64,000 bases of DNA from Candidatus Aminicenantota bacterium (lineage in GTDB: Bacteria; Acidobacteriota; Aminicenantia; JAMOAD01), in the NCBI GenBank assembly GCA_027061995.1, contig JAMOUT010000100.1, forward strand, positions 1-64,000, given 5' to 3'. Made by a program: the position numbers and the translations under genes. The notes beneath the pieces were generated by a model that searched no databases, was not told where the DNA came from, and saw nothing but the letters and a program-made list of their open reading frames with translations. Of this stretch, positions 1 through 64,000 are shown piece after piece; within the stretch, counting starts at the first letter, position 1; every line of letters starts with the position of its first letter.

Positions 1-113
1 TAGAGACTTCGGTATCAATACTAACAGGTAGAAAGAATGAGATAAAGGTTAAAGTATATGAGATAGGACAAAAAAAATTGAAATTGGTTTCATATAAAAT
101 GATCGAAATCTAA
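1..113 (+). CDS. 3' end of an upstream protein-coding gene (partial)
   Basis: An open frame runs from the window edge to a TAA at 111-113. The last residues read ...KVKVYEIGQKKLKLVSYKMIEI, a mix of charged and hydrophobic residues typical of real coding sequence. Only about 37 codons are visible, so no family can be assigned. It lies 29 bases upstream of the PKD-repeat gene on the same strand, so the two may be co-transcribed. Confidence 0.5.
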   Translation, partial: ETSVSILTGRKNEIKVKVYEIGQKKLKLVSYKMIEI

Positions 114-142
114 AAATAAGTATAAAAACAAAGAGGTGTGAT

Positions 143-2497
143 ATGAGGAAAAGTATTATCGTAATAATGGTTTTTTTGTTTTCAATTGGTTTATATGCCA
201 ATATAAAATTTATCCCTAATCAGATTTACATCGGACAAAAGGTAAGTTTTTCCAGTGATAATGTTAAAGGATGCACTTCATGCAGTTGGGATTTCGGAGA
301 CGGAACTATCATCAACGGAGTGGCGGACAATATTACCGTTGAACATGTATTTACCTATCCGGGAAATTACACTATAATATTTAAGGCAGGCGGATGTATG
401 GAAACTCCTCCGTCACCGAAAATTCTTGTAATAACGGTCCTTGATAATCGAATAATTACAATAAATCCTCAAAACCCAAAAGTGCATACGGATATTATGA
501 TAGAATTAAAAAACGCTATTAAATCTCCGATACAGTGGAATTTTGGAGACGGAACTAATGCGAATGGAAATGAAAAAATTCAGCATGCTTATCAAAATCC
601 TGGCAATTATAAGATAACGGCTATAGATAGCGGAGCTAAAAATTTCCCCGTATATTTTAATCTCCATGTATCTCCGGATTTCCGTTCGGTTGTTTGCGTT
701 CCTCAGACACCTCGAAAAAACGAAAATATAACTTTCACGGCACAATCTTTCCAGAGTAATAGTATTAAATGGGATTTCGGAGACGGAACAATTCAATTGG
801 GGAGTAGAAAGATAACACATAATTATTCTGCTCCGGGAAGTTATACTGTAAAAATATATGATAACGGGGGGAAAGATGATTATCCCGTTAGTTTGAAAAT
901 ATATATTACCGACGATATGAGAACCGTGATTGTTAATCCTATATCACCTAAGGAGGGTGAAAACATAAGTTTTACGGCAAAAAATTTTAAGTCATCCAAT
1001 CTTCTATGGGATTTCGGAGATGGAGTCAAAAAGAAAGGGAGCCTTCGTGTTAATCATTTTTACAGAAACAGAGGAATTTACGAGGTTAAAGTTTATGGTA
1101 ATAATGGTGATGATATCAATCCTATTAAAACTAAAATTCGTGTTTTAAGAGATTCAAGGAATGTTTTGTGGGAACCCAAAAAACCATATGCTAAAAATCC
1201 CGTAATGTTTAGACTAATTTCCGTTTCTTCAAATAAGTTCAAGTGGAAATTCGGAGATAGAACGGAGAAAAAAGCATTCGGAACTACCGTTTATCATACA
1301 TATAATAAGGAAGGGGTTTATACTGTAAAAGTATTTGATATGCAAGAAAAATTTTTCACCCCAATCATAGCGAAGATTAGTGTTTTAAAAGATCCGAGAA
1401 AAGTGGAAGCAAACAGAAGAACCGTTCATGTGGGAGAAAAGGATACTTTTAAAGCTTTTAATTTTAAATCTTCAAATCTATTGTGGGATTTTGGTGACGG
1501 GACAAAAAAAACAGGTGGGAGTATAGTAACACATATTTATAGAAAACAAGGATCATATAGTATAAAAGTTAAAGATCAATCAATGCAAAACAACAAAGAT
1601 TTTAGTGTTGGTGTAACTGTTTTACCTGATATAAGAAAACTTGAAATTTTTCCGAGCGATGTTAAGGTGGGAAAAGAGGTTGAGATAAGAGCGGTTAATT
1701 TTTATTCTGATAAAGTTTTTTGGGATTTCGGAGATGGTATTAAAAGGATAGGCAGTCGTAGGGTTAAACATATATATAGAAAAACAGGACGATTTAGGAT
1801 AAAGGCGATAGATTATATGGGAAAAGATAGTAAGGTTTTTGAGATTAATATAACGGTTAAAATAGAACCTTCTCAAGCATCAGCCCTTATTATATCCGGT
1901 GGTAAACTGTTTTTTAAAAATAATTATAAAAACTTTTTGATTGTTCCTAAGGATTACAAGGGTGCAACGGTTGTTACAAAACTTAAATATGAGGGAACCG
2001 GAACATTATTGGCATATTGGTTAATTGACGGGCAAAAGTATAAAGCAGTAAATGAAAACCTCAGCTTTGGCCAAAACAAAGAATTTGTGTTTAAACATAT
2101 TCCCACTTTATTAATAGGGTTTCACAGAGTCGGGTTTTCCATTCATTCTCCAAAATCAAAAATAGAATTGGAAGGATACTATTTTGTCTCCGCGATTGAT
2201 CAGAAAATCAAATTATTATCACCTTCGGATGAGTTTAAAACAAGAGATAAAACTCTTGTATTTCAATGGTCAAAATTATATTTAAAGAATGTGGTATATA
2301 TTTTAAGGTTATCTTCAAGCATAGGCAAATTATTTGAAAAACCCGAGATTAAAAAAATAACTTCAGGGGATAAAATAAAACTTAATGAAAGCAGACTTGT
2401 TAAAGGTAAATGGTATTATTGGATTATTGAAGCAAAATTAAAAACGGGAAAAACATTAGCGGTAAGCGAAATTAGAAAGATTAAAATGATAGATTAG
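143..2497 (+). CDS. Secreted surface protein with seven tandem PKD domains
   Basis: The 784-residue protein starts with a signal peptide (MRKSIIVIMVFLFSIGLYAN). Seven PKD (polycystic-kidney-disease-type Ig fold) repeats follow. Each carries the WDFGDGT signature or a close variant, near residues 49, 132, 210, 289, 368, 448 and 527, so the period is about 79 residues. Repeat 5 is the most diverged (WKFGDRT). Residues from about 580 to the end form a different beta-rich domain of unknown type. PKD domains usually mediate protein or polysaccharide binding outside the cell, so an adhesive or structural role on the surface is inferred. An AGAGGTGT ribosome-binding site precedes the ATG. The 3' end overlaps the convergent barrel gene by four bases. 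No catalytic domain is visible. Confidence 0.8.
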   Translation: MRKSIIVIMVFLFSIGLYANIKFIPNQIYIGQKVSFSSDNVKGCTSCSWDFGDGTIINGVADNITVEHVFTYPGNYTIIFKAGGCMETPPSPKILVITVLDNRIITINPQNPKVHTDIMIELKNAIKSPIQWNFGDGTNANGNEKIQHAYQNPGNYKITAIDSGAKNFPVYFNLHVSPDFRSVVCVPQTPRKNENITFTAQSFQSNSIKWDFGDGTIQLGSRKITHNYSAPGSYTVKIYDNGGKDDYPVSLKIYITDDMRTVIVNPISPKEGENISFTAKNFKSSNLLWDFGDGVKKKGSLRVNHFYRNRGIYEVKVYGNNGDDINPIKTKIRVLRDSRNVLWEPKKPYAKNPVMFRLISVSSNKFKWKFGDRTEKKAFGTTVYHTYNKEGVYTVKVFDMQEKFFTPIIAKISVLKDPRKVEANRRTVHVGEKDTFKAFNFKSSNLLWDFGDGTKKTGGSIVTHIYRKQGSYSIKVKDQSMQNNKDFSVGVTVLPDIRKLEIFPSDVKVGKEVEIRAVNFYSDKVFWDFGDGIKRIGSRRVKHIYRKTGRFRIKAIDYMGKDSKVFEINITVKIEPSQASALIISGGKLFFKNNYKNFLIVPKDYKGATVVTKLKYEGTGTLLAYWLIDGQKYKAVNENLSFGQNKEFVFKHIPTLLIGFHRVGFSIHSPKSKIELEGYYFVSAIDQKIKLLSPSDEFKTRDKTLVFQWSKLYLKNVVYILRLSSSIGKLFEKPEIKKITSGDKIKLNESRLVKGKWYYWIIEAKLKTGKTLAVSEIRKIKMID

Positions 2498-4536
2498 AAA
2501 ATATAATTTATTCCGATAACAGAACTAAACCCCGGATACTTTAAAAGAGGGAGATTGTCGATACCGTTTTTAAGTAGAACGGGTGTTGAATTAAGGATGT
2601 TCTTTAATCCGATAAAGAATTCCATTTTCCCCGTTTGATAATTTAATCCTACCGCCAATAGATTCAAACTTTTTGAATTAATTTCCAAGGAAACGGGAAT
2701 AAGTGAAGTGGAAGAATCCCCGATTTCATAATCGGTCATATTAATAGGAGGCATGTGGACAAAATATATATTTAAGTTAAGATTATCCATAATATCAATT
2801 TCAGAATACAGGTAAAATTTTAACCCGTTTCCATATGCCAGTTTATAGTCCTCAGTAAATTTTTCCTGAATATTTTTATTCAGAAAAAGATTGGAATAGA
2901 TATAACTTGATAATATTGAATTAAATTCATTATTATAATTACCTTTATTTATCATGTAGGTAATGCCGGAATAAAATAAACCATTATTAAAGGATTTATT
3001 TATTGATAAATTAAAGCCCGTATATTGTCTTTTGGGTGTAATAAGAATATTATCGGATTCTTTTATTTCTCCGATTATATAAGCTGTTTTATTTTTATTG
3101 TATCTTTTATCCCAAAAATATTGCATTGTTGAAAACAGAGCGGAAAATGTAATGGCGGAACTATCATTTACTTGATATTCTGTCTTGAATTTAATCCTGT
3201 TTATCCGGTTAAATTTTTTACTGTTATCATAATTATAAGTTAGAACCGAAATAGAATCGGTCTTTTCCCAATTATTATCCTGAAGTTGAAATAAAACATA
3301 GGGGGTGAATTTATTTGAAAGATACATTAATTTAATTATATTCAGAGGTTTTGAAAAAGAGGAATAACCTATCGAAGATTTTATTAATTGACTATTATAA
3401 GAAATTTTAAAAAGATAATCGAAAGAGTTTAAACCTATTTTATCCGAAAAATTTTTAATATTATAGATATACATGTTATACGCCGTTCTTATTTCTGTTC
3501 TTATCTTTTTGGCTTTCCCGAAAATCAGACGAATCTCCGGGGATAAATTAAGTTCGGTTCCTTCAAAACCATAACCATAATTTGTGATTTTCAAATTATT
3601 ATCATACACAATACCGTCGGAGGGTAGCTTAAATGTTTCGGAGGCATTTGTATAGTTGGTTTTAAAAGAAAAAATTATTTTTAATGTATCCGAGCTATTT
3701 TGTGAGAAGAGCAGTGAGTTTTTTAAGGAAAGGAAACCATTGTCATGGAAACGGGGGTAATTATTGTCCCATAGAGTTTTGTCCGAATCAAAAAGGGAGG
3801 GGGATGAATTTTGCCCTTCTTGCGAAAAGGAACCATAGGATAGTGATGTTGAAATTTGATACTCCGAGTTCCCGTTTTTCTTTTTGTATTTTAAAAAAGC
3901 GCCTATGAATTTTTTAGATGAAGATGCTTTTGCGCTATCCGAGAATTTAACAGGAGACGAGGGCTCTAATTCATTGATAGGGTAAATCGAATTATCACTA
4001 TTCTTAAAATTAAGATAAAAATCAAAAGTTAAATAATCAGATTTCCATTTTAAAAAAGTTTCTATCCCCGGTCCTATATAAAGGTCTTTAAAATGAGTGT
4101 AAGAGTTTCCGTAATTACTTATTATAAGAGAGGATGTAAAACTGTTATTATAATAGTTTAAATATAAAGAGTTTGTAATATTTGTTGTATTCTCGCTTTT
4201 CAATGAAAATCCGTCTCTAAAAAAGCCTATTTTATTTTGTTTATCTATCTCTGAATTAATTTTATAAAGATTATAATAATCATCATTATACTGTAGGTCA
4301 TCAAGAAGAGATAAAGAGGGGGTAATGAATTTTTCCCCTGTAATAGGATTAATTATATCAATTTCATTAAACGAAAGATTAAAAGAGTTATTATTTCTCA
4401 ATCCCTCAATGGAAGAATAATGGGAAAAAGGGGTAAGAAACAGCATTTCATTAAAATTTAAAAACGGATACTCAAATGAGAATATAGGGGCTATGGCTAA
4501 TAATATCAGTCCGACTACTCTTAATTTTTTTATCAT
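2494..4536 (-). CDS. Outer-membrane beta-barrel protein, TonB-dependent-receptor-like without a visible plug
   Basis: This is a 680-residue protein with a signal peptide (MIKKLRVVGLILLAIAPIFSF). Its body is rich in aromatic, Asn and Ser residues with alternating hydrophobicity, as in outer-membrane barrels. The C-terminus has a TonB-receptor-like LKNILNSTPVLL turn and ends GINYIF, with the terminal Phe typical of BAM substrates. No plug domain or TonB box was recognised, so transport by TonB is uncertain and it may be a plain barrel. A good Shine-Dalgarno (TAGGAGAG) precedes the ATG. It is convergent with, and touches, the PKD protein gene. No homologous family can be named from sequence reading alone. 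Confidence 0.65.
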   Translation of the reverse strand: MIKKLRVVGLILLAIAPIFSFEYPFLNFNEMLFLTPFSHYSSIEGLRNNNSFNLSFNEIDIINPITGEKFITPSLSLLDDLQYNDDYYNLYKINSEIDKQNKIGFFRDGFSLKSENTTNITNSLYLNYYNNSFTSSLIISNYGNSYTHFKDLYIGPGIETFLKWKSDYLTFDFYLNFKNSDNSIYPINELEPSSPVKFSDSAKASSSKKFIGAFLKYKKKNGNSEYQISTSLSYGSFSQEGQNSSPSLFDSDKTLWDNNYPRFHDNGFLSLKNSLLFSQNSSDTLKIIFSFKTNYTNASETFKLPSDGIVYDNNLKITNYGYGFEGTELNLSPEIRLIFGKAKKIRTEIRTAYNMYIYNIKNFSDKIGLNSFDYLFKISYNSQLIKSSIGYSSFSKPLNIIKLMYLSNKFTPYVLFQLQDNNWEKTDSISVLTYNYDNSKKFNRINRIKFKTEYQVNDSSAITFSALFSTMQYFWDKRYNKNKTAYIIGEIKESDNILITPKRQYTGFNLSINKSFNNGLFYSGITYMINKGNYNNEFNSILSSYIYSNLFLNKNIQEKFTEDYKLAYGNGLKFYLYSEIDIMDNLNLNIYFVHMPPINMTDYEIGDSSTSLIPVSLEINSKSLNLLAVGLNYQTGKMEFFIGLKNILNSTPVLLKNGIDNLPLLKYPGFSSVIGINYIF

Positions 4537-4973
4537 TTCACTCTCCTAATAATCCTCTAATAATACAATTTTCCCCGATTTTTGTCCACACTTTAAATCC
4601 TTGTTTCTCAATATTTGACTGTAGCTAAAAAACAACTTTTTATAAGCTGATTAAGCGATGTAGGGGATTACACACACTGTCCATGGATTTTTAAGTAAGC
4701 AAATGATTGATGCGCTTTTCATCGGTGTCATTTATTATTATTCTCTCGGATATAAAAATTTCCCGGTTTATTATGGGGTTTTACAGTTTCAATTATCATC
4801 TCATTATTTTGACTTTTGTCGTTTTCGCTATTCTTTGCCTGTCTTATTAAAATAAAGTATAGCTTTGCACAAAGCATGTTTAATGATGTTTTTTTTAACA
4901 AAATTGCTTAAACCCCTTGACAAACAGTAAAAAATAAAATAAATTTTAATATATCAAAAAAAAGGAGGAAAAG
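4537..4973. other. Intergenic region between divergent barrel and HU genes
   Basis: About 437 bases hold no convincing ORF or RNA gene. The right end carries the HU promoter and ribosome-binding site, and the left end carries the Shine-Dalgarno of the minus-strand barrel gene. A short inverted repeat GCTTTG-CA-CAAAGC lies at 4862-4875. It could be an operator or chance, since its loop is too tight for an RNA hairpin at full length. Confidence 0.5.
4917..4945 (+). promoter_or_regulatory. Sigma-70-type promoter of the HU gene
   Basis: A perfect -35 box TTGACA (4917-4922) is followed by a 17-base spacer and a weaker -10 TAAATT (4940-4945) in a very AT-rich stretch. A strong Shine-Dalgarno (AAAGGAGGAA, 4961-4970) sits before the HU ATG at 4974, giving a conventional short leader of about 20 bases. 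Confidence 0.6.
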
Positions 4974-5267
4974 ATGACAAAAACTGAAATGGCAGAGAAA
5001 TTAGCAAAAAAAACCGGCTTATCCAAAGCCAAAGCAATGGAAGTTGTTAATGAAATCTTCGGAGTTGCTCCGGGCAAAGGGATTATTGCGGTTGAACTTG
5101 ATGCGGGAAGAAAAGTAACGATTCCCGGATTCGGAACTTTTGAAACAAAAAGAAGAGCAGCGAGAGAAGGAAGGAATCCTGCAACAGGAAAAACAATTAA
5201 AATAGCTGCCAAAAACTATCCTAAATTTAAACCTGGCAAAACTCTGAAAGAGAGAGTAGCCAAATAA
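4974..5267 (+). CDS. hup: HU/IHF-family DNA-binding protein
   Basis: At 97 residues it has the standard HU length and layout. An N-terminal helical dimerisation region (MTKTEMAEKLAKKTGLSKAKA) leads into GFGTFETKRRAAREGRNPATG, which contains the DNA-intercalating beta-arm with the Arg-Asn-Pro tip, and then a basic C-terminus. HU bends and compacts DNA as a dimer in the nucleoid. The gene is apparently monocistronic with its own strong promoter and ribosome-binding site. Residues 26-39 (EIFGVAPGKGIIAV) differ slightly from the common wording but keep the pattern. HU and IHF subtypes cannot be separated confidently here. Confidence 0.95.
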   Translation: MTKTEMAEKLAKKTGLSKAKAMEVVNEIFGVAPGKGIIAVELDAGRKVTIPGFGTFETKRRAAREGRNPATGKTIKIAAKNYPKFKPGKTLKERVAK

Positions 5268-5366
5268 TAATTATTAATAATAATAATAATTAAGTTTAGG
5301 GTGGAGCGGCGGGCATTTAATCGAAATAATATATAATTATTATAAATCCTTTATTCATAACTTTAA

Positions 5367-5954
5367 ATGGCAACCGAGCAAAGAATCAAGCGGATTAATA
5401 CGGTTCTTAATAATAGGCAAGCTGACTTGGTTGTGGTTTTGGAAAACATAAGAAACACCCATAATGCTAATGCTATTATAAGAACCATGGATTTAACGGG
5501 GGTTCAGTATCTCTATATAATAAATACTCTTAATGAGCCTTTTCCTATAAATACCTCAATATCTACAGGTGCTGAAAAATGGATAGAGATAAAACAATTT
5601 TTTTCTGTGGAATCCTGCGTCAAAGAGCTAAAAGAAAAAGGGTTTAAAATATATGGAACACATCTTAAATCAGAGGCTAAAACCATTGATAGGATAAATT
5701 TTGCCGAAAAAATTGCAATAGTGTTCGGTAATGAGAAAAACGGGGTATCCGAAGAGATGCTGAAATATTGTGATGAGAATATATATATTCCTATGAAGGG
5801 GATGGTCAAAAGTTTTAATATATCTGTTTCGGTAGGTATAATATTATATGAAGCAATGAAACAAAGAATGGAGAAAAACTATTTTGAAAAAGGTAAACTT
5901 TCGGAAAAAGAGAAAACTTCTTTTTATAATCGTTGGATTATTAATAAGCCTTAA
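5367..5954 (+). CDS. trmH: tRNA (guanosine-2'-O-)-methyltransferase, SpoU/TrmH family
   Basis: The 195-residue protein has the three SPOUT motifs. Motif 1 (ENIRNTHNANAIIRTMDLTG) lies near residues 26-45. Motif 2 (AIVFGNEKNGVSEE) includes the trefoil-knot glycine and glutamate. Motif 3 (IPMKGMVKSFNISVSVGIIL) carries the SFNISV knot segment. The opening MATEQRIKRINTVLNNRQ resembles TrmH, which 2'-O-methylates G18 in the tRNA D-loop using S-adenosylmethionine. No clear Shine-Dalgarno precedes the ATG. The last 71 bases overlap, in another frame, with the start of the next gene. The alternative is another SpoU-class methylase; the family call is firm and the exact target inferred. Confidence 0.85.
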   Translation: MATEQRIKRINTVLNNRQADLVVVLENIRNTHNANAIIRTMDLTGVQYLYIINTLNEPFPINTSISTGAEKWIEIKQFFSVESCVKELKEKGFKIYGTHLKSEAKTIDRINFAEKIAIVFGNEKNGVSEEMLKYCDENIYIPMKGMVKSFNISVSVGIILYEAMKQRMEKNYFEKGKLSEKEKTSFYNRWIINKP

Positions 5955-6867
5955 TTTCGCCTATCCTTTAAAACAAGTCTTTAGAAAACAAGTTCCCGAG
6001 ATATATAGATTAAGATTGAATTTTAGCGTGGGTTCTTGGGGAAAACTTATATTAATTATCCCCTACAGAGCCTATTGTGAAGTTAATGCTGACATCTATT
6101 TAAAACGGGTCAAACTTGAAGATGGTAATTATCTGTTTAAATTCCATAAAATAGCGACTCCGGTTTATTATGCTCAAACGATTGATTTTATTCCTAAGGA
6201 GATTCATATTAGAGTCGGAGATTTAACAATAAAAAAAGGATTTTACTATGGAAAACAAAAGCTTATTGATATTTGTTCACATAATAAATTCTATTGTGAA
6301 ACAGTCCCATTATCAAAAAGGAAAGCGCTTCCCTTTTTATTTCGGAAGATTAATGAAAATATCTTTAGCTTTATCATGAATAATAAAGGGCGAATTATTG
6401 AAAAAACAATAACAAATAAAATAGACCTTTTTTACGCATGGCCGGCAAATTCAAAATTCGGGCTTCCCTCTTTTGATATGCTATCGGCATCCCTATGTTT
6501 TTTAAACATTCCTTATGAAAATTCTCCGGTTAATGAAAACAAATACAGGGTATTAAATATCAACCTTAACAGATGTTTAAACCAAGTTTTACATCAAACC
6601 ATTCCGACTGTCAGAAAATTTGTTAAATTAAAACAAAGGAGATTGTTTCATCTCTATTATATAAAAGAAGAAAACAGTGAACAAACAACATATATAGGAG
6701 TTGCGACTCCGGATGTTAGAGTTTGGGATAAATTTCATATTAGAAAAGTTATCAGAGAGATAAGGTTTAAAAAAGATGAAATCGTTTTTAACAAATTTTA
6801 TATAGAAGTTTATGATAAAAAAGGTAGAGGGGGGAAAGGTGAAGTTATTCTTAAGAAAGTTAATTGA
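5884..6867 (+). CDS. Exported protein of unknown function starting inside trmH
   Basis: The reading frame gives 327 residues from a TTG at 5884. Its N-terminus is a textbook signal sequence: a KKVNFRKKRK basic region, the LLFIIVGLLISL core, then NFAYP. This supports the TTG even though it lies 71 bases inside trmH in another frame. A GGAG element sits about ten bases upstream. The mature part is basic and beta-rich (for example RLRLNFSVGSWGKLILIIP near residue 45). It may resemble DUF3108-type periplasmic proteins, but I cannot confirm that. It likely follows trmH in one transcript. The 3' end overlaps the convergent RsbW-like gene by eight bases. Function unknown. Confidence 0.6.
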   Translation: MKKVNFRKKRKLLFIIVGLLISLNFAYPLKQVFRKQVPEIYRLRLNFSVGSWGKLILIIPYRAYCEVNADIYLKRVKLEDGNYLFKFHKIATPVYYAQTIDFIPKEIHIRVGDLTIKKGFYYGKQKLIDICSHNKFYCETVPLSKRKALPFLFRKINENIFSFIMNNKGRIIEKTITNKIDLFYAWPANSKFGLPSFDMLSASLCFLNIPYENSPVNENKYRVLNINLNRCLNQVLHQTIPTVRKFVKLKQRRLFHLYYIKEENSEQTTYIGVATPDVRVWDKFHIRKVIREIRFKKDEIVFNKFYIEVYDKKGRGGKGEVILKKVN

Positions 6868-7270
6868 TATGCTTTTTTACTGTAACCTTAAACCCTGTTT
6901 CTAATTTTTTAAAATCCAAAAAGTCCATTTTATTTTGCACAATTATCCAACCTCTGCCTGAAAGTTCGGGAAATTCCCCACGCTTTAAAACTTCAGGTTT
7001 TCTTTCCTTATAATTAAAACCGGCTCCTTCATCTTTTACGGAGATTGTAAAAAGATTATTATTCCATTCAAGTTTTATCAATACGGATTTACTGTTGTCT
7101 CTTTTATTACCGTGTATTATTGAATTTGCAAGAATCTCTCTTAAGGAGATTTCAAGGGACCATAAAAAATCTTCTGCATAATTATTGATTTCCGCTATCG
7201 AATACAATACATTTATCACCGGATCTATCAATTTTGTATCGCTTTTTATCTTTATGCTTATTTGTTTCAT
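6860..7270 (-). CDS. RsbW-like serine/anti-sigma-factor kinase (HATPase)
   Basis: A 136-residue single-domain GHKL ATPase. The N box is EILANSIIHGNKRD (about residues 46-59), followed by the G1 motif VKDEGAGFN and a G2-like GRGWIIVQNKMDFL. This is the layout of RsbW/SpoIIAB-type kinases, which bind ATP and either sequester a sigma factor or phosphorylate an anti-sigma antagonist. No partner STAS protein, sigma factor or PP2C lies next to it. A PP2C gene occurs at 41117, but no link is shown. The ATG is preceded by no Shine-Dalgarno, and a near-consensus promoter places transcription at or next to the start codon. The precise target cannot be inferred. Confidence 0.8.
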   Translation of the reverse strand: MKQISIKIKSDTKLIDPVINVLYSIAEINNYAEDFLWSLEISLREILANSIIHGNKRDNSKSVLIKLEWNNNLFTISVKDEGAGFNYKERKPEVLKRGEFPELSGRGWIIVQNKMDFLDFKKLETGFKVTVKKHIN

Positions 7271-7275
7271 AGGTA

Positions 7276-7304
7276 AATATAATTTAAATAAGTCATGTTG
7301 TCAA
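7276..7304 (-). promoter_or_regulatory. Promoter of the RsbW-like gene, apparently leaderless
   Basis: On the minus strand TTGACA (7304-7299), a 17-base spacer and TATATT (7281-7276) form a strong sigma-70 promoter. Only five bases (7275-7271) separate the -10 from the ATG at 7270, so transcription should begin at or beside the start codon. Confidence 0.6.
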
Positions 7305-7495
7305 ATCAAAATCATTTGACAATATTTTGCGCTCCCGTGAATATAAGCGATTTGTTTATACTTTGAATTAACAATTTCTTAGGAAAATTGCAGAAATTTT
7401 GTTTTTCAAATGAACTTGATTTTTATAATATATGGCATAAATAAAAGAGCAGGGGAATCGACCAATCCATATCCTTAAAATCGAGTAGTATGTTC

Positions 7496-7524
7496 TTGAA
7501 GAAAGAAAGATAAACGGTTATACT
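7496..7524 (+). promoter_or_regulatory. Promoter of the flavin-reductase-like gene, apparently leaderless
   Basis: TTGAAG (7496-7501), a 17-base spacer and TATACT (7519-7524) are followed by five bases and the ATG at 7530. There is no Shine-Dalgarno, so a leaderless mRNA is predicted. Confidence 0.55.
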
Positions 7525-7529
7525 AATAT

Positions 7530-8093
7530 ATGGATAAAATAGATATCAAGACCGTAAGGCTTCCTCATCCCACTCCCCTTGTAGTGGCGGTTTCGGGAAA
7601 TAATCCCCCCAACCCCTCGACATACATATACTTTAGCCAATTAAATGACCATCCCCCTATTGTAGGGATAGGGATAAAAAAGAAAAGATATACATATAAG
7701 CTTATTCGGGAATTCAGAGATTGGACAATCAATATAGTTAGCGAAAATATCTTAAAAGAGGCTGATAAAGCGGGAACCATAAGCGGTAATAAACAGAATA
7801 AATCAAAAATTTTAGAGCTTGATTATATTTCTTCAAATAAAATAAAATCATTCGGAATTAAGGAATCGATTATTATTTATGAAGTTCAATATATGAATGA
7901 AGTGGAATTTCCAGATCATAATCTTGTTTACGGAGAGGTTGTCAATATTAAAATAGATAAATGTTATATGAATGAAAACAAAATAAATTTTGAAAAAGTC
8001 CCTTTTATTCTTTCTTCTTACTATAGTATGGATTATTATGGTATGGGAAAGTTTAAAAACCATTGGGGATTTGGTTTAAAGGGGGAAAAATGA
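7530..8093 (+). CDS. Flavin reductase-like / flavoredoxin-type FMN-binding protein
   Basis: A 187-residue protein with the split-barrel flavin-reductase-like fold. It opens with RLPHPTPLVVAVSGNN, continues with PPIVGIGIKKKRYTYKLIRE and DWTINIVSENILKEADKAGT, and has the typical late FGEV-like strand as LVYGEVVNIKID. Family members bind FMN and act as NAD(P)H:flavin oxidoreductases or small electron carriers. The cytoplasmic substrate is not predictable. It heads the plus-strand run to 14710, and its stop codon overlaps the next start as ATGA. Start choice follows the conserved N-terminus and the promoter geometry. Confidence 0.75.
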   Translation: MDKIDIKTVRLPHPTPLVVAVSGNNPPNPSTYIYFSQLNDHPPIVGIGIKKKRYTYKLIREFRDWTINIVSENILKEADKAGTISGNKQNKSKILELDYISSNKIKSFGIKESIIIYEVQYMNEVEFPDHNLVYGEVVNIKIDKCYMNENKINFEKVPFILSSYYSMDYYGMGKFKNHWGFGLKGEK

Positions 8094-8464
8094 AATTAAA
8101 AATGAGTTTTATATCGATTATATTCGCCCTTCTTATTGTTTTTATCCTTTACAAACTTTATTTCAAACCGAGTAAAGAATCTGCCGGAGTTGCCCGAACA
8201 TCCATTCATAAAGCTAAAACAGCTGTTCTTGACACTGACCTTGTATCTGTCAGACAAGCCGTATCAATGTTTTATAATGAAAAAGGGAGGCTTCCGGAAT
8301 CATTAAAGGAGTTAACTCCTACCTATTTAAGATATATTCCTATTGATCCTTGGGGTCAAGAATACAGATATGAAAAAGGGGACAACTCCTATAAGATTAT
8401 TTCAGCGGGAAAAGATAAATATTTTAATACAAGCGATGATATAATAAAGGAGTTTACCGAATAG
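8090..8464 (+). CDS. Membrane-anchored GspG-like (type II secretion pseudopilin-type) C-terminal domain protein
   Basis: The likely start is ATG 8090, which overlaps the previous stop and has a GGGGG-rich Shine-Dalgarno seven bases upstream; an in-frame start at 8063 is less likely. The 124-residue product has one N-terminal membrane segment (SFISIIFALLIVFILYKLYF). It then has a GspG-like domain: VRQAVSMFYNEKGRLPESLKEL, the YIPIDPWGQEYRY motif and a terminal GKDKYFNTSDDI, which matches the calcium-site region of major pseudopilins. The canonical prepilin cleavage site (G/FTLxE) is absent, so it is probably not processed as a pilin. No secretion genes lie nearby. Role unknown, perhaps envelope-associated like its downstream neighbour. 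Confidence 0.7.
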   Translation: MKLKMSFISIIFALLIVFILYKLYFKPSKESAGVARTSIHKAKTAVLDTDLVSVRQAVSMFYNEKGRLPESLKELTPTYLRYIPIDPWGQEYRYEKGDNSYKIISAGKDKYFNTSDDIIKEFTE

Positions 8465-11224
8465 ATGAAGAAAAAATATTTTGTTTTAATCATAATTCTG
8501 TTTTCTCACTTTTCCCTATTAAACGGACAACTTTTTGTTTTTAACCCTACCACGAAAATATTGCAGATAAACAGTGAACATTTTGAAGTCCTGTTTCCTG
8601 AAGGATATGAAAACCTTGCTTTTAAAACCATTAAAATCGGAGAGAACAGATACAAAGTTTTATCCGAAGCTTTTAATTGGCAACCGAAAAAAATAGTGAT
8701 AGGAATTTTCCCGAATATCGATTATTCAAACGGTTTTACAATGGTTCCCTTTTATAATTATATAGCATTAAACCCTTTTCCGGCGACAAGTGATTCAGAG
8801 CTTAATAATTATGATGAATGGTTAAATCTTTTTTTAACTCATGAGCTTACCCATGTTTTCCACCTTGATCAATCAAGGGATCTGGCGAAATTTTTCAGAG
8901 CGATTTTCGGCAATGCTCCGACTTCTCTTGTTTTTCCCCAACTCTCCAATTCAATAGCTTTTATGGAAGGGATAGCCGTTTATTCCGAGAGTAAAAACAC
9001 GGCGGGGGGAAGACTTAATAGTTCCGATTATCTCGCATATATAAAAAACAATGTTTTATTTGATAATTTTCCCCCTTTTGACAGAGTTTACGGAGGAACT
9101 AACTTTTTCCCCGGGATGGGTTCTTCATATATTTACGGTTCATTTATGGTTGATTATATTGTAAAAACAAAAACATGGGAAAATATAAAAAAGTCTATCA
9201 ATATCTCTTCAAAAGTTCCGATGATATACGGCCCCGAATTAGCTTTACTTGTTTTAACCGATCATATGCCGTGGACACATTATACCCTGATGAAAAATTA
9301 TTATAAAGAAAAATTTAAAAATTTAAAATTGAATATAAGCGGAGTTTCAAAAGACAGATTCAGAAAAAGGTATTTGGAATCATTAAAAGATAAATTGTAT
9401 TATATTGAAAGATCCCCCTTCATGATTTCCTCCATAGTGGAATATGATATTAAAACCGGAAAAAAGAGAAAACTTGTTAAAAGATATCAAATCAAAACAC
9501 TTAATATTGACAGAGAAAATAAAAAGATATATTTCAGTTCCATAAATCGGGTAAAAAACTACTATGTTTTCAGTGATATCTATTATTATGATATTAAAAA
9601 AGGTAAAACCAAAAGATTAAGCAAAGGTAAAAGGTTTTCTTTCCCTTGTTATTATAAAAGCGGTTTTGTTTTTGCGGTTAAAAGGGGAAAAATGAATTCC
9701 CGAATAGTTTTATATGATACTAATTCAAAAGAGATAACAAAAGAATATCAGAGATTTGATCAAATCTCATTCATAACAATTGATAATGATAAAAGAAACC
9801 TATATTTCATAGGACATAAAGATCACCAATGGGATATATATTCTCTGAATTTGGAAACGGACAAACTTTTAAAGATAACTGATTCCCTTTCAATAGAAAA
9901 ATATCTGAAATACAAAGATGGCAAATTATATTTTGTTTCTCAAACAAAGGAGGAACAATCGGTTTTTTCTTATAATATTGAGAATAATGAGTTTTATAAA
10001 CTTTTTACATCACCTACCGATATAAGAGGATTTGCCTTTGAAAAAGACTCTTTGTTTCTTCTTTCCATATATAATAATGGTGTTGAGATAGTTAAACCTA
10101 ATAAAACGGAAATAACTGAAATTAACAATTATGATGATTCGGAAGAAAAAAAAGTGGGAATTGAGGAAAAAGGGAAACAAAAAATAAAACAAAAAATAAA
10201 AAAAGCAAATCTTTTAAAATATTTTATTCCGAAATTTTGGCTTCCCTCTTTTAAAGAAGTGGATAACAGATATCTATGGGGGCCTTCAACTTTCTCTTTT
10301 GACCCATACGGAAGATCTTTTTTATACGGGAGCACATATTTTAATCCTTCGGCAAGCAAACTGCCATCTTTTGAATTCGGTTTAACTCACTATTTTTGGT
10401 ATCTTCCTCTTTCAATTAAATATGTTGACACTTCTTCGAAAAATAAAACTCTCGGTGATTACAGAGATATAAAGCTAAAGCTCGGAACATTTTATCAAAC
10501 GGGGGATTATTACAAGAGATTAATATTATCCGTAAATTATGTTTATGAAGCAAGAAAAAAAACAATATACAACAGATACACTCTATCTGGTTTTTCAGCT
10601 GATTTGAATTATGATACGACCAAACAATTTCCCCTTTCGATAAGTAGAGAGGATGGTATTCTTTTTAGTGCGGGATACAGAAAAAATCTGAAAGCTCTCG
10701 GAAGTGATTTTGATCTTTCAGAGTTTTTTGTGGATTTCAGAGGTTATCTCAACGGAGCTTTTCTAAATCAGGTGCTTGCTTTTAAATTCGGTTATTATAA
10801 CTCTTTTGGCGACGGGATAAAACTTGTGGGAGTTGGCGGAGATAAAAGCCAAGAGGAATATCCCTCTGTTTTTAATCCCTCTATTGGAAAGCAGAGAGCT
10901 TATAGCTCATCCTCTTTTTACGGAAATAAGATATTTTCTTTTTCGGTTGAATTAAGAAACCCGATAGCAAGAATAGAAAGAGGTTTTAAATTTTATCCTA
11001 TCTTTATTTCACAAATATATTCATCAATATTCGTGGACTGGTCAAGGATTGAACGGGTGGGCAAAAAAACGAGGATTCCTCTTAGTATAGGTGCGGAAGT
11101 AAGTGTGGATGTCAGAATCCAATATACTCTCAGCTTAACGATAACCGGTGGAATCGCTTTTCCCTCCTCCGGTAAAGAACCTGTAAAACCGAGATATTAT
11201 TTTAGAATAGGAAAATCTTTTTAA
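8465..11224 (+). CDS. Exported HELTH metallopeptidase-propeller-outer-membrane barrel fusion (paralogue of 60340-63189)
   Basis: The 919-residue protein has a signal peptide (residues 1-21). A gluzincin-like domain follows, with HELTH at 126-130 and a downstream MEGIAVY (about 167-173) that supplies a likely third zinc ligand, as in peptidase-MA-like proteins. Residues about 300-550 hold YWTD/PD40-like beta-propeller repeats (for example IYFSSINRVKNYYVFSDIYYYD, YFIGHKDHQWDIYSLN). A Lys/Glu linker (about 555-580) leads into a roughly 350-residue Omp85-like barrel ending in YYFRIGKSF. A surface or periplasmic peptidase tethered to its own barrel is inferred; the substrate is unknown. The ATG directly abuts the previous stop. 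Confidence 0.7.
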   Translation: MKKKYFVLIIILFSHFSLLNGQLFVFNPTTKILQINSEHFEVLFPEGYENLAFKTIKIGENRYKVLSEAFNWQPKKIVIGIFPNIDYSNGFTMVPFYNYIALNPFPATSDSELNNYDEWLNLFLTHELTHVFHLDQSRDLAKFFRAIFGNAPTSLVFPQLSNSIAFMEGIAVYSESKNTAGGRLNSSDYLAYIKNNVLFDNFPPFDRVYGGTNFFPGMGSSYIYGSFMVDYIVKTKTWENIKKSINISSKVPMIYGPELALLVLTDHMPWTHYTLMKNYYKEKFKNLKLNISGVSKDRFRKRYLESLKDKLYYIERSPFMISSIVEYDIKTGKKRKLVKRYQIKTLNIDRENKKIYFSSINRVKNYYVFSDIYYYDIKKGKTKRLSKGKRFSFPCYYKSGFVFAVKRGKMNSRIVLYDTNSKEITKEYQRFDQISFITIDNDKRNLYFIGHKDHQWDIYSLNLETDKLLKITDSLSIEKYLKYKDGKLYFVSQTKEEQSVFSYNIENNEFYKLFTSPTDIRGFAFEKDSLFLLSIYNNGVEIVKPNKTEITEINNYDDSEEKKVGIEEKGKQKIKQKIKKANLLKYFIPKFWLPSFKEVDNRYLWGPSTFSFDPYGRSFLYGSTYFNPSASKLPSFEFGLTHYFWYLPLSIKYVDTSSKNKTLGDYRDIKLKLGTFYQTGDYYKRLILSVNYVYEARKKTIYNRYTLSGFSADLNYDTTKQFPLSISREDGILFSAGYRKNLKALGSDFDLSEFFVDFRGYLNGAFLNQVLAFKFGYYNSFGDGIKLVGVGGDKSQEEYPSVFNPSIGKQRAYSSSSFYGNKIFSFSVELRNPIARIERGFKFYPIFISQIYSSIFVDWSRIERVGKKTRIPLSIGAEVSVDVRIQYTLSLTITGGIAFPSSGKEPVKPRYYFRIGKSF

Positions 11225-12132
11225 TGATTTCCATAATAATAGTAACATTTAACGGAGAAAGATTTATAAAAGAACTCCTGAATTCCATTAAATCTCAAAC
11301 ATATCAAGTTTTTGAAATAATAATAATAGATAATGATTCAAAAGATAAAACCATAAGAATAATAGAAGAATTCAAGGATGTAAAACTGATAAAATCATTT
11401 GAGAATATAGGTTATACGGGGGCATTAAACATAGGAATTACCGAAAGTAAAGGGGAATATATTCTGATTCTTAATCAGGATACAAAGTTGGACAGAGATT
11501 TTCTAAAAAACGGATTAAAGGGATTTAAAGATAAAAAAACAGGTTTTGTTTCCGGGAAAATTTTAAGATTTGATGAAAAAACGATAGATTCCACAGGGCA
11601 GTATCTTTCTTTAGCTCTTTATCCGAAGGAGAGGGGATACAATAAATCCGATAACAAAAACAATTATAAAGAGGGTTATATCTTTTCAGTATGCGGTGCA
11701 ATCGCTTTTTACAAAAGGGAGATGCTTGAAGAATTAAAGATAGGAAACGAGATATTCGATAATGATTTTTTTATGTTTTTCGATGATGTGGATATATGTT
11801 GGAGAGCCAACAACAAGGGGTGGAAAGGATATTATATTCCCGAAGCTGTGGGTTATCATTATAGATCGGGAACAATAAAATCACAAAAAAAGATATTTCT
11901 TTCTTTAAAAAGATCACCCTTTATCCAATATCATATAATAAAAAACAGATACCTGACTTTAATCAAAAATGTTAAACCCATCTCTCTCTTACTCCATCTC
12001 CCTTTTATCTTATTAAGAGATATTTTCTATTTTTTAATAATCCTTTTTTATCCCTCGGTATTGATTAAATTGATAAAAAATTATAAATTATTTATTAAAG
12101 CTTTCAAAAAAAGGAAAATTATATGGAAGTAA
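11224..12132 (+). CDS. Family 2 glycosyltransferase (rhamnosyltransferase-like)
   Basis: A 302-residue GT-A enzyme. It starts MISIIIVTFNGERFIKELL. It has the nucleotide-sugar-binding IIIDNDSKDKT motif (the first Asp pair, about residues 35-45), the NIGYTGALNIGI segment, a DxD-like ILNQDTKLDRDF, and the acceptor-side FFMFFDDVDICWR, which is characteristic of WbbL-type GT2 enzymes. A C-terminal hydrophobic segment (SLLLHLPFILLRDIFYFLIILFYPSVL) suggests membrane attachment. Such enzymes add sugars to cell-surface glycan intermediates on the cytoplasmic face. It shares one base with the preceding stop and overlaps the next gene, a polyprenyl-phosphate sugar transferase, which supports a role in surface polysaccharide assembly. 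Confidence 0.85.
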   Translation: MISIIIVTFNGERFIKELLNSIKSQTYQVFEIIIIDNDSKDKTIRIIEEFKDVKLIKSFENIGYTGALNIGITESKGEYILILNQDTKLDRDFLKNGLKGFKDKKTGFVSGKILRFDEKTIDSTGQYLSLALYPKERGYNKSDNKNNYKEGYIFSVCGAIAFYKREMLEELKIGNEIFDNDFFMFFDDVDICWRANNKGWKGYYIPEAVGYHYRSGTIKSQKKIFLSLKRSPFIQYHIIKNRYLTLIKNVKPISLLLHLPFILLRDIFYFLIILFYPSVLIKLIKNYKLFIKAFKKRKIIWK

Positions 12133-13127
12133 AATTAATGATTGATATTCTCGGAATCTCTCTCTTATCATTTCTCTTAACTCTTTATCTTATCCCCCTT
12201 ATGATTAAAGCGGCGAAAGAGATGAAAATCTTGGATATCCCCGACAATAACCTGAAAAAACATAAAGAGCCTACCCCTTATCTCGGAGGGCTTGCCATAT
12301 ATATGGCAATTATTTTTTCGACAACCCTTATGATTCCTTTCAATAAATTTACTTCGGCGTTTTTTCTCGGTGCCACAATGATTGTTTTTCTCGGTTTCGT
12401 AGATGATTTAAAAGCACTTAAACCCGGTATTAAATTTTTGTTTCAGATAATAGTTGTTTTCATAATAATAAAGGGAGGGGTATATATTAAAATAGTTTTT
12501 TTCCCCCAATGGTTTAACTATGTTCTCACTTGTTTATGGCTTCTGACAATAATAAATGCCATGAATTTTCTGGACATTATGAATGGTTTGGCTTCTTTTA
12601 CAGGGCTTATAATATTAATATTTTTCATCTTTTATGCTTCCCTTGATAATAATATCTCCCTTATGTTTATATCAACCTCAACTTTCGGAGCTGTTTTAGC
12701 TTTTTTTTATCATAATTTTCCCGAAGCTATGATTTTTCTCGGAGATACGGGAAGTATGCTTTTGGGATATACTTTCGGAGTTCTCTCTTTTGCCATAGAT
12801 TATTCCAATCTTACTAAAATAGGAATTATAAACCCTCTTATAATACTTTTTATCCCTCTTTTTGAGATAGTTTGGACAATCGTAAGAAGAGTGTATTTAA
12901 AAATCCCACCGTGGCAAGGATCACCACATCATTATTCCTACTATATCAGAGATATTCTCGGAGGAGAGAGAACTGTATATTTTCTCGGCTTTCTCTCATT
13001 TCTTGCGGGAATAATTTCGATTTTCAATTATCTCGGCTTAATTGAGATTGAGATTATTCTCGGAATAATACTTATTATAGCTGCAATAGTTTTTCCTGTT
13101 TATAAAACAAAATATGAAAGAAAATAA
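12123..13127 (+). CDS. MraY/WecA-family polyprenyl-phosphate N-acetylhexosamine-1-phosphate transferase
   Basis: A 334-residue integral membrane protein with about ten membrane segments. Family motifs are visible: KEPTPYLGGLAIY near residue 48, FVDDLKALKPG (the catalytic DD), NAMNFLDIMNGLA, FLGDTGSMLLGYTFGVLS, and the late PPWQGSPHHYSYYI loop, which is the HxH-type region of the WecA/TagO branch. The enzyme transfers a sugar-1-phosphate from a UDP-sugar to undecaprenyl phosphate. The loop wording favours WecA/TagO-like over true MraY, and no mur genes are nearby. Its position next to a GT2 gene suggests that it primes a surface glycan. It overlaps both neighbours by 10-14 bases. Confidence 0.85.
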   Translation: MEVKLMIDILGISLLSFLLTLYLIPLMIKAAKEMKILDIPDNNLKKHKEPTPYLGGLAIYMAIIFSTTLMIPFNKFTSAFFLGATMIVFLGFVDDLKALKPGIKFLFQIIVVFIIIKGGVYIKIVFFPQWFNYVLTCLWLLTIINAMNFLDIMNGLASFTGLIILIFFIFYASLDNNISLMFISTSTFGAVLAFFYHNFPEAMIFLGDTGSMLLGYTFGVLSFAIDYSNLTKIGIINPLIILFIPLFEIVWTIVRRVYLKIPPWQGSPHHYSYYIRDILGGERTVYFLGFLSFLAGIISIFNYLGLIEIEIILGIILIIAAIVFPVYKTKYERK

Positions 13128-13845
13128 TATAATAGCCGGATTTAACAGAATCAATGAATTGATAGAGAAAGATTCGGGAAAAATCCGGAAAATCATGATA
13201 AACAGGGGTAAACCTCTTCATCCGCGTGTATTAAAACTTATTAACAAGGCAAAAGAATGTAATGTAAATATTCAACGGGTTGAGGATCGATATTTTAAAA
13301 GGAACAGACTTCATAATGAAGTTTTGTGTGCGGAGATATCCCCTTTCTCTTTTAATGATGAGGAACTATTAAAACAGGAGATACCGGATACGGAATTGAT
13401 AGTGGCGATAGACGGAATAAATGACCCTCATAATCTCGGTGCCATAATAAGAACAGCTTATTTTATGGGAGTCCGCCATATCGTTGTTCCGAAAAAGAGG
13501 GTATCACCTCTGTCACAGACTGTTTTTTCCTCCTCTGCCGGAGCTATTACATATATTCAACCTTACAGGGTGAAGAGTATCCCGGGATTTTTAAAATATG
13601 CAAAAGAAAAAGGTTTTACAATCATATGTGCGGATGCTCACGGAGATAAAGATTTAAAGGGGTATGAAAACAGGGGTAAAACAGTGCTATTATTCGGCTC
13701 TGAAGGAACGGGGATTTCATCGGAACCGAGAAAACTGTGTGATATCAGATATCATATTAAATCGCAAACAGGTTTTGAATCTTTGAATTTATCCAATTCT
13801 GTTGCAATCTTTTTATATAAAATGCTCTATGAAAGCGATTTATAA
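13114..13845 (+). CDS. rlmB: 23S rRNA (guanosine-2'-O-)-methyltransferase RlmB-like, SpoU family
   Basis: A 243-residue protein with an N-terminal substrate-binding domain (about 1-75, starting NNIIAGFNRINELIE) and a C-terminal SPOUT domain. The SPOUT motifs are clear: DGINDPHNLGAIIRTAYFMG (motif 1), VLLFGSEGTGIS (motif 2) and IKSQTGFESLNLSNSVAIFLY (motif 3). This two-domain TrmH group 3 layout fits RlmB, which modifies G2251 in the ribosomal peptidyl-transferase loop with S-adenosylmethionine. It overlaps the preceding transferase by 14 bases and lies in the same operon. It is a second SpoU methylase in the window, distinct from trmH at 5367. Confidence 0.88.
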   Translation: MKENNIIAGFNRINELIEKDSGKIRKIMINRGKPLHPRVLKLINKAKECNVNIQRVEDRYFKRNRLHNEVLCAEISPFSFNDEELLKQEIPDTELIVAIDGINDPHNLGAIIRTAYFMGVRHIVVPKKRVSPLSQTVFSSSAGAITYIQPYRVKSIPGFLKYAKEKGFTIICADAHGDKDLKGYENRGKTVLLFGSEGTGISSEPRKLCDIRYHIKSQTGFESLNLSNSVAIFLYKMLYESDL

Positions 13846-14710
13846 GGCGGATAAGATCTTTATTATCATATATTTCGTAATAATATGCTCTGTCGGAATT
13901 TTTTTATTCTTTCTCTCGGATAATAATTATCGTATTTTAATTTTTACACTATTAACGGAAATCTTCTATCTTTTATTTTCCACGAGAAAATACCATAAAA
14001 GGTTAAAAGTGATAAATACCCCTTTTCCGCAAGATTGGGATAATTTTATTAAAACAAAATCAAAATTTTTTAATAATATAGATGATAAACATAAAAAAAG
14101 ATTTATAAATGATATAAAAATTTTTATGTCAGAATTTAATGTCGAGGGGATAAAAGGGAAAAAGATAGATGAGAAAACAAAACTTCTTATTGCAATGGGA
14201 ATAGCGACCGTTCTTAACGGAAGACCCGATTGGGAACCACCCATAAGAGATAGTATAGTTGTTTATCCGGGAAGAAATTTCGATGAAAATTTTAAAATCG
14301 GAGAGGGGAATTATGCGGGAATGGCACCTTTAAACGGGCCTATGATACTATCGAAAGACAGTTTAAAAGCAAGTTTTGAAAATCAAACCGACGGATACAA
14401 TGTTCTTTTTCATGAGATTGCCCATTATTTTGATTGGGAGGACGGAGAAGCGGAGGGTGTTCCCGCTGTCAGAATGCTATCAAATACGATTATCCCTTGG
14501 AAAAAAGTTATATATGATGAATGGGAAAAGGCTAACAAAGGGCAATCTTTTCTCGGTTCATACGCAGGGAAAAACCAAGCCGAGCTTTTTGCGGTTGCGA
14601 CAGAATTCTTTTTTGAAAAACCGCACCTTCTCAGGGAAAAGAACCCCGAACTATATGAGCTTCTTAAGAATTTTTTTAACATGGATACGGAAAAACTGAT
14701 ACCTTATTGA
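13829..14710 (+). CDS. MtfA-family (M90) zinc-dependent peptidase with an N-terminal membrane region
   Basis: ATG 13829 is preferred; an in-frame TTG at 13802 lies deeper inside rlmB. The 293-residue product carries a hydrophobic N-terminal pair (IFIIIYFVIICSVGIFLFFL and the following segment). The M90 core follows: FHEIAHYFD, the HExxH zinc site, with downstream EGVPAVR and a late AELFAVATEFFFEKP. The central YPGRNFDEN...GNYAGMAPLNGPMILS wording is typical of this family. MtfA in Escherichia coli titrates the Mlc repressor and has peptidase activity. No Mlc or PTS genes are present here, so only a zinc-peptidase role is inferred. Translation probably couples to rlmB through a 17-base overlap. 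Confidence 0.8.
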   Translation: MKAIYKADKIFIIIYFVIICSVGIFLFFLSDNNYRILIFTLLTEIFYLLFSTRKYHKRLKVINTPFPQDWDNFIKTKSKFFNNIDDKHKKRFINDIKIFMSEFNVEGIKGKKIDEKTKLLIAMGIATVLNGRPDWEPPIRDSIVVYPGRNFDENFKIGEGNYAGMAPLNGPMILSKDSLKASFENQTDGYNVLFHEIAHYFDWEDGEAEGVPAVRMLSNTIIPWKKVIYDEWEKANKGQSFLGSYAGKNQAELFAVATEFFFEKPHLLREKNPELYELLKNFFNMDTEKLIPY

Positions 14711-14790
14711 TTTTTATGGTTTTTTGACATCTGATAATCCGCAATATAAATCAATTCAAAAATAAAAAAAGATATTAAAAGCTCAATCAT
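14704..14790 (-). CDS. Small membrane-protein ORF (28 residues)
   Basis: This reads on the minus strand from ATG 14790 to a TAA at 14706-14704. The product begins MIELLISFFIFELIYIADYQ, which is one hydrophobic helix, and ends with a short basic tail (MSKNHKNQ). A strong Shine-Dalgarno (AAAGGAG) stands six bases before the ATG, and a good promoter lies just upstream. This combination of three signals is what makes it credible despite its size. Its stop overlaps the convergent M90 peptidase gene by seven bases. Function unknown. Confidence 0.5.
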   Translation of the reverse strand: MIELLISFFIFELIYIADYQMSKNHKNQ

Positions 14791-14813
14791 TTTATACTCC
14801 TTTTATTAACAAT

Positions 14814-14842
14814 ATAATATTTTAACCTCTAACCTTTATCAA
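14814..14842 (-). promoter_or_regulatory. Promoter of the small membrane-protein ORF
   Basis: On the minus strand TTGATA (14842-14837), a 17-base spacer and TATTAT (14819-14814) predict transcription from about 14807, roughly 17 bases before the ATG and upstream of its Shine-Dalgarno. Confidence 0.5.
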
Positions 14843-14938
14843 ATAGTGATAAACACCCCGATTATGAATATGGTAATCTATCCATAATATTATTTATATG
14901 GTAAAATACAATCTCAAATGAAGAAAGAGGAGGTTTTA

Positions 14939-15988
14939 ATGCCAAAAAAAGCTCTTATTACCGGAATTACCGGACAGGATGGTTCATATCTTGCGGAACT
15001 ATTGCTTGAAAAAAATTATGAGGTTCACGGAATTGTCAGAAGAACAAGCTCCCTTGTAAACAGATTCAGAATTGACCCTATATATAAAAAGGCTAAGGAG
15101 GAGGGGAAAAAGATGTTTCTCCATTACGGAGATATGACCGATAGTTCATCAATTTATAAAATAATGGCAAAAGTTAAACCTGATGAGATATATAATCTTG
15201 CCGCGCAAAGTCATGTTAGAATCTCTTTTGATGCTCCCGAATACACTGCAAACTCTGATGCTGTGGGAACACTGAGAATCCTTGATACAATAAAAGAGTT
15301 GGGACTTGAGGAAAAAACAAAATTCTATCAGGCTTCAACAAGTGAACTCTTCGGGAATACAAATGAGTTTCCGCAAAAAGAAACTACCCCTTTTCACCCT
15401 TCAAGTCCTTATGCGGTTGCAAAACTTTATGCGTATTGGATTACCGTTAATTACAGGGAATCTTATAATGTTTTTGCCTGTAACGGGATACTATTCAATC
15501 ATGAGAGTCCTCGAAGGGGGGAGAATTTTGTTACAAGAAAAATCACTTTAAGCGCTGCAAAAATAAAACTCGGGATAGAGGATAAACTTTATCTCGGAAA
15601 TCTTGATGCTAAAAGGGATTGGGGATTTGCAAAAGATTATGTAAAAGCTATGTGGCTTATGTTGCAGCAAAAAGAGCCTAAGGATTTTGTTATAGCTTCG
15701 GGAGAATCCCATACTGTCAGAGAATTCGTAGAACTTGCTTTTAAAGAGGTTGGTATGGAAGTGGAATGGAAAGGTAAAGGGATAGATGAAAAAGGGATAG
15801 ATAAAAGCAGCGGGAAAACCATTGTTGAGATAAATCCGAAGTATTACAGACCCCTTGATGTTAAATTTTTATGGGGAGATTATTCCAATGCTAAAAAAGA
15901 ACTCGGTTGGGAGCCGGAAACATCTTTCAAAGAGCTTGTAAGTCTGATGGTTAAAGCTGACCTTGAATATTTCAAAGATAAGATATAG
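14939..15988 (+). CDS. gmd: GDP-mannose 4,6-dehydratase
   Basis: Start ATG 14939 follows an excellent Shine-Dalgarno (AGAGGAGG); an in-frame ATG at 14918 lacks one. The 349-residue protein is an extended short-chain dehydrogenase. It has the NADP-binding [19 protein letters not shown], the [18 protein letters not shown] segment, catalytic STSELFGN, the YAVAK of the Tyr-Lys pair, and [16 protein letters not shown], which is diagnostic for Gmd. It converts GDP-mannose to GDP-4-keto-6-deoxymannose, the precursor of GDP-fucose, GDP-rhamnose or GDP-perosamine. No epimerase-reductase lies next to it, so the final sugar is unknown. The product plausibly feeds the surface glycan genes at 11-13 kb. 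Confidence 0.95.
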
Positions 15989-15997
15989 ATAATCAAA

Positions 15998-18148
15998 TCA
16001 TTTTTCCGTTTTTAAGATTAAAAAACCTGTTTCATTTTGTAAATTCTCTGTTTTAATAAACAAGGGGATAAATTTTTTGTTCTTGTATCTTCTTTTTGCT
16101 TTTATTTTTAAGGTAAAATTTTTCCCTTTTTCAGCAAAAATCTTTTGCAAATCATTGTAAGCTGATATCTTATATTCATAGTCTGAAAACAGGTGAATTT
16201 TAATCTCTTTCCCTTTTCTCAAATAAAAAGGTAAGAATTTTTCCCCTTCACCGTGAATTTCAATCTCCCCTTTTATGTTTTTTATAATATTTCCCGATGT
16301 TCTTAAAAGTATCAGATTGTTAGATAATTTGTAATATTTATAATTGTTCGGTTTGAAAAAAGGGAAAAGCAGATAGATTAAAGTTATAAAAACAAGTGTG
16401 CCATAGGAAAAGACTACAATAATTTTGCTTTTTCTTTTAAGGATTAAAACTGTTCCAGATAAAATTAAGATAATCCATATAAGATTCGGTAGATAATTAT
16501 AATTATTTAATTTAAGATAGGATGAAGCAAAATTATAAGGTTTGAAAACACTGTTTGAAACAAAAGAAAAAAGATCCGAAGCTCTGTTTGTAATCTCGTG
16601 TGTTGTTGTTTGATACATCAAAAGTGGATATTTTATTAATATCCCGCTTAAAAAGAATGAAAAAGCGAGAAGAATGGAAAATATCCATTTTATATTATTA
16701 TCCCAATTTTCAATTAAAAACAGAAGAATAATAAAAGACAGAAACCAGATAAACGGTGAGATCGGTCTTGCGGGAGGGCAATATCCCCCTCTGTGTGTAT
16801 TAAAAGCATAATTTAAAATATGGATTATAAAGGGGATGGATAAAAGCCAAAATTTTTTATACTTTTTCCCGAAAAAGAAGATTAAAGCGGGAAAAACAAA
16901 AAAGAAAAGGGGAAAATAATACAAAAGTCCGTCCCTTTGATCAAGAAAATAATTTAACAGAGAATCAAACCTCATACTGAAGGGAATCATCTTAAAACTT
17001 AAAATAAGATGAATCACATATGCTTTTTTTTCAGGCGACATAACTCCGTTATATATGCTTAAAAGGGAGAAGGAGCCGTAAGCATGATAAAGATAATATA
17101 GAAAACCTGCAAAAGAGAGAGCGAGAGGGGTAAATTCAAGGATGAATTTCGGCTTGAAAATTTTCAGTTTTTCCTTTATAAGAATTATAAGTAAAAGAAG
17201 AAGGACTATAATAATAGATTTGACTCCCGACCAAACCAGAACAGACATCGCAATCGAAACTTTAAGATAATTTTTTTTCTCAAAATAAAAATTATTTATC
17301 GAATAAAGGATTAAAAATGATAAAAATATCGAAGGGTAAAGGTGAGTTGAGAAAAACAGATAGGGAGAAGCGATAAAAGAGAGAAAGGTTGCCCAAAAAG
17401 CTGTTTTATCATCTGTATCCGATAAAATAAGAAATCGGTAAAATTGCAAAGCCGCAAGAATCGCCCAAAAAATTATTCCTATTCTTATGATGAAAAAAAA
17501 CAGGATTTTGCTTTTTAACAATTCTCCGAGTATAAAGAAGGGGAGAATCATAATAGAGATTGCGGGCATATGGAAAGAATATATGTATTGTCTCCCTTTT
17601 ATTCCGAAATATCCGTGAAAAGGGAGAGGTTTTTTAAGTGACCAAAAGTTTTTTGTTTGTTCAAGTGATTGATTATTCGCTATATTCAGATCTCCGTCAT
17701 GCAGAATAGAGTGCGCTACTACAAGATAATGTGGTTCATCTCCCGAAAAGAATATTTTTCCTTTGTAAGACAAAAGGGTTAAAAGATAAATAATAGAAAG
17801 TAAGATTATTATGATTAATTTCGGTTTTTTGATTTCATAAGATTGCTGCTGTTTTATGAAAAGATAGATAAAATAAAAAATTGCGGGTAATAATAAAACA
17901 AAAGATCTCCAAATTGAATCTCTGAAAAAAACAAAATTAATTAAAGTTAAAGGTAATAAAAGTATAAGCGGGGGCATCTTTTTCAGAAAAAAGAGAAAAA
18001 ACTTCTCTCTTTTAATCAAAAAAAGAAAAAAAAGAACAAACAAAACGGAAAAAAGAATAAAATTGTCAAGGACAATAAAATAAAGTAATAGAAAAAAGTT
18101 TAGAATAAAGAACAGTTTTTCTTTTATATCCATGGGATAATATATCAT
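15998..18148 (-). CDS. Multi-spanning membrane protein, GT-C glycosyltransferase-like
   Basis: A 716-residue protein with about a dozen hydrophobic helices through residue about 620, then a soluble beta-rich tail. The first large loop has GDEPHYLVVAHSILHDGDLN (about residues 136-155). An acidic Asp-Glu pair there is typical of GT-C enzymes that use polyprenyl-phosphate sugars and add them to exported glycans or lipid A. No family-specific signature beyond this was recognised, so acceptor and donor are unknown. Either ATG 18148 or ATG 18133 may be used, and neither has a strong Shine-Dalgarno. It lies 121 bases downstream of the CPBP gene on the same strand and converges with gmd nine bases away. 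Confidence 0.6.
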   Translation of the reverse strand: MIYYPMDIKEKLFFILNFFLLLYFIVLDNFILFSVLFVLFFLFLIKREKFFLFFLKKMPPLILLLPLTLINFVFFRDSIWRSFVLLLPAIFYFIYLFIKQQQSYEIKKPKLIIIILLSIIYLLTLLSYKGKIFFSGDEPHYLVVAHSILHDGDLNIANNQSLEQTKNFWSLKKPLPFHGYFGIKGRQYIYSFHMPAISIMILPFFILGELLKSKILFFFIIRIGIIFWAILAALQFYRFLILSDTDDKTAFWATFLSFIASPYLFFSTHLYPSIFLSFLILYSINNFYFEKKNYLKVSIAMSVLVWSGVKSIIIVLLLLLIILIKEKLKIFKPKFILEFTPLALSFAGFLYYLYHAYGSFSLLSIYNGVMSPEKKAYVIHLILSFKMIPFSMRFDSLLNYFLDQRDGLLYYFPLFFFVFPALIFFFGKKYKKFWLLSIPFIIHILNYAFNTHRGGYCPPARPISPFIWFLSFIILLFLIENWDNNIKWIFSILLAFSFFLSGILIKYPLLMYQTTTHEITNRASDLFSFVSNSVFKPYNFASSYLKLNNYNYLPNLIWIILILSGTVLILKRKSKIIVVFSYGTLVFITLIYLLFPFFKPNNYKYYKLSNNLILLRTSGNIIKNIKGEIEIHGEGEKFLPFYLRKGKEIKIHLFSDYEYKISAYNDLQKIFAEKGKNFTLKIKAKRRYKNKKFIPLFIKTENLQNETGFLILKTEK

Positions 18149-18269
18149 TTCATTTAAACAGTTTCAATTTATTGATTGTATTGTGAAATAAAAACACGGA
18201 ATTTAAAGATGCAATAAATTATCTCATATTATTTATTTTAATTTTATCTTTTATTAATGAATAATCTAT

Positions 18270-19082
18270 TCAATAAGTAAGTTCGGTTTTAAAAAAGAAA
18301 TTCTTTTCTCTTATCAAAAGTATAATTGCAAATATTAAGAGTATTACAGTTTGTATTATTTTGCTGTCGGGATGTGTTGCAAATATTTCATTGAAATATC
18401 CCGCGGTAATATGAAAGACAATCGGAACAAATATATTTCTGTTAGCTTTATAATAAAGCCAATTCATAATAATCACAAAAGGGAAGATGCTTACAAGAAA
18501 ATTCAGGCTATGTATCCAACCTGTTACGACCAAATTACTTTGATAATAACCTTTGATAGTTGAAAGCGGGATGTGCCAAATCCCCCAGTAAAAAGCGAAG
18601 ATTACTGATGTATAAAAAAGATTAAATCTGTTTCTTAAAACATCGGTTCCGTATGTATGCCAACCCAGTTCTTCGATAAGCGGAGCCATAATAAGCAAAA
18701 ACCAGACGGGAAAAACACCCGATGAAAAAGTGTAATGTCCGGTTATTGCAAATTGATTAGCACTGTATCCGAACAATAGTGAGATAACCTGTGCGAGCAA
18801 AATACTGGCAAGCATTAAAAAAATTGTCAGGAATAGGTAAATCGGTTTTATTGAGCAAAAATTAAAGATTCTACCGCCCAAATCTTTTTTCAAACCTGTT
18901 TCCTTATGAATCATCCGAAAAGCTATTATCATGGGTGCCATAAGCCCGATAAATCCTAAAACTGACACCATAATCATATTTGGTTCCGGTTGATGACTGA
19001 GTTTTCCCGCTATAAGCCAGAATATCCAAGGTATAATTGTTACCAAGGCGTAAAAAAGAATAGGGTGTTTATAGTTTTTCAA
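18270..19082 (-). CDS. CPBP (CAAX/ABI) family intramembrane protease-like protein
   Basis: A 270-residue integral membrane protein with about eight helices. The ABI motifs are MAPLIEELGWHTYGT (motif 1), FAFYWGIWHIPLS (motif 2, Phe and His), and VFHITAGYFNEIF (motif 4, His). Motif 1 is normally EExxxR, but here the Arg position is His. Family members are glutamate-dependent membrane proteases or act in bacteriocin immunity and protein modification; the substrate is unknown. A strong Shine-Dalgarno (AAAGGAG) precedes the ATG. The gene sits 17 bases after the S33 hydrolase gene and is almost certainly co-transcribed with it. Confidence 0.85.
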   Translation of the reverse strand: MKNYKHPILFYALVTIIPWIFWLIAGKLSHQPEPNMIMVSVLGFIGLMAPMIIAFRMIHKETGLKKDLGGRIFNFCSIKPIYLFLTIFLMLASILLAQVISLLFGYSANQFAITGHYTFSSGVFPVWFLLIMAPLIEELGWHTYGTDVLRNRFNLFYTSVIFAFYWGIWHIPLSTIKGYYQSNLVVTGWIHSLNFLVSIFPFVIIMNWLYYKANRNIFVPIVFHITAGYFNEIFATHPDSKIIQTVILLIFAIILLIREKNFFFKTELTY

Positions 19083-19099
19083 TATTATTTAATTCTCCT

Positions 19100-20053
19100 T
19101 TACCTGTTTTTGATTTCACTTAAAAAAGCTCTGATCTCTTTGATATCCTGCTCGGGGTTATCTTGCATTGTCATGTGAGCGGCATTTTTTATTACGACAA
19201 ATTTTGAACCGGGCACCAAACTCGCATAATATTCTGTTGTTTCGGGTCTTGCTTCATCATACTCCCCGCAAATAAATAAAGTGGGCACTTTAATATTTGG
19301 AAGTTTTTTTGTAGCATCATAATATTGCAAGGTGCCTGTAAATGTAAATTCACTCGGACCATTCATGTGGGTATAAACTCGTTCGCCCAAATGAGCGAAT
19401 GTCTTCTTTATATCTTCCGACCACGGCAATTTTCGTGCAATATGCTGTTTATAATAGACCATCATGGCTTTTTGATATTCGGGGGCCTTAAAATCTTTCA
19501 ATTTTTCATATTTACGAATTATCTTTTGTAAATTATCGGGAAGTCGGCTCAACAATAGTTGTGAATCTCTTATCCATAGTTTTCCGCTTAAAGCTGGACT
19601 TGCAAAAATAATCGCTTTAATCCCCTCTGGATGGGCAAAATAATATTCAGCCGCCAAAATAGTTCCCCATGACTGACCATACAGATAAAAGTCTTTCAAT
19701 CCCAAAGCTTTTTTTACCTGATAAACCTCGTCCACATAAAACTTGATATTCATCTGCGATGTATCCATCTTCAGAGTGGAACGACCGCAACCGATTTGAT
19801 CAAAAAAGATAACGGGTCTGTCTTTACTAAGAGCTTCAAGAGGCCTTAAATAATATGAAGTTGCTCCAGGACCTCCGTGTAAAATCAGAATAGGCGTTTT
19901 ATCTCCCTCTCCTACGATTTTATACCATACTCTTCCCCCCGTAACATTAATATACCCTTCAACCGGTTCTATTTTCCGATTACTCTTACAGCTGATTAAC
20001 ATAAGTAATATAACAGGCAATACTAATAATTTTAATATTTTACTGTTTTTCAT
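19100..20053 (-). CDS. Lipoprotein alpha/beta hydrolase, proline iminopeptidase (S33) type
   Basis: A 317-residue protein. The N-terminus is a lipoprotein signal (LLVLPVILLMLISC, Cys about residue 22), so it is probably anchored to the envelope. The hydrolase body has the oxyanion HGGPGATSYYL, FFDQIGCGRS, nucleophile elbow YGQSWGTILAAEYY (Ser in GxSxG), acid FICGEYDEARPE, and the catalytic His in NAAHMTMQDNPE. The GGPG plus GQSWGG-like wording is that of prolyl aminopeptidases, which remove N-terminal Pro. True peptide specificity is unproven. No Shine-Dalgarno is well placed. An AT-rich -10-like box sits six bases upstream of the ATG. Confidence 0.85.
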   Translation of the reverse strand: MKNSKILKLLVLPVILLMLISCKSNRKIEPVEGYINVTGGRVWYKIVGEGDKTPILILHGGPGATSYYLRPLEALSKDRPVIFFDQIGCGRSTLKMDTSQMNIKFYVDEVYQVKKALGLKDFYLYGQSWGTILAAEYYFAHPEGIKAIIFASPALSGKLWIRDSQLLLSRLPDNLQKIIRKYEKLKDFKAPEYQKAMMVYYKQHIARKLPWSEDIKKTFAHLGERVYTHMNGPSEFTFTGTLQYYDATKKLPNIKVPTLFICGEYDEARPETTEYYASLVPGSKFVVIKNAAHMTMQDNPEQDIKEIRAFLSEIKNR

Positions 20054-20059
20054 AATTTT

Positions 20060-20088
20060 ATTTTACCCCTTTTCAATAATAAAGTCAT
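20060..20088 (-). promoter_or_regulatory. Possible promoter of the S33 hydrolase gene
   Basis: On the minus strand ATGACT (20088-20083), a 17-base spacer and TAAAAT (20065-20060) lie six bases before the ATG at 20053. The -35 matches consensus at four of six positions. The layout repeats the leaderless geometry seen elsewhere in the window. Confidence 0.35.
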
Positions 20089-20318
20089 CCCGAGTGAATT
20101 ATAAATTCAGATTTCGAATTATGATGCACTCGCCGGACAGGTCACCGACAATGATTGGTAAAGGCTACCGAATGCCGGCAAAACTTTAAGCTCCTAAGAT
20201 TGTCTTGCTTATTTAAAAAAGATAATCTTGAATATGAAAGATATAGAGATAATATTCTCTTGATTCCCATATATTTGAATAATTTATCATATTTTCATAT
20301 TTCCCCCTTTTTGATTTA

Positions 20319-20347
20319 TTGACTAAATCTTTTTAAAGATATACATT
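20319..20347 (+). promoter_or_regulatory. Candidate dnaE promoter
   Basis: TTGACT (20319-20324), a 17-base spacer and TACATT (20342-20347) give a plausible start near 20354, about 60 bases before the dnaE ATG. The -10 is only moderately like consensus. Confidence 0.4.
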
Positions 20348-20413
20348 ATTAAATTAAAATGCTAAAAATAATTAAGAAAAAAAATATTTATATGATTTTG
20401 TATCGGGTGGTAG

Positions 20414-23400
20414 ATGAATAATTTTGTCCATTTGCACCTGCATAGTGAATATTCGATTCTTGACGGAGCCATCAGAACAGATGAGTTGGTTCAAAGGGTA
20501 AAAAAACTTGGGATGCCGGGAGTTGCCGTAACCGACCATGGCAATATTTTCGGTGCGGTTCAATTTTTTTTTAAAGCGAAAAAAGCGGGGATAAAACCTA
20601 TAATAGGGGTTGAAACTTATGTTGCCAAAAAATCAAGACTTGAAAAAGATAAAGAGGGAAAAGGATATCACCATCTTACCCTTTTGGTGAAAAACAGGGT
20701 TGGTTATAAGAACCTGAATAAACTTCTTACCTCGGCTTATCTTGAGGGTTTTTATTGGAAACCGAGAATAGATAAGGAGATTCTTGAAAAACATTCGGAA
20801 GGACTTATCGGGATGTCCGCCTGTATTCAAGGGGAGATCCCCCAGCTCTTGTTAAAAGGGGAGATGGAAAAAGCTGTTGAAACAGCCCTTTGGTATCAAA
20901 AAACATTTAACGGAGATTTTTATATAGAGCTTATGGATAATGGGTATGAGAGTCAGAAAAAAGTCGCTCCTCTCTTAATTGAGGTATCCGAGAAAACGGG
21001 AATCCCCCTTGTTGTTACAAATGATGCTCATTATCTTAAAAAAGAGGATGCTTTTCCGCATAAAATACTCTTGTATCTTCAAACTCAGAAAACGATAAGC
21101 GAGCCGAATCCCATGGAATTTAAAACAGAGGAATTTTATGTAAAATCTCCGGAGGAGATGTTCTCCCTTTTTCCCGACCACCCGGAAGCATATGAAAATA
21201 CCGTTAAAATTCTCGAATCCATTGATTTTGAATATACTACAGAAGATGAAACCGGGAATAGATTATATTATTTGCCGGAGTTTAAAATACCCGAAGGATT
21301 TACGGAAAACAGCTTTTTTGAAAAAAAAGTGAGAGACGGTTTTTCGGAGATTGAAAAAAAACTTCACGAACTTAAAAATAAAGGTCTCCTTAAACATGAG
21401 ATAAAAGACTACTATGAGCGATTGGATTATGAGATCGGGGTTATTAAAAAGATGGGTTTTCCCGGGTATTTTCTTATTGTGCAAGATATAGTAAGTTCCG
21501 CAAAGGAGATGGGGGTTAGAGTAGGTCCGGGAAGAGGCTCGGCTGTCGGTAGTCTTGTTTCCTATTCCCTCGGAATAACAGAGCTTGATCCTTTGAAATA
21601 TGATTTGATTTTTGAGCGATTCTTAAATCCGGAAAGAATCTCCATGCCTGATATTGATATAGACATAGAGGGAAGAAGAAGAGATGAAGTGATAGAATAT
21701 GTCCGAAAAGCTTATGGGGAGGAAAAAGTTGCTCAGATTATAACTTTCGGGACAATGTCGGCAAGGGCTGTTTTAAGGGATGTGGGAAGGGTGCTTGAAA
21801 TCCCCCTTGCCGAAGTTGATAAACTCGCCAAACTTGTTCCAAACAGACCTAAAATAAAACTTGCCGACGGGATAAAAGAGGTGGGTGAACTTAAAGATGC
21901 GGCAACAAAAAACCCGAAATACAAACAACTCTTTGAAATAGCTCTAAAATTAGAGGGACTTTCGAGAAACACCTCAACCCATGCCGCAGGTGTGGTTATA
22001 TCAAGAGAGGAATTAACCGAATATGTTCCCCTTTATAAAGGTGGTGGTAAGGATGATGTTTCCACTCAATTTCCTATGGAGGATGTTGAAAGACTCGGAC
22101 TTTTGAAGATGGATTTGCTCGGGCTTAGGAATCTTACCATTATCTCGGATACACTTGATTTAATCAGAGAAAAAGATGGTGTTGAAATTGATATATCGGA
22201 TATCCCGCTTGATGAAAAAGATGTTTATAAAGTTTTTAAAAAAGGGTGGACGGACGGAGTATTTCAATTTGAAAGTAAAGGGATGAGAAAGCTTTTAAAG
22301 AAAGCGAAACCCTCGTCTTTGGAAGATTTAATAGCTCTTAATGCTTTATACAGACCCGGACCTTTAAATTCGGGAATGGTAGATGATTATGTTGAAAGAA
22401 AATTTAATGCCAAAAAGATTAAATATGATCATCCTCTCCTTGAAGATATTTTGAAGGAGACTTACGGAGTAATCGTTTATCAGGAACAAGTTATGAGAAT
22501 TGCAAATGTAATAGGCGGTTTTTCAATGGCGGAAGCGGATAAATTAAGAAAAGCTATGGGTAAAAAGATAAAAAGCATAATGGAAACAAGTAAAGAGAAA
22601 TTTATAAAAGGGGCTGTTGAAAAACAAATAGATAAAAAATTGGCGGAAAACATTTTTAGTAAGATGGAAAAATTCGCCGAATACGGATTTAATAAATCTC
22701 ACTCTACCGCTTACGCTTTTCTTGCTTATCAAACAGCTTATTTAAAAGTGAAATATCCGGCTCATTTTATGACGGCATTATTGAGAAATGAGGCGGATAA
22801 AGGTTCGGCAGGTCAGAATGAGATGGTGAAATATATCAATGATTGCAAAAAAGAGGGGATAGAAGTTTTACCACCCGATATAAATGTCAGTGGTGTTACC
22901 TTTACAATGGTGGATAATAAAACGATAAGATTCGGTCTCTCGGCTTTAAAAAATGTGGGGGGGAAAGCGGTTGAATCCATTATTAAAACAAGGGAAAATC
23001 TCGGGAGTTTCAGGAATCTTTCCGAATTTTTGTTTGAAGTTGACTCAAAAGCAATAAATAAAAGAATCCTTGAATCACTCGCAAAAGCGGGGGCTCTTGA
23101 TTCGATTCTCCCCTCGACAAGAAAAGATTTTATTGATGCACTGGATGATATTTTAAAAATGATTTCAAAATCAAAATCAATTAAAGGACCCACCCTTTTC
23201 AAACCTCAGTTCCCTGAAATCAAATACAGAATATCCGGAAGTGAATGGGAAGAGAGGGAATTATTGAGTAATGAAAAAGAGGTGCTCGGATATTTTCTCT
23301 CAAAAAGCCCTCTTGAAAAATATCAAAAAAAGATAGCTAAAATAATTAACACGAATATATCCGATCTTCTTGAAGATGACGGGGACAACATAAAGGAGAT

Positions 23401-23887
23401 TGTCAAAATAGCGGGAATAATTATAAAAAGCACGAGCAGAAAAAGAAGGAATAGAGTGATTTATAATATAACAATCGAGGATTTGACGGGCAGAATGGAA
23501 GTTCTTGCGATTGAGGAGAAGATAAAAGGCAAGGTTCATCTTCTTAAAGAGGATAATATAGTATGGATAAGAGGGAGATTCTCAGAGTTTAACAATAATA
23601 AGAATATATTTTTAGATGATATACTTTCCATTGATGAAGCATTGAATAAAAATATAAAACAACTTATCATAAACCTTGATTATGCTCTTTTACCAGTGGT
23701 TTCGGAAAAATTGTTTAAAGCTCTGGATAATTGGAGAGGAAATACAGCGATAACCTTTAAAATAAACTCCCCTTCAAAACATATTTTTGTAAAATCATAT
23801 GAAATCCCCGGAATAGACAGCTCAATCCAAACAATTGAAACCATTAAAAATATAATAGGTGAAAATAGTATTCAAATTATATATTAG
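20414..23887 (+). CDS. dnaE: DNA polymerase III alpha subunit
   Basis: The 1157-residue replicative polymerase has an N-terminal PHP domain (HLHLHSEYSILDG, VTDHGN, GVETYV, YHHLTLLV, MSACIQGE, TNDAHYL) and a catalytic core with VGPGRGSAVGSLVSY near residue 370 and PDIDIDIEGRRRDEV, which holds the catalytic Asp pair. The fingers and tandem helix-hairpin-helix region include ALYRPGPLNSGMVDDYVERK, EYGFNKSHSTAYAFLAYQTAYLK and LPPDINVS. An OB domain near residue 1000 (IAGIIIKSTSRKRRNRVIYNITIEDLTGR) precedes the C-terminus. It synthesises DNA at the fork with the clamp and the DnaX loader; dnaX itself is at 37509. All PHP metal-ligand positions look intact. The C-terminal tail is short. Confidence 0.97.
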   Translation: MNNFVHLHLHSEYSILDGAIRTDELVQRVKKLGMPGVAVTDHGNIFGAVQFFFKAKKAGIKPIIGVETYVAKKSRLEKDKEGKGYHHLTLLVKNRVGYKNLNKLLTSAYLEGFYWKPRIDKEILEKHSEGLIGMSACIQGEIPQLLLKGEMEKAVETALWYQKTFNGDFYIELMDNGYESQKKVAPLLIEVSEKTGIPLVVTNDAHYLKKEDAFPHKILLYLQTQKTISEPNPMEFKTEEFYVKSPEEMFSLFPDHPEAYENTVKILESIDFEYTTEDETGNRLYYLPEFKIPEGFTENSFFEKKVRDGFSEIEKKLHELKNKGLLKHEIKDYYERLDYEIGVIKKMGFPGYFLIVQDIVSSAKEMGVRVGPGRGSAVGSLVSYSLGITELDPLKYDLIFERFLNPERISMPDIDIDIEGRRRDEVIEYVRKAYGEEKVAQIITFGTMSARAVLRDVGRVLEIPLAEVDKLAKLVPNRPKIKLADGIKEVGELKDAATKNPKYKQLFEIALKLEGLSRNTSTHAAGVVISREELTEYVPLYKGGGKDDVSTQFPMEDVERLGLLKMDLLGLRNLTIISDTLDLIREKDGVEIDISDIPLDEKDVYKVFKKGWTDGVFQFESKGMRKLLKKAKPSSLEDLIALNALYRPGPLNSGMVDDYVERKFNAKKIKYDHPLLEDILKETYGVIVYQEQVMRIANVIGGFSMAEADKLRKAMGKKIKSIMETSKEKFIKGAVEKQIDKKLAENIFSKMEKFAEYGFNKSHSTAYAFLAYQTAYLKVKYPAHFMTALLRNEADKGSAGQNEMVKYINDCKKEGIEVLPPDINVSGVTFTMVDNKTIRFGLSALKNVGGKAVESIIKTRENLGSFRNLSEFLFEVDSKAINKRILESLAKAGALDSILPSTRKDFIDALDDILKMISKSKSIKGPTLFKPQFPEIKYRISGSEWEERELLSNEKEVLGYFLSKSPLEKYQKKIAKIINTNISDLLEDDGDNIKEIVKIAGIIIKSTSRKRRNRVIYNITIEDLTGRMEVLAIEEKIKGKVHLLKEDNIVWIRGRFSEFNNNKNIFLDDILSIDEALNKNIKQLIINLDYALLPVVSEKLFKALDNWRGNTAITFKINSPSKHIFVKSYEIPGIDSSIQTIETIKNIIGENSIQIIY

Positions 23888-23900
23888 TTTAGGAGGAATT

Positions 23901-24812
23901 ATGAAAAAAAATAATATTTTGATTTTTTTGTTAATCGGACTGTTCTTTTATCCCCTTTCTCTCAAATCCACGGATAAGTTCAGCTTCTCAATAGCAGCTG
24001 ACATGAGAAATTTCTCGGGAAAAGGTAACTATGATACTGATCAGTATTTTGCGGGAGTTGTAAAATCAATTAAAAGAGTATCTGACTCGGTTTTTATGAT
24101 TAGCCCCGGAGATATTGATCCCCCCTCTAAAATTTATTGGACAATTTCAAAATACCTTGGAAAAAATTATTTATGGTTTCCCGTTATAGGAAATCATGAG
24201 GCTGAGACTATAAGTGATATGGAGTGGTTGTTGAATTATCATATTGATAAAAACGGCAAACTTCCACCTAATATTGTCAGATGGGGACCCGAGCAATGCA
24301 AAAAAACAACATATTCTTTTGATTATAAAAACAGTCATTTTATAGTTATTGATGAGTATTGCGAAGGTTATAATAAACTTAAAAGCTCCGGAGGAAACAT
24401 AAGTAAGGAGTTATATGAATGGTTAAAAAAAGATATCGTGATAAATAGAAAACAAAATGTTTTTGTTATAGGTCATAGTCCCGCATATCCGATACCCGAT
24501 TATGAAAGTGTCAGAATGAGGCACGAAAACTCAAGTCTAAATAATCATCCTAAAAACAGAACAAAGTTTTGGAAATTATTAAAAGAGAATAAAGTTATTG
24601 CATATATTTGCGGTCATACCCATAATTACAGTATTACGGATATAGCGGGGGTTTGGCAGATAGATGCCGGCCATTCAAGAGGAATTGCGGATACAGGCTC
24701 AAAGAGCACTTTTATTATTATTGATGTCAATGGAGCAAAAGTTGGTTATAGAACATACAGATTAAACAAAAACGGCAGATATGAACTTTCGTATAAAGGA
24801 GCATTAAGATAA
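23901..24812 (+). CDS. Secreted calcineurin-like metallophosphoesterase
   Basis: ATG 23901 with a TTAGGAGGAA Shine-Dalgarno is the start; the frame open further upstream runs into dnaE. The 303-residue protein has a signal peptide (NNILIFLLIGLFFYPLSL). Metallophosphoesterase motifs follow: FSIAADMR (metal Asp; the usual following His is replaced by Arg), SPGDIDPP (GD), VIGNHEAE (GNHE), VIGHSPAYP (His) and ICGHTHNYS (GHxH). This binuclear-metal layout resembles purple-acid-phosphatase-type enzymes that hydrolyse phosphate esters outside the cytoplasm. The substrate is unknown. It lies 13 bases after dnaE and 15 bases before threonine aldolase, so they are probably co-transcribed. Confidence 0.85.
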   Translation: MKKNNILIFLLIGLFFYPLSLKSTDKFSFSIAADMRNFSGKGNYDTDQYFAGVVKSIKRVSDSVFMISPGDIDPPSKIYWTISKYLGKNYLWFPVIGNHEAETISDMEWLLNYHIDKNGKLPPNIVRWGPEQCKKTTYSFDYKNSHFIVIDEYCEGYNKLKSSGGNISKELYEWLKKDIVINRKQNVFVIGHSPAYPIPDYESVRMRHENSSLNNHPKNRTKFWKLLKENKVIAYICGHTHNYSITDIAGVWQIDAGHSRGIADTGSKSTFIIIDVNGAKVGYRTYRLNKNGRYELSYKGALR

Positions 24813-24827
24813 TTTAAGGAGGATACA

Positions 24828-25868
24828 ATATCTTATAAAGGATTTTCAGATTTTAGAAGTGATACTGTTACCAGACCTACGGAAGAGATGAGAAAAGCCA
24901 TGTTTGAAGCTGAGGTGGGAGACGATGTTCTCGGGGATGACCCTACGGTTCAAAAACTTGAAGAACTTGCGGCTGAAATTATGGGAAAAGAAGCCGCCCT
25001 TTTTGTTCCTACCGGAACTATGGGTAACACAATAGCCATAAAACTTGCCATAGGAGAAGGCAGGGAGATTATTCTTGAAGAGCATTCCCATATATATAAT
25101 TATGAGGCGGGAAATGTTGCAAGGATAGCCGGAAGTTTGCCGAGAGTTTTATCTTCCGACTCGGGAATAATACCGATTGACAAAATAGAATCCAATATTC
25201 ATAAAGGTTTAAGGGACCATATCCCGGAGACAAAGGGGATAGCTTTAGAAAACACCCATAATTTTTGGGGAGGGGTTCCGATTCCCGTCGATTATATTAA
25301 AAAAGTTTCGGAGATTGCAAAGGAAAACGAACTCCACTTTCATCTTGACGGAGCAAGGATATTTAATGCTGCGACAGCACTTAAAGTTGATGTAAAGGAG
25401 ATTGCGAAATATTTTGATTCTATAATGTTTTGCCTTTCAAAGGGGCTTGCCGCCCCCATTGGCTCCATGCTTACGGGTGAAAAGGATTTTATTGAAGAGG
25501 CGAGAATAGTTAGAAAATATCTCGGCGGAGGAATGAGACAGGTGGGGATAGTAGCAGCTGCGGGCATCATATCGATAAACACCATGACAAAAAGATTGCA
25601 CGAGGATCATATAAGAGCTAAAAAACTTGCGGAAGGGATTGTTGATATAAAAGAGATACGGGTTGACCTTGAAAAAGTTCAAACTAATTTTGTTATGATT
25701 CACTTAAAAACAATGACCTCGAATGATTTTTTAAAAAAAATAAGAGAGAAAAAAGTGCTTGCCCTCCCTTTTAATGATAAATTGGTCAGATTCGTAACTC
25801 ATAATGATATAGATGATAATGATATTAATTTGGTGATTGATACGATAAGAGCGGTATTTAAGAATTAA
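24828..25868 (+). CDS. ltaE: Low-specificity L-threonine aldolase, apparently with an AUA start
   Basis: The PLP enzyme cleaves L-threonine or allo-threonine to glycine and acetaldehyde. Fold-type I features are visible: FRSDTVTRPTEEM at the N-terminus, VGDDVLGDDPTV, AALFVPTGTMGN, LENTHNFWGG, FHLDGARIFNA (the PLP-binding Asp), and FCLSKGLAAPIGSM, where the Lys forms the Schiff base. The first in-frame ATG (24888) would delete the conserved SDTVTRPT segment. No ATG, GTG or TTG lies in frame upstream of it. AAGGAGG at 24816-24822 stands five bases before ATA at 24828, giving a 346-residue product of normal length. Either AUA is the true start or one base is miscalled. It follows the phosphoesterase gene. 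Confidence 0.85.
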   Translation: MSYKGFSDFRSDTVTRPTEEMRKAMFEAEVGDDVLGDDPTVQKLEELAAEIMGKEAALFVPTGTMGNTIAIKLAIGEGREIILEEHSHIYNYEAGNVARIAGSLPRVLSSDSGIIPIDKIESNIHKGLRDHIPETKGIALENTHNFWGGVPIPVDYIKKVSEIAKENELHFHLDGARIFNAATALKVDVKEIAKYFDSIMFCLSKGLAAPIGSMLTGEKDFIEEARIVRKYLGGGMRQVGIVAAAGIISINTMTKRLHEDHIRAKKLAEGIVDIKEIRVDLEKVQTNFVMIHLKTMTSNDFLKKIREKKVLALPFNDKLVRFVTHNDIDDNDINLVIDTIRAVFKN

Positions 25869-25876
25869 TCTTTTTA

Positions 25877-25905
25877 TTAACATTTATATTCTTTAATCGT
25901 ATATA
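25877..25905 (+). promoter_or_regulatory. Promoter of the S9 peptidase gene
   Basis: TTAACA (25877-25882), a 17-base spacer and TATATA (25900-25905) predict a start near 25912, followed by a GGAGG Shine-Dalgarno before ATG 25936. Confidence 0.5.
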
Positions 25906-25935
25906 TTACATGAATATTATATTCGGAGGTTTTAG

Positions 25936-28476
25936 ATGAAAAAAGGGATTTTAATATTATCTGTTTTATCACTGTTTATTTTTACAAGCATGTATGCTCA
26001 AAAAACAGATGTAAAGAAATTGAGTATAGAGGATTTTTATAAAGTTCAATCACCTATCGGTAAAAAAGCGAGAAACATAAAATTTTCAGAAAACAACAGA
26101 TATCTCTCTTATCTATGGAATCCTTATGATAAATTTTCCTATGATTTATTTGTCTATGATTTAAAAACAGGGAGAAAAACAAGGGTAACTTCCCTTGAAA
26201 TTATGAAAAAGTTTGAAACGCCGGAAAATTATAAAAAGTTCATTGAGAAAGAGAAACAAAAGAGGAAAGAGGATAAGATACAGCAGGAAAAATATTATCT
26301 GCAAAAAGAGTTTTTGGAAGGGAAAAAAGTTGATCTTTCGCAATTTGAAAGGAAAGAGATAGAGGAACTAAAAAAAGAATTGGAGAAAAAGGAGAAAGAT
26401 ATCGAAAAAAAAGGGGAAAGGAATAACAAGTGTAAAACTAAAAAAGATTTGAAAAAAATAAAAAAACAAAAGAAAGAGATTGAATTATGGGAGCTTAGGG
26501 ATAAACTTAAAAAGAAAAAAGAGAAAGAAAAAATAAAAAGATCCGATCTTTATCCCGGGGTTTCAAATTATGTATGGTCTGAAAAATCTCCCGAGTTTAT
26601 ATTTGAGTATAATGGAGATTTATACAGATATTTTCCCAAATCAAACAAAATCATAAGATTAACAATGACAGACGAAAGAGAAAGGGTTATCTCATACACA
26701 AAAACCGGAAAAGGTTATTATTATATGAAAGGAAATACCGTTTATAAAGTTCTTTTCGGTTCATCATATATTCAGCAGATAAACCGTAAAATAGAGAAAG
26801 GTAAAGATGAGAAAAAAGGTTTCAAAATCGAAGACACCGTCATCTCTCCCAATGATAAATGGATGATTGTAATTGCATCGGGAAAAAAGGGATCGTCGGC
26901 TTATAAGAAGGTTGAGATAATGAGCTTTAAGAAGAGATTCTCCACCGCTTTCAAAGTTAAAAGGCAAACAACGGAGATGAAAAGGAATCAACCTGAATAT
27001 AGGTTTTATTTGAGAAGAATAGGAAAGATAAATTACGGAGAACAACCCGAGCCTATTTTTACAATCCCGGGTGGAGACATTTGGTATGAATTCAGCGAGA
27101 TTCATTGGAGTAAAGACAGTAAATATTTTGCATTTATGACATGGGAAAGGGAGAAAGGGGATTTGAAAATCTGGGTCGGTAATACGGTTGATAAAAAACC
27201 GAAAATATTATTTAAAACAAAAGAAACAATAGGATATAAATCAAACTATTATAATAATATAAGATTTACCCCCGACAGTAAAAAACTTATTGCAATCCTT
27301 TTTAATAAAGAGGGATTCAGACAACCTTTTATATTTGATATTAATACAAGGGTAAAAAAGGAATTGATAAAAGGTAAATTCGAGAGTTTCCCCATAATAG
27401 GGTTTTCGGAAAACGGCAGTTATTTTTATGTAATTTCAGACAAACGGAATCCCGCAATGTTTGGTGTATATAGGGTTGATATAAAATCGGGAAACATGAA
27501 AAACATAGGATTATTAAACGGAACGCACAGAGCTTCGGCGGTCAGCAAGAATGGAAAATGGCTTGCCTCTGTTTTCGGGAATTGGAATAATCCTCCGGAA
27601 CTTTATCTTATAAGAACAAAAAATCAAAGAAAAAAGATTTTAACAAAAAGCCATAGTCCCGAACTTGCTAAAATCAATATTTTAAAGCCGGAACTCTTTA
27701 CATACAAAAACAGACACGGAGATACCATTCACGGGATGATTTTCAAACCTTTCGGTTGGAAACCTACCGATAAACGACCTGCAGTAATATATCTTTACGG
27801 GGGCCCCCTCGGAAGAAGACATACTGTTGAAGTTGACAACTTCAGCAGTTTATCCTATTTCTTTCAGATGTTTATGGCATTAAAATACGGATATGTTGCG
27901 ATAGATATAGACCCGAGAGGACAATCGGGATACGGAAAAAAATTTAATGAAGCCAATTGGCAACATCCGGGACAACCTCAAACAGAGGATCTTGAAGATC
28001 TTGTTAAATATATAAAATCGGGGTTCGGTATTGATACACACAGATTAGGTCTTCATGGCTGGAGTTTCGGAGGATTTCAGACTCTTTATACGATGCTGAC
28101 AAGCCCCGATACTTTTGCCTGCGGAATCTCGGCCGCCCCCCCCACCCAATGGGAAAACTATAACTCTTGGTACACGGGAGCCACCATAGGAAAATCGGTA
28201 AGAGGAAAGCTTACGATGAGAAAATACTCCTTGATTCCCCTTGCAAAAAACTTAAAAAAACCTCTTTTGATGGTTCACGGTATGGTTGATCCCAATGTTC
28301 TTTACCAGGATACCGTTAATATGTATAGAGCTTTTCTTGAGGCTGGTAAAGAGAGTCTTGTGGATCTTTTCCTTGATCCCGAAGGTCAACACGGGTTAAG
28401 GGGGGTTGTGAAAAGCAAAAGCACTTTTAAGAAATTCTCAACATGGTTTGCAAAACATCTTGAGGTAGTAAATTAA
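25936..28476 (+). CDS. Secreted S9 prolyl-oligopeptidase-family peptidase (DPP/acylaminoacyl type)
   Basis: An 846-residue exported protein: signal peptide ending near MYAQ (about residue 22), a beta-propeller with PD40-like blades through residue about 590, and a C-terminal alpha/beta hydrolase. The hydrolase has PAVIYLYGGPLGRR, IDIDPRGQSGYGKKF, the nucleophile elbow LHGWSFGGFQT (Ser), MVHGMVDPNVLYQD (Asp) and DPEGQHGLRG (His), a complete catalytic triad. Such enzymes cut short peptides, often after Pro or Ala, for nutrition. An unusual Lys/Glu-rich, coiled-coil-like insert lies at about residues 85-205 inside the propeller. It has its own promoter and is followed by a terminator, so it is probably monocistronic. 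Confidence 0.92.
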   Translation: MKKGILILSVLSLFIFTSMYAQKTDVKKLSIEDFYKVQSPIGKKARNIKFSENNRYLSYLWNPYDKFSYDLFVYDLKTGRKTRVTSLEIMKKFETPENYKKFIEKEKQKRKEDKIQQEKYYLQKEFLEGKKVDLSQFERKEIEELKKELEKKEKDIEKKGERNNKCKTKKDLKKIKKQKKEIELWELRDKLKKKKEKEKIKRSDLYPGVSNYVWSEKSPEFIFEYNGDLYRYFPKSNKIIRLTMTDERERVISYTKTGKGYYYMKGNTVYKVLFGSSYIQQINRKIEKGKDEKKGFKIEDTVISPNDKWMIVIASGKKGSSAYKKVEIMSFKKRFSTAFKVKRQTTEMKRNQPEYRFYLRRIGKINYGEQPEPIFTIPGGDIWYEFSEIHWSKDSKYFAFMTWEREKGDLKIWVGNTVDKKPKILFKTKETIGYKSNYYNNIRFTPDSKKLIAILFNKEGFRQPFIFDINTRVKKELIKGKFESFPIIGFSENGSYFYVISDKRNPAMFGVYRVDIKSGNMKNIGLLNGTHRASAVSKNGKWLASVFGNWNNPPELYLIRTKNQRKKILTKSHSPELAKINILKPELFTYKNRHGDTIHGMIFKPFGWKPTDKRPAVIYLYGGPLGRRHTVEVDNFSSLSYFFQMFMALKYGYVAIDIDPRGQSGYGKKFNEANWQHPGQPQTEDLEDLVKYIKSGFGIDTHRLGLHGWSFGGFQTLYTMLTSPDTFACGISAAPPTQWENYNSWYTGATIGKSVRGKLTMRKYSLIPLAKNLKKPLLMVHGMVDPNVLYQDTVNMYRAFLEAGKESLVDLFLDPEGQHGLRGVVKSKSTFKKFSTWFAKHLEVVN

Positions 28477-28509
28477 ATAGAATAACTTTCCGATAAGTTT
28501 ATTTTTTTA

Positions 28510-28542
28510 CAGCTCGGGGAAAACCGGGCCTGGTGTTTTTTT
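28510..28542 (+). terminator. Rho-independent terminator after the S9 peptidase gene
   Basis: An eight-pair stem, CAG-CTCGG with CCGGG-C-CTG and one bulged C, encloses a GGAAAA loop and is followed by GTG and seven T (28536-28542). It ends the transcript 34 bases after the stop codon. Confidence 0.65.
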
Positions 28543-28676
28543 GTAAAACAAACAGAATATTGCAGGTTTATATCAGTATCCTATTTCATATAATATTCTC
28601 CAAATAAATAATTTTCTTCTATTTTCCATATAGATATTTTAAATCCGACTCTTCATTGTATTTTAATGAAAATTAG

Positions 28677-28705
28677 TTGAAAAATGGGATGTTTTTTGAT
28701 AAAAT
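28677..28705 (+). promoter_or_regulatory. Promoter of the cPGS-like/carbamate kinase operon
   Basis: TTGAAA (28677-28682), a 17-base spacer and TAAAAT (28700-28705) predict a start near 28712, about 60 bases before ATG 28771. Confidence 0.5.
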
Positions 28706-28770
28706 CATTTCTAATTAATTGGTTTGGAAGATTATTATTTTTATTAAAAATAAAAAAGGAGGAGTTTATA

Positions 28771-30078
28771 ATGAAAAGAAAAGTCTTAATAATGGGAGCT
28801 GCTGGAAGAGATTTCCACAACTTTAATGTTATGTTCAGAGACAATGAAAACTATGAAGTAGTTGCCTTTACGGCAACACAAATTCCTGACATCGAAGGAA
28901 GAGTTTATCCCGCCGAGTTAGCCGGAAAACTTTATCCCGAAGGAATCCCCATTTATGCGGAAGAAGATCTTGAAAAGATAATAAAGGAAAAAAGCGTTGA
29001 TGATGTTGTGTTCGCTTACTCCGATGTTCCTCATGAATATGTTATGCATAAAGCGTCCATAGTTCATAAAGTTGGTAAGAACTTTTGGCTTCTCGGTCCC
29101 GACGCAACAATGGTAAAAAGCACGAAACCCGTTGTTTCCGTTTGTGCGATAAGGACGGGTTGTGGTAAAAGTCAGACCTCCAGAGCGGTGGTAACTGCCC
29201 TTAGAGAAAAAGGGAGAAAAGTTGCCGTTATCAGACATCCTATGCCTTACGGTGATCTTGTTAAACAAAAAGTTCAAAGATTCGCTACTCTTGAAGATTT
29301 GGATAAATATGAATGCACAATTGAGGAGAGGGAAGAGTATGAACCTCATATTATGAATGGTGCCGTTGTGTTTGCCGGTGTTGATTATGAAGCGATTGTA
29401 AGAGAAGCGGAGAAAGAGGCTGATGTTATTCTTTGGGACGGAGGAAATAATGATTTTCCTTTCTATAAATCGGATCTTGAGATTGTTGTTGTTGATCCTC
29501 ACAGACCCGGCCATGAGCTTAAATATCATCCGGGTGAAACAAATTTCAGAAGAGCAAAAGTTATAGTTATAAATAAGATAGATACCGCTGATATGGAAAA
29601 TATTAATATTGTTAGAAACCATATCAGAGAGATTAATCCTGAAGCAGTAGTTATTGATGCGGCTTCACCTCTTACGGTTGAAAACGGTGATATGATAAGG
29701 GGCAAAAAAGTATTAGTGGTTGAAGATGGTCCTACCTTAACACACGGTGAAATGAAATATGGTGCCGGTGTTATGGCGGCTTACAAATACGGAGCATCAG
29801 AGTTGGTTGACCCCAAACCTTATGCGGTTGGGAGCATTGTCGCTACTTTCAATAAATATACTCATGTTGAGAATCTTTTACCCGCTATGGGATACGGAGA
29901 TAAACAGATTAAAGAGCTTGAAGAGACAATTAATAATTCTCATGCTGAACTCGTAATAGTTGCGACTCCTATTGATCTCGGGAAACTCATTAATATAAAG
30001 ATTCCTTCTGTTAGAGTAAAATATGACCTTGAAGAGATTGGAACACCCACGATTAAGGATGTATTAAAGGATTTTTGA
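28771..30078 (+). CDS. Cyclic 2,3-diphosphoglycerate synthetase-like P-loop NTPase
   Basis: Start ATG 28771 has an AAAAGGAGGA Shine-Dalgarno; an in-frame frame extends upstream to 28684 but lacks one. The 435-residue protein begins with a Rossmann-like MKRKVLIMGAAGRDFHNF region. A P-loop follows, CAIRTGCGKSQTSRAVVTAL (about residues 125-144), then ADVILWDGGNNDFPF and VVVDPHRPGHE, matching the cyclic 2,3-diphosphoglycerate synthetase family described from methanogens. In bacteria the family is often next to carbamate kinase or carbamoyltransferase genes, as here, and its product is not settled, so a role in carbamoyl-phosphate or purine breakdown is possible. Carbamate kinase starts seven bases downstream. 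Confidence 0.8.
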   Translation: MKRKVLIMGAAGRDFHNFNVMFRDNENYEVVAFTATQIPDIEGRVYPAELAGKLYPEGIPIYAEEDLEKIIKEKSVDDVVFAYSDVPHEYVMHKASIVHKVGKNFWLLGPDATMVKSTKPVVSVCAIRTGCGKSQTSRAVVTALREKGRKVAVIRHPMPYGDLVKQKVQRFATLEDLDKYECTIEEREEYEPHIMNGAVVFAGVDYEAIVREAEKEADVILWDGGNNDFPFYKSDLEIVVVDPHRPGHELKYHPGETNFRRAKVIVINKIDTADMENINIVRNHIREINPEAVVIDAASPLTVENGDMIRGKKVLVVEDGPTLTHGEMKYGAGVMAAYKYGASELVDPKPYAVGSIVATFNKYTHVENLLPAMGYGDKQIKELEETINNSHAELVIVATPIDLGKLINIKIPSVRVKYDLEEIGTPTIKDVLKDF

Positions 30079-30084
30079 TAATAA

Positions 30085-31035
30085 ATGGTTAAAAAGAAGG
30101 CTGTCATTGCATTTGGAGGAAATGTTCTTTTGCCCCATACTCAAAAAGGGCTTCAAAAAGAGCAGGAAAATAATGCCAAATTAGCTGCAAAAGATATGGT
30201 AAATATTATAGAGAAAGGATATGAATTACTCATAGTTCACGGAAACGGACCTCAGGTAGGTAATATTCTAATACAGATGGAAGAAGCTTCTCGAAAGATT
30301 CCCCCTTTTACCATAGATGTTTGTGATGCAATGACAGAGGGTAGCATGGGATATATGATAGAAAAAGCGCTTCTCAATGAATTAAGAAAACATTCTATTG
30401 ATAAGGCTGTTGCAACCGTTATTACGCAAGTTATTGTTGACAAGGATGATTCCGCTTTTCATAATCCCACAAAACCCATAGGTCCTTTTTACAATGAATT
30501 CAGAGCAGGTGAACTAAAAAAAGATAAAAAATGGATAATGATTGAAGATGCGGGAAGGGGATGGCGAAGAGTCGTCCCCTCTCCGAAACCTATTGATATA
30601 GTTCCTAAAATTGCAATAAGAAGATTGATAGATACCGGAACGATAGTTATTGTTGCCGGAGGGGGCGGTGTTCCCGTTATTATCAATCAAGATGGTTTAA
30701 TAGAGGGTGTGGAAGCTGTAATAGACAAAGATTTTGCGTCTTCACTTATAGCAAGAGAGATCGAAGCTGATCTATTTATTATTTTAACGGGAGTGGATAG
30801 GGTTGCAATAAATTTCGGTAAACCAAATCAAAAAGAGATAAAAAGGATGAGCGTGAGTGAAGCTGAGAGATACCTGGAAGAGGGACAATTTCCTGCCGGA
30901 TCAATGGGACCTAAAATCAGAGCAGCTATTGAATTTATAAAGAACGGAGGAAAAGAGGTTTTAATAACAACTCCGGGTAAAATCAGAGGAGCCTTTGCAA
31001 AAAGGACGGGGACAATAATATATAAGGAAGGATGA
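30085..31035 (+). CDS. arcC: Carbamate kinase
   Basis: A 316-residue member of the amino-acid kinase superfamily. Motifs visible are KKAVIAFGGNVLLPH (phosphate binding), LLIVHGNGPQVGNILIQME, the TQVIVDKDDSAFHNPTKPIG segment typical of carbamate kinase, GRGWRRVVPSPKPIDIV, VIVAGGGGVPVI, DKDFASSLIAREIEADLFIILTGVDRV, and FPAGSMGPKIRAAIEFI. It transfers phosphate between carbamoyl phosphate and ADP to make ATP, the last step of fermentative citrulline or allantoin use. No arcA or arcB is adjacent. It lies just after the cPGS-like gene and overlaps the unknown gene that follows if ATG 31032 is used. Confidence 0.95.
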   Translation: MVKKKAVIAFGGNVLLPHTQKGLQKEQENNAKLAAKDMVNIIEKGYELLIVHGNGPQVGNILIQMEEASRKIPPFTIDVCDAMTEGSMGYMIEKALLNELRKHSIDKAVATVITQVIVDKDDSAFHNPTKPIGPFYNEFRAGELKKDKKWIMIEDAGRGWRRVVPSPKPIDIVPKIAIRRLIDTGTIVIVAGGGGVPVIINQDGLIEGVEAVIDKDFASSLIAREIEADLFIILTGVDRVAINFGKPNQKEIKRMSVSEAERYLEEGQFPAGSMGPKIRAAIEFIKNGGKEVLITTPGKIRGAFAKRTGTIIYKEG

Positions 31036-31037
31036 CT

Positions 31038-33347
31038 ATGAAAAAGATGAGTATTGATTTGAATGTAAGTAAAAGTGAGTTTAAATTATTAAAAGATAAG
31101 TTAATAGAGATTGGAGCTCCCCTCCATATAGAACAATTAGCAAGCTTGGTAGGTCTTGAGAAAACAAAAGATCAACGAAATCAAAAGATTAAAGTGTATG
31201 ATAGTAAATACAGTTATGATATAAATGATTTGATATATCATGATATTGACAGAAAATACAGGTTATCGAAAAACAAATATTTGGAATTTAAAGGGGGGGT
31301 TGTTTTAAGGGTTGTTAAGAAACAGTTTTCCCCTGCACTTGGTAAAGTTTTACTTGGACTTGATTATGAAGGGGAAGGTGAATTTAAAAAAATCATAAAT
31401 TTTTTGAAAAAGAAAAAAACACTGATAGAGCTTGAAGCCGAAAAAGATGAAATAGGGGAAAAAGCCCCGTTTTATGAGGGAAAAGATCCGAGAGAAGAGG
31501 AACCCCCTCTCGCACATAAATATCTTGATAAAATCAGAGAAAACCTTGAAAAACAACTTGATAAATCTGGAGATTTTTTAACTTGGGGGGATTATTGGAT
31601 TCATAAAAAACAACTTATAAAAATAAAGGACAAAGAGATTGTGTCAATCATTCGCGAATTGGAAAAAAGAGAGGAATCAATAAAAACCGGAGAGATTAAA
31701 GAGAAAATAATAAAAATCGATAATAGTAAATATCCCGAAGAACTCATCCTTTTTTCAATTAATTATCATCTTTCAATTCATCAAAGTTTTGTATGCGTGG
31801 ATTATGATGATTGGGGGAAATGGAATTTAAAAGAGTTTTTTGATAAGCTTAAAAAAGCGGAGCCTATTTTTACAAAAGCTTATAAATTGAAGAAATTCGA
31901 GATAAAAGAGAAAGAACTTGTTAAAAGCGTAAAAGATTTTATAAAAGAATATAAAAGAGAGAAAAAAACAAATCAAAACATGACCACTGTAACCCTTAGA
32001 GAACTTGCAAGCGGTGCTTTGAAAATTCATAAAAAACAGCTTAATATCATAGGGAATAAAAGAGAGATAGATATTATTGACGGAGAATCATCGGATAAAT
32101 ATAAAGTTTTTGTTTTTCCGTATGAAAAATATTTAATCGGATTGAAAAAATATTATAAAAGTAAAAATATTGTTCCCGGAACCATAATCAATCTTGAAGA
32201 AGAAAACGGGGAGCTTATCATAACGGCTGCCAAATCAAAAAGGCCGAGTAAAATTCCCCTTTTTGATTTTGATATAAAAACCTCTACTTTTATAGAAAAA
32301 AACGCAACTACAGTTTATTATGAATTTTTTAACCATTTTAAACTTGATACCGGTGATCTTGAACGATTGTATGCTCTTTCAGAGGGGAAAGAACCCCTTT
32401 CCATATTAAGACATATTTTCATTGATTTTAGCGAGAGTCTCGAAGGTTATAAAAAACTCCATTTTTTAAAAGCACTCCATCTTATGGATATTCTTGTTAA
32501 AATTGAAAAAGAGGAACTATTAAAATTACTTTTGGGAAATCGTGAATTTTTCAGATCGGAAGAGGAGATCGGATATTTTTATCTAAATGAAGAGCTAATG
32601 CGGGAAAAAGAGGTGGTTGAACAACAAAAGCAACTTGAAAAAGAATTAAAAGAGAAAAAGAAAAAATTTGAGAAAGAACTTATTAAGCATAGAAAAGAAG
32701 TGGCGGAAGAGAGGAAAGAGCAGAAATTACCCCACGAAGTCGATGTTATTGAAAAACAGTTTGAAAAAATACGAAACAGATTGGAAAAACTTGTGGGGAA
32801 AACTAATATAGTGGAAGATGTTACTTCAAGACCCGCTCCCAAGAAAATAGTGAAAGCCGAAGAGAAAAAAATAAAATCGGTTGATGAGAAGCCAGAGACA
32901 ACGAAAGAGATAAATCTTAAAAAGGAAAAGAAAGCCGAAGAAATTAAGTTGTCATCAGAGAAAAACAGGGAAGTAAAGCCAAAAACCACCGAAAGAATTT
33001 CAAAGACTGAGAAAGGGAAAAAGCCTCCGAAAACAGTTAAGAAAAAGATAGTTGAGAAAATGCCGATAGAGATAAAACCCTCTAAAAAGAAGAAATCAAA
33101 AACCATATCTGATAAACACAGTGTTCCTAAGAAAAAAAGTGCGCGAAGGATTCTTGAGGAAGAGCTTGAGATTAAAGAGGCGGAAAGAGAAGCACTCGAA
33201 GCTTTGAAAGAGGTTGTTGAAATTAAAGAGGAGAAAAAGAAAGTTGAAACAAAAGAGGAGGCAAAAGTTGTTTATAGTGATAAAAAAGAGAAAGGAACCG
33301 GCATTCTCGGAGAAAAATTAAGTGAGCTTTTAAAAAAGAAAAAATGA
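31038..33347 (+). CDS. Large unknown protein with a Lys/Glu-rich C-terminal tail
   Basis: ATG 31038 is preferred because AAGGAAGG (31024-31031) lies six bases before it; ATG 31032 abuts that element. The 769-residue protein has no signal peptide or membrane segment, so it is probably cytoplasmic. The N-terminal region (LIEIGAPLHIEQLASLVGLEK) looks like a helix-turn-helix or winged-helix with HARE-HTH flavour, which is only a resemblance. A central beta-rich region includes KSKNIVPGTIINLEEENGEL (about residue 378). From about residue 530 the sequence is almost all Lys, Glu and Arg with coiled-coil character. It follows carbamate kinase directly. I do not recognise the family. Confidence 0.6.
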   Translation: MKKMSIDLNVSKSEFKLLKDKLIEIGAPLHIEQLASLVGLEKTKDQRNQKIKVYDSKYSYDINDLIYHDIDRKYRLSKNKYLEFKGGVVLRVVKKQFSPALGKVLLGLDYEGEGEFKKIINFLKKKKTLIELEAEKDEIGEKAPFYEGKDPREEEPPLAHKYLDKIRENLEKQLDKSGDFLTWGDYWIHKKQLIKIKDKEIVSIIRELEKREESIKTGEIKEKIIKIDNSKYPEELILFSINYHLSIHQSFVCVDYDDWGKWNLKEFFDKLKKAEPIFTKAYKLKKFEIKEKELVKSVKDFIKEYKREKKTNQNMTTVTLRELASGALKIHKKQLNIIGNKREIDIIDGESSDKYKVFVFPYEKYLIGLKKYYKSKNIVPGTIINLEEENGELIITAAKSKRPSKIPLFDFDIKTSTFIEKNATTVYYEFFNHFKLDTGDLERLYALSEGKEPLSILRHIFIDFSESLEGYKKLHFLKALHLMDILVKIEKEELLKLLLGNREFFRSEEEIGYFYLNEELMREKEVVEQQKQLEKELKEKKKKFEKELIKHRKEVAEERKEQKLPHEVDVIEKQFEKIRNRLEKLVGKTNIVEDVTSRPAPKKIVKAEEKKIKSVDEKPETTKEINLKKEKKAEEIKLSSEKNREVKPKTTERISKTEKGKKPPKTVKKKIVEKMPIEIKPSKKKKSKTISDKHSVPKKKSARRILEEELEIKEAEREALEALKEVVEIKEEKKKVETKEEAKVVYSDKKEKGTGILGEKLSELLKKKK

Positions 33348-33460
33348 TTTTTAATATACTGGCATAAATTCAAAATCATTTAACAAATCTCTAAACTTTG
33401 GGAAAAACTTTTTTATCTTTACTTCGTATTAAACATATCTAAAAGATATCGGAGGTTAAG

Positions 33461-34207
33461 ATGAAAAAATTATTCATTTTTGTGTTGATTATTTTAATAG
33501 GGGGCTTTGTTTATTCGGAAACTCTTGAAAGTATTCTTAATAAGAATTATGAAACGAGAGGGGGGCTTGAAAAATTAAAATCAATTAAAACAATGTATTC
33601 CGAAGGTAAGATGGTTAATTCTCAACAAAATGCTGAAATAAGCATGAAGATGTGGTTTAAAGTCCCTAATAAATTTAGGACTGCGGTTAATTTTATGGGT
33701 AAAAAGATTGTTCAAGCTTATGACGGGGAAAAAGCGTGGTGGATTATGTCTTTTATAAGCCCGAAACCGCAACTTATGCCTGAGAAACAAGCTAAGGATT
33801 TGAAAGATATGCAAAGTTCTTTTCTACCTCTTGTTGATTATAAAAAAGAGGGGAATAAACTTGAACTTGTAGGAAAAACCGATGTTGACGGAACTGAAGC
33901 TTATAAGCTTAAAATGACTAAAAAGGATGGAAAAGTTATATATTTTTATCTTGATGCTGATAGTGGAATTGAACTTAAAACAGAAATGTTTATTAACAGA
34001 GGTGGTGAAGAATTAAAAGTAGAAACTATTTTCAGTGATTATAAACAAGTGGATGGAATATATTTCCCTTTTTATATTGAAACAAAATCCGCCGGAATGA
34101 ATTCGGGGAAAATTACTCTGACAAAAATTGAGCTAAATAAACAGATGAATGATTCTCTGTTTACAATGCCCGAAGAACCGAAAGAAACTACAAAAATTAA
34201 GAAATAG
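33461..34207 (+). CDS. LolA/LolB-superfamily outer-membrane lipoprotein-sorting-like protein
   Basis: A 248-residue exported protein with a signal peptide (KKLFIFVLIILIGGFVYSET). The body has the half-barrel pattern of the LolA superfamily: NKNYETRGGLEKLKSIKTMY, MKMWFKVPNKFRTAVNFMGKKIVQAYDGEKAWW, TDVDGTEAYKLKMTKKDGK, FYLDADSGIELKTE, and IFSDYKQVDGIYFPFYIET. The Asp-Gly-x-x-Ala-Trp-Trp segment is typical of lipoprotein-carrier-like periplasmic proteins. The true LolA ligand is unproven; lipid or hydrophobic-peptide binding is inferred. A GGAGG Shine-Dalgarno precedes the ATG. The BNR protein begins eight bases downstream, so the pair is probably one operon. Confidence 0.8.
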   Translation: MKKLFIFVLIILIGGFVYSETLESILNKNYETRGGLEKLKSIKTMYSEGKMVNSQQNAEISMKMWFKVPNKFRTAVNFMGKKIVQAYDGEKAWWIMSFISPKPQLMPEKQAKDLKDMQSSFLPLVDYKKEGNKLELVGKTDVDGTEAYKLKMTKKDGKVIYFYLDADSGIELKTEMFINRGGEELKVETIFSDYKQVDGIYFPFYIETKSAGMNSGKITLTKIELNKQMNDSLFTMPEEPKETTKIKK

Positions 34208-34215
34208 TTAATATC

Positions 34216-37200
34216 ATGAAAAAAAGATATCTGACTATTTTATTTTTAGTTTTATTGGTTGTTTTTACTTATGGTTCAAGCAAAAAGATTGTTTTGAATT
34301 CATCAGCTTTTAACGGACTGAAAGCAAGAGAGATAGGGCCTGCCGTAATGGGAGGAAGAATCACCGCAATTGCGGGAGTAAACGGAAACCCCGATACTTT
34401 ATATGTTGGAGCCGCCGGAGGCGGTCTTTGGAAAACACTTAACGGAGGAACTTCGTTTACCCCTGTTTTTGACGAATGGACTATGTCCATTGGTAGTATT
34501 GCCATTGATCAGAAAAACCCGAAAACAGTTTGGGTGGGAACAGGAGAAACAAACATGAGAAATACTGTTTCTATAGGGACGGGACTATATAAAACCGAGG
34601 ATGGTGGCAGAATATGGCAAAAGATAAAAGGGTTTGAAAATTCCGAAAGAATAGCTAAGATTATTGTCCACCCTGGAAATTCAAAGATAGTTTATGTAGC
34701 TGTTGCAGGACACCTTTGGAATGATTCCAAAGACAGAGGACTTTATAAGACGGCAGACGGAGGAAAAACATGGAAAAAAATCCTTTATGTTGACGAAAAA
34801 ACAGGCTGTATAGATATGGATATTGACCCTCAAAGACCTTCTGTTATTTATGCGGCAATGTGGCAATTCAGAAGAAAACCTTATTTTTTCACTTCGGGTG
34901 GAAAAGGGAGTAATCTTTACAGAAGTGAGGATGGGGGAAAAACTTGGAAGATGATAAGAAAAGGTCTTCCGAAGGGGGAATTGGGAAGAATCTCCATAAC
35001 CATAGCTCCTTCAAGGCCGGGAACAATATATGCCAATGTAGAGGCAAGTAAAAAATCGGGTCTCTATGTATCTTATGATATGGGAGAAAATTGGAAATTC
35101 AAAAATGATTCAATGTTTATAACAATGAGGCCATTTTATTTTTCCCGTTTTGTGGTGGATCCAAAAAATTTCAGAAGACTATATTTTACGGGATTAATGC
35201 TTTCAACCTCGACAAACGGAGGTAAAACACTCTCTTTTCCCTTTTCTTTTAAAGGGGGAATACATCCTGACATACATGCGATTTGGATTAATCCCAATAA
35301 TACAAAACAGGTTTTTGTAGGTTGCGACGGAGGAGTTTATCGCTCGAATAATTATGGAAAACAGTTTGAATTTTTATCAAACCTGCCCGTATCTCAGTTT
35401 TATCATGTTGATTATGATCTTGAATCCCCTTATAATGTTTACGGAGGATTACAGGATAATGGTTCGTGGTATGGTCCTTCAAAAAGTTATAATAGAGGTA
35501 TTCAAAATAAAGAATGGATAAATGTGGGAGGTGGAGACGGTTTTTATGTTATTCCTCATCCTAAAGATTCGGATATTATATATTATAGTTGGCAGGGTGG
35601 AGAATTTATGAGATACAATAGAAGGACAAAAGAAACAAAATCAATAAAACCTTTACCTACAAAAAAAGGGGAGCCAAAATACAGGTTTAATTGGAATGCG
35701 GGAATAGCTCTCAGCCCTGGTGATTCCGATACCATATACATAGGAGCTCAATTTCTGTTTAAATCAACAAACAGAGGGGATAAATGGGTTAAAATATCAC
35801 CGGATTTAACAACAAATAATCCCGAAAAATTGCAGCAGGCAAGATCGGGCGGTTTAACGAAAGATAATACAACCGCTGAAAATCACTGCTCAATAGTAAC
35901 AATCTCGGAATCTCCTTTAAATAAAAATCTCATATGGGTCGGAACTGATGACGGAAATCTGCAAATTACAAGAGACGGGGGTGAAAATTGGGAAAATGTG
36001 GTAAAGAATATCAAAGGACTTCCCCCAAATACATGGTGTTCTTCGGTTGAAACAAGCCGTTTTTCCGAGGGTAGAGCTTATGTAACATTTGACGGACACA
36101 GAACGGGAGATATGAATACTTTCGTTTATACAACCGATGATTACGGAAAAACATGGAAATTTTTAACAACAGACAGTATAAAAGGTTATAGTCATATTAT
36201 TCGTGAAGACTTAAAAAATAAAAATCTATTATTTCTCGGAACAGAGTTCGGACTTTATATCTCCATAGACAGAGGTGAAAATTGGGCGAAAGTTAAATCA
36301 GTTCCCAATGTTGGTGTTCGAGACATTAAAATTCACCCGAAAACAAATGATATAATACTTGCAACTCACGGAAGAGGTATTATGATTATTGATGATATCA
36401 CTCCGTTAAGAGCCTTAAACAGTGATATTCTTAATGCTGCAGCTTTTGTTCTCCCCTCAAGGGTTTCATATATGAGCACACCCACATCTTTTCAGGAATT
36501 TCCCGGTGACGGTGAATTTTTCGGACAAAATCCGCCCGAAGGAGCTATGATTACATATTATTTGAAAAAAAGACATATTTTCGGAACCCTGAAAATTCAG
36601 GTTTTGGATAAAAACGGTAAAATAATTCAGGAATTTCCCGGAACAAAATCCAAAGGGATAAACAGGATATATTGGGGGATGAGATTAAAAGCTCCCAAAG
36701 CGGGAAATGCCCCCGGATTATCTCCCATGATTTCTCAAGGCCCAATGGTTGCCGAAGGGGAATATACTATCAAACTTATCAAAAACAAAAAAACATTTGA
36801 AGGCAAAATTAAGCTTTTACCCGACCCGAAAGAAGCTCATACAAAAGAGGAAAGAGCCGTAAGACATAAGGCTGTCATGAAACTTTACGGTATGCTTGAA
36901 AACCTCGGATTTATAGCTGATAATACCGGCTCTTTAATCAAACAGATAAAAGAGATAGAGAAAAAGAAAAAATATAAAAAACTTGCTCAATATAAAAAAG
37001 AGCTTACAGGTTTTCATAAAAGCATGGTTCAATACGGCGGATTAATGACAGAGCCTAAATTAAGAGGAGAAGTTTTAGGTTTATACAGCTCTATTATGAT
37101 GTATGGAGGAAAACCGACGGATTCTCAGCTTCATAATATTGATGTCTTAAAATTCAAAATCGATAATGCTAAAAAAAGATATAAAATGCTAATGAATAAA

Positions 37201-37287
37201 CTTAACTCAATCAATAATTATTTGAAGAAAAAACATATAAAAGAGTTAAAGATAATGGAGATTAAAAAATATAAAGAGAAAAAATAG
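34216..37287 (+). CDS. Exported BNR/sortilin (VPS10)-type beta-propeller protein
   Basis: A 1023-residue protein with a signal peptide (residues 1-20). Many BNR/Asp-box repeats follow, such as YKTEDGGRIWQKI, YKTADGGKTWKKI, YRSEDGGKTWKM, STNGGKTLSF, YRSNNYGKQFEFL, KSTNRGDKWVKIS, TRDGGENWENV, TTDDYGKTWKFL and SIDRGENWAKV. They imply one or two ten-bladed propellers like the sortilin and YCF48-type folds. After residue about 780 there is an Ig-like region and then a C-terminal helical Lys-rich segment. Such proteins are abundant in Acidobacteriota- and Aminicenantes-type genomes. Glycan binding or peptidase-associated roles are proposed but not shown, and no catalytic sialidase residues (RIP motif) were seen. 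Confidence 0.85.
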   Translation: MKKRYLTILFLVLLVVFTYGSSKKIVLNSSAFNGLKAREIGPAVMGGRITAIAGVNGNPDTLYVGAAGGGLWKTLNGGTSFTPVFDEWTMSIGSIAIDQKNPKTVWVGTGETNMRNTVSIGTGLYKTEDGGRIWQKIKGFENSERIAKIIVHPGNSKIVYVAVAGHLWNDSKDRGLYKTADGGKTWKKILYVDEKTGCIDMDIDPQRPSVIYAAMWQFRRKPYFFTSGGKGSNLYRSEDGGKTWKMIRKGLPKGELGRISITIAPSRPGTIYANVEASKKSGLYVSYDMGENWKFKNDSMFITMRPFYFSRFVVDPKNFRRLYFTGLMLSTSTNGGKTLSFPFSFKGGIHPDIHAIWINPNNTKQVFVGCDGGVYRSNNYGKQFEFLSNLPVSQFYHVDYDLESPYNVYGGLQDNGSWYGPSKSYNRGIQNKEWINVGGGDGFYVIPHPKDSDIIYYSWQGGEFMRYNRRTKETKSIKPLPTKKGEPKYRFNWNAGIALSPGDSDTIYIGAQFLFKSTNRGDKWVKISPDLTTNNPEKLQQARSGGLTKDNTTAENHCSIVTISESPLNKNLIWVGTDDGNLQITRDGGENWENVVKNIKGLPPNTWCSSVETSRFSEGRAYVTFDGHRTGDMNTFVYTTDDYGKTWKFLTTDSIKGYSHIIREDLKNKNLLFLGTEFGLYISIDRGENWAKVKSVPNVGVRDIKIHPKTNDIILATHGRGIMIIDDITPLRALNSDILNAAAFVLPSRVSYMSTPTSFQEFPGDGEFFGQNPPEGAMITYYLKKRHIFGTLKIQVLDKNGKIIQEFPGTKSKGINRIYWGMRLKAPKAGNAPGLSPMISQGPMVAEGEYTIKLIKNKKTFEGKIKLLPDPKEAHTKEERAVRHKAVMKLYGMLENLGFIADNTGSLIKQIKEIEKKKKYKKLAQYKKELTGFHKSMVQYGGLMTEPKLRGEVLGLYSSIMMYGGKPTDSQLHNIDVLKFKIDNAKKRYKMLMNKLNSINNYLKKKHIKELKIMEIKKYKEKK

Positions 37288-37410
37288 ATAGAGTATAAGT
37301 ATTGTTTAGTGTTTTAATAGTGGTTTTACTGATAATAATTAATATCTTTTTTTAATCCGGCGGTGGTTCGGATTTACTTAATCTGCTATTTTTGATATAA
37401 TTTTTTAAAT
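37288..37410. other. Spacer between the BNR gene and SRP RNA
   Basis: This AT-rich spacer contains a short hairpin AATCCG/CGGATT (37354-37374) whose T-run lies on its 5' side, so it is not a plus-strand terminator. The SRP RNA promoter follows. Confidence 0.4.
37373..37401 (+). promoter_or_regulatory. SRP RNA promoter
   Basis: TTTACT (37373-37378), a 17-base spacer and a perfect TATAAT (37396-37401) sit nine bases before the GGGG that begins the SRP RNA. Confidence 0.6.
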
Positions 37411-37495
37411 GGGGACTGGCAATACACGCTTACGAACCTCGTCAGGCCTGAGAAGGAGCAGCGATAAGTAAGAGGGTGTATGTGTCAGTATCCCC
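37411..37495 (+). ncRNA. ffs: Small bacterial signal recognition particle RNA (4.5S type)
   Basis: About 85 bases with paired ends GGGGA/TCCCC. The conserved Ffh-binding helix is present: GTCAGGCCTGAGAAGGAGCA (37441-37460). It aligns with the Escherichia coli CAGG-TCC-GGAA-GGA-AGCAG core as CAGG-CCT-GAGA-AGG-AGCAG, so the tetraloop is a GNRA-type GAGA and both asymmetric-loop strands are intact. The short length means no Alu domain. The RNA binds Ffh and targets nascent membrane and exported proteins. SRP RNA next to dnaX-ybaB-recR is a common gene order in bacteria. There is no terminator between it and dnaX. Confidence 0.9.
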
Positions 37496-37508
37496 TTAAT
37501 AGAAATTG

Positions 37509-39068
37509 ATGATGGAGAAATCTAAATATATAGCAATAGCGAGAAAATATAGACCTCAAAAATTTTCGGAGGTTATATACCAACCACATATAGTTAAAAT
37601 TCTGCAAAATGGTCTTAAAACAGGAAATATCCATCACTCATATATATTTTCGGGAATGAGAGGGGTCGGCAAAACTTCTGTCGCAAGAATATTTGCCAAA
37701 GCTCTGAATTGCGAAAATCCTATGGATGGAGAACCTTGCGGTAAATGTTCCAGTTGTATTGAGATTACGGAGGGAAGATTTCCCGATGTTCTTGAAATTG
37801 ACGGAGCATCCAACAGGGGGATAGATCAAGTCCGAGAATTAAGAGAAACAATAAAATATAAACCTTTAAAAGGCAAATATAAAGTGATTATTATAGATGA
37901 AGTTCACATGCTCACGAATGAAGCTTTTAACGCTTTACTTAAAACACTTGAAGAACCCCCGCCCAATACTGTTTTTATCCTCGCCACAACCGAATTTCAC
38001 AAAGTCTTGCCAACCGTTGTTTCAAGATCAATAGCTCTTGATTTCCGGAGAATCCCTTTTTCAGAGATAAAAAATCAATTGAGAAATATATCGGATACAG
38101 AACAAATAGAGGTTTCCGATTGGGCTTTGAGCAGAATCGCGGAAGTATCGGAGGGAAGCTTAAGAGATTCTCTCAGTATTCTCGAGCAGATTTCTCTTTA
38201 TGATGATAAAAAAATCAAGGATGAAACTCTTAATAATATATTGGGATTGATAGATGAAGAGGTGATAGGGGATATCTTCAGTTTTATTATGGATAAAGAT
38301 AAAAAGAACATATTTAATACCACCAAAGCCATATATGAAGCGGGGGAGGATTTTTTTATATTTTATAAACAATTGTTTGAATATTTCAGGAAATTTTTAT
38401 ACTATAAAGAGTTAAATGAGATTGAAGAAACATTTTCGAAAAATCAAACAGAGCTTTTTAAAAAACATAAAGATAAATTATCCGGTTTTACAATATTAAG
38501 GATGCTGAATTTTCTGGAAAAGGGGGAATATTCTCTGAAAAAGAGTTTAAACAAAAGATATCTTCTTGATATAATGCTTTTAAATCTTATTTATATTCAA
38601 GATGCCTTATCAATAGAAGATTTGAAAACAGGGGAAATCAAAAAGAATAGGGAACAGCCCCTAAAAAAAAATGAAAATTCAGCAAATGGAATCCCCGCGC
38701 AAGTAAAAAAAGCTGGCTATGATAACTCCTTTTTCGGTCAGATTAAAGAAAGAATCAGAGAGAAAAAAGAGTTTGTATCCTTTTCTCTGAATGATGTTGC
38801 GGATTTTATAGAAGAGGAAAACACTCTTGAATTCAGAATTTCAAGTAACAGGAAAACATCTCTTGAACTTTTGAAAAAAGAGAAAGATTTGATAGAAGGT
38901 ATTGTTAAAGAGTTAAAAAATAAAAATTACAGGATTATTTTTTCCCTTGAAACAAATCATATAAAAAAAACAAGTGAAGAGGAGTTGTATGATGATGAAA
39001 ACATCAAAAATTTTCTTGATATTTTTAAAGGGGAAATTGTTAAAATCGAAAAAAAGGAGGAAAAATGA
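37509..39068 (+). CDS. dnaX: DNA polymerase III tau/gamma subunit
   Basis: The 519-residue clamp-loader ATPase begins at ATG 37509 or 37512; a TTG at 37506 is also in frame, and no Shine-Dalgarno is visible. It starts YIAIARKYRPQKFSEVIYQ, then has the Walker A GMRGVGKTSVAR, a four-Cys zinc module (CENPMDGEPCGKCSSC), Walker B VIIIDEVHML, the SRC-like VVSRSIAL and sensor 2 EGSLRDSLSILEQ. Domain III is helical through about residue 375. The remaining roughly 130 residues form the tau-specific part that would bind polymerase and helicase. Just after domain III an A9 run precedes an out-of-frame TGA, suggesting that a gamma form is also made. ybaB overlaps its stop. Confidence 0.95.
   Translation: MMEKSKYIAIARKYRPQKFSEVIYQPHIVKILQNGLKTGNIHHSYIFSGMRGVGKTSVARIFAKALNCENPMDGEPCGKCSSCIEITEGRFPDVLEIDGASNRGIDQVRELRETIKYKPLKGKYKVIIIDEVHMLTNEAFNALLKTLEEPPPNTVFILATTEFHKVLPTVVSRSIALDFRRIPFSEIKNQLRNISDTEQIEVSDWALSRIAEVSEGSLRDSLSILEQISLYDDKKIKDETLNNILGLIDEEVIGDIFSFIMDKDKKNIFNTTKAIYEAGEDFFIFYKQLFEYFRKFLYYKELNEIEETFSKNQTELFKKHKDKLSGFTILRMLNFLEKGEYSLKKSLNKRYLLDIMLLNLIYIQDALSIEDLKTGEIKKNREQPLKKNENSANGIPAQVKKAGYDNSFFGQIKERIREKKEFVSFSLNDVADFIEEENTLEFRISSNRKTSLELLKKEKDLIEGIVKELKNKNYRIIFSLETNHIKKTSEEELYDDENIKNFLDIFKGEIVKIEKKEEK
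38663..38674 (+). promoter_or_regulatory. A9 slippery run with an adjacent -1-frame TGA in dnaX
   Basis: Nine A (38663-38671) are followed directly by TGA (38672-38674). In the coding frame they read CTA AAA AAA AAT GAA. A -1 ribosomal shift, or transcripts with one extra A, would read TGA and stop after about 388 residues. Confidence 0.55.
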
Positions 39069-39370
39069 AAGGCGTTGATATTAATCAATTATTTAAAATC
39101 GTTAAGGATACTCAGGACAAACTTCAAAGGGAGATGGAAGAACTTGTCGTTGAAGGAAGTTCGGGCGGAGATATGGTTAAAGTGAAGATGAACGGGAAAA
39201 AAGAGATTCTTTCTCTAAAAGTTGACAAGGAAATTGTAAATCCCGATGATACTGAAACTCTTGAAGATCTCATAATGTCAGCCATCAATTCCGCTATGGA
39301 AAAAGTGGATGAAGCAATGCAATCCAAAATGCCTAATATTCCGGGAATGAATATCCCCGGATTATTTTAA
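39065..39370 (+). CDS. ybaB: YbaB/EbfC-family nucleoid-associated protein
   Basis: A 101-residue protein with the YbaB layout: an N-terminal helix (INQLFKIVKDTQDKLQREMEEL), VVEGSSGGDMVKVKMNGKKEILSLKVDKEIV, and a C-terminal helix DLIMSAINSAMEKVDEAMQSKM with a Met/Pro/Gly-rich tail. YbaB dimers bind DNA with low specificity and are almost always encoded between dnaX and recR, as here. Its ATG overlaps the dnaX stop (ATGA), and AAAAAGGAGGAAAA supplies a strong Shine-Dalgarno. Confidence 0.95.
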   Translation: MKGVDINQLFKIVKDTQDKLQREMEELVVEGSSGGDMVKVKMNGKKEILSLKVDKEIVNPDDTETLEDLIMSAINSAMEKVDEAMQSKMPNIPGMNIPGLF

Positions 39371-39375
39371 AAAGG

Positions 39376-39978
39376 ATGTATAATTATCCCGAATCATTAC
39401 AAAGTGTTATTGAGCTTTTAAAAAAAATTCCCGGTATCGGATTCAAATCAGCTCAAAGAATAGCTTTTCATCTTTTGAAGATGCCAACACAAGAGGTGGA
39501 AAAACTGGGGGAAAGTATCTCATCATTAAAAACCAAGCTGTTTTTTTGTAGCAGATGCAATAATATAACCGATGAGGAGATATGTCCCATATGTAATTCT
39601 TCGGTGCGGGAAAAAGAAAAACTTTGTATAGTGGAACAACCTTACAACTTGTATTCAATTGAAAAAACAGGGATATACAAAGGGAATTATTTTGTTCTTC
39701 TCGGTTCTCTTTCCCCTTTAAAAGGGATTGGACCCGATGATTTGCATCTTGATAAATTGGATATATTGATAAAGGAAAACGGGGTAAAAGAGATAATCAT
39801 TGCAACAAATCCTAATGTCGAAGGGGAAGCCACTTCCATGTTTTTAAAGAATTATCTGTCAAAATATCCTGAGGTTAAAATAACAAAACTCTCCGTAGGA
39901 CTTCCCATAGGTTCTGACATTGATTATACTGATGAAATCACTTTATTAAAAGCTTTTGAAAAAAGATATGAAATGTGA
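39376..39978 (+). CDS. recR: Recombination protein RecR
   Basis: The 200-residue protein has the helix-hairpin-helix LLKKIPGIGFKSAQRIAFHLLK, a zinc finger CSRCNNITDEEICPICN (four Cys), and a Toprim domain starting LCIVEQPYNLYSIEKTG, with the acidic NPNVEGEATSMFLKNYL. The Walker-like tail is SVGLPIGSDIDYTDEITLLKAF. RecR forms ring-like tetramers with RecO or RecF and loads RecA at gaps and breaks. The length and motif order are standard. It is five bases after ybaB, completing the dnaX-ybaB-recR operon. Confidence 0.97.
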   Translation: MYNYPESLQSVIELLKKIPGIGFKSAQRIAFHLLKMPTQEVEKLGESISSLKTKLFFCSRCNNITDEEICPICNSSVREKEKLCIVEQPYNLYSIEKTGIYKGNYFVLLGSLSPLKGIGPDDLHLDKLDILIKENGVKEIIIATNPNVEGEATSMFLKNYLSKYPEVKITKLSVGLPIGSDIDYTDEITLLKAFEKRYEM

Positions 39979-40025
39979 GATAATAAATATTGACATAATA
40001 GAAAAAATATTATAAAAGAATAGAT

Positions 40026-40523
40026 ATGGAACAAATATTATTATTATATGAAGAGGATTATAAAAAGATTAAGGATGTCTTACAACAACTGAAAGATGAG
40101 TGTAAGTCGGATTTAACCTTTTTGGCTGATCAATCGGGGCAGGTTATCTCCTATATAGGAACATTTCCGAATATAGATTTACCAACACTTGCTTCCTTAA
40201 CGGCGGGAACAATATCGGCAAATGTTAGAATAGGTGAACTTCTCGGAGGGGAAAAATTCATCTCTCTTGTTACAGAAGGGCATAGACTTAATTTGCAAGT
40301 TAATTTGATAAGGGAAAGATTTATACTCGCTGTCATTTTTGATAAAAGCACCCCTCTCGGATTAATTCGACTTAAAATGTCGAAATCTGGTCGTTTGCTT
40401 GATCAAATTTTTGCTGAAATTCTCGAAAAGATTAATGAGGATAAAAAAACTTTCGGGGAACTTGAATCACCTTTTCCCGAAATTACCGAGGATGATATTG
40501 ATAAACTTTTTGGAGATGACTAA
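40026..40523 (+). CDS. mglB: Roadblock/LC7-domain protein, MglB-like
   Basis: A 165-residue protein with a roadblock fold: LKDECKSDLTFLADQSGQVISYIG, ANVRIGELLGGEKFISLVTEGHRLNLQVNLI, FILAVIFDKSTPLGLIRLKM, and an acidic C-terminal extension (ITEDDIDKLFGDD). MglB is the GTPase-activating and localising partner of MglA. The MglA gene begins three bases downstream, so the pairing is convincing. TTGACA (39990-39995) with TATAAA (40011-40016) sits in the 47-base gap after recR and may be an internal promoter, although its spacer is only 15 bases. There is no clear Shine-Dalgarno. Confidence 0.85.
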   Translation: MEQILLLYEEDYKKIKDVLQQLKDECKSDLTFLADQSGQVISYIGTFPNIDLPTLASLTAGTISANVRIGELLGGEKFISLVTEGHRLNLQVNLIRERFILAVIFDKSTPLGLIRLKMSKSGRLLDQIFAEILEKINEDKKTFGELESPFPEITEDDIDKLFGDD

Positions 40524-40526
40524 CAG

Positions 40527-41120
40527 ATGGTTTTTATTAATTATCTTGAAAAACAAATAGAATTTAAAATTGTATATTACGGACCCGGTTTATCTGGTAA
40601 AACAACAAATTTAAAATATATTTATGATAAACTTGATACAAAAACAAGGGGACCTTTTACAACCATCCCGACTCAAACCGAAAGAACACTATATTTTGAT
40701 TTTCTTCCGATGGGATTGGGTAAACTCGGGAACTATGATATAAAATTTTCTTTATACACTGTTCCGGGGCAGGTTTTTTATTCGGCAAGCAGAAAACTGA
40801 TTTTAAAAGGGGTTGACGGTATAATTTTTGTTGCTGATTCTCAAGAGGATAGATTGGATGCTAATATTGAGAGTATCAATGATCTTATAGATAATCTGAA
40901 TGATTATAAGATAGATTTTCTCCAACTTCCCTATCTTCTTCAGCTTAATAAAAGAGATTTGAAAAACATTCTAACTGTTGACGAACTAAAAAAAGAGTTG
41001 CAGAAAAAGGGGGAACCGATTGTTGAAGCTGTTGCAATGAAAGGTGAAGGGGTGTTTAAATCTTTAAAACTGATAGCAAAACTTGTTTTGAGGAAAGTCG
41101 GAAATATTAATTCAAAATGA
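40527..41120 (+). CDS. mglA: MglA-type Ras-like GTPase
   Basis: A 197-residue small GTPase. The P-loop is YYGPGLSGKTTNLKYIYD. The switch regions include TIPTQTERTLYFDFLPMG and the MglA-type TVPGQVFYSASRKLILKGVDG, with VPGQ in place of the usual DxxG. Base specificity comes from LLQLNKRDLKN (NKxD-like) and AVAMKGEGV. MglA sets polarity in motile rods such as Myxococcus and also occurs in many non-gliding phyla, where its role is less clear. It is encoded with its MglB partner in the dnaX-gmhA operon. No motility gene is nearby. Confidence 0.93.
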   Translation: MVFINYLEKQIEFKIVYYGPGLSGKTTNLKYIYDKLDTKTRGPFTTIPTQTERTLYFDFLPMGLGKLGNYDIKFSLYTVPGQVFYSASRKLILKGVDGIIFVADSQEDRLDANIESINDLIDNLNDYKIDFLQLPYLLQLNKRDLKNILTVDELKKELQKKGEPIVEAVAMKGEGVFKSLKLIAKLVLRKVGNINSK

Positions 41121-41854
41121 GAAAAGTATTGTGGTTCGGGTATTCTACAACGGGAAATTATAGAAAAAGGAATGAAGATTATTTTAAATTCTATGAGTTT
41201 TCCGAGGATCATTATTTTATAGCTATTGCAGACGGAATGGGGGGGCACTCCCACGGTGATATAGCCTCAAAATTAGCAACGGATTTTTGTTTTGAGTTTT
41301 ACAGAAACAACTATTTTAAAAAAGGGATTAAAACCATTGATGTTTTGGATAAGGCGGTTTTTTACTCCCATAATCAATTAAGAAATCTTACAAATAAGAT
41401 AGATGAAAAACTTATCGTGGGAACAACCTTATCGATTCTTATTATTAAAGATGGGAAAGCCTCCATTATTCATGTGGGAGACACGAGAATCTATCTTTTG
41501 AGGGAAGATAATATTTTACAATTGACAACAGACCATAGTTTGGTTAATTCCCTTGTCAGACAAAAAGTCCTAACCTACAAAGAAGCTGACAATTATCCGA
41601 GAAAAAATGTGTTGGTGCAATCAATAGGGGTTAAAGTGAATATCTCACCGCAGAAATTACAAACTTTTAAAGTGGAGAAAGGGGATATATTTTTTTTAAG
41701 CACTGATGGTTTGCATGCAATGTTTAATAATAATGAGATTCATACCCATTTAAAAAAACTGCAGTTAAAAGAGGCTGTTTTAGCATTAACAGATATTGCT
41801 TTAAATAGAGGAAGTAAGGATAATGTTACAGGTCTCGCAGTTAAATTACTATGA
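41117..41854 (+). CDS. PP2C-family serine/threonine protein phosphatase
   Basis: The 245-residue enzyme has the PPM motifs: STTGNYRKRNEDYFKFYEF (metal-binding region), AIADGMGGHSHGDIAS (the DGMGG signature), GTTLSILIIKDGKASIIHVGDTRIYL (GDSR-like as GDTR), LTTDHSLVNSLVRQ, and the late FLSTDGLHAM and SKDNVTGLAV (DN). It is a metal-dependent phosphatase of the bacterial Stp/PrpC type, which normally reverses Hanks-kinase phosphorylation. No kinase is adjacent, so its partner is unknown. Its ATG overlaps the mglA stop, indicating translational coupling and a possible link to MglA signalling. Confidence 0.92.
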   Translation: MRKVLWFGYSTTGNYRKRNEDYFKFYEFSEDHYFIAIADGMGGHSHGDIASKLATDFCFEFYRNNYFKKGIKTIDVLDKAVFYSHNQLRNLTNKIDEKLIVGTTLSILIIKDGKASIIHVGDTRIYLLREDNILQLTTDHSLVNSLVRQKVLTYKEADNYPRKNVLVQSIGVKVNISPQKLQTFKVEKGDIFFLSTDGLHAMFNNNEIHTHLKKLQLKEAVLALTDIALNRGSKDNVTGLAVKLL

Positions 41855-42588
41855 AAAAAACATTGATATACATAAGAAATTATATCGGTTTTCTCGTTTT
41901 TTTTATTTTTTTATTCATAGGAATTTTTCCAATATTTCTGTCTTTGATTTTTAAAGACAGAAAAATATTATCCTCCTATGTAAAATTTGTTATCCGTATT
42001 CTGATGATGATCTTCGGATTAAAAACGGAAACAATAAACTTTAATAAAGAATTATACGGTTCAAAACAGTGGGTGGTTATAGGTAACCATGTAAGTTTTT
42101 TGGATCCTATCATACTGTTCGCCATTTTTCCAGGGATATTAAGATTTATGTATAAATCGGGATTGGATAAATTACCTATTATATCCTCGGGTTTAAAAAC
42201 AATAGGATTTGTTTCCGTGGATAGAAAAAATCCGAGAAAAGGGCAAAAAGCTATTAAAACCGCCATAGAGCTTATAAAAAAAGATAAAGACAGTATTGCG
42301 ATTTTCCCGGAGGGGGGGAGAAGTATATCGGGGAAAATAAGAAATTTTAAAAGGGGAGCTTTTGTTCTGGCAAAAGAGAATAAAATCCCGATTTTACCTG
42401 TTTATCTTAAAGGTTTTTATCAAGCTATGCCTAAGGGGAGAAATATTATATATCCTGCAACACTCATATTTGAGTTTTTGTCTCCGATAGAAGTTTCAAA
42501 GATAGAGAAATTAAGTTCCGAAGAACTTAGGGATTATGCCCACAATTTATTTTTAGAAAAGGAAAGAGAAAATGAAAGAGATAATTGA
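41851..42588 (+). CDS. plsC: 1-acyl-sn-glycerol-3-phosphate acyltransferase (PlsC family)
   Basis: The 245-residue membrane-associated enzyme has an N-terminal hydrophobic hairpin (YIGFLVFFIFLFIGIFPIFLSLI). The acyltransferase blocks follow: GNHVSFLDPIIL (HxxxxD-type: NHVSFLD), YKSGLDKLPIISSGLKTIGFVSVDRKN, SIAIFPEGGRSISGKI (FPEGxRS), and KIPILPVYLKG. It acylates lysophosphatidate to phosphatidate in the inner membrane, the second step of phospholipid synthesis. It overlaps the PP2C stop by four bases and the gmhA start by 17. The acyl donor is not predictable. Confidence 0.92.
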   Translation: MKKTLIYIRNYIGFLVFFIFLFIGIFPIFLSLIFKDRKILSSYVKFVIRILMMIFGLKTETINFNKELYGSKQWVVIGNHVSFLDPIILFAIFPGILRFMYKSGLDKLPIISSGLKTIGFVSVDRKNPRKGQKAIKTAIELIKKDKDSIAIFPEGGRSISGKIRNFKRGAFVLAKENKIPILPVYLKGFYQAMPKGRNIIYPATLIFEFLSPIEVSKIEKLSSEELRDYAHNLFLEKERENERDN

Positions 42589-43114
42589 ATTATGGGAAGA
42601 CTTTTTAAATTCTCAAAAAGAAAATACGGACAAAGGTTGTCAATTAATAGTTTCATCTTTAAAAAAGGGGAACAAACTACTTATAGCGGGCAATGGAGGA
42701 AGTTCGGCTCAAGCTTCCCATTTTGTAGCGGAAATTCTCGGGAGATTTGAGAAAAACATAGTTCCTTATCCCGCGGTAAGTTTAAGCGGCGATATCTCCA
42801 CAATAACGGCTTTATCAAATGATTTCGGATATGAGAATATCTTTTCTTACCAAATCGAGGGATTAGGCAAAGAGGAAGATGTTTTTATAGGACTCAGCAC
42901 AAGCGGAAAATCAAAAAATATTATAAAAGCGCTGGAAAAAGCAAAGGAAAAAAAACTATATACAATTGCTCTTATCGGAAATGATTCAACCGCTTTAGAG
43001 GGGTTAAGCGATATTATTATAAAGGTTCCCTCCTCAAGAACCGCAAGAATTCAGGAGCTTCATCTGTATGTTTTACACAGTTTTGCGGAAGCGGTTGACA
43101 GAGAATTAAGATAA
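42572..43114 (+). CDS. gmhA: SIS-domain phosphoheptose isomerase (GmhA-like)
   Basis: The 180-residue SIS-domain protein contains LIAGNGGSSAQASHFVAEILGRFE, the diagnostic GmhA signature, then AVSLSGDISTITALSNDFGYENIFSYQIEGLG and GLSTSGKSKNIIKALEKA, and ends ELHLYVLHSFAEAVDREL. GmhA makes D-glycero-D-manno-heptose 7-phosphate from sedoheptulose 7-phosphate for the lipopolysaccharide core or S-layer glycan. Its presence agrees with a heptose-bearing surface. It ends the dnaX plus-strand run, eight bases into the convergent radical-SAM gene. An AGGAAAGAGAAA Shine-Dalgarno lies inside plsC. Confidence 0.92.
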   Translation: MKEIIELWEDFLNSQKENTDKGCQLIVSSLKKGNKLLIAGNGGSSAQASHFVAEILGRFEKNIVPYPAVSLSGDISTITALSNDFGYENIFSYQIEGLGKEEDVFIGLSTSGKSKNIIKALEKAKEKKLYTIALIGNDSTALEGLSDIIIKVPSSRTARIQELHLYVLHSFAEAVDRELR

Positions 43115-45541
43115 ATTATCTTTTAATAACACCTTGAACTTGATTATATGTGAAGGGATATATTCTTTCATTATTAATTTAAATAGTTTATAAGGGTTGA
43201 AAGCTTTAGTAGGGTCATAGTTAAAATAAAAAAGAAAGATATCATCTTTAAAATCGAGTCTGTCAAACTCTTTAATATCAGCATGATTGATAATCTCTTT
43301 AAAATCATCCTTAAGATACTGTTTTCCTATCTTAAAACCTATGGCTTTTGTTAATTTTGAAAATTTTAAACTATTATCCGGTAATAGTATTGCTCTATTA
43401 AAGGATAATCCTTTTATCGAGACTTTATTCAGCTCCTTTAATAATTCATTATTAAAAAGCTTTCGCGAACGAATTTCAAAAACATCCTCTTCAAGAAATG
43501 CACCGAGAGGGTCCGAGTATAAAAAAGAGATTTTTATTTTAGGGTGATATCCTTGAGTAAATTCAAATTCCAAAGGGCTTCTCCTGATAATCCTTTCTAT
43601 TACCCGAGATATCTCTATCCCCGAAAGAAAATTTGCGGGGAAAGTTTTACTGTAAAATATTAAATAGCGATATATTTTTCCCTCCTTTATCTCATCAACC
43701 GATTCAAGATTAGGAATTGTAGTATCTTCGTGTTGATTTCTTATAATATTATTAACAGGGAATATACAACCTTTACACTCTGCACAATCTCTTTCAATAC
43801 ATGACTCTGTTCTTAATGCTTTTTTACTTTTTAAAAATTCTTCCAAAAGGAAACCGCTTTTTATCCCTGTGTCAATAACCTGAAAATGTAAAGGGGTGGC
43901 AATATCAATCTTATCCAAGAATATATCAGGGTCAATTTTGCTTTCTCTTATAGCTTTTTCCCAAGCATTAAAATCCAATTCATTGTCCCAAGCATCAAAT
44001 CGTGCCCCTGATTGAAAGGCTCTGTAAATTATATCAGAAACTCTGATATCCCCTCTTGAAAGCAATGATTCAAGATAAGCTGTTTTATAGGAATGAAATT
44101 TCAGAAAAATCTCCTTTCTGTTTCTTATCTTATCAAGAATATAATTTTGCTTTTCTTGTATTTCCTTCTCTTTGGAAAAGCCGCACCATTGAAAAGGGGT
44201 GTGCGGTTTGGGAATAAATGTTGATATTGTAACGGAAATCCTTAACTTTCGTTTATATTTTCTCCCCAAGTTAGATGTTTTAATAAGTATATCGATTATA
44301 CCGTCAATATCCTCCATTGTTTCCGAGGGCAAGCCTATCATAAAATAGAATTTTATTGTTCTCCATCCGTAATTGTATGCAAGCTCCAATGAGTTAAATA
44401 TCTCTTCGTCTGTTACATATTTATTGATAACTTTTCTTAATCTTTCTGTTCCTGCTTCGGGAACTATCGTGAATCCTGTTTTTCTAACTTTCTTAATTAT
44501 CTCAAGCATTATCTTTTTTATCTTGGTTGGTCTTAGAGAGGGTAAACCGATAGCGATTCTTTTATTTTTCAGATGATTAAAAATTGAAACCATTATTTTT
44601 TCCAAGAAAGGGTAATCGGCGGTGCTAAGTGAAGATAGGGAAAAATCCTCGAATCCGGTTGTTTGTGCTGTTCTTATAATATAATCTATCAGATAGTCGG
44701 GGTTTCTCCACCTGAAAGGGTGATAAACAAATGAAGCCTGGCAGAATCTACATTTTTGAGGACAGCCTCTCGCAATCTCCACACTTAACCTATCAAAAAC
44801 TATCTCCGTGTTAGGAACAATAGGATTTTCGGGAAGGGGATATTTATCAAGATTTTTAACATACCCTTTTTTAACTATTAATCTTTTATTTTTATCATAA
44901 GGGATTAAAAATTTCCCCTCTTTTTTTCTATCATAATATTTAGGGATATAAACCCCTTTTTCCTCCGAAAGTGACTTTATAATCTCCTCTCTTTTAAACT
45001 TTTTCTCTTTTTTTCTCTTTATTTTTTCCAAAATATTGAAAAAATTCGCTTCCGCATCTCCTATATAAAAAACATCGATAAAAGGGGCAATCGGTTCAGG
45101 ATTGAAAACATTTACACCTCCGGCAAAAACTATCGGGTCATCTTCCGCTCTTTCTTTTGAGAAAACAGGTATATCAGAGAGTTCAAGTATATTCAAAAGA
45201 TTTGTATAATCAAGCTCGGAAAGAAGGGAAAAACCCAGGATATCAAATTCTTTAATTGGTTTTTTACTTTCAATAGAAAAAAGGGGAATATGATTTTTTC
45301 TTAATTTAAGCTCCAAATCTTTTGCGGGTGAAAAAACCCTTTCAGCGAGAATTCCCTGTATTGAATTTATGTAATGATACAATATTGGAATCCCCATATG
45401 AGACATCCCTATTTCGTATAAATCGGGATAAGATAAAACGACTTTTAAAACTGTATTGTTCCAATTTTTAATTATGGAGTTTAATTCACCACCAAGGTAT
45501 CTTGAAGGTTTTTCCAAATCTTGAAAAAAAGAGAGTTCCAT
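43106..45541 (-). CDS. TIGR03960 radical-SAM protein fused to a TIGR03936 (DUF2344) domain
   Basis: An 811-residue fusion. The N-terminal half has a B12-binding-like region (SYPDLYEIGMSHMGIPILYHYIN, FAGGVNVFNPEPIAPFIDVF) and a radical-SAM core with IARGCPQKCRFCQASFVYHP (the CxxxCxxC cluster), FTIVPEAGTERLRKVINK and IGLPSETMEDIDGIIDIL. A Cys cluster (CIERDCAECKGC) follows. The C-terminal about 200 residues match DUF2344: YLIFYSKTFPANFLSGIEISRVIERIIRRS, FEFTQGYHPKIKISFLYSDPLG. The family is widespread and often next to ribonuclease G, rplU or rod-shape genes. Its reaction is not established; tRNA or rRNA modification has been suggested. Here it ends the mre-mrd-rod operon, two bases after rodA. 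Confidence 0.9.
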   Translation of the reverse strand: MELSFFQDLEKPSRYLGGELNSIIKNWNNTVLKVVLSYPDLYEIGMSHMGIPILYHYINSIQGILAERVFSPAKDLELKLRKNHIPLFSIESKKPIKEFDILGFSLLSELDYTNLLNILELSDIPVFSKERAEDDPIVFAGGVNVFNPEPIAPFIDVFYIGDAEANFFNILEKIKRKKEKKFKREEIIKSLSEEKGVYIPKYYDRKKEGKFLIPYDKNKRLIVKKGYVKNLDKYPLPENPIVPNTEIVFDRLSVEIARGCPQKCRFCQASFVYHPFRWRNPDYLIDYIIRTAQTTGFEDFSLSSLSTADYPFLEKIMVSIFNHLKNKRIAIGLPSLRPTKIKKIMLEIIKKVRKTGFTIVPEAGTERLRKVINKYVTDEEIFNSLELAYNYGWRTIKFYFMIGLPSETMEDIDGIIDILIKTSNLGRKYKRKLRISVTISTFIPKPHTPFQWCGFSKEKEIQEKQNYILDKIRNRKEIFLKFHSYKTAYLESLLSRGDIRVSDIIYRAFQSGARFDAWDNELDFNAWEKAIRESKIDPDIFLDKIDIATPLHFQVIDTGIKSGFLLEEFLKSKKALRTESCIERDCAECKGCIFPVNNIIRNQHEDTTIPNLESVDEIKEGKIYRYLIFYSKTFPANFLSGIEISRVIERIIRRSPLEFEFTQGYHPKIKISFLYSDPLGAFLEEDVFEIRSRKLFNNELLKELNKVSIKGLSFNRAILLPDNSLKFSKLTKAIGFKIGKQYLKDDFKEIINHADIKEFDRLDFKDDIFLFYFNYDPTKAFNPYKLFKLIMKEYIPSHIIKFKVLLKDNLS

Positions 45542-45543
45542 AT

Positions 45544-46629
45544 CTAACTCTTGATAAATCTGGAAAGATATACATTTTCCACGAGGCCAAGTAAAGAAAA
45601 TATGGTGATAATAGAGGAACCTCCGTAACTAAAAAGGGGAAAAGTTATTCCTGCAACAGGGAATTTACCTATACATACAAGAACATTAATTAAGAAATGA
45701 AAAAACAGAGTTCCCAAAACTAACCCTGATAACATAATATTTTCTATGGTTTCCGATGTAACTCCGATTTTATATATGATATAAAAAAGATACAAAAACA
45801 GCCATAGAACAAAAGTGACACCGACAAACCCGAATTCCTCCGCAAAGACGGATAAAATAAAATCAGTGTGTTGTGCGGGCAAAAATCCCAACTTTTTCTG
45901 AGTTCCTTTCAAATATCCCTTACCTTTAAATCCTCCCGAGCCAATTGTGATTTTTGATTGTAGGGTATGATAACCATATCCGAGAGGGTCTTGTTCAGGG
46001 TGTAAAAAATTGATTATCCTTTTTTTATGGTAATCCTTGAGAACATAATTCCAAGATACAACTGATAAAATTATGGCGAGAAATATAAAAAGTATAGCCA
46101 AATTTTTTTTAAGTCCGAATATTATTAAAAAAGTTAATATTATAAAGCCATATGTTAATACGGTCCCGAAATCTGGTTGTAAAAAAATCAAAAAGACGGG
46201 AATTCCCACAATAACCGATATTTTAATAAAATCCATAAAATCAATGGGACCCTCAAAATGTTTCCTGAAAATTTTTACTATCATAAGAATAACAAATATT
46301 TTTCCTATTTCAGACGGCTGAATACCGAAGCCACCTATTTTTAACCATGATTTTGCTCCCGATACTTTTTCACCAAAGAAGATTAAATATATTAGTGAAA
46401 TAATAATGATGGAGTAAAACGGAGTGGAGAGATTAAGAAGTTTTTCCAAATTAATTACCGAGAAAAACAGAAAACAGATAGTGGCGAAAAACAGGAAAAA
46501 AAGTTGTTTTTCATAGAAAAAAGAGCCATTTGTTTTATGAATGGAATAAAGCGTGAGAATTCCGATTAATGATATGAGAAACGGAATAAAAAAAAGCTGA
46601 TAATTAAAATACTTTACGAGATTTTTCAT
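45544..46629 (-). CDS. rodA: Rod-shape SEDS glycosyltransferase RodA
   Basis: A 361-residue polytopic membrane protein of the SEDS family with about ten helices. Motifs include GFGIQPSEIGKIFVILMIVKIFRKH (QPSE), FLQPDFGTVLTYGFIILTFL (PDxGT), the catalytic-loop FLHPEQDPLGYGYHTLQSKI, GSGGFKGKGYLKGTQKKLGFLPAQHTDFILSVFAEEFGF, and GKFPVAGITFPLFSYGGSS. RodA polymerises lipid II glycan strands with the PBP2 transpeptidase during elongation. mrdA overlaps its start by four bases, forming the usual mrdA-rodA pair, followed here by the radical-SAM gene. Confidence 0.97.
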   Translation of the reverse strand: MKNLVKYFNYQLFFIPFLISLIGILTLYSIHKTNGSFFYEKQLFFLFFATICFLFFSVINLEKLLNLSTPFYSIIIISLIYLIFFGEKVSGAKSWLKIGGFGIQPSEIGKIFVILMIVKIFRKHFEGPIDFMDFIKISVIVGIPVFLIFLQPDFGTVLTYGFIILTFLIIFGLKKNLAILFIFLAIILSVVSWNYVLKDYHKKRIINFLHPEQDPLGYGYHTLQSKITIGSGGFKGKGYLKGTQKKLGFLPAQHTDFILSVFAEEFGFVGVTFVLWLFLYLFYIIYKIGVTSETIENIMLSGLVLGTLFFHFLINVLVCIGKFPVAGITFPLFSYGGSSIITIFSLLGLVENVYLSRFIKS

Positions 46630-48443
46630 CTTAAATCCTTAAAATACATCTTTATTATTTTTCCTGCTATCGGTGCCGCAATCTCGCCACCGCCACCACT
46701 GTGTTCAATCATTACAACCACAACAATCTCGGGGTTCTTTCTCGGAGCAAAAGCACCGAACCATGCATGATTACTCCATCTTTTTTCTTTTTTATTTTTT
46801 ACCTTTGACTTTAGTGTTTCTTTACTAATAACTTGGACGGTGCTTGTTTTACCACATATATCAATTCCTTGGACCTGTGCAAGTTTCCCCGTTCCTTTCT
46901 CACCGTTTACAACCCTCCACATCCCTTTAATGATTTTTTCAAAATTTTGTTTTTTTATAGGAACTTTTTTCATCTTATATTTTGGAAAAATCTTTTTTTT
47001 ATCATTATTATAATATTTTAGAAGGTGCGGGGTGATATAATAACCTCTGTTGGCTATTATTGAAAACATTTGCGCTATTTGCAACGGGGTAACCAAAATA
47101 GGTCCCTGCCCGATTGATACGGATATTGTTTCTCCCGGAAACCATATCAGATTATATATTTTTTTCTTCCATGTTCTTGAAGGAACAAGACCACTCTTCT
47201 CTCCAACAAGATCAATTCCTGTTTTTTCTCCCAATCCCATCATTGTCGCATAATGTTTTATTACATCTATTTTCAATGATTTTCCGAGCATATAAAAATA
47301 TACATCGCAAGATTGTTCTATCGCCGATATTAAATTCATAGGACCATGTCCGCTTGTCTTCCAGCAATGAAAAATCTTTTTGTATATCTCTTTATAGCCA
47401 TAACAATTGACAATGGATCTTTCACTAATCAACCTCTCCTCAAGACCTGCAAGTCCCACGACAAGTTTAAAAATAGAACCGGGAGAATAAAGCCCTTTTA
47501 TCGTTTTATTTATTAAAGGCTTACCCTCTTTATTTATAAGAGCCTCCCATTCTTGTTGAGAGAAATAGGATGTGAAAATATTGGGATTAAAAAGAGGGGT
47601 TGAAACAAGGGACAAGATCTCACCGTTTTTCGGATTTAAAACAATCACGGAACCGATTCTCTTTTCATCAATCAAAAGTTTTTCTATTTTTCTCTGAAGA
47701 GTGGAATCAATTGTTAAATTAAGTGTATATCCCTGTTTCGGGGGAATACTTTTGATGATTTTATTTAAAACACCGCGGCTGTTTACCACCTGTATTCTCT
47801 CCCCTTTTTCACCTTTAATTAATTTTTCATAATATTTTTCAATCCCGGTTTTTCCTACGAAATCTCCTATGTTCAAATTATATTTTCTTATCTCTTTTTG
47901 ATTAGCTTCCCCTACATAACCTATGAAACTTGAACCGGTTTCTCCTAATACATATAATCTTCTCGGTGAAATCCTTAGGGAGATATTGTTAAATTCCTCT
48001 TGATTAGAATAAAAATAATTTACATCTTTAAAAGAAAGATCTTCGTCGGACAGATAATATGTTCCGAAGTTTCTTAATGAATTGATTGTTTTATTCTTTT
48101 TATTGTATATATTTAAAAATTTTTTTAGTTGCTTTATAGTCCTTATTTTTCGTTTTCCCATCAGATTTTCCCTTGGGATTATGAGATCAAAGGATAATCT
48201 GTTATCAGCAATAATATTTCCTTCTCTGTCTTTTATCAAGCCTCTTAACGGAGTTAGCTTTTCTATCTTTTTTATGTTTCTTGTTGAAAGTCCTGAATAA
48301 TAATCGTATTTGACGATTTGAATCTTACCGAAAAAAAGCAACAGAATGGTAAAAGTAAATATTATAAAAAGGAAAAAAATTTTAATATTTCTTTTCCTTT
48401 TCAAAAGATAAAGTCTTTTTCTATATACTGTTTTTTCAAACAT
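46626..48443 (-). CDS. mrdA: Penicillin-binding protein 2 (elongation transpeptidase)
   Basis: A 605-residue class B PBP: one N-terminal membrane segment (IKIFFLFIIFTFTILLLFFGKI), the pedestal with LTPLRGLIKDREGNIIADN and VGKTGIEKYYEKLIKGEKG, then a transpeptidase domain. The active-site Ser lies in GLYSPGSIFKLVVGLAGLEE (SxxK), the second motif is EQSCDVYFYMLG (SCD), and the third is DICGKTSTVQV. The last is unusual because the common KTG or KSG appears as KTS. PBP2 cross-links peptidoglycan with RodA during lateral growth. The start overlaps mreD by eight bases. Confidence 0.96.
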   Translation of the reverse strand: MFEKTVYRKRLYLLKRKRNIKIFFLFIIFTFTILLLFFGKIQIVKYDYYSGLSTRNIKKIEKLTPLRGLIKDREGNIIADNRLSFDLIIPRENLMGKRKIRTIKQLKKFLNIYNKKNKTINSLRNFGTYYLSDEDLSFKDVNYFYSNQEEFNNISLRISPRRLYVLGETGSSFIGYVGEANQKEIRKYNLNIGDFVGKTGIEKYYEKLIKGEKGERIQVVNSRGVLNKIIKSIPPKQGYTLNLTIDSTLQRKIEKLLIDEKRIGSVIVLNPKNGEILSLVSTPLFNPNIFTSYFSQQEWEALINKEGKPLINKTIKGLYSPGSIFKLVVGLAGLEERLISERSIVNCYGYKEIYKKIFHCWKTSGHGPMNLISAIEQSCDVYFYMLGKSLKIDVIKHYATMMGLGEKTGIDLVGEKSGLVPSRTWKKKIYNLIWFPGETISVSIGQGPILVTPLQIAQMFSIIANRGYYITPHLLKYYNNDKKKIFPKYKMKKVPIKKQNFEKIIKGMWRVVNGEKGTGKLAQVQGIDICGKTSTVQVISKETLKSKVKNKKEKRWSNHAWFGAFAPRKNPEIVVVVMIEHSGGGGEIAAPIAGKIIKMYFKDLR

Positions 48444-48921
48444 TACTCACTCTTTCATAAGGTAAGGCGAAAAAGAGTAAAATGGTTAATACTATTCCCA
48501 TGATTAAGGGTTTTAATAATAGAAGGGATGTTATGGATAATATGGTATCAAATTCAAAGAATTTCAAAAGGAATATTTCTGCCAGAGATTTTAAAAACAG
48601 AGCGGAAACAATTAAAAAAAAACGATCCATATGTTTCTTTAATACAAAATTATCTGTTATTTTTATAATATAAAAACTCATTATTAAATATGATAGCGAA
48701 GAAAGTCCGAGAGGTGTTATAGACAGAGCGTCTATCAATAACCCTATTAAAAAGGCCTCTATCAATAGAAGACTATGATCCTTATGTTGAAAATGCTCGA
48801 AAAATATTATGAAAGGGAAAAGTTCAAAATAAAAAACAAAACTAAAAGAGGTTTTTTCAAGATAAAATTGGATTATTGCTATAACAAAAGTTAAAATAAT
48901 AATTTTTATAAAATGTTTCAT
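48436..48921 (-). CDS. mreD: Rod-shape-determining protein MreD
   Basis: A 161-residue integral membrane protein with about five helices, in the expected place between mreC and mrdA. The pattern IQFYLEKTSFSFVFYFELFPFIIFF...LLIEAFLIGLLIDALSITPLGLSSLSYLIMSF has the MreD signature GLxxDxxxxxPLG. MreD completes the MreBCD elongation complex in the inner membrane. It overlaps mreC by four bases and mrdA by eight. Sequence conservation in this family is low, so context carries much of the call. Confidence 0.9.
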   Translation of the reverse strand: MKHFIKIIILTFVIAIIQFYLEKTSFSFVFYFELFPFIIFFEHFQHKDHSLLLIEAFLIGLLIDALSITPLGLSSLSYLIMSFYIIKITDNFVLKKHMDRFFLIVSALFLKSLAEIFLLKFFEFDTILSITSLLLLKPLIMGIVLTILLFFALPYERVSNV

Positions 48922-49697
48922 CTTTTTATAATTCCCACCACTCTTGCATTCTTTTTAAAAAAATTGATATCAACTGTAACCTTAAGGTAATAATAACTTT
49001 TCGATATTTTTTTTACTCTTCCTATAACAATATTTTCAGGAAAAAGATTATCAAGTCCGGATGTTTTAACAATGGAACTCTCACTTATTTTTGATGTCCT
49101 TTTAATATATTTTACAATTCCCTCTTTTTTTCCGGTTCCGAAAAATATCCCCAACTCTTCATCCTTTCCTATTTTAACTCCTGCACCGAATTTACTACTG
49201 GAAACCAACATAACTTTTGCGGTATGAGGTGATATAGGCCCTATTACTTTCCCTATTAAATTACCTTTTTCGTCAATAATCGTATCATCCTTTTTAACAT
49301 CATCAATATATCCTTTATTAATGATAAGAGTTTCGTATGGGGCATATATATCCCATGAAATTATTCTCGCTATTTTTTGCCCTTTTTTTATTGGTAATTG
49401 TAATCCTTTATTAATAATAAAATTTTTTAAATAAAGATTTTCATTTCTCAGTTCTATTATCTCTTTTTTTAAACTTATGTTTTCCAAAAATGTTTTTTTA
49501 TGGATTTTAGTGGATTGAAAAAGATGCTCAATCTTAGTTGTTTGATTTTCAAAGAGATTATAAGTCTCAGTATAAAGATGATATATAATATTCTTCAGAT
49601 TTAAAATATTTTTATAACCTTGCGAACCAAGAGACAGAATTGTTAATGAAATTATTAATAATATGAAGAAAAATTTGTTTTCTTTATTTCCGAGCAT
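48918..49697 (-). CDS. mreC: Rod-shape-determining protein MreC
   Basis: A 259-residue bitopic protein with an N-terminal membrane helix (FFFILLIISLTILSLGSQGY). A periplasmic coiled coil (KKTFLENISLKKEIIELRNENLYLKNFI, about residues 66-93) leads to two beta-barrel domains with the family wording IARIISWDIYAPYETLIINKGYIDDVKKDDTIIDEKGNLIGKVI, TAKVMLVSSSKFGAGVKI and IVKTSGLDNLFPENIVIGRVKKI. MreC connects MreB and MreD to PBP2. It begins three bases after mreB, as in most bacteria. Confidence 0.95.
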   Translation of the reverse strand: MLGNKENKFFFILLIISLTILSLGSQGYKNILNLKNIIYHLYTETYNLFENQTTKIEHLFQSTKIHKKTFLENISLKKEIIELRNENLYLKNFIINKGLQLPIKKGQKIARIISWDIYAPYETLIINKGYIDDVKKDDTIIDEKGNLIGKVIGPISPHTAKVMLVSSSKFGAGVKIGKDEELGIFFGTGKKEGIVKYIKRTSKISESSIVKTSGLDNLFPENIVIGRVKKISKSYYYLKVTVDINFFKKNARVVGIIKR

Positions 49698-49700
49698 TAG

Positions 49701-50729
49701 TTATGGAATGGTAACCTTTTTTAAGAGATCTATATCTTCTAATATTTTACCCGCTCCTATAACAACCGATGAAAGAGGTTCGTCGGTTGTGAAAATAGGA
49801 AGTTGGGTTTCCTCTCTTAATCTTATGTCAAGTGCTTTGAGCAGAGAACCTCCTCCCGTTAAAACAATCCCTCTATCAACAATATCTGCGGCTAATTCGG
49901 GAGGGGTATTTTCGAGTGTGCTTCTGACGACTTCTATTAAAGCCTCAATAGGATGCTTTAAAGCTTCTCTGATTTCAGCATCATTTATAACGATTGTTTT
50001 AGGTATCCCATCTTTAAGGTCCCTTCCCTTTATCTCCATTGATAATGTTTCTTCAAGAGGAAAAGCTGTTCCTATCTTTATTTTAATTTGTTCGGCGGTT
50101 CTTTCACCGATCAAAAGATTATACTTTTTCTTAATATAATGTATTATTGCGACATCCATCTCATTTCCGGCCACTTTGATAGAGCGAGAGTGGACAATTC
50201 CCGCAAGAGAGATAACCGCAACATCAGTTGTCCCTCCCCCTATATCAACAATCATGTTTCCCGCAGGCTCAACGATGGGAAGGTCGGCTCCTATTGAGGC
50301 AGCCATTGCTTGTTCCACAAGATATACTTCCCTTGCCCGAGCTCTAAATGCAGCATCTTTAACAGCTCTTTTTTCCACCTGAGTGATTCCGGAGGGAATC
50401 CCGATGACAATACGAGGCCTTATGAGATGTTTTCTCTCCTTTGCCTTTTCTATAAAATACTCCAGCATTTTTTCAGTTACATCAAAGTCCGCAATAACAC
50501 CGTCTTTCATAGGGCGAATTGCTACAATATTTGCGGGGGTTTTCCCTAACATATTTTTTGCTTTTAAACCAACAGCTTCGGGTTTCCCTGTTAATTTATT
50601 TAAAGCAACAATAGAAGGCTCTCTTATAACTATTCCTTTTCCGCGCATATAAACAAGGGTATTTGCCGTTCCAAGGTCAATCGCCAAATCACAAGAAAAC
50701 TGATCAAAAATCCAAGTTCCCAATCCCAT
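49701..50729 (-). CDS. mreB: Actin-like rod-shape protein MreB
   Basis: The 342-residue bacterial actin has phosphate loop CDLAIDLGTANTLVYMRGKG, second phosphate motif MIVDIGGGTTDVAVISLAG, connect motifs IGIPSGITQVEKRAVKDAAFRARAREVYLVEQAMAA and the adenosine loop GIVLTGGGSLLKALDIRL. MreB polymerises on the inner membrane with ATP and steers peptidoglycan insertion, so rod shape is inferred for this cell. Its start overlaps nothing but immediately follows the GGDEF gene stop, with a GAGGAGGAAGA Shine-Dalgarno inside that gene. Confidence 0.98.
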   Translation of the reverse strand: MGLGTWIFDQFSCDLAIDLGTANTLVYMRGKGIVIREPSIVALNKLTGKPEAVGLKAKNMLGKTPANIVAIRPMKDGVIADFDVTEKMLEYFIEKAKERKHLIRPRIVIGIPSGITQVEKRAVKDAAFRARAREVYLVEQAMAASIGADLPIVEPAGNMIVDIGGGTTDVAVISLAGIVHSRSIKVAGNEMDVAIIHYIKKKYNLLIGERTAEQIKIKIGTAFPLEETLSMEIKGRDLKDGIPKTIVINDAEIREALKHPIEALIEVVRSTLENTPPELAADIVDRGIVLTGGGSLLKALDIRLREETQLPIFTTDEPLSSVVIGAGKILEDIDLLKKVTIP

Positions 50730-51653
50730 TTATTCTTCCTCCTCATAACATTCTACCCCGTCTTTGCCCCTTTTTTTTACTTTATACATAGCCTTGTCCG
50801 CTTTAGAAATAAGTTCTTCAACTTCATTAGAATCATCAGGGAAAGTTGAAATTCCCAAACTTGCGGTTATTTTTATATTCAAATTTTCATTTTTCAAAAA
50901 TTCGAATGATTTTATTTTTTTTCTTATTCTCTCCGCTATCACTTTTGTCTCTTTCTTTCTTGCTCCGAAAATAATTATAAGAAATTCATCTCCACCGAAT
51001 CTACCGACAATATCGGAATTCCTCGTATTTTTTCGCAGTAATCTTCCCACTTCCATAAGAAGTTTACCCCCGTAAAGATGACCGTAAGTATCATTTACTT
51101 TTTTCAGCCCGTCAAGATCAAGGAAAATTATGGAAAAGAAAGTATTGTATCTAAGCGCCCTTTCACTCTCTTTTTTCAAATATTCCCTGAGATATCTATT
51201 GTTGTAGAGTCCCGTAAATTCATCATGAAAAGACAATTTTCTAACTCTGTGTAATTTTATGAAATACAAAAACACATTTTTTACAAAAAGTTGCATCCTT
51301 TTTTCTTTTTCTTCGGTTAACCGTTTGTCTGTTCCTATCAGTATCCATCCGCTAATGGAATCTTGTTCCGATTCAAAACAAAAAGTGTATTCGAATCCGT
51401 TTTTGGTTTGCATTACCGAGTCTTTTGCAGGTAATAATAATTTATCCTGATGTTCTATCTCTTGCAGATATTTATCTGCGAACCTATATTCGCTTACTTT
51501 TTCCTGAGATAAAAGAAATAGTATTATTGATTTTAATGAAAATCGTTCTTTTAAAATAATCATCAACATCTCAATAAGTTTTTTTAAATCATCCTCTATG
51601 TTTATGTTTTGGATAAGTTCATAGAAAGTTTCCAATTCTATTATTTTACTCAT
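50730..51653 (-). CDS. GGDEF-domain diguanylate cyclase
   Basis: A 307-residue soluble protein. The N-terminal about 145 residues form a GAF-like sensor (LIEMLMIILKERFSLKSIILFLL...GFEYTFCFESEQDSISGWILIG). The C-terminus is a GGDEF domain: DEFTGLYNNRYLREYL, FFSIIFLDLDGLKKVNDTYGHLYGGKLL, and the active site GRFGGDEFLIIIFG, with intact GGDEF and a late ITASLGISTFPDD. An RxxD inhibitory site is not obvious in the usual spot. It makes cyclic di-GMP from GTP. The gene directly precedes mreB and overlaps the FecR gene, suggesting co-expression with the elongation machinery. Confidence 0.93.
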   Translation of the reverse strand: MSKIIELETFYELIQNINIEDDLKKLIEMLMIILKERFSLKSIILFLLSQEKVSEYRFADKYLQEIEHQDKLLLPAKDSVMQTKNGFEYTFCFESEQDSISGWILIGTDKRLTEEKEKRMQLFVKNVFLYFIKLHRVRKLSFHDEFTGLYNNRYLREYLKKESERALRYNTFFSIIFLDLDGLKKVNDTYGHLYGGKLLMEVGRLLRKNTRNSDIVGRFGGDEFLIIIFGARKKETKVIAERIRKKIKSFEFLKNENLNIKITASLGISTFPDDSNEVEELISKADKAMYKVKKRGKDGVECYEEEE

Positions 51654-52786
51654 TTCTCATAAATTATTACTTTTCGCATCAATCTTGTTTCAGCTCCCGA
51701 TAAGTTTTTGGATATGATTATTATGTCGTGCTCTCCGATTGTTTTAAAACTTATTATATGCATAAAATTACCATTCGGATCAACGGTAACATGTTCCCCG
51801 TTTATTGTTAATTTAACTCCCAAATCTGTTCTTCCTTTTATTATTAAAAGATTTCCGGTTGGGACAAGAGGTCCATTTAATGTTAGGTTAGGCGGGTTTT
51901 TCCATAATTGTAGAATCTGAATGAGATTCTTTATATAAAATCTGTTTGTCTTAGATAAGACCCCCGTAATCCCGTTTTTGTCTATGCTTGATACTCTCCA
52001 ATAAACAGGAGAGTTCTTAAAATTAGTTATATTCAAAATGAAAAAATTTGTTTGTGTTTGATAGATTTTTTCTCCCGCAAAAACACTATTGTAAGCGATA
52101 TGAATAGAGTATCCCCTTGCATTGTTAACTTTATCCCATTTGAATAAAAGGTTTGAGCCATCCTCTATCCCTATGTTTTTTAAATCATCGGGAATCAGAT
52201 TAACGGGAGCCGGAAGAAGTTTGATTGCAGTAATCTTTTTGTCTTTACTTATGTTATAATAGTAATCGGGTTGTAACAGTGTTTTTTCCCCCGAGGGCTC
52301 CGTTATCATCTTAACTCTACCATTATAATTCTTAAAAATAAGATATTCCCTGTTTCTATCTTTTATTACTTTTAATGAGGACTCACCGTTTATTAATAGT
52401 TTCCTCCTCAACCATTTTACAGTGAATTTTTCATTATCGGTTTTTCTTGCAGCAAGCTCGCCGTCTATTAATTCAATGGAACTTGTATCATAGAAAATGA
52501 TTTTTGCACTATTTCTCAAACATAACTCTATCCCGTTTTGTAAAATTGCAAGTCCTCCCCCGTTGTCAATGGTTTCAATAATATCCCCCTTTGTGATTTT
52601 ACGAGGAAGAACACGAACTTTTTGTCCATTAACCAAAACTTCCCCGAAAACAGAGATTAAATAGGGGGAATCAGGATAATTTTTCATATTATTGATTTTT
52701 TGTTTGAAAAATATTCCTGAAAAAGCAATGAATACGATGGTTAAAAAAAAACTTGTAAGTAAAAAGAGATTAATCCGCTTTTTCAT
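51650..52786 (-). CDS. FecR-domain envelope protein with Ig-like C-terminus
   Basis: A 378-residue protein with an N-terminal membrane anchor (LFLLTSFFLTIVFIAFSGIFF). Residues about 45-130 resemble a FecR domain: VFGEVLVNGQKVRVLPRKITKGDIIETIDNGGGLAILQNGIELCLRNSAKI, followed by LIDGELAARK. A fibronectin-like segment comes next (GIEDGSNLLFKWDKVNNARGYSIHIA...VYWRVSSIDKNGITG), and then an Ig-like ending (LTINGEHVTVDPNGNFMHIISF). The domain senses or binds at the envelope. No cognate sigma factor or TonB receptor is adjacent. The ATG lacks a Shine-Dalgarno, and a TATTAT box lies five bases upstream. Confidence 0.8.
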   Translation of the reverse strand: MKKRINLFLLTSFFLTIVFIAFSGIFFKQKINNMKNYPDSPYLISVFGEVLVNGQKVRVLPRKITKGDIIETIDNGGGLAILQNGIELCLRNSAKIIFYDTSSIELIDGELAARKTDNEKFTVKWLRRKLLINGESSLKVIKDRNREYLIFKNYNGRVKMITEPSGEKTLLQPDYYYNISKDKKITAIKLLPAPVNLIPDDLKNIGIEDGSNLLFKWDKVNNARGYSIHIAYNSVFAGEKIYQTQTNFFILNITNFKNSPVYWRVSSIDKNGITGVLSKTNRFYIKNLIQILQLWKNPPNLTLNGPLVPTGNLLIIKGRTDLGVKLTINGEHVTVDPNGNFMHIISFKTIGEHDIIIISKNLSGAETRLMRKVIIYEK

Positions 52787-52920
52787 ACTTTATAATAACA
52801 AAAAAACAAATAAAAATGAATAGATATAATGTTTTTACGGATATATTAATAGATTTTAAACTTAAAATTACGAACAAATTTCAAAAAATTATACAAAATC
52901 GGAAAAATATTACACATTGT

Positions 52921-54189
52921 TTAATATTTGAGTTCACATTTTTCCAAAATTATCTCTCCCTCCTTTATTATATATTCTATCGGATTTATTGCAGGCTCAT
53001 AGAATATATCTATATACGAAGGGATATTTAAAATCAAAAGATCGGTTTTTTTACCGGGAGAAAGGGAACCCGTCTCTTTATCCAAACCTATGGCATAGGA
53101 TGCATTTATAGTAGCCGCCGTTATAGCTTCTTCGATTTTAAAATCTTCCGTAAATACGGATAATCTCATAATAAAAAACATACTGTTTATATGGGAACTC
53201 CCCGGATTATAATCAGAGCCGAGTGCAACTATTACCCCTTTTTCTATCATCTCTCTTACGGGTGGTTTATCTTTTCCTCTTAAAAAGAAAAGAACTCCGG
53301 GTAAAATTACAGCTGCCGTGCTACTATTACCCATCTTTTCGATACCATCCTTTGATATTTTCACAAGATGCTCTGCACTTAAAGCGCCGTATTTAACAGC
53401 AAGTGCCGCTCCCCCTTTATCCGTAAATTCATCCGCATGAAGTTTTAATAAAAATCCGGCTTTTTTTGCCGCAATAAGCATTCTTTCAGTTTCTTCCCCG
53501 TTATATACACCCTCTTCAATAAATGCATCGAAAAATTTTGCGAGTTTTTTATTTGCAATTTCGGGGATATAATTATTTATCAATTCATTCAGGTAAACCT
53601 CTTTATCTTTATCGGGGGGAATGTCGTGTCCTCCGAGATAAGTTGAAACAATATCAACGGGATGAATCTCATTTAAAATCCTTAAAACTTCAAGTTGTTT
53701 AATCTCAGTGTCAAAATCAAGTCCGTATCCGCTTTTTGCTTCTATTGTTGTTGCCCCCCCTTTAACCATATTATCAAGCCTTTTTTGAGAAATGTTTAAA
53801 AGCTCCTTAAGCTCCACCTCTCTTGTAGCTTTAACAGTGCTTTTTATCCCCATACCTTTCTTTTGAAGTTCCATATAAGGGACTCCATCCAACTTCATCT
53901 TAAATTCCTCTTTTCTTTCACCCCCGAAAGGAAGGTGTGTGTGTGCATCTACAAGACCGGGCATACAAACTTTACCTTCCGCATCCATGATAACCGCCTC
54001 TTTTTCAATCTCAAAATTTCGTTCATTAAACATCTCTTCCGTTCCGATAAAAACAATTCTTCCTCTGTATGAGCCAAGCCACCCGTTTTTTATTATTTTA
54101 AGATCGCTCATAGAGTTTCCCCTTCGCGGAGAATCTCCGTATAGAGTTATTAATTCATTACAATTTTTAACAAGAAAGTCTATTTTCAT
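52921..54189 (-). CDS. hutI: Imidazolonepropionase
   Basis: The 422-residue amidohydrolase has KVCMPGLVDAHTHLPFGGERKEEF (metal HxH), KGMGIKSTVKATREV, GATTIEAKSGYGLDFDTEIKQLEVLR, STYLGGHDIPPD, LKLHADEFTDKGGAALAVKYGALSAEHL, VILPGVLFFLRGKD and ALGSDYNPGSSHINSM. It opens the ring of imidazolonepropionate to N-formimino-L-glutamate in histidine degradation. The other hut genes are not in this window. A TAGGAGGAAAG Shine-Dalgarno precedes the ATG. It sits eight bases after the FliK-like gene on the same strand. Confidence 0.96.
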   Translation of the reverse strand: MKIDFLVKNCNELITLYGDSPRRGNSMSDLKIIKNGWLGSYRGRIVFIGTEEMFNERNFEIEKEAVIMDAEGKVCMPGLVDAHTHLPFGGERKEEFKMKLDGVPYMELQKKGMGIKSTVKATREVELKELLNISQKRLDNMVKGGATTIEAKSGYGLDFDTEIKQLEVLRILNEIHPVDIVSTYLGGHDIPPDKDKEVYLNELINNYIPEIANKKLAKFFDAFIEEGVYNGEETERMLIAAKKAGFLLKLHADEFTDKGGAALAVKYGALSAEHLVKISKDGIEKMGNSSTAAVILPGVLFFLRGKDKPPVREMIEKGVIVALGSDYNPGSSHINSMFFIMRLSVFTEDFKIEEAITAATINASYAIGLDKETGSLSPGKKTDLLILNIPSYIDIFYEPAINPIEYIIKEGEIILEKCELKY

Positions 54190-54197
54190 CTTTCCTC

Positions 54198-55364
54198 CTA
54201 TACTTTAATGTCAAGAGAAGAGTTTTCCGTTCCGAACCCTTCTTCAAAAAAATCGGTTAACTCTTTTTTGGAATATCTGAAATCAAAAAACAGATTATCA
54301 AAGTATCCCAATATCTTTTTTTCAAGTTGCTCTTTATTTGTTTTTAAAATTTCCAATGTTTTCTCACTTTCCGAAACAAAATCAACCCTTAAAATTTTGC
54401 CCACTTTTTTAAGCTCTATTTTTATCTTGCCGAGTTTACTCATATTAAGCAGTAGTGAAACTGTTTTAAGCTTATAAGATTTTGACTTTTTACCCTTTTC
54501 ATACTCCATTTTAAGATAATCGGGAGTGATTTTATTCTCCATGAACATGGGAACAATAAAGCTGACTAATGATAAATTCTGATTAACAATTCCATGCTCT
54601 TTAACCGATATATTATGATTTTTTATATTTTCAGCCGCTTTAAAAAAATCGGTCAGAACTTTTTTTATCTGATCACTTCCTTTGTCGGTTTTTATCGATT
54701 CTAATATTCTGTTTTTGATAGATTCCATATCACTGTTTTGCTCTTTTATAATCTCTTTTAACCTGTTTTGTTGAGATTTAATCAATTCTTCCATTCGGTT
54801 AAACAGCTCGGGTTCAGGCAGATTTTCACTACCATGGGATATAAAGAATTTTAATATTTTACCTATTGCGGATTCTTTTACATCCTTGGTAAACATTGAG
54901 ATATTTTGCTCCAATACTTTAACAATATCAGGATTATTAAGTTTTATTAAGAGCTCCTTTATAATACTGTTTTTAATATCTTCAGAGATTTTATTATTAT
55001 TCAATAATTCGGTTAATTCTTTAAACACCGATTCAATCTTTGAAACCAATTCCCGATTTTTAATAACTATTTTACCTATCTCCACCTCGGTTTTATCCCC
55101 TGTTATATTTTGCTCAAGCTCGAACTTAATATTTTCTCCCACCTCTTTTACCGTAAGATTCAATTCCTCTCCTTCATTAACGGCAAATTTTATATTAGCT
55201 TTCATCCTAAAACCTTTAAAATCAAGAAGATACTCTTGCCCCTCTTTTCCGATCACCTTGGCTCTGACACTTTCCCCCACCCTTAAAGCTTTCATGTTCA
55301 TTATAGTCTTTTCCAACTCGGAAAAACGGACTTTAAGTTCATAAGGGATATCTTTTATAATCAT
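54198..55364 (-). CDS. FliK-like (flagellar hook-length control C-terminal domain-like) cytoplasmic protein
   Basis: A 388-residue protein without signal peptide. The N-terminal about 95 residues are beta-rich (LRVGESVRAKVIGKEGQEYLLDFKGFRMKANI, EGEELNLTVKEVGENIKFEL), the middle is helical, and residues about 290-370 resemble the FliK C-terminal domain (LLLNMSKLGKIKIELKKVGKILRVDFVSESEKTLEILKTNKEQLEKKI). No flagellar genes are present, so a flagellar role is uncertain. A related domain may act in other machines. Its start overlaps the rtcB stop by four bases and its stop is eight bases from hutI. The call rests on pattern resemblance. Confidence 0.6.
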   Translation of the reverse strand: MIIKDIPYELKVRFSELEKTIMNMKALRVGESVRAKVIGKEGQEYLLDFKGFRMKANIKFAVNEGEELNLTVKEVGENIKFELEQNITGDKTEVEIGKIVIKNRELVSKIESVFKELTELLNNNKISEDIKNSIIKELLIKLNNPDIVKVLEQNISMFTKDVKESAIGKILKFFISHGSENLPEPELFNRMEELIKSQQNRLKEIIKEQNSDMESIKNRILESIKTDKGSDQIKKVLTDFFKAAENIKNHNISVKEHGIVNQNLSLVSFIVPMFMENKITPDYLKMEYEKGKKSKSYKLKTVSLLLNMSKLGKIKIELKKVGKILRVDFVSESEKTLEILKTNKEQLEKKILGYFDNLFFDFRYSKKELTDFFEEGFGTENSSLDIKV

Positions 55365-56806
55365 CCTTTTATCACGAGAAAGGGTTTTAATTTTGCAACT
55401 TTTTTTGATATACCGGCAAGTTCAATAGCATCAACAACCATGGAAACATCTTTATATGCTTCCGGCATCTCCTCTTTCACCGTTCTTGTTCCCGAAGCTT
55501 TAACAGAAACTCCCATTTTTTTTAATTCCGATTCTATGGATCTCCCTTTTGCATTCTTTATCGCTTTGTGTCTTGAAAGAACTCTCCCCGCTCCATGACA
55601 TGAAGAACCAAAACTTTCCTCCATCGCTTTTTCCGTTCCGACCAATACAAAAGAGTATCTTCCCATATCTCCGGGTATTAGAACAGGTTGACCTGTTTTT
55701 TTATATTGAGAAGGGATATCAGTATGTTCGGGAGGAAATGCTCTTGTAGCCCCTTTTCTATGAACAGCGAGGGTTTTCTCTTTTCCTTCCACAAGGTGTT
55801 TCTCTTTTTTAACAATATTATGCGCATGATCATATAAAAGTTTTAATCCGAGAGTATTGCCCGAAACTTTAAACAGATCAATAAAACTTTTTCTAACCCT
55901 GTGCATAATGATTTGTCTGTTTACCCATGCGAAATTTGCCGCAGCTGCCATTGCTTCCAAATAATCTTTCCCCTCTTTTGATTGAATTGGAGCACAGGCA
56001 AGTTCTTTATCCGGTAATTTTATATTATATTTTCGGACAGCTTTTTCCATAACTTCAAGATAATCGGAAGCTATCTGATGTCCGAATCCGCGAGAGCCCG
56101 TATGAATCATTATGGTTATTTTCCCTTTTTCAAGTCCGAGTATTTCAGCTTTTTTATCATCAAAAATCTCTTCCACAATTTGAACTTCAATAAAATGATT
56201 TCCCGAACCAAGAGTGCCTATTTGCTTTCGCCCTCTCTCTCTTGCCCTGAAACCGACTTTATCGGGGTTTGCACCTTCATATTTTCCGTTTGATTCTGTT
56301 TTTTCAATATCCTCATCTTCTCCATACCCTTTATTCACAGCCCATTTTGTTCCATTAATCATTAAATCATCAAATTCAGACTCGGAAAGATGAACATCCC
56401 CTGTCGAACCGACTCCCGACGGGATATTATTAAAAAGAGTATTTAAAAGTTTATCTTTTCTGCTTTCAATATCTTTTTTTTCGAGATTAGTGGTTATAAG
56501 GCGAACTCCGCAATTAATATCATAACCTACGCCCCCGGGGGAGATGATTCCCGTTTGCCAATCTGTGGCGATAACTCCCCCTATCGGCAAACCGTATCCA
56601 TAATGGATATCAGGCATTGCCATGGATGCTTTAACTATTCCGGGAAGAGTTGCGGCATTTGCCACCTGTTTTATGGCTCCCTCCTCGAAAGCTTTGTTAA
56701 AGATGGTTTTTGTCATAAAGATGATTCCGGGGACTCTCATATCGGGGAAACTGCCTATCGGTATTTCATATTTATAATCAGATATTTTTTTAAGATATTC
56801 GCTCAT
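55361..56806 (-). CDS. rtcB: RtcB-type RNA ligase
   Basis: The 481-residue ligase has all family landmarks: MPDIHYGYGLPIGGVIATD, GGVGYDINCGVRLI (metal Cys and Asp), GTLGSGNHFIEVQIVEE, MIHTGSRGFGHQIASDYL, NFAWVNRQIIMHRVRK, DHAHNIVKKE, HRKGATRAFPPEH, PVLIPGDMGRYSFVLVG and the active-site SSCHGAGRVLSRHKA. RtcB seals 2',3'-cyclic phosphate or 3'-phosphate ends to 5'-OH ends of RNA with GTP and metal. No archease or RtcA gene is adjacent. ATG 56806 has an AAGGA at eight bases; the frame stays open to a TTG at 56812. It heads the minus-strand block. Confidence 0.96.
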   Translation of the reverse strand: MSEYLKKISDYKYEIPIGSFPDMRVPGIIFMTKTIFNKAFEEGAIKQVANAATLPGIVKASMAMPDIHYGYGLPIGGVIATDWQTGIISPGGVGYDINCGVRLITTNLEKKDIESRKDKLLNTLFNNIPSGVGSTGDVHLSESEFDDLMINGTKWAVNKGYGEDEDIEKTESNGKYEGANPDKVGFRARERGRKQIGTLGSGNHFIEVQIVEEIFDDKKAEILGLEKGKITIMIHTGSRGFGHQIASDYLEVMEKAVRKYNIKLPDKELACAPIQSKEGKDYLEAMAAAANFAWVNRQIIMHRVRKSFIDLFKVSGNTLGLKLLYDHAHNIVKKEKHLVEGKEKTLAVHRKGATRAFPPEHTDIPSQYKKTGQPVLIPGDMGRYSFVLVGTEKAMEESFGSSCHGAGRVLSRHKAIKNAKGRSIESELKKMGVSVKASGTRTVKEEMPEAYKDVSMVVDAIELAGISKKVAKLKPFLVIKG

Positions 56807-56827
56807 AATCAAAATCCTTACTTCTCT

Positions 56828-56856
56828 ATTTTAACTCAAAAAGATTTTATATTCAA
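56828..56856 (-). promoter_or_regulatory. Promoter of rtcB
   Basis: On the minus strand TTGAAT (56856-56851), a 17-base spacer and TAAAAT (56833-56828) predict a start near 56821, just upstream of the AAGGA Shine-Dalgarno and ATG 56806. The leader is short but conventional. Confidence 0.5.
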
Positions 56857-57044
56857 ACTTTGACATAAACCTGTAATAACCGAACAACGGCAAAACAGCG
56901 GAAAAGGGATAAAATATTCTCTTTATTATTTTACTCCTGCGCTGAGCATCTTTAAGGTGTGTTCCGAATCATCTTCATTTTTAACAAAATCCAAAACTCT
57001 TCTTATCAATCTTTTATTTTGTAATTTCAGGCAAAAATAAAATA

Positions 57045-57073
57045 TTGACTGTTTAATGGTTTTAATATATACT
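57045..57073 (+). promoter_or_regulatory. Promoter of the GWxTD gene, apparently leaderless
   Basis: TTGACT (57045-57050), a 17-base spacer and TATACT (57068-57073) stand six bases before ATG 57080. The bases between are T-rich with no Shine-Dalgarno, so transcription is expected at the ATG itself. Confidence 0.65.
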
Positions 57074-57079
57074 TTTTTG

Positions 57080-59209
57080 ATGAAGAAAAGAATACTTATC
57101 ATGGTTTTATTAGTTTTTGTGTTTTCACTGTTTTCTTCCGTCCCTTTAACCGCAAAGAAGAAAGAAAAAGAGATATCCACGAAAGAACTTATAAAAAGAT
57201 TACCTGACAAATACAAAAAATGGCTTGATCTAGTTTATTATATTATAACACCCGTGGAAAAAAAGGTTTTTCTTCAATTGAAAAACAATAGGGACAGGGA
57301 AGTTTTTATAAAACTTTTTTGGAAACAAAGAGATCCGACCCCCGGAACTCCTGAAAATGAATTTAAAGAGGAACATATAAAAAGATTTAAGTATGCCAAT
57401 AAACATTTTAAAACAACAAGACCCGGTTGGATGACTGATATGGGAAAAATCTATATAATTCTCGGTCCACCTAATACACATAATAATTATGATAATAAAT
57501 ACGGGTTATATCCTCTGAAAATATGGGGATATTACGGGGACAAGAACCTCGGTCTTCCATCCTATTTTAGAGTGATGTTTTATAAGAGAGACGGAATAGG
57601 TGAATATATAATATATGACCCCGCTTTTGATGGTCCCGCAGCTCTTTTAAGAGATTCTCAAGGGGTGGATTTGACAAATATAATGTCTATTTACAGAAGA
57701 TTAAAAGAGGTTGCACCTACGATAGCAAAAGCAGCTCTTTCACTTATTCCGGGGGAAGAATCTTTTATTTCTCTTCCGACAACAAGAAGCACTGTTCTAT
57801 TAAGTAAGATTTTTGAAATTCCGAAAAGGAGAATAAAAGTTAATTATGCAAGACAATTTCTTGATTTTAAGGGATTGGTAAATGTGGATTATTCGATGAA
57901 TTATATAGAGAACGACTTCTTTTACACTTTTGCCAATGATCCTGATACAGGGTTGAATTTTATCCATTTTTCAATAAAACCTCATAGAATTTCGGTGGGA
58001 TATTCAAACGAAAAGGATAAATATTTTTTTGCATTTAAACTTGATGTAAGTTTAAAAAAAGATAATATAATTATCTATCATTATTCAAAAAATTACTCTT
58101 TTTATTTTACGGAAAAACAATTGAATGAAAGGGTAAAACCTCTCGGTATTGCAGTTAACGATATGTTCCCCGTTGTTCCGGGAAATTATAAACTGGTTGT
58201 TTTATTACAGAATTCCGTAAAAAAAGAGTTTACCTATATTGAAAAAAAAATAAAGGTTTTGCCTACAAAAGGAACCCCTTATATTATAGGGCCTATCCCG
58301 ACATATAAAAGCGAAAGACTGGGTTTTGATTTAGTCTATAGACCTTTTAAATTCGGTAAATATATTATAAATGTGGAGCCAAAAGGATTTTTCTCCCTTT
58401 CGGATAATATTATGCTTTTTACCGGTGCGGGAAATCTTAATAATATAAAAGATGGGGAGTTAAAAGTTGTGGTAAAAACAAGGGAAGGTTATTCCGAATA
58501 TTTTAAAGAATACAGTTTTAAAATACCTGAAAACAGTAAATCTTTTTATAAAATAATATATCTCGGCAAGGAGTTACCGACAGCTGTTTTTGATGTTGAT
58601 GTTCGATTATACAGATCCGGCATTCCTATTTATGTTAAAGAGGGGCATTTTACAATTTCACCTCTCGGAGGAGTTCCTCATCCTATGGAAGCATTCAAAG
58701 TTATGGACAAAAAGAACAAGGCTGTAAATTATTATAGAATTGCCAATGAATATGAGAAACTTGGTTTAATGAAAGAAGCGGAGAATTATTATGCAAAGGG
58801 ATATAATCTTAATAAATCTTTTGTAGAGGGAATTCTAAGATATGCGAAAATGCTTTTTAGATTAAATAAATATGATAAGGTTCTCTCTGTTATTGAATCT
58901 TTTAAAGACAATAAAAAGTATCGGTTTGAGTATTTTTCTCTGAAAGGAGAAGCTCTTTTTAATAAACAACAGTATGAAGAGGCACTTAAATCTTTATTAG
59001 CGGCTAATAAAATTTATGATAGTGATTACCATGTGATAAATCTTCTCGGGCTAACTTTCCTCAGGCTTAATGAAATGGAGCAAGCTCTTAAAGCTTTTAA
59101 AGCTTCTCTTAGTATAAACAGGGAACAATCAGAAGTAAAAAATCTGATAAAAAAGATAGAAAAAATTAAACAAAAACAAAATAAAATAGCAGCGAAAAAG
59201 GAAAAATAG
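57080..59209 (+). CDS. Exported GWxTD-domain protein with C-terminal TPR repeats
   Basis: The start is ATG 57080, judged by the signal peptide MKKRILIMVLLVFVFSLFSS; the frame remains open to 57056. The 709-residue product carries the GWxTD domain at about residues 40-160: LDLVYYIITPVEKKVFLQL, FIKLFWKQRDPTPGTPENEF and RPGWMTDMGKIYIILGPP, which supplies the signature GWMTD. A beta-rich central part follows, and residues about 555-700 form TPR-like repeats (YYRIANEYEKLGLMKEAENYYAKGYNL, SLKGEALFNKQQYEEALKSLL, INLLGLTFLRLNEMEQALKAFK). The domain is common in Acidobacteriota-like genomes with no known biochemical function. It heads an envelope-protein cluster that ends at 63189. Confidence 0.9.
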   Translation: MKKRILIMVLLVFVFSLFSSVPLTAKKKEKEISTKELIKRLPDKYKKWLDLVYYIITPVEKKVFLQLKNNRDREVFIKLFWKQRDPTPGTPENEFKEEHIKRFKYANKHFKTTRPGWMTDMGKIYIILGPPNTHNNYDNKYGLYPLKIWGYYGDKNLGLPSYFRVMFYKRDGIGEYIIYDPAFDGPAALLRDSQGVDLTNIMSIYRRLKEVAPTIAKAALSLIPGEESFISLPTTRSTVLLSKIFEIPKRRIKVNYARQFLDFKGLVNVDYSMNYIENDFFYTFANDPDTGLNFIHFSIKPHRISVGYSNEKDKYFFAFKLDVSLKKDNIIIYHYSKNYSFYFTEKQLNERVKPLGIAVNDMFPVVPGNYKLVVLLQNSVKKEFTYIEKKIKVLPTKGTPYIIGPIPTYKSERLGFDLVYRPFKFGKYIINVEPKGFFSLSDNIMLFTGAGNLNNIKDGELKVVVKTREGYSEYFKEYSFKIPENSKSFYKIIYLGKELPTAVFDVDVRLYRSGIPIYVKEGHFTISPLGGVPHPMEAFKVMDKKNKAVNYYRIANEYEKLGLMKEAENYYAKGYNLNKSFVEGILRYAKMLFRLNKYDKVLSVIESFKDNKKYRFEYFSLKGEALFNKQQYEEALKSLLAANKIYDSDYHVINLLGLTFLRLNEMEQALKAFKASLSINREQSEVKNLIKKIEKIKQKQNKIAAKKEK

Positions 59210-59261
59210 TTTTATTTATAATATTATTATGTATCTCTTTATTATAGTATAATAAAGGTGA

Positions 59262-59290
59262 TTGACAAATATTATTATTAGTTCTATCAT
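59262..59290 (+). promoter_or_regulatory. Promoter of the small TPR lipoprotein gene, apparently leaderless
   Basis: A perfect TTGACA (59262-59267), a 17-base spacer and TATCAT (59285-59290) are followed by five bases and ATG 59296, with no Shine-Dalgarno. Confidence 0.6.
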
Positions 59291-59295
59291 AAACC

Positions 59296-59700
59296 ATGAA
59301 GAATAAAATAATAATTATCATTCTATTTATTGTTTTTTTCTCTTTTTGTTCAAACAACAGGTTTTCAATAATGGAAAATAGTGGTTATAAGTTAAAAATT
59401 AACAAAAAACTCGGCTCATATGCTCAAAAACAAAGCCTTTGGAAGGAAGCTATATTCAGATGGAAAAATGTTATAAAATTGAATCCTGAAAACTTTAAAG
59501 CCCATAATAATCTTGCGGTTGCTTATGAAGCGATAGGAGATTATAAAAAAGCTGAAAAAGAGTATGAAATAGCTTTGAAATTACAGAACAATAGTTATGT
59601 AAGAAAAAATTATGAAGATTTTAAGTCTATGCTCAAAAACAAGAATAATAAAAAATTAAAGAGGGGAAAGAATGGGAGAAAGTCTGAAAAACAATTATAA
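59296..59700 (+). CDS. Small lipoprotein with TPR repeats
   Basis: A 134-residue protein with a lipoprotein signal: a hydrophobic stretch IIIIILFIVFFSFC with the acylated Cys near residue 18, followed by Ser-Asn-Asn. Two TPR units follow (SLWKEAIFRWKNVIKLNPENFKAHNNLAVAYEAIGDYKKAEKEYEIALKLQ), then a Lys/Asn-rich tail. TPRs usually mediate protein contacts, and the lipid anchor places it on a membrane. It lies 86 bases after the GWxTD gene with its own promoter, and its end overlaps the next lipoprotein gene by 29 bases. Confidence 0.8.
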   Translation: MKNKIIIIILFIVFFSFCSNNRFSIMENSGYKLKINKKLGSYAQKQSLWKEAIFRWKNVIKLNPENFKAHNNLAVAYEAIGDYKKAEKEYEIALKLQNNSYVRKNYEDFKSMLKNKNNKKLKRGKNGRKSEKQL

Positions 59701-60328
59701 ATTTCCATTAATAATCATCATACTTTTTTTTCTTGCCTCCTGTTCCGAAGCAACTTATCAAAGAATATGGACAATGAGAAAACCACCCGTTGATATTATG
59801 AAGTTTGATACAATATATATATCCAATTTCAAAATAGTATCTGACATTGATAAAAATTTATTAAATAAAACCATAACCAGAATAATAAAAGATGAAGTAT
59901 CAATATATCACAAAGACAATCTTTTTACGGGAGAAACGGTTAATTTATCGGAAAAAGGGATTTTTAACAATTATCTGTTTTGGAGAGAGTATGCTCCTTC
60001 GAGCGATATAATAATAACAGGAGAAATCAATCTTGATAAAAAAGAGAGAGAACAAATCGTCAGCGAAAGGGAAACAGTTTTATCCTTTAAAAAAGTTAAT
60101 CGATTAAAAACAGTGAAAATTGTTATAACCACGATTAATTTTTATATTATAAACGGAAAAACAGGAAAAATTATTTACAAATATAAATTTCATAATAAAA
60201 TAATAAATAATCAAAATGATAGTGACATCGTTATCCTTAATAGGATTTGTAGTATAGCTGTTGAAAGATTATTAAATAGAATTGTCCGTAGGGAGCGGAT
60301 AAGTTACAGATATCTTTTTAATTATTAA
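59672..60328 (+). CDS. Lipoprotein of unknown function
   Basis: A 218-residue protein whose N-terminus (KFPLIIIILFFLASC, then SEATYQR) is a lipoprotein signal with Cys near residue 24. The mature part has a beta/alpha pattern (FDTIYISNFKIVSDIDKNLLNKTITRIIKDEVSIY, DIIITGEINLDKKEREQIV, NFYIINGKTGKIIYKYKF). It resembles the fold of envelope lipoproteins that assemble next to TolB/CsgG-type proteins, but I cannot name a family. Its start lies inside the previous gene, with an AAAGAGGGGAAAG Shine-Dalgarno. The fusion barrel gene starts 11 bases downstream. Confidence 0.7.
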   Translation: MGESLKNNYKFPLIIIILFFLASCSEATYQRIWTMRKPPVDIMKFDTIYISNFKIVSDIDKNLLNKTITRIIKDEVSIYHKDNLFTGETVNLSEKGIFNNYLFWREYAPSSDIIITGEINLDKKEREQIVSERETVLSFKKVNRLKTVKIVITTINFYIINGKTGKIIYKYKFHNKIINNQNDSDIVILNRICSIAVERLLNRIVRRERISYRYLFNY

Positions 60329-60339
60329 AGAGGGAAAAA

Positions 60340-63189
60340 ATGAATAAAAAGCCGAATATAAAAACATTGATAGTCATTATGATTATAGTTATATTCTACG
60401 GAGGAACTGCTTTTTCACAGTTTTTGCCTTATTATGGAAAGAATAAGGTGCATACAGGGAAAAAATGGTTTGTATATGAAACAGATCATTTCAAAATTAA
60501 TTTTTATACTAAAAACAGAAGAATTTTGAATAATGCCTCTGTCTATGCCGAAGATGCATATAAAAAGATATCCGAGTTTTTGGGATATTCAATAGATCAC
60601 AAGATTCCACTTCTTCTTTATCAATCTCATAAGGATTTTGAGATGACAAATCTATACCCTTATCCTGTTCCCGAACCTGTAATGGGATTTTCAGAGCCGA
60701 TGGGGGATAGAATTGTTATCCCTTCCGAATTTCCCGATCACTCTTTAAAGCATCTTATCACACATGAATTAACCCATATATTTCAATTTAATCTCCTTTA
60801 TGGAAATCATAGAATGAGCCTGAATTCTCTTACCCCCCTTCCATTATGGATAATGGAAGGGTTTGCGGAATATATTCCCGGTGATTGGGAGCCCGTATCC
60901 ACAATGGTTGTCAGGGATGCTGTTATAACAAATAAAATCCCAGAATTAAATAAATTCGGAAACTTGGTTTATGGTAAAGGAAACTCAAGATCGCCCTATG
61001 ATTTCGGCCATCTTGTTTATGATTTTCTTGCCAAAGAATATGGTAAAACCGGGTTAAGAAAGTTTTGGTGGAATTTAAAAAGATTTTCTCTTTTCAGAGG
61101 AAGGAATATTATGAAAGACACTTTTAATCTTGAATATCCTATGTTTAACAGTAAGTTTAAGAGATATTTAAGAAGAAGGTATAAGAAATATTTTTCAAAA
61201 AACATACCGGATGATTATGGCTTGAAAATAAGTCCCGAATTTCCATATTCTCAAGTATTTTCTTATGATGTCTCTCCATCAATGGAAATTGCCGCTGTTG
61301 TAACTGTTAATTACAGAAAATATGCCTTAACAATCTCTTTAATAAATTTAAAAACGGGAAAAATATTTAAAGATATCACCCCCGGATACAGTTCGAAATT
61401 CGAGCACCTTTACCTTAAATTTAATCCGGAAGAGGGAAAAAGTGTTATATGGGATAGAAAGGGGGAATTTATTGCATTTCTGGGAAGATACAACTATGAT
61501 TATTATCTTATCTTTTATTCTTCCATAGGAAAATTCCTCAGAAGGAAAAAATTAAAAGATTTAACTGACCCGACAGGACTTTCAATATCCCATGACAATA
61601 AATATATTGTATTTACCGCTAATAAAAACGCTCAAAGGGATCTCTTTATATATGACATTAAGAGAAATAAAATATCAAAAATCACTAATGATGCCGAGTA
61701 TGAGTATTCCCCCTCTTTTTCGAAAGATGGAAAAAATATTGTTTTTTCGCAAAAAAGAGGAAAGTATGATCAGCTATGTATATTGAATTTGTCCGATAAA
61801 AAGAAAAAAGAGATTACTCAAAATCCCACATACCATATTAACCCTGTGTTTCTTGACTCTAACAATATCCTATTTTCCTATTATACGGAAGAAGCGTATA
61901 ATCTTGCAACTATTAATTTGAAAACAAAACAAATTAAAATACTTACGGATGTTTCAACAGGAGTTTTTTACCCTAAGAAAATTAACAATAAACTTTTTTA
62001 TCTCGGTTATTCTGGGGGAGAGTTTAGTATCTTCAAATCCGATATTTTAAAACCGGTTAAAGAAAAAATCGAAACCGCTTATTATACCCCTGAAATAATA
62101 AAAGAAAACATAAAAGAGTATAAAATCAGACCATATAAAAAATTTGAAGATATTGTTGTCAGTGGTTTACCGAGTATAGGTTTTGCGGTTGCAACCGATG
62201 GAACAACATATGGTGGAGCTTATCTTAACTTTAGTGATACTTTGAATGATAACAGTGTTTCCTTTCTCGCATATTCCGTAATGGGTTTTAAAAATTATGA
62301 ATTATCATATCTAAACATTGGAAATAGATTGAATTATCAAATAAAACTATTTACAACAACCTATTTTTATTATCTTCCATTTCAATATTGGCAAGCACAG
62401 TATGAAGGGTATTATTCCTACAAAGATGCAATAACAACAAGAAAAATGGAAGGGATATATATAAACGGAATCTATCCTTTAAATAAATTTCATCGTATAT
62501 CATTATTTACGGGATTACTTTACCAAAAAGAAAATTTATACTATTTCATGTATCCCGAAGATAAAAAAAGCCCTTTTTTCAATGGATACGAAGTTCCTCT
62601 TAATTTGTCTTTGACGGGAGAAACAACCCATTTTAGAAATTACGGGCCCTATGATGGTTATACCTATGATATCTCTTTTACAAAATATCTGAATTTAACG
62701 GGTAAAATGAGAAATGCTCAAGCAATTACAATTGATTTAAGGAAATATATCCCGATAGGATTTGATACACTGTTTGCATTCAGAGCTTACGGGGCGTTTA
62801 GTGGAGGGGAATCCCCTTATATATTTTTCGGCGGGGGAAATAATGAAATCAGATCAACAAATTATTATAGTATGGTAGGTAATAATTTTTTTCATTTTAA
62901 TGCGGAATTCAGGTTTCCCATTGTTCAAATAGCCTTAACTCCTCTCGGACTCATAGGGCCGGTAAGAGGTGTGTTTTTTGCTGATGCTGGAGGAGCTTGG
63001 TTTAATAATCAGAAGTTTGAGTTTATAGATAAAAACGATTGGAAATTGAAAAATGGTATAGGTTCAATCGGATACGGAATAGAATTTTCTCTCGGGGGTT
63101 ATCCTCTGCATATAGAGTGGGTTTATCAAACCGATTTTGCAAATTTTAATGATCATAAAGTCAGGTTTTGGATAGGTTTTGATTTTTAA
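60340..63189 (+). CDS. Exported HELTH metallopeptidase-propeller-outer-membrane barrel fusion (paralogue of 8465-11224)
   Basis: A 949-residue protein with signal peptide (residues 1-26). A peptidase-MA-like gluzincin domain has HELTH at 142-146 and IMEGFAEYI at about 171-179 as a possible third ligand. Residues about 310-600 carry PD40/TolB-like propeller blades (HDNKYIVFTANKNAQRDLFI, SKDGKNIVFSQKRGKYDQLC). From about residue 615 the rest is an Omp85-like barrel, with FFGGGNNEIRSTNYYSMVGN resembling the BamA/TamA IRG region, then FHFNAEFRFPI and the terminal FWIGFDF. The architecture suggests a peptidase fixed to a barrel it may thread or anchor through. It ends the envelope cluster at 57-63 kb. 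AGAGGG serves as Shine-Dalgarno. Confidence 0.8.
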   Translation: MNKKPNIKTLIVIMIIVIFYGGTAFSQFLPYYGKNKVHTGKKWFVYETDHFKINFYTKNRRILNNASVYAEDAYKKISEFLGYSIDHKIPLLLYQSHKDFEMTNLYPYPVPEPVMGFSEPMGDRIVIPSEFPDHSLKHLITHELTHIFQFNLLYGNHRMSLNSLTPLPLWIMEGFAEYIPGDWEPVSTMVVRDAVITNKIPELNKFGNLVYGKGNSRSPYDFGHLVYDFLAKEYGKTGLRKFWWNLKRFSLFRGRNIMKDTFNLEYPMFNSKFKRYLRRRYKKYFSKNIPDDYGLKISPEFPYSQVFSYDVSPSMEIAAVVTVNYRKYALTISLINLKTGKIFKDITPGYSSKFEHLYLKFNPEEGKSVIWDRKGEFIAFLGRYNYDYYLIFYSSIGKFLRRKKLKDLTDPTGLSISHDNKYIVFTANKNAQRDLFIYDIKRNKISKITNDAEYEYSPSFSKDGKNIVFSQKRGKYDQLCILNLSDKKKKEITQNPTYHINPVFLDSNNILFSYYTEEAYNLATINLKTKQIKILTDVSTGVFYPKKINNKLFYLGYSGGEFSIFKSDILKPVKEKIETAYYTPEIIKENIKEYKIRPYKKFEDIVVSGLPSIGFAVATDGTTYGGAYLNFSDTLNDNSVSFLAYSVMGFKNYELSYLNIGNRLNYQIKLFTTTYFYYLPFQYWQAQYEGYYSYKDAITTRKMEGIYINGIYPLNKFHRISLFTGLLYQKENLYYFMYPEDKKSPFFNGYEVPLNLSLTGETTHFRNYGPYDGYTYDISFTKYLNLTGKMRNAQAITIDLRKYIPIGFDTLFAFRAYGAFSGGESPYIFFGGGNNEIRSTNYYSMVGNNFFHFNAEFRFPIVQIALTPLGLIGPVRGVFFADAGGAWFNNQKFEFIDKNDWKLKNGIGSIGYGIEFSLGGYPLHIEWVYQTDFANFNDHKVRFWIGFDF

Positions 63190-63355
63190 TAACTAATGTT
63201 ATTTAACCCTTTGATAGAGATCATTATATTAAAATTTTTGTCCGCTCCGAGGCTAAATAATGATGGTTTACGGGGATGGAGCAATCTGGCAATCCTCTCT
63301 AAAAAATAAAAAAACAGAAAATAACAGAGTTACTTTTTAAAATAAGATTAAAAAT
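63190..63355. other. Intergenic region with possible repeat remnant
   Basis: The 166 bases hold no gene. Positions 63241-63300 are less AT-rich and contain GAGCAATCTGGCAATCC and small inverted pairs (GCTCC/GGAGC, GAGG/CCTC). This resembles degenerate extragenic repeats (CAATCTGGCAAT-type) of other bacteria, but no second copy was seen here. Confidence 0.35.
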
Positions 63356-63805
63356 TCATTTGATTTTTTTGCTCATTAAAAAAGCTTTTGTTCCGTCCGG
63401 ATAATAATCCGGTATCTCATTTATTATTTCATAGTTCAACTCTTTATAAAACTTAATAGCCGTATTATTGCTTTCAGCTACCTGAAGAAAAATTGAATCA
63501 ATCCCTTTTTCAAATGAGAACTCCTCAATAGTTTTCATTAATAAACTGCCATAACCTTTTTTTCTATATTCCGGTAAAATATCTATTGTTACTATCTCCG
63601 CAAGATTATCATCATAAACAGCAAGTATGAAACCAATCATATCACCATCTTTTTCCACGGATAGACCTTCAATGTTTTCAACTCTTAACAAATCTTCAAA
63701 ATACTCTTTCGAATAAGCGATTTCAGGAGGAAAACATACTTGATCTATAATATATAGAGATTCGATATCAGTTTTTTCGATTGGTCTGATTCGTATTTTT
63801 TTCAT
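63356..63805 (-). CDS. GNAT-family acetyltransferase, RimI-like
   Basis: The 149-residue protein is a single GNAT domain. It begins IRIRPIEKTDIESLYIID, has LAEIVTIDILPEYRKKGYGSLLMKTIEEF (motif A, with the acetyl-CoA P-loop RKKGYGS), SIFLQVAESNNTAIKFYKELNYEII (motif B with the Asn and Tyr), and the late YPDGTKAFLMSK. The layout is that of RimI-type N-terminal protein acetyltransferases that acetylate ribosomal protein S18. Other small acceptors cannot be excluded. No strong Shine-Dalgarno precedes the ATG. Confidence 0.85.
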   Translation of the reverse strand: MKKIRIRPIEKTDIESLYIIDQVCFPPEIAYSKEYFEDLLRVENIEGLSVEKDGDMIGFILAVYDDNLAEIVTIDILPEYRKKGYGSLLMKTIEEFSFEKGIDSIFLQVAESNNTAIKFYKELNYEIINEIPDYYPDGTKAFLMSKKIK

Positions 63806-63844
63806 AAATTAATATTATCATAAAAAAATTTATTATAAAAGAAT

Positions 63845-64000
63845 TCAGAATTTTATATTAGAGATAACATAAGATGGAATTTGATAGCCATTTCTTATAA
63901 ATTGCCCTTTTTTACGGCAAACTCCTTCCCACCCGCCTACATAAATATTGTTTGATATCTCGGTTAATTTTTTTATAATATCAAAAGCACTCATCTTAAT
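63845..64000 (-). CDS. 3' portion of a gene at the window edge (partial or short ORF)
   Basis: On the minus strand a frame is open from the window edge to a TGA at 63847-63845. It includes an ATG at 63994 and reads SAFDIIKKLTEISNNIYVGG, then WEGVCRKKGQFIRNGYQIP. The amphipathic start and the Gly-Gly-Trp turn look like real coding. It is either the C-terminus of a longer gene continuing past 64000 or a 50-codon ORF. No family can be named. Confidence 0.4.
   Translation of the reverse strand: MKMSAFDIIKKLTEISNNIYVGGWEGVCRKKGQFIRNGYQIPSYVISNIKF

Follow-up and report, generated by a model that had tools for sequence, protein, structure and literature searches.

The WD40-Omp85 subfamily was named in 2014 for proteins without a POTRA domain in which a TolB-like propeller precedes the Omp85 barrel, as described in the main text of that survey (PMC4104836). 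There the layout is likened to a fusion of BamA with BamB, a platform for other subunits (Heinz & Lithgow 2014, PMC4104836); a metalloprotease subfamily appears in the same text as a separate one, and no word beginning with 'peptidase' occurs in it. In 2024 the WD40-like subfamily was still counted among the Omp85 members that are not well characterised (PMC11116518). Two other described systems are relevant here: PlpD, whose N-terminal enzyme domain stays in the periplasm (PMC11116518), and BepA, a zinc peptidase with LptD as its target, which it assists or degrades, probably at the BAM complex (PMC8423444).

We analysed a window of 64,000 nucleotides, the whole stretch of DNA presented here, from a Candidatus Aminicenantota bacterium whose draft genome comprises 2.36 Mb in 104 contigs. 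Four open reading frames, all on the + strand, were considered: A (57056..59209), a GWxTD/TPR protein; B (59296..59700), a TPR lipoprotein of 134 aa; C (59672..60328), a lipoprotein of 218 aa; and D (60340..63189), a protein of 949 aa in which a peptidase-like domain precedes a six-bladed propeller and a 16-stranded Omp85 barrel. On its architecture, judged from the published description, we place D in the WD40-Omp85 subfamily. It shares the propeller-barrel layout, with the propeller directly before the barrel, and has no Pfam match to POTRA, which sets it apart from BamA and TamA. Beyond that layout, D carries a zinc-peptidase-like domain at its N-terminus and has two lipoproteins as partners, neither of which is mentioned in the passages of the survey that describe the subfamily (PMC4104836). 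A search of the main texts of open-access papers found, beyond the 2014 survey, no paper on a peptidase-propeller-barrel architecture; the peptidase domain of D and the two lipoprotein partners appear to be new relative to the open-access papers searched.

Other systems resemble the locus in part. Like the BAM complex (BamA with BamB-E), B, C and D bring together an Omp85 barrel, a propeller, a TPR lipoprotein and another small lipoprotein; BAM differs in that D is without POTRA, has a TolB-like propeller fused to its barrel and has a putative protease built in, and in that B has only about two TPRs. The likeness to BepA is a functional analogy, that of an HExxH zinc peptidase with TPRs acting at an Omp85 barrel. 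In contrast to BepA, D has no M48 match among its reported Pfam families, its peptidase-like domain shares a chain with the barrel, and the TPRs belong to a separate gene, that of lipoprotein B. PlpD, a patatin-Omp85 protein, likewise carries an enzyme domain ahead of its Omp85 barrel, but that domain is a lipase and is accompanied by POTRA, whereas D pairs a peptidase-like domain with a propeller.

Results

Propeller and barrel of protein D

The initial annotation had described propeller blades in D and an Omp85-like end with the motif GGGNNEIRS in the region of the IRG motif, and both descriptions were borne out. Pfam matched PD40 (8.6e-8) and Omp85 (1.6e-5, barely above its cut-off) on D. 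An AlphaFold2 model was made from an alignment of 66 relatives that are 27–66% identical to the window protein (pLDDT 87, pTM 0.86). In this model a helical domain extends to approximately residue 285 and is followed by six four-stranded blades and by exactly 16 barrel strands (residues 612–945). The propeller occupies approximately residues 300–580 (61237..62079, + strand) and the barrel approximately residues 612–949 (62173..63186, + strand). Structure comparison showed that the propeller was nearest to TolB (Z 25.0, 243 aligned, rmsd 2.6), and that the barrel matched both BamA and the mitochondrial SAM complex, each with a Z of about 22.

In the model the motif GGGNNEIRS (residues 831–839; 62830..62856, + strand) falls between strands 11 and 12, in the loop that corresponds to loop 6 of BamA. 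D therefore has the two marks of the Omp85 superfamily, a C-terminal 16-stranded barrel and a loop-6 motif of the [VIL]RG type, here IRS. Loop 6 reads IRS in the D proteins of Aminicenantes, where R838 is invariant within the class. Among D proteins of other classes in which the pattern could be located, most carry GGxNQ[LI]RG. The barrel of D is conserved throughout, including R838 and a closing strand that ends in [DN]F. POTRA matches in the genome fell on two other Omp85 proteins. Because the genome has these two POTRA-bearing proteins, we concluded that D is an additional Omp85 protein and not a missing BamA.

A putative peptidase domain

The N-terminal domain of D (approximately residues 31–285; 60430..61194, + strand) is peptidase-like, and helical in the AlphaFold2 model. 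The mature protein starts with a YYGKNK motif (residues 31–36; 60430..60447, + strand), in which G33, K34 and N35 are invariant. HELTH, which had been read at residues 142–146, is indeed present there (60763..60777, + strand) as a putative zinc-binding and catalytic motif, and E173 of an EGFAEY motif (60856..60858, + strand) is a candidate third zinc ligand. Eight residues of D were invariant in the alignment of 66 relatives: H142, E143, H146, E173, G832, G833, N835 and R838. That is, because the two histidines and the glutamate of HELTH and the candidate third ligand are unchanged in all 66 relatives, the HELTH motif is no chance occurrence. All 15 D proteins inspected from other classes also contained HExxH and a subsequent EG motif. 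At the level of sequence D has the gluzincin-type arrangement, HExxH with a downstream Glu ligand, and because HExxH and the EG motif were kept in the D proteins inspected, the N-terminal domain is likely, if unproven, to be an active zinc peptidase.

The nearest Pfam family to this domain was Peptidase_MA_2 (PF13485), which scored 22.0 bits against the whole of D and 25.4 bits (E 1.5e-5) against the peptidase domain alone, both below the Pfam cut-off of 32.4. The peptidase-like domains of 14 out of 22 relatives matched the same family at E ≤ 0.01. A sequence search of solved structures with the domain gave no usable match, and a structure search with the whole D model returned matches that were filled by barrel and propeller folds. 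A plasmid search using neighbouring DNA found nothing. A plasmid protein search with D gave one weak match, in Salinibacter ruber, to residues 31–439 only; this protein (L207:3908-5809) is a 'basic secretory protein-like protein', at 24.6% to that part of D.

The invariant putative catalytic residues would also suit a protease for the maturation of surface proteins, in which D would chiefly cleave exported proteins or lipoproteins at the outer membrane, the barrel would be a mere anchor, and B and C would deliver substrates. The IRS of loop 6 in Aminicenantes, against LRG or IRG in other classes, is a mild departure from insertases that points the same way. However, the whole barrel is conserved, up to and including R838 and the [DN]F end, which goes beyond the needs of an anchor, and we consider a maturation protease rather unlikely.

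The lipoproteins B and C

Both small proteins have a signal peptide followed by a lipobox cysteine, at residue 18 in B (59347-59349) and at residue 24 in C (59741-59743). A cysteine occupied the lipobox position in 68 of 69 B sequences and 67 of 72 C sequences from the named Aminicenantes set, and in the B alignment it is not followed by Asp. B carries roughly two TPRs and a charged C-terminal tail, and five of its residues (W32, E34, A35, N54 and N55, counted from the cysteine) were invariant in 33 relatives. It resembles many TPR lipoproteins, and the B of the window scored under every curated NCBIfam cut-off; for the PilW/Tgl pilotin-type TPR lipoprotein the score was 34 bits against a cut-off of 154. 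B is recognised by its lipobox, its conserved residues and its position directly upstream of C and D.

C had no Pfam family above cut-off, FlgT_M being weakly matched by 16 of 67 C members, and a sequence search of solved structures with C gave no usable match. A structural model of C had a pLDDT of 92.7. Its best fold match was PelC (Z 13.4, 125 aligned, rmsd 2.3); FlgT (Z 13.2), HpaA, TraT, LptE, CsgG and the N-domain of TolB (Z 9.5) were matched as well. C thus shares a fold with the group of PelC, FlgT, HpaA, LptE, CsgG and the TolB N-domain (Z 9 to 13), but identity is only about 10%, and the charged hairpin of C makes a pore of the CsgG type unlikely. Across 67 relatives this long hairpin holds many charged residues and a conserved E-x-R-K-A stretch. 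Because it is so rich in charge, the hairpin looks like a docking arm and not like a membrane pore. A CsgG-like pore was rejected for C, since its sole long hairpin is charged and not an amphipathic transmembrane one.

These matches bear on two further explanations. With PelC as the best fold match of C, the set of a TPR protein, a PelC-like lipoprotein and a barrel recalls Pel export, and the locus might encode a portal for one cargo (a polysaccharide or a fibre), akin to PelB-PelC or CsgG, with C as a periplasmic collar beneath the barrel and D as channel. Yet C has a long hairpin that is charged rather than membrane-spanning, the barrel of D is of the Omp85 and not the PelB type, and the genes beside B, C and D showed no recurrent biosynthesis genes. 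PelC partners a PelB barrel in a pel exopolysaccharide cluster, whereas the barrel that adjoins C is an Omp85 barrel and no pel-type genes were among the annotated neighbours. We judged an export portal improbable. Slightly less probable still is a tether resembling Tol-Pal, in which the propeller of D and C would together form a split TolB, anchored to a barrel, and link the outer membrane to peptidoglycan via a Pal-like lipoprotein. The closeness of the propeller to TolB and the resemblance of C to the TolB N-domain speak for such a tether, but it leaves the invariant peptidase residues unexplained, and both folds are widespread.

Conservation of the B-C-D unit

B, C and D occurred in that order at all 27 class loci with a D orthologue, and at 65 of the 66 named Aminicenantes loci that had room upstream; the single exception (L165) has the most divergent D (27% identity). 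Across 247 Acidobacteriota genomes, which are related to one another and hence are not independent samples, we detected C in 109 and D in 123 genomes, the two together in 108, C alone in 1 and D alone in 15. In 83 of the 108 genomes with both genes C lay just upstream of D, and in the other 25 the two were unlinked. Because C and D are both present yet unlinked in these 25 genomes, their association is not merely one of shared position.

We searched five of the D-only genomes more closely. An absence of C was rejected for four of them, where B and C were found upstream of D, and the contig of the fifth ends at D. Another five of the 15 belong to one Aminicenantes family, in which the D match was a distant paralogue only.

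A single open frame encodes B and C together in two lineages (L187:5960-7606 and L190:6001-7206), and the C part of these fusions has neither a signal peptide nor a cysteine of its own. The lipobox of the fused protein in L187 has seemingly been lost. Gene fusion and the joint presence of unlinked genes provide two different lines of evidence for the unit. The genomic context, the conserved order and the fusions support the earlier suggestion that the barrel might have the two lipoproteins as accessory subunits. From these sequence data, B, C and D are probably subunits of a single outer-membrane complex.

One Aminicenantes family (G006, G025 and G037) has kept C beside dnaA and has lost D, and B was also detected next to C in two of these three genomes; at the corresponding loci (L176, L177 and L178) D appears to have been deleted from an ancestral locus. 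Because this family keeps them, B and C can persist without an adjacent D, and the pair may there have a role of its own or may work with a distant D paralogue. Unlinked B-C pairs at two other loci (L191 and L193) share, by eye, the same housekeeping neighbours, namely frames resembling an Obg-like GTPase, NadD and topoisomerase I.

Locus layout and the GWxTD gene

The initial annotation had given gaps of 11–86 bases throughout the cluster. These values hold between A and B (86 nt) and between C and D (11 nt), but B and C overlap by 29 nt. Promoter-like sites numbered 44 against 34.6 expected, and the enrichment of promoters and terminators was too weak to define a B-C-D transcript. One promoter-like match, at 11 of 12 positions, lies between A and B (59262-59290), as expected if B-C-D were transcribed separately, although matches of this sort are frequent in this AT-rich DNA.

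RtcB, an acetyltransferase and A, which neighbour the unit in the window, were not found near D at any other locus examined. In many Aminicenantes the unit lies directly upstream of dnaA-dnaN (e.g., L042:7974-13569); dnaA was near B-C-D in 40 of 78 named loci, of which 65 extend at least 1.5 kb beyond D. Units beside dnaA-dnaN are probably near the replication origin, and the arrangement is otherwise in this genome.

All four genes had been proposed to form one machine. By the test of joint conservation that had been set for it, the proposal holds strongly for the neighbourhood of B, C and D, and it fails for A, since the GWxTD gene adjoins D in this genome only. A GWxTD-protein match was absent near D from 34 family and class regions, 78 named Aminicenantes loci and 20 phylum-wide loci. 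A machine of the GWxTD protein with B, C and D would account for the four genes standing together on one strand here, and GWxTD-protein relatives do occur in 59 of 60 relatives. They are, however, multi-copy (up to 11 matches per genome) and sit elsewhere: in G003 the best relative of A shares a contig with D but is about 36 kb away from it, and in G001 and G004 it lies on separate contigs. We therefore rejected the GWxTD gene as a fourth member of the unit, and a four-gene machine is very improbable. The open-access literature yielded no described function for GWxTD proteins.

Distant relatives of D

D had also been called a paralogue of the protein encoded at 8465..11224 (+ strand; here E). 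E is a distant architectural relative that lies outside the B-C-D unit, and the claim holds weakly, for two regions. BLASTP aligned E with D at 26% over 178 aa of the propeller (5e-11) and in a 20% alignment covering HELTH (3e-4), but there was no convincing match in the barrel, and a profile of D did not detect E at E ≤ 10. The frame directly upstream of E (8063-8464) resembles, by eye, a type II secretion pseudopilin, a setting unlike that of B-C-D. A second D-like family (L065-L071; about 24% identity, with HELVH or HELIH, and full-length by profile) had no B or C nearby and at times occurred in the same genome as D.

Discussion

The best overall explanation of our data is a BAM-like complex for assembly and quality control that consists of B, C and D and has its own protease, a reading to which we give about an even chance. 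As for function, taken by itself and argued from analogy, outer-membrane protein assembly or quality control falls just short of that. The physical association of B and C with D, the orientation of D towards the periplasm, its protease activity and its dealings with clients are inferred, as follows. The Omp85 barrel would anchor D in the outer membrane; the propeller and zinc-peptidase domain of D would face the periplasm, and B and C would be held beside D by their lipids. BamD is a TPR lipoprotein. B, with its TPRs, and C, with its docking domain, would bring in client proteins of the outer membrane or cell surface, or set them in place. The propeller may then serve as the platform on which subunits and client are held, a role that BamB plays for BamA, and the barrel may assist insertion of the client. 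The peptidase would trim the client, or destroy it when stalled, as BepA does to LptD on BAM. The clients of D would be a subset of outer-membrane proteins, which it would insert or supervise. Counting against this reading, the fold of C is common to many envelope lipoproteins that have differing jobs.

We tentatively suggest that B-C-D could be an undescribed machine with which Acidobacteriota assemble outer-membrane proteins and control their quality, in which an Omp85 insertase has its own protease and propeller and is always accompanied by two dedicated lipoproteins. If this is true, insertion and proteolytic control would be joined in one protein, whereas E. coli splits them between BamA and BepA. 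The protease domain and the two partner lipoproteins make the function of this WD40-like branch of Omp85 testable.
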